From contig NC_091109.1 of the NCBI RefSeq assembly GCF_024713975.1, positions 20,987,760-21,051,759 on the forward strand: a stretch of DNA of 64,000 nucleotides, given 5' to 3'. The first letter of the stretch is position 1; each line of letters opens with the position of its first letter. Below are positions 1 to 64,000 of the stretch, piece after piece. A program made the translations under genes and the position numbers. Source of the DNA: Paralichthys olivaceus (Eukaryota > Chordata > Actinopteri > Pleuronectiformes > Paralichthyidae). Under the pieces are notes generated by a model. It did no database searches. It had not been told where the DNA came from and was given only the letters and a program-made list of their open reading frames with translations.

Positions 1-120
1 TTACGTCTAAGCGTCTCAGGAGTCAGGGGGGGGGGGGGGGGGAGGGGTCGCTGCTGTCTGTCTCTCGGTGGATTATGATATGACTGAATAAATAGACTGT
101 ACTGTCGCTGCCGGGTCCCT
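1..120 (-). other. abi1 3' untranslated region (partial)
   Basis: This follows the abi1 stop codon (121-123) on the minus strand. It holds a run of about 17 G (26-42). No minus-strand AATAAA is visible, so the polyadenylation site should lie beyond the window edge. Confidence 0.7.
26..42. repeat. Poly-G run in abi1 3' UTR
   Basis: About 17 consecutive G on the plus strand, followed by AGGGG. It reads as poly-C in the abi1 transcript. Runs like this are prone to length error in assemblies. Confidence 0.8.
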
Positions 121-35486
<35,366 letters not shown>

Positions 35487-35689
35487 TCACACCGGAGATC
35501 GTGTGTGTTCGTGGGGAGGAGTCACTGCGACACGCGGGACCGCGTCTCAACCTGCAAACCGAATATCAGGAGACATTTTTGCTTTGTTGTTGTGTTTTAT
35601 ATCTTATATATTTTCCGAACATTCATTTATATGTTTATTGTATTGTGGTTAACACTAAGCAGACGACGTTACACTGTTATATTTCTGTT

Positions 35690-36260
35690 TTATTTCTATT
35701 GATGCTAATATCTCAGACTGTAACAGAGTATTATGGTCATATTGTAAAAGAGGAAACTCTGACATGACTGTAATAAAGTTGTAATGGTACAAGAGTAAAT
35801 TTGTAACATCGTTAGAAAAAAGTTTTCATTGAGAAGAATAAATTCAGAAAGGTTTTAATATTACCAGATTAATGAATAATAGTCTAATGAGGAAGAAAGT
35901 GATAACATTAAAAGACAAAAGTTGTAATAGAAGAATGAAGTTGTAATGAAATGAGAAGAAAGTAAAAGATATTACAGGATCACGTTTATAATTTAATGAG
36001 CAAAGGTTAAAGCATTACAGGAATGAAGTTACAATATAACAAGAATAACGTCGTAATTGAATGAGGAAGATAGTCGTGAAACAAAAAGACAAACGTTTTA
36101 ATTTAGGAAAAAAGAGAAAGGATAATATCACAAGAATGAAGCTGTAAATAAATGAGAATAAAGCTTTTGTATTACTATAATAAAAACATGATGTAATGAT
36201 GTGGAAAAGGAAAAACAAAAGTCATCACATTTCAAGAATGAAGTTATAATCTCATGAAAA
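35690..36260. repeat. Degenerate tandem repeat, unit around GAATGAAGTTGTAAT...AATGAGAA
   Basis: Recurring diverged phrases: AAGTTGTAATGG, AAAAGTTGTAATAG, GAATGAAGTTGTAATG, GAATGAAGTTACAATA, GAATAACGTCGTAATTG, GAATGAAGCTGTAAAT, GAATGAAGTTATAATC. They come about every 40-70 bp and are separated by AATGAG-type segments. This is an old minisatellite-like array between the abi1 and acbd5 promoters. Confidence 0.65.
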
Positions 36261-36944
36261 AGAAGTTTCATAGAACTCATAATGTTACTCACTCTTTTTA
36301 GAAGAGAGAAAACTCTCCTTGAACTTTTAACTCAAGTTAATTTATCAATAAATAAAATGATCCAGCTCATCTCATCAAATCTGGCAGGGAAAAAAACAGA
36401 GTGAGACCTCTCGCTCTTCTGCCTCTCCCGCCTATCACGGTTCTAACTTGAAAGCAGAGTAGAGCATGCCGGGACATGTAGTGCTACTCGTACCCAGTTA
36501 GCATGGCGCACAACGATCGTTTTAAATCGGCGGAAACAAAAACAAAACATCTCAAACACAACTCGACATTTTCTTCTTTGTTTCCTTCGCGAGTCTTTCT
36601 CTCAACTTCGCGTCGACCCGAAACTGCATCTCTCCGCCGGAAGCGGAGGCTTGTGGGTGTTGTAGGAAAGTCGTGGAATTCCCCGCAGGGGGGTGGGAAA
36701 CTACAAGCCCCAGCCTCCACCGGAGCCTGGCTGCACTCCTGTTGATGGCGTCTGGTCGCGGGTTGGACGCAGGCCGCCTCCCGACGAACTGATCCCGGGG
36801 AACATCACGGTGAGCGCCGGTGTGTCTTTGAGGCCTTGTCCGTCCACGCGTGTTTAGAAAAACCACGAAGGTGAAGATAAATGTCGATGTAGCCGGAGCT
36901 GTGTCGCATTAAGGTTCATGTCCCAGATTAAAACCCAGATTCCT

Positions 36945-36992
36945 CCTCCTGCTCCTCCTCCTCCTCCTTCCTCCTCCCTCCTCCTCCTCCTC
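36945..36992. repeat. CTC-rich trinucleotide run upstream of acbd5
   Basis: Imperfect CTC/CCT repeats of about 48 nt in the probable acbd5 promoter or 5' UTR, polypyrimidine on the sense strand. Confidence 0.8.
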
Positions 36993-37170
36993 CCACCGGC
37001 GCTGACAACACGCTGGAGCTAATCTACCACTTGAGCTAATCGTTGAGAAAAGTGTGGTTTAAATTCCCCACCTGGAGCTAGCACGGAGGCTAAGTCAGCC
37101 GTTAGCATGTGTTAGCGTGTGTTGTCACTTGTCTTCCGTGTCCAGGTTTGTTTTGACTCCGGGCGTCTCG

Positions 37171-40100
37171 ATGGAGGTGCGGACCGCCAGGATGGAGCTG
37201 GAGGATGAGCCGCGTCTGATCCTGCGGAGGTTCGAAGCCGCCGTGAGAGTGATCAAGAGTTTACCCCCGGATGGTGAGTGCCAAGACGGCAGCGGTTCAT
37301 CTCCTCCACCACCGATCTCTGTTTATTATCGTCCGTCACCTACGATCACAACAACACGATTCTATTCCTCTGACCTACTTTGATTTTCACCTGCAGTGAG
37401 ATTCTTGTTCCTGCACACAGACGATGACAGGATTCATTTGTTGCACATACAAAGAAGGATTGTGTTTTTCTATCATAACACTTGAGAAAGTTGGATATTT
37501 ACTCTGAGTGCACAACTTATTCATCATGTGTCTAATAATATATAATAGAAACTAGTTAAAAGACAAGTTTATTATTGAACAACACGGACATGGCAAAGTG
37601 TAAAAGCAGCATCACAAAAAAGCTTTTTATAATACTAATAACAAAATGTGTGTGACTGAATGAACAGTTCTCAGTTTATTTAGACACATTTATTGAACTC
37701 TGACTCGTTTCTCTTCAGGCTTAAGTAATCCCCTCTGTAAAGCAGGTTATGTTGTGTTGATTTTGCTGTTTGTCTGTTTCTCAGCACAAATATTACTGAA
37801 CTGAAATTTTGAAGAGGATCCGGGTAAACATGCAGATCAGGGATTTTTCTTAACTCCCTTTAACATGATGACGTGTGGCGGTAACTCAAGAGGAGCTCTG
37901 TGCTCTCAAAGTGCACTTCCAGTTATTCTTACCAAAATAGGTTTTATAAAATAACATGGATAAGATAAAACTTTATTGATTCAAACACGTGGGACATCCA
38001 GTTGTTACAGCAGCAGGCAGCTCAGAGCGAGGTAGACAGGAGAACATAAATATAAATAAGGCAATAGATTCATAAATGAAAATAAATAAACAAAGTTTAC
38101 ACCACACGCCCTCAGGCCAGTTTAACAAGTTCAACCCGGAATTGAAACGCATGGTTTCTGACTGTAGTCAGGTGCAGAGCAACAGCTTGGTGTGCCTGAG
38201 ATCTCCTGCGATTTAAAAGGTTTAATCCACTTAACTCTCAGCGTAGCGTGCAGACACTTTCTTCCAGCAGTCTGCAACTCAATGCATCAGCATAGCATTC
38301 CCCTAGAAGCTTGACAGGCATGTAAGAGATTGATTATGTTGCACATGTTGCCGTTTATAACTGAAATTCCTGTTTTTCAGGTCCCTTCCAGCCGTCTAAT
38401 GACATGATGCTGAAGTTCTACAGTTATTATAAACAAGCAACCGTGGGCGTGTGCAGTACACCCCGGCCTGGCTTCTGGGACGCGGTTGGCAAAGCAAAAT
38501 GGTATCAATCAGTCAATGTGCTTCTTTTTTTTTCATGGTGTCACGTTGAATAATAGTTTTCCCTTAAGAGCGAGATGATGTGCACAAGTTGCACAGTCAT
38601 GGATCAAATTCTGGAGATTTCGCCTTGTGCACGTTGCGTAACATTTGGCTTTTTACCCACTTTGACCTCCCTGTGCACAACACGACAGAGACCCCCTCCG
38701 CTGGGTTTTCTGACCTGGCAATCCTCCACATATTCAGGCTCAGGTCGTGTTTGTTGATCTTTGGACTCTTTGACATACTTGGAATGCGACCTTGCACCCA
38801 CAAGGCTGGGTGGTTTTCCTCATGCTATCATTGTTTTGTTTTTTTGCAACTTTACAAGAGAAGTGTCCAATCTGTTGGGCAGAGCTCTATTCTCGTCTGT
38901 GAACTCTTTGACCCACAGTTAACAACTGGCACGCTTTCCAAAAATAACCTGACCTTGTTTACAAAGTGGAAAACTGGCACAAAACAAATTCAAATTGAAA
39001 CAGACTTTGCACCAAGCAGGACTTTTATTTTCAGGGTGAAAATCTCTTTGATAATAATAATTTGTATTTTCATTAAACAGGGACGCTTGGGATTCTCTTG
39101 GAAATATGTCAAAAGAGGAAGCAATGGTCGCCTATGTCGATGAAATGAAACTGGTTTGTTTTCCAACTTTCTCTTATAGACAATCTAATTTTATTTTACA
39201 CTGTTGACATGATCTTAAAGTTAAACCTTTCTTCATTTTGTTTCTGTGTTGGATGGGTAGATCCTGGAGGGCATGCCCATGACAGACGAGGTGGAGGAGC
39301 TCCTCCGTGTCCTCGGTCCGTTCTACGAGCTGGTTGAAGAGAAGAAAAAGATCACGCAGATTTCAGACCTGAGCACAGGTATGATCTTCTCTCGTTCACT
39401 TTGTCTGCGATTTCTGTGACAGCAAGTGGTGCTTAATCTTTTTTTAATTTGCCTCCTGTCATATGCTCAGCCCGTTTGACACTGTTTGCTAGGCAGCTGG
39501 AAGGCAAGTACACGACTCTGACAGTGCTCCAGTCTGGTGGTTTAGTTTTAGTACACGTGATGTTGTAGCTCAGATGCTTTTAGTGCTTATTTGCAGTCAT
39601 GTTACCCATTTGTAGTCAGCAGTACTGTTCAGCATCAGCTTGTTTGACTTTCAATCTGTGGTTCCTTAACCTCATGTCACCTCTGAACAGGTTGCTTTAA
39701 TTTGAAGGGTTATTGTCCTCTAGTTTTTCAGCCTCGTAAAAAGTTCCCTTGTGTTGCGCAGGGATTGGTACGATGCTGAATTCAATGCCATCGAAGAGCT
39801 TCGCAAAGAGCATCGTCAGAACCATGGAAATGAACGGCACTCTGGAGACTCGGCCTGCCAGGCTCAAACCAAAGCAGGTGAAGGAGAGGGCCGAGGAAGA
39901 AGAACAGGAGGAGGATGAGGATGAGGATGATGATGATGATGATGAGGAGGAGGAGGAGGAGGAGGATGACGACGATGATGATGAGGAGGAGGAGGAAGGA
40001 ATAAGGGAGGTTAGAAAAGGTAATAAAGTTATTTTTTAAAAACAACCTAGTTTCAAAGTGTGTCAGGATTAAATCTTTAACTCTGACTTTGCGGGTCGGC

Positions 40101-42038
40101 GTGTGTCAGATTTTATTTCAGACAAAAATCCAGCAGCTTCTCAGCCAAAGAAGAAGAGTTCAGCCAGGAGACACAAGGCGCCGCTGTCAAATGGTAAAGT
40201 GGCGAACGGAGTCGCCCATCTGACCAATGGGAGTCATCCCAAGGTCGCTCTGAACGGTGTCCACTCCCCAGGGGCTCCAGCCAGCGAGCCTCTGCTCAAC
40301 GGTCACCATGCAGGTAAGAAAAACTTCGCTGTGCTTTTCGAAATGGTCCCGTTCTGTTTGGACTCTGTTTGTCCACGTGTGCATCATGTGACACTAAATC
40401 TTCGCTCACATCACCTGCTGAGGTTTCAATGGAGTAAATTAATCCTGAATTGTGAACGCTGCTTTCAGCCCCATGTGACCCTGTTAATTACTGAAGGTTT
40501 GATTCACAGTACAATGCAGAGAGACTCTGAGCTTTTTGTTCCCGTTTCCTGTCCCTTTGTGCTCGTCTCAGATCCCAGAGCCGACGTGTCTGGTCCCCAT
40601 CACGTGGCCAGTGACTCAGACAGTGAAGTCTACTGCGACTCTGTGGATCAGTTTGGCCAAGAAGAGGCAAGTAACCCAAGAAAAAAACCCACAGATATAG
40701 ATCCTTCATGTTTCGATAGTAAATTAATACATTGAATGTGCATCTTCTCCAGAACCCCGACCATAACCACTCTCTGGATGACCTGGATCAAGAGGAGACA
40801 CATGCGCTGCAGCCGCTGGAGGCAGCACAGGGAGTCCAGGAGGATTCTCAGGGACCACCAAAGGCCATCAGATGTGGAGGAGAGGACGGAGAACCCGGTG
40901 GGACGATGTCACAGGGACAGAAACTGGATTCAGACATGTCAGACAGTTCAGTGGTCAGAGGAGGACAGGGTACGGAAAATCTAAATAATTTCAGAGGCGA
41001 CTGCGACAATGTATGAAATGCATTAGAAATATCTTTTTGTAAATGATGTTTACAAATATATGAATGATAAATCTTCTCTTTGGTTGTTAGGCTCCAGGTC
41101 TCCACGCCGCAGCTCTGGAGCTCTGATGCCCACGCACAGTGGTGGAGATGGGGACCGGGGCCGCTGGGGAGGAGCAGGAACACCTGGAGTGAACCTGAAT
41201 GAGCAGATCGTCGTGGCGCTGGCCAGACTGCAGGAGGACATGCAGAGCGTCCTGGAGAGGCTCCACACGCTGGAGGCTCTATCTGCCAGTCAGGTCAGGA
41301 CGATGTGTCATCACACCATCAGCAAAAGACGTCGAAAAACACATTTCTTTTGTCTCGAAGCTGCTTCAGAAAACCCACGTCAGCAACCTTGATTTTCGAT
41401 CTGTCATGTTTGAATCTGAGATGTTACTGTTTAACAACACACAGTCAAGAGAATAAACGAAGTAACAAATTAACAGATCCGGCTCAGTTGAGTTGTTGTC
41501 GCTGTGTAGACGAGGGCAGATAAGGAAAATGCACTTTGTCTTCCTGTACAACGCTCAGACGACTGATTACCACTGAAGCTCTGATGTTGATGTTGTGCTT
41601 TTTCACAAACCTTGATAAAATGTCCTTTTTCTTTTCTTTCTTCAGGCGCGATCAGTGGCTCTGTCTCCAACTTACCCATCATCCCCAGTGAACAAGAGGA
41701 GTCAGGTAAACTGCATGTCATGTCCTCGGCTAACTTAATGTTTAATGATCACCAGCATTAACTCATTAAAACTTCGATGAGATAGTTTCATTGAGATAAT
41801 GTTTATTCTTTTCTCTTCTTTTTTTTTTACCCAGAAGCCATCCTGGTGGCCTTTTGACATTTCTCCAACCAGTTTGGCCTTCGCTGTGATTTGGCCGTTT
41901 GTGGTGCAGTGGCTCATCCGCCTCTTCCTGCAGAGGAGGAGAAGGTAACATTCTACAGAATAATATAAAAAACACGACCACGAAATCGAACACACAATCA
42001 ACTCCTTGTTTTTCTTCTTTAACAGACGAATCAACTGA
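37171..42038 (+). CDS. acbd5: Acyl-CoA-binding domain-containing protein 5 (Acbd5), peroxisomal tail-anchored; 12 coding exons
   Basis: Acbd5 binds very-long-chain acyl-CoA and, through VAP proteins, ties peroxisomes to the ER. Exons: 37171-37273, 38381-38501, 39081-39153, 39261-39378, 39762-40019, 40122-40313 (or from 40110), 40572-40666, 40753-40969, 41091-41293, 41646-41705, 41835-41944, 42026-42038; about 520 aa. Seen: an acyl-CoA-binding domain at the N-terminus ([30 protein letters not shown]), an Asp/Glu tract at aa 183-217, an FFAT-like VAP-binding motif preceded by acidic/Ser residues ([19 protein letters not shown], about 302-320), a coiled coil ([20 protein letters not shown]), and a C-terminal membrane anchor ([19 protein letters not shown]) followed by QRRRRRIN, the basic peroxisomal tail. 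The start is uncertain: in-frame ATGs lie at 37171 (weak context) and 37192 (better context). The intron after exon 7 has a GC donor. The a/b paralogue is not resolved. Confidence 0.95.
37274..38380 (+). other. acbd5 intron 1
   Basis: Donor GTGAGT at 37274 and acceptor TTTTTCAG ending at 38380. AT-rich, with no recognised feature. Confidence 0.8.
39893..39997 (+). repeat. GAG/GAT repeat coding an Asp/Glu tract in Acbd5
   Basis: 35 codons (aa 183-217) that are all Glu or Asp apart from one Gln, built from runs of GAG/GAA/GAC/GAT, in exon 39762-40019. In human Acbd5 the same place has a shorter Glu-rich stretch (ESEEEEAQEE). Confidence 0.9.
40667..40752 (+). other. acbd5: acbd5 intron 7 with non-canonical GC-AG ends
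   Basis: The exon ends GAAGAG and the intron starts GCAAGT, the classic GC-donor consensus. The acceptor is CTCCAG. The only nearby GT (GTAACC, 4 nt on) would shift the frame and hit TAA within five codons of the next exon, whereas the GC donor joins QFGQEE to NPDHNHS in frame. Confidence 0.85.
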
Positions 42039-43126
42039 AGCTGCCTCCATGGAAACCGCCCGCCCCCCCCCCCCCCTGCTTCGACCCACAGCACAGTAAT
42101 TTGCTTTTGCACTATGAAGAATGCACCTAGAGTAACGAGTGGGAGGAAGATGTCTCTCGAGTGAGTTGCACTGTGGAAGTGGAAGAAAATGAAACGTGAA
42201 TGTGCGGCCTCTGAGCCTTTGATCATACAACCTGACGCCACTCGTACTAGAATCTCTTTCTCTGTAAGTAAAAGAAACGGTTTGTGTCGCGAGGGACGAT
42301 GGCACAGTCGGGATATTGTCTGCGTGTCCGGACACCAACTGCAGCAGCTTCTCCGTTATTCCCGTAACTCAAGGCTTTGCTGCACAAAGAGAGGCCTGAT
42401 ACTTTGTGCTGTTGTGAGCATAGCGCTTGGTGTGGTGAAATACGTTTTAACTGTTCACTTTTATTAGTTGCCCAGGAAATGCTGCTATAATATAACTGTA
42501 GTTTAGAAGGGAGGATTGAATGTAATAATATATTGATGTGTGAGATTCTTTTTAATTGTGAGAACAAGTTATTTATTGCCTCTAGACAAATGATAGAAGA
42601 AGAGAAGGCGTCGCTGGCCAGATTCCCGCCGCGTGGGTTTATGTTTAAAGTGAACGCTACATGTGGTTTTCATCACCCGTCCTTCAGCATATCAATCTGT
42701 TTCCAAATAGAAAAAGTGCCTCAACATCACAGGTACATTCATCGGTGGCATTATGATTTTAGACATTCTCATATTGTCTGTTTGTATTTCCGGACCAAAT
42801 TAACTTTAATCAAACTACCTAGTGAGCCCTGAGCCCAGATATCTGATTATTAACACTTGTCACTGTCCGTGTTGTTCATGCCGCCATGTTCTGTCTGTTG
42901 TCTAATTTAAATGTGTGATGTGTTTGTATGAATATTGTGGAAAGATTTATCGAGTTGAAGCAAAGCATTAAGATCTGTACAAATTGTATACTATAGCTGT
43001 ACAGTTAAAATGATTCAAATGCAATATTTTGATTGCATCCCTGTGTATTATTAACATAGAATATAATATCATATTTACAAAGGTTTGAATCTGCAGCAGC
43101 ATCAGTCTGCAGAGCCTCTGTGTTTT

Positions 43127-43132
43127 AATAAA
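43127..43132 (+). terminator. acbd5: acbd5 polyadenylation signal (first candidate)
   Basis: AATAAA about 1.1 kb past the acbd5 stop codon. A second candidate follows at 43230-43235. Confidence 0.5.
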
Positions 43133-43229
43133 AGTAAGTTTAACTTTCTACTGAAATGTGCGAAGGCTTCCTCACCCTCTCTGCCTGTGGATAGAGCGGT
43201 GTCTGCATGTGATCATCTAACAAGCCTAA

Positions 43230-43235
43230 AATAAA
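43230..43235 (+). terminator. acbd5: acbd5 polyadenylation signal (second candidate)
   Basis: AATAAA followed by T/GT-rich sequence (GTTTTCATAAAGTGTTTGAG), which suits a cleavage and polyadenylation site. Confidence 0.5.
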
Positions 43236-43713
43236 GTTTTCATAAAGTGTTTGAGTTTGTCCTGATTCTCTGAAACTGTCAATTGACGAGACTTTAATGT
43301 CTCAACAGTAAATAATTAATTCAAGCTCTACATATTCATTATAATAAAATCTAATTTTAAAAATATATGGTTAAACTACAATATAAAGCCTGACTTACGT
43401 TTCCTCGTAAAGGTTTGATAACGACATCTTAGGAATCATCTGCAAATGTTTTTTAAACCTTTGACCTGTTTCTTCTTCAAGGTTTCTTTCCCATCATCCT
43501 AAAAATAACAGATGGTTCCAAATTACGTTCTTCACAAATAAAGACCAGAGTTTCCAGACAACACACAAAAGAAAGTGTAGAACCTGTGGTAATGAGTTGG
43601 AATTAAGTTGGGCACGAAAAACAACACCAATCATAACACCTGAGATTTTAAGAATTGTCCGGTTTAGTTATTTTCCAGAAGAAGAAACAAAGTCCATCAT
43701 GTTACAAACACAT

Positions 43714-43719
43714 TTTATT
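43714..43719 (-). terminator. mastl: mastl polyadenylation signal (candidate)
   Basis: TTTATT on the plus strand is AATAAA on the mastl strand, about 650 nt past the mastl stop. A nearer alternative lies at 44236-44241. Confidence 0.45.
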
Positions 43720-44369
43720 TGTATTTTCCTTTTTTCTTAAAGTGAACAAGATAAAAATGTCTGAATGAACTTATTAAAAAAAAAAAAAAAAAAAACAGTA
43801 GTGTGGCAAATGGACAGTGACGAATGAGATCACATCAACATTACAGGTGACATAAAAGCAGTTAGAATCCTGTCTTAAAACAAAACTAAATGCTATTCAC
43901 AAGATTTACAAATAAAATACACTATTCATGAATATATTAAGATGTTTCTCTTCAGCAGTACTAAACTTAATACAGGGGCCCCGCCCACCCAGTCCACTGA
44001 CAGCAGGGGAAACGTTACAGAACGAACAGAACGAACAAATGAAGTGTATCTGCACGGAAAGTTCAATTCACCGTCAGGCAGGAAGACATTTCAATTAATT
44101 TACTTAGTTATTTTGTGTTTAATTAACTATAACAACACAGAAATCGAAGCCTGTAGTGAGCTAAAGCAAACTGGACTATGCTAAAAGAACCGTATTCAAG
44201 AGCTGTGTATAATATACAACACGTTAGATTAAGCTTTTATTTGATTCTCATGACCAGTGATTGCACATATTTAAAATGTTTTAAAAACGTTTGCAGAATC
44301 CACATGAAGATGGTGTTTAATTGTATGATGGGTTTGTGTTTTCATAAACCTCGCGCGGTGTTGGCATCT

Positions 44370-49344
<4,975 letters not shown>

Positions 49345-50043
49345 CGTGCAGCTCGTGTCCGGGCTGTGCGTCCTCCACAGACACTCACATCGCAGAAACA
49401 ACTGTCTCCGGTTTGTTTTGAAAATTTGAAAAATTTCCGCCCTTCGTCCGCGGGGGGGGTCCTCTGGCTGGGGCCAAATCCACTGCCTGTGCGCAAATCA
49501 TGACAGACGCCCGAAATATGAGACAAAAACAAAAGATATAGAAGTTATACTGTGGTTTTAAATCAACAATCGCATCATATTGATTTATAAAACAAAACAG
49601 GTGTCTGAATCGGAGCTTTTAACGATATTATTGATCAGGCAGTAAAGAACACCCATGGGTCGTCAGGTTTTATGATAACATTTATTTATTTCCCCACAGA
49701 ACAACAAACTACATTCACTGACATCATCCTTCTCTAATTCGTGTTTATGATTTTTAAACAAATTTTATAAATGCGTATTTTTTTTATTTTTTTTGTTCCT
49801 CGGGTGATGTAACGAACACGCCACTGTAACCCGCTCTGACGTCATTTTGTAGTCCACTTGACCTCGGACGCCGGAGGATCCATTTGCTGTTGTTAGCTAA
49901 GCTGCTGGAAGTTGAGTAAGAAGCAAAACAAAGGGGCGACGCTCCCGACAGTGTCCTCCATCTCTCCACGGCAGCCACAGAGGGCTCGTCCTGCTACATC
50001 CGCCCTGCACCTTCTTGTTTCCAGCCGCCGTTCGGTTAAAAAC
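49345..50043. promoter_or_regulatory. Shared divergent promoter region of mastl and yme1l1
   Basis: 699 bp between the two start codons. The mastl side (49345-49500) and the yme1l1 side (49830-50043) are fairly GC-rich; the middle (about 49530-49800) is AT-rich. No TATA box stands out at the spacing expected for either gene, which suits a bidirectional housekeeping promoter. The human pair is also head to head. Confidence 0.65.
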
Positions 50044-55870
<5,827 letters not shown>

Positions 55871-56610
55871 ATACCTCAATAGACATTTTAGACTCTTGTA
55901 TCATGTATATATGAAGCTGTGCAAATCGAGCACGGGCCTTTTGGAGGCCTCTCTATTTCATTTGTTTGTATTCTTCTTATTATCAATGTGAAGTTGACAC
56001 TGAAATGAATTGTTTCACCCCCTCATAGTCATTTTTAATTTCCTGTAGAGAGGATTTTTGAGTTCCACAGTGATGGTTAAAGCCCTTCAGTCAAATTGGT
56101 TAAAAATGAACATGTTCTTCACATGATTAGCAAATATTTGAGGTTGCATTAAGGGCTTATACTTTTCTGTGAAGGCCAATGATATCTGTAGTAGTTTTAT
56201 ACATCAGAGTCATATTGGGACACAGATCATATGTCTCATTTTAAAACTGTACAGATTGGTGATCACCATGAGACCATAAAGTACCTCAAAATATAATGTC
56301 CCATTTAGTTATTGCAAGATACAGATGATTGTTCATTGGTTAATTCTCCATATTATAATTTCTCTCAAAATGATTTGTTTTATTTGCATTTATCTACTGT
56401 ATGTTCTTATTTATTTAAGTGCCCAAAGGTGTGTCCTCTGTTTCTGGAAGTAGTGATAAACCATCATGTCCTATTCTGAACTCACCTGTGTAAATGAGGG
56501 GAAATGTATATATATATACTGTAAGAGTGTACAAGGATTGGCTTTGTGCTTCTGTTTGTTCCTTTAGACAATGGCCTTGAAGCTCAAATAAAGATTACTC
56601 TTACTTAAAC
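55871..56610 (+). other. yme1l1: yme1l1 3' untranslated region
   Basis: About 720 nt of AT-rich sequence from the stop codon to the polyadenylation signal. No open frame of note; a short TA run lies near 56508. Confidence 0.7.
56587..56592 (+). terminator. yme1l1: yme1l1 polyadenylation signal
   Basis: AATAAA in CTCAAATAAAGATTACTC, about 720 nt after the stop codon and preceding T-rich sequence. Confidence 0.7.
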
Positions 56611-57037
56611 AACACACAAGTTTCATAAATTTGTTTGGTTTCTTTTAGTAACTTTAGATTCAGATGTAAAATAGGATAGAAAACATTTTTTGTTTTGGCA
56701 CTGTATCAAGATTAATCAGCGATCTGTCTCTGCACTCACTTGAATAAGACAAACACTAAAACAAACATAAAGAAATTGATGAAATCATAATGTGCAGGTG
56801 TGAGTTATGAAAACAGGGAGCTGGCTCTGTTTCCTTTTAGAGACGCAGGCCAATCAGAGGACTTACAAGTACTGCATTCTTGGTACACACACTCTTTTGT
56901 CAACCTGCTCAGAACAAAAGAGTTCTGAATGCTGCCTCGTCTTAACCTGCGATTAGTGCATTTAGTTCCAGATGAAGCCAACAAGACAGCGCACTGTTGT
57001 GTCCTCTTGCTGTTCCACTGAAGCCTGACTAAATATC

Positions 57038-57045
57038 TATAAAGG
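57038..57045 (+). promoter_or_regulatory. TATA box of the PKS gene
   Basis: TATAAAGG, about 130 bp upstream of the PKS ATG and 61 bp upstream of the upstream ORF. It is the best TATA match in the interval. Confidence 0.5.
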
Positions 57046-57098
57046 GTAGAGCAGCTCTGGCTCTGACCACAGACCAGGACTAAACATTAAGCTTCACT

Positions 57099-57137
57099 AT
57101 GGAGAGGCTGAAAATTTCTCTTTGTCTTTTGGAATAA
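57099..57137 (+). CDS. Short upstream ORF in the PKS leader
   Basis: 12 codons (M-E-R-L-K-I-S-L-C-L-L-E) ending in TAA, 32 nt before the PKS ATG and out of frame with it. Its ATG has A at -3 and G at +4, a strong context, so it could reduce or regulate PKS translation. Whether the leader is unspliced here is unknown. Confidence 0.4.
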   Translation: MERLKISLCLLE

Positions 57138-57169
57138 AGCAACAAATCTACTCTCATCTCAAAGGAACA

Positions 57170-60100
57170 ATGGACGACCCAGATGAGGAAATAGCTGTCG
57201 TTGGGATTGGGTGCAATTTCCCTGGAGGTATGACGTCATTATGCTGTTGCAAGGATTTATTTAGACATTTCTTATCTGTCTGAATCACTGGTATTGTGAT
57301 GTTTTTATTTCAGGCGAGGGGTTGGATAATTTCTGGAGGGTCCTGTTGGAAGGAAAGAACTGTGCAGCAGATATTCCAGCAGAAAGGTTCGACACCACGT
57401 TCTGGTTTGATGCAGACGACTGCAAACCCGGAAAGACACAAACAACCAGAGCAGCTCTGATAGAAGGGTAAGTGTTTTACTGATGAACAGATTCATCCTT
57501 AGATGTTTGGATTTTGACAGATCTGTCATTTGTATATTATTCCCAGATTTAACAAGTTTGATCACAAGTTTTTTGGCATCACTGAAGCAGAGAGTGATTT
57601 CATGGACCCTCAGCAGAAACTCCTCCTCCAGTGCACATACAGGGCATTAGAAGACGCAGGAATGGCTATGGAGAGCATCAGCGGAAGCAGAACTGGAGTT
57701 TACATCGGTGACTGCTATTATTCCATGAATCATTTTAAGCACAATCTTATAATACAGAAATTGTAACCGACTCAACTTTGATTGTGGTGTTGCAGGTCTA
57801 ATGAACAGGGATTACGAGATGCTCCGAAGTAATAATCCCAATGCAATCACCCACTATAACGGCACCGGGACGGCCATGAGTGTGGCTGCCAATAGAATTT
57901 CCTTCACCTTCAATCTCACTGGCCCTTCATTCGCCGTCGACAGTGCCTGTTCCTCATCTTTGGTGGCTTTACATTTAGCCTCGCAGGCTCTAAAGCAAGG
58001 TGCATGGTTTTATTTTCCCTACAAATGCCATTCCTTAAGTGGGTTTATCATGGAATTGCTTTTAAATATTCCATTTTCATTCTTTCTTTCAACCAGGAGA
58101 CTGTGAGATGGCTTTGTGTGGAGGTGTCAGCTGCATCATTGAGCCAAGAGTGTTTGTTGCTCTCACCAAGGCAAAGATGATCTCACCTGAGGGGACCAGC
58201 AAACCTTTCTCCAGTCGGGCAGACGGCTACGGCAGAGGTGAGGGCTGCGGGGTCGTTCTCCTGAAGCCTCTGAAAAATGTAAGAACATCTTTGTTTTTTT
58301 TGTTTTGTTGCAGTCATTTCATATCACATAGGGGATACTAGCTACTTTTCTAATGGTTTGACTTTATGTATAAAGGCTGTAAAAGACTGCAACAAAATCT
58401 GGGGCATCATCAGCAAAACAGCCGTCAACCAAGATGGACGCTCGGTCACTCCGATCACCAAACCCTCCATGACGCAGCAAGAGGAGCTGCTGCGAGGAAT
58501 CTACTCAGAGTCCGACCTTGCCAATGTTCAGTACATAGAGGCACATGGGACTGGAACCCCGGTTGGAGACCCAACAGAGGCAGGAAGCATCTCAAACGTC
58601 ATCGCTAAGGCCAAACCTCCTGGTTCAGAGACACTGCGGATTGGCTCGGTGAAGAGCAACATCGGACATACAGAATCTGCAGCTGGAGTGGCCGGACTCA
58701 TTAAGGTTCTCCTAATGATGAAGCACGAGACCATTGTTCCCTCCGTTTTCTACTCTGAAAACAGTTCAAGTATAGATGTCAAAGCTCTGAATGTTAATAT
58801 TCCATCTAAAGCTGAGAGGTGGGAGACAAATGGGTCGTTACAGAGAGTAGCTGGGATCAATAGCTTTGGGTTTGGAGGCACAAATGCACATGCGATTTTA
58901 AGGGAGTATGGAAAGACCACTGTTCCCAGACAGATCACAAAAGGTTGTCCGAAACTCTTTGTGATATCTGCAGCCACTGAAAAATCACTGATCCTAACAA
59001 TCGCTGACACCCATCAGAGGCTTAGCAGTGCTCATGCAGTTGATTTGCAGGAGTTGTCTTATACCTCAGCGTGTGGAAGGAGTCATGGCAGACACAAATA
59101 TAAGAAAGCCTTCCTCACAACTTCCCTCTCAGATTTACAACACAAGCTGACATCTGCACTCAAATCAAAGGTTGAGTCAACAAAGTCCGACATCCAGGTT
59201 GTGTTTGTGTTTTGTGGAAATGGCGTTACCTACAGGGGCATGTGCCGGCAGCTCATGAGAGAGGTTCCTGTTTTCAGAGACAAGGTCAGAGAAGTTGAAA
59301 TTCTCTTCCAGAGTCATAAAAGCTTAAGCATCAGTCAATGGCTCACTGGTGAATATGATAATGATGATTTCAGAAAACCCGATTTTGCCCAACCTGTTCT
59401 TTTTGCACTCCAGATTGGCATTGCCACTCTCCTTAAGCACTGGGGCGTCAAACCTGATGCTGTGCTTGGACACTCTGTTGGAGAGGTCGCTGCAGCTCAC
59501 TGCTCCGGACTCTTGTCTCTTGAAGATGCTGTGAAAGTGTTGTACCACCGCAGTTCTCTTCAGAGCAAGGTCACAGGAGGGAAAATGCTCGTAGTCAGTA
59601 ATGTGGCTGTAGAAAAGGTTTTAGAAATGCTTGACGTCTTCTCTGGCAAAATTTCTGTTGCAGCTGTCAACAGCCCTCGGTCCTGCACACTGTCGGGGGA
59701 TTCGGACACGATAAACATCCTCCATGAAAGGCTGAAGACTATGTTTACAGATAAAAACCTCTTCCTCCATTTCTTGGATGTCCCGGCGGCATATCATAGC
59801 CATATGATGGATCCTATATTAGAAGACATTGAGAGAAGCATAGATCATTTAGATGCCAATAGCATGGAATGCAAACTGTTTTCGACAGTGACTGCAGACA
59901 GGTGTTCAGGAGGTGACTTCTGCACTGGCAGGTACTGGGCAAAGAACATCCGTGAGCCTGTTTTATTTGAACAAACGCTGCATGCTGCTGCTAAAGACAA
60001 GCAGACAAGGAGAAACATGGTCTTTGTGGAGATTGGACCTCGTAGGGCTCTTCAGAGAAACATATGTGAGGCTCTGGGAAATGACACCATAGTTCTTTCT

Positions 60101-63100
60101 TCTGTCCATCCAGAGAAAGATTACGCCACAATCTTGTCTACCGTGGCAAAAGTATTTGAACTGGGCCTTAACGTGGACTGGCATGAAGTCTACAGAGGTT
60201 ATGAAACATTGCCCACAACTCTTCCAATCTATCAGTTCGACTGCTTAAAGAAAGATATGAATTTTGAAGAAGTGAGAAAGGGGAATGAATCATCAGCTTT
60301 TTCTCCACATCCACTCATATCCAAAATAAAGCTGGATAACAAACAGTACGTGTGCAACATCTCACTGGAGAGTGCACCTTATCTGTGGGAGCATAAGAAC
60401 AACGGGGTTTCCATTGTACCAGGTGCAGTTTATGTTGAACTAGCTTATGCCTCTGTGATGGCAAGCTTAAACCCAAAGACACCAGCTTCTCTGCTCCAGC
60501 TCAGTGTCAGATTTGAGAGTCTGTTTACACTCAGCTCAAACTGCCATCAGTTGAAAGTAATACTTGAGCATGTGGATAATGAGGCAACTTTTAAAATACA
60601 GTCTGCTGTTGCAACACATGCCTCTGGGACATACATGAGTGCAAGTAGCCAACCACTCTTAGAGGAACCCAGAATTAGTCTCAACTTGATCTATCAACGG
60701 TGCAGATTGGTTATGAAGAAAAAAGAGATTTATTCAATTCTCTCTCAAGCAGGATTTGAATACGGCTTTGTCTTCAAACAGCTCGATGATGTGCATTTTG
60801 GGGATGAATTTAAAGAAGCTGTGACAACAATTCAAGTCCCCGTAGAACTTCTGAAACACCTTCACGACTATTTCATCCACCCTGTGTTACTGGACTATTT
60901 CCTCCAGATGACTGCAGTGGTAGCTATTGGACGACTAACAGCCAAGCAGGGATTCCCCTCAGCTATAGGCTGTGTCACTATTTCAGCTCCACTACAAGAG
61001 AGAATGGTCATGTATTTACGAGCGACTCAAGAAACCCCAGACTTCCTTGAAGTGTGTGGTTCCTTTTGCACCACTGAGGGGGGAGTACTTGTGGAACTCA
61101 AGAAAGTCAAGATCTCACTTTTGGGAGATTGCTCAAATGTTCTTCAGTCGCTGTTCTTTCACAATGAAATAATTACAATCCACGACAAGCCAGATTCTCA
61201 AAGTTGTAAAATAAAAGCACTAGTTTTTGAAGACAAACTCTGCATTACCAAAAGACTTCGGCCGTACTTACTCCCAGAGTCTGTCATTGTGAAGGTCAGA
61301 GACAACTGGAGGTCAAACCAACTTCGAGATGTTGTGTTTCACTCACTTAACGCTGATATGGACTTAGAAAATGTTCTCTTTATTTGGGGTGTGGAGAACC
61401 TCAGTCAGTTGTCACCTGAGCAGACGTTGGAGGCCTTGGTTACTTGCTGTGAGCAATTTCGCCAGATTTTATTAGCCTTAAAAGAGAAAAGACCATCTTG
61501 CACAGTCCACGTGATAACCTACAGGTCAACAGAAATGACTGTGGACCATGTCAGTCCAGGATTTGTTCTGTCTGGTATGACAAGGGCTTGTGCCGCAGAG
61601 ATGGAGAGTCCGTCTTTTCAGCTGATTGACCTCGCTTCTGTGACAAGTGAAGACGTTCAAATGCTGGTTCATGTAATCAACACCTGCAAACAACAAGAGG
61701 TCATGATCAGCAAAGGGCAGGCATCAGCAACGAGAATAGCACGCACCCCACTGAAGTACGAGTCTTTATGTGAAGGTGATGTGCAGTCAGTGTATCTGAG
61801 CGACTTTGTACTGCAGACATCTGACTTATACAGAATGGTTTGCTTGTCTGTCAGTCCCTGCGACACAAACGTAAAACCTCTCCAAGAGACGTCAGTTGAG
61901 ATCCAGCTCACCAACGGATGCGTCCATTCGTCTGATTACTTTCCTGTCACCACACCGCTTTTAAATTTCGGCAAGACGATGTATTGGGATCAACACACCT
62001 TGCAGAATCACAGACTTCTGCTTTTAGATTTTAGTGGCATTGTCACAGCCGTTGGGAAAGATGTTCAAAACGTGAGAGTGGGAGATCACATTGCTTCATG
62101 TTACCCAATTCCAGCCACGGGTAAGATGAGAGTTCCTGAAGCTGTGTGCTACAGTACAAAGAGGCTCCCATTTCTGAAAGAGACTCCATGTGTGTCTTAC
62201 TTCATACTGGCATGGCAGATCCTGCAGAGGATGCTGCCTAAAGTAAAACAGCAACACAGAAAGCTGACCATTGTCTCCTCTAACCTCGCCTCTGCTCTGA
62301 TTAAAGTTTTAGCTCTGACAGCAAACCGCTCAGGCTGGAACGTTTCCTCGAGGCCACATTTCAGAAGCACACCTTCACATTTTGATCAGAGTCATGCATT
62401 TGTGTTTCTGCCTCCATTTGATGAATCTTGGCAGGAAATCCAATACAGACGTGACCTCGAGAGACACGTTATCTTTGTATGTAGCAGCCACATGTCATCC
62501 TCACTCTCTGCAAACATGTTTGCATCAAAGAGTGAAAACATGCACATACATAAACTTGATGTGGCTGAAGTTCTCCAGAGAGCCACTCTGCAGGGTCAGA
62601 GCAGGGATTTCTTTAATTGGCTACAGTTATTAGGCTTTGATATAACATCCCTACCTTTGAAAAGAGAGATATTTCAATCATCAAGAACAAAAGAGCCTAA
62701 GATCGAATCTTATTTCACTGCAAAAACAGTTCAGCAGGTGGTTTTCGATAATGGAGGTTCTCATTGTCCAGTGTCTGATGTCCCTGTGCTCACCAGGCCT
62801 GCACGACTATTTCAACAAACCTGTGTTTATATTGTAACTGGAGGCCTTTCTGGTTTGGGAGTTGAGACTGTGAAGTTCATCGCCCATAATGGTGGCGGTT
62901 GTATTGCAACACTGTCCAGGAGAGTTCCAACAAATGAGACGCAGTTTGAAATGGAACTCCTCAAGAGAAGATATGGTGTTCGTGTCATTCATGTCCAGTG
63001 TGATGTTTCTGTGTTGACGCAGGTCGTGGATGCGATCTCAGAAATTAAACAAAGATTCTCTCCTCGTCCAATCAAAGGAGTGTTTCACAGTGCTGCTGTA

Positions 63101-63859
63101 TTACACGACGCACTGATTGAAAACCTTGATGAGTCTCTCTTCCGAAAAGTTCTGCAGCCCAAAGTGAGCGGGGCTCTAAATCTTCACTGTGCAACACTTC
63201 ACAACAAACTTGATTACTTTGTGTGCTACTCTTCAATCTCGTCATTCATTGGCAACGCCTCCCAGTGTAACTACGCAGCAGCCAATTCTTTCCTGGACGT
63301 ATTCTGTCACTACCGGAGAAACCTTGGACTTGCTGGACAGTCCATCAACTGGGGGCCTTTGAATCTTGGTCTCTTGCTGAACAGAGACCATTTCCAGAAG
63401 TTCCTAGAGACAAAAGGGATGATGATCTTGAGCGTGTGCGAGATTCACGAAGCACTTGAAAAGTGTCTGTTGATGAACAAACCTCAACAAGTCATCTGCA
63501 AGTTCAACTTCAAAAACCTTAACATTCACGTACTTTCACAAAATTCATCTCTCAGAGAACGACTGTCAGCTTTAGTGGGAATGGAGCTTAAAGACGATAT
63601 AAGCAGTGAACCCAGAGTTCATCATTTGCATTCCACAAATGAAAGTGTGAGAAAAATTGTCAGTGACATAAGCAGCGTTAGTGTAGATGAGCTGGATGAT
63701 GAGTCGGCTCTGTGTGCTCTGGGTATTGACTCAATGTTGGCCATGACTCTTCAAAACAAGATTTTCCAGGAGACAGGAGTGAATGTACCTTTAGTAAGAA
63801 TACTGGACCCGAACAGTACACTGGTCACTTTAGCAACTATCATAATGAATAATGGATAA
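57170..63859 (+). CDS. pks1: Animal iterative type I polyketide synthase, otolith-associated family; 6 coding exons
   Basis: A multidomain synthase that builds a polyketide on a tethered carrier. Teleost members of this family are reported to be needed for otolith formation, and bird relatives for pigment; the product here cannot be read from sequence. Exons: 57170-57227, 57314-57467, 57547-57707, 57796-57999, 58097-58278, 58376-63859; 2080 aa. Seen: ketosynthase with Cys176 (VDSACSSS), His310 (EAHGTGT) and His351 (KSNIGHTE); acyltransferase with Ser620 (GHSVGE) and AYHSHMMDP; dehydratase with His926 ([11 protein letters not shown]) and Asp1093 (LLDYFLQ); a non-catalytic core around 1290-1400; an ER-like part ([13 protein letters not shown], about 1450-1620); ketoreductase with TGGLSGLG (from 1741) and Tyr1886 (YAAAN); ACP with Ser2039 (GIDSML). 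The chain ends about 40 aa after that Ser, with no thioesterase. No methyltransferase signature was found. The ATG at 57170 has a good context and leads into the KS start [14 protein letters not shown]. The paralogue number is uncertain. Confidence 0.94.
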
Positions 63860-64000
63860 TTTCATCACAGAATCCCTTGAATGATGAAAATGCTTGGATT
63901 TAATATGAACAGCAGCTGCTGTTCTACTGATACGTTATCTTTCTCATAAATCTGGTTTTTAATATGCTTTTCGGCACCAATCACTCCCTGATACTGAAAT
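63860..64000 (+). other. PKS 3' untranslated region (partial)
   Basis: AT-rich sequence after the stop codon at 63857-63859. No AATAAA is seen before the window ends. Confidence 0.6.

Follow-up and report, generated by a model that had tools for sequence, protein, structure and literature searches.

The pks1 locus and its neighbours

The window, that is, the whole stretch of DNA analysed, covers 64,000 nt of the Paralichthys olivaceus genome (C17:20987760-21051759). It carries the pks1 gene (57170..63859, plus strand), which runs from start codon to stop codon through six exons (57170-57227, 57314-57467, 57547-57707, 57796-57999, 58097-58278, and 58376-63859) and codes for 2080 aa. After splicing of the window DNA, the introns were found to follow the GT-AG rule in 5/5 cases, and the joined 2080 codons contained no internal stop. 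The nr database holds a protein of the same length, "probable polyketide synthase 1 [Paralichthys olivaceus]", which differs at 10/2080 residues; the splice model thus matches an independently made prediction. The gene is known already, with a near-identical protein on record. The intact 2080-aa animal type I polyketide synthase (PKS) claimed in a preliminary description of this DNA is therefore confirmed. Among the best 120 of 7986 homologues, 116 were named, all apparently from fish. The listed homologues include a 2051-aa Oryzias protein with 66% identity to pks1 along its full length. With six exons and 2080 aa, the flounder gene fits the teleost pks1 (OlPKS group), which is characterized by six exons and about 2050-2090 aa.

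Upstream of the start codon, a candidate TATA-like motif was read by eye at 57038..57044 (plus strand); it is the sole basis for the promoter mentioned in the preliminary description. Between this motif and the start codon, a 12-codon upstream ORF (ATG to TAA) was noted, also by eye, at window positions 57099-57137; it could possibly act as a translational brake. The gene upstream of pks1 codes for an i-AAA/FtsH-type protease, to judge from its top PDB hit, 'ATPase domain of i-AAA protease', and from Pfam Peptidase_M41. We take it to be yme1l1, in agreement with the neighbour named before, the gene name being a reading of these matches. Further upstream, an ORF piece at 49105-49497 (minus strand) matched Greatwall kinase and is presumably part of mastl, and a piece at 35187-35486 (minus strand) matched Abl interactor and is presumably part of abi1. 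An ORF piece at 37063-37380 (plus strand), which we take to resemble ACBD5, gave neither a Pfam nor a PDB match.

Pfam matches over the cut-off were obtained in pks1 for the KS, AT, DH, KR, and ACP domains, all on the plus strand. The KS domain with its C-terminal extension occupies 57170..58904 (residues 1-430, across exons 1-6) and contains Cys176, His310, and His351. It is followed by the AT domain at 59201..60085 (Pfam 529-823; Ser620, Arg645) and the DH domain at 60308..61114 (Pfam 898-1166; His926, Asp1093). The KR domain lies at 62825..63361 (Pfam 1737-1915; Ser1873, Tyr1886, Asn1890) and has the cofactor motif GGLSGLG, and the ACP domain lies at 63644..63838 (Pfam 2010-2074; Ser2039). 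No thioesterase family matched pks1 at E <= 0.1. All catalytic residues pointed out earlier (KS Cys176/His310/His351, AT Ser620, DH His926/Asp1093, KR Tyr1886, and ACP Ser2039) were found in place, and nine active-site positions are conserved in nearly all of the 108 full-length homologues (106-108 each). Across 77 teleost pks1 rows, Cys176 is present in 76/77, with one gap, and His310 and His351 are each present in 77/77. The flounder gene thus also shares the intact KS, AT, DH, KR, and ACP active sites of the OlPKS group.

The order of domains is KS-AT-DH-(ER relic)-KR-ACP. The enoylreductase (ER) relic is located between DH and KR at 61904..62782 (plus strand, residues 1430-1722). Pfam ADH_N was detected there only below the threshold (E=0.0059, residues 1466-1496). 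A structural model of residues 1430-1722 is consistent with a retained ER (medium-chain reductase) fold, at a mean pLDDT of 66.5 and with model residues 1-76 mostly below 50; Foldseek alone gave no match to this model at E <= 0.001. LovC was among the PDB matches of the ER region, and the model of residues 1170-1975 matched the FASN modifying region, among others. A sequence comparison with the motif of a working ER showed that the glycine-rich NADPH-binding loop is absent from residues 1430-1722. The loss is common to pks1 and its paralogue pks2, and ER activity of pks1 has presumably been lost. The word 'complete' used in the preliminary description holds for the gene, but the relic was omitted from its domain list. 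The reduction level, whose control was described there as poorly defined, becomes more predictable once the loss of the loop is considered. The Lepidogalaxias pks1 record is without much of the ER relic, which may be due either to a bad gene model or to real domain loss.

The paralogue pks2 and gene conversion in the KS domain

A KS search of the 588-Mb assembly returned pks1, an opposite-strand PKS on the same contig, and single loci on C21 and C20, which we take to be FASN and OXSM. The opposite-strand gene, pks2/fasn2, is likewise a complete type I PKS gene with six exons, located outside the window at C17:21060828-21052836 and coding for 2097 aa according to hand splicing. Its stop codon lies 1217 bp past that of pks1, so the two genes are arranged tail-to-tail. 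It matches nr LOC109639608 (P. olivaceus) and proteins named fasn2 or 'Fatty acid synthase 2'. The paralogues agree in domain order and in NADPH-loop loss, and their exons are almost equally long (58-154-161-204/207-182); they differ in strand, and their identity is 55% at the protein level and 61.3% in aligned coding DNA. Outside the KS stretch described below, third codon positions are 39% identical, which means saturation. Medaka and fugu pks genes were also given consecutive accession numbers, as stated in PMC4604110.

Within the KS domain, we observed a 363-nt tract (58397..58759, plus strand, codons 261-381) which is the same in pks1 and pks2 except at position 58444. It matches pks2 in 362/363 bases, and the longest exact run (58445-58759) measures 315 nt. 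In 10,000 codon shuffles of pks1/pks2, an identical run never exceeded 36 nt, and outside the tract the longest run in the coding DNA reaches 25 nt. Fourfold-degenerate third positions of the two genes are 98.5% identical inside the tract (68 codons) vs 36.8% outside (462 codons). Both borders of the tract fall inside exon 6, and the same-exon flanks on either side are clearly distinct between the paralogues. The tract takes in both catalytic histidines of the KS, His310 and His351. The nr records of P. olivaceus pks1 and pks2 show zero differences from the assembly inside the tract, and the pks2 record differs from the assembly at 12 alignment columns. These differences, together with those at 10 residues of pks1, suggest that the nr proteins come from another individual or assembly. 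The data show that the 363-bp near-identity in flounder is a gene-conversion tract.

The direction of the conversion was most likely from pks2 to pks1, judging from the protein rows nearest to flounder pks1. For residues 261-382, after its own pks2, all seven other listed nearest rows are pks2 of other fishes; for residues 1-199, 200-253, and 431-900, all eight listed nearest rows are pks1. This points to pks2 as the donor. No report of pks1/pks2 gene conversion was found among the matches listed in open-licence literature, outside which most subscription papers lie.

The paralogues are also unusually alike in codons 200-253, which belong to exon 5, with third-position values of 0.65-0.80 in the bins from codon 200 to 259. 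Across fishes, own-species pairs also show a weak excess in exon 5. This likeness perhaps reflects older exchanges, even though intron 5 is 97 bp long in one gene and 819 bp in the other.

The recurrence of the exchange was analysed with the proteins of 77 teleost pks1/pks2 pairs, which gave 151 rows for residues 1-199 and 154 rows each for residues 200-383, 384-900, and 1720-2000. In the trees of residues 1-199, 384-900, and 1720-2000, pks1 and pks2 are cleanly split, with one label change each and with sister paralogues in zero species. The tree of residues 200-383 needs 13 label changes, and in ten species the two own paralogues are sisters, with local support of 0.94-0.99. Flounder is outside these ten, and since sticklebacks account for two of them, the exchange events may number fewer than ten. 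For residues 254-383, in 14/77 species the own pks2 is nearer to pks1 than is any pks1 from the other fishes, and the same holds in both directions in 9. The corresponding own-pks2 counts elsewhere are 0/76 (1-199), 1/76 (200-253), 1/77 (384-430), 0/77 (AT), and 0/77 (431-2080).

Own-species pairing of the paralogues was then compared with shuffled pairing. For residues 254-383 the values were 0.851 vs 0.814, and for residues 200-253 they were 0.910 vs 0.901; in both cases 0/2000 shuffles reached the observed value. Residues 1-199 showed no excess (1154/2000 shuffles reach it). Over residues 431-2080 the excess is very small (0.4807 vs 0.4790, 0/2000 shuffles), which indicates that the exchange signal is centred on the KS without being wholly limited to it. 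These protein comparisons suggest that the same exchange was repeated in other fishes. Outside the KS, the largest own-species excess among 92 bins (0.034) was seen at residues 781-800, at the end of the AT domain, where 16/2000 shuffles reach it; this is either a minor second exchange or chance.

Strong purifying selection on the catalytic core only, without gene conversion, would be another way to explain the identity of the KS stretch. The stretch does contain both catalytic histidines, and as a whole it is well conserved. Moreover, in an AU test on 24/77 species (residues 254-383), a single pks1 clade was not rejected at 0.05 (log-likelihood 112.9 lower, p 0.096). The 24-species tree of these residues again needs 13 changes, and residues 1-199 give a pks1 clade with a support of 100. 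We consider selection alone highly improbable, since synonymous sites in the stretch are identical as well, outside it no identical run exceeds the 25 nt given above, the nearest rows other than the own paralogue are all pks2 of other fishes, and own-species pairing exceeds every shuffle there with no excess in residues 1-199. An assembly artefact, in which one copy was placed in both genes, is equally hard to credit: the DNA-level reading comes from one assembly only, but none of the differences between it and the nr proteins fall inside the stretch, the flanks within the same exon are clearly distinct, and species-wise grouping of paralogues recurs in ten other species.

Family placement and the predicted product

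Outside the exchanged stretch, the flounder gene groups with pks1 and not with pks2 in the three regions compared across 77 species. On the 252 KS columns covered by FASN of this genome, the identity of pks1 is 43.7% with FASN and 80.6% with pks2; on the 135 columns outside the exchanged stretch, identity to pks2 is 67.4%. The group of pks1 and pks2 stands apart from FASN with a support of 0.92 (252 columns), and of only 0.47 on the 135 columns that remain without the exchanged stretch. A KS placed within FASN, which the preliminary description had named as evidence against its reading, was thus not obtained. The KS phylogeny recommended there is, however, unsafe among teleosts and could mislead within fishes, as the paralogues have traded the second half of this domain. 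Membership in animal FASN, defined by a working ER and a C-terminal thioesterase, does not suit pks1, in which the NADPH loop is lost and a thioesterase is missing at E <= 0.1. Among solved structures, residues 254-2080 come closest to mycobacterial MAS (362.7 bits) and other PKSs; EcPKS1, an animal FAS-like PKS (AFPK), scores 255.8 and pig FAS 252.6. These scores, which cover the protein from the second half of the KS onward, lean towards a PKS. PMC10764717 describes no AFPK from vertebrates.

The function of the group has been studied in medaka, where loss of OlPKS abolishes otolith nucleation (PMC4604110). In the same study, rescue mRNA mutated singly at the KS, DH, KR, or ACP site gave otoliths in no embryo, and mutation of the AT site left 2% partial rescue (n=57). 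Wild-type cells anywhere in the otic vesicle rescued the mutant, as did a lipophilic extract of Aspergillus oryzae expressing OlPKS (PMC4604110). The product escaped HPLC detection in 2015 (PMC4604110), and the otolith polyketide was still termed unknown in 2024 (PMC10764717). Otic-vesicle expression and a need for otolith nucleation have been reported for both medaka and zebrafish pks1, and zebrafish pks1 mutants are described as having no otoliths. If positions are counted relative to the KPS motif, residues 279-281, deleted in medaka ha, would correspond to flounder residues 282-284, inside the exchanged stretch. The flounder gene groups with medaka OlPKS, whose product starts otolith mineralization, and the link to otolith formation made earlier for the teleost family stands. 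We consider it probable that flounder pks1 is an iterative type I PKS, orthologous to OlPKS of medaka and pks1 of zebrafish and with a KS half exchanged with pks2, and that it makes a linear polyene acid or derivative which starts otolith mineralization.

In the proposed mechanism, the AT would load acetyl and malonyl units onto the ACP, and the KS would condense them. The KR and DH would reduce and then dehydrate each keto group with no enoyl reduction. Because the ER has no NADPH site, double bonds would stay in the chain on the ACP, giving a polyene. Since there is no thioesterase, the chain would be either passed to a partner in trans or hydrolysed. The product, presumably a linear polyene acid or derivative, would leave the otic epithelium by secretion into the otic vesicle and start calcium carbonate deposition there. 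Meanwhile pks2/fasn2 would repeatedly exchange the second KS half with pks1, so that the enzymes share a condensing core and their other domains diverge. The product class, the mode of release, and the same otolith role in flounder are what these comparisons predict.

A less likely but plausible alternative is that a trans-acting enoylreductase serves the ER relic and that the product is partly or fully saturated. LovB likewise has an inactive ER, with enoyl reduction supplied by its partner LovC, the protein found among the PDB matches of the pks1 ER. The authors of the duck study also leave room for a trans-acting ER (PMC6334511), so a polyene is not forced. On the other hand, PMC6334511 and PMC10764717 describe polyenes as the product of the parrot feather enzyme MuPKS, the only vertebrate relative with a known product. 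OlPKS alone gave an active extract in Aspergillus, a host with its own reductases (PMC4604110). It is quite improbable that flounder pks1 is not the otolith enzyme and that pks2 has this role or shares it. Two complete genes are present and part of the pks1 KS is pks2-derived, but outside the exchanged stretch the window gene sorts with pks1. In addition, the other two medaka pks genes are unexpressed at embryonic stages and in adult tissues (PMC4604110), and the zebrafish mutants mentioned above lack otoliths. Our preferred reading remains a pks1 enzyme acting in otolith mineralization through a polyene.

Significance and comparison with known systems

Taken as a whole, the preliminary description is upheld in part: the gene is an intact, otolith-linked teleost PKS distinct from FASN, and the ER relic, pks2, and the KS exchange had been missed. 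The recurrent, KS-centred exchange with the neighbouring synthase is the part that a specialist may not expect. Exchange of the second KS half can mix the paralogues in KS trees of fish PKSs, and annotation should preferably rely on residues 1-199 or on the part from AT to ACP. With the NADPH loop lost from both fish synthases, the product search narrows to unsaturated chains, and it makes sense to look for the compound by targeted mass spectrometry, with polyene UV bands and C14-C20 acids as a guide. If the exchanges are confirmed at the DNA level in other fishes, these two vertebrate megasynthases would offer a natural series of domain swaps of unusual clarity. As a speculation that we rate as rather unlikely, pks1 and the inverted pks2 might form a coupled pair. 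Recurrent KS-limited conversion would renew their shared condensing core and keep the chain rule of both enzymes, whereas their remaining domains and sites of expression would drift apart. Such a case would amount to domain-wise concerted evolution in vertebrate megasynthases, the two products being variants of one polyene, used for biomineralization and elsewhere.

Animal FASN has the same domain order as pks1 from KS to ACP; pks1 differs from it by the absence of a thioesterase match and of the ER NADPH loop. Medaka OlPKS (2051 aa, six exons; PMC4604110) and zebrafish pks1 (wu:fc01d11) resemble the flounder enzyme in their KS-AT-DH-KR-ACP organization, in having no thioesterase, and in their catalytic residues, and OlPKS also in its six exons. 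Flounder pks1 is unlike OlPKS in that part of its KS is pks2-derived. The ER relic is missing from the OlPKS domain list of Hojo 2015 (KS-AT-DH-KR-ACP), and the word 'enoyl' is absent from the main text of that paper (PMC4604110). The bird enzymes, budgerigar MuPKS and duck ApPKS, are likened here by their published description; they are reported to have the same domain order, an ER thought to be inactive, and no thioesterase (PMC6334511). The ER relic in fish PKSs extends the proposal made for birds. Sequence exchange involving PKS genes is also known as GRINS in bacterial assembly-line PKSs, where GC and TA skews are above 25% (PMC10394414). The fish tract, in contrast, has a TA skew of -0.18 and a GC skew of -0.05, and it is shared between two inverted vertebrate genes.
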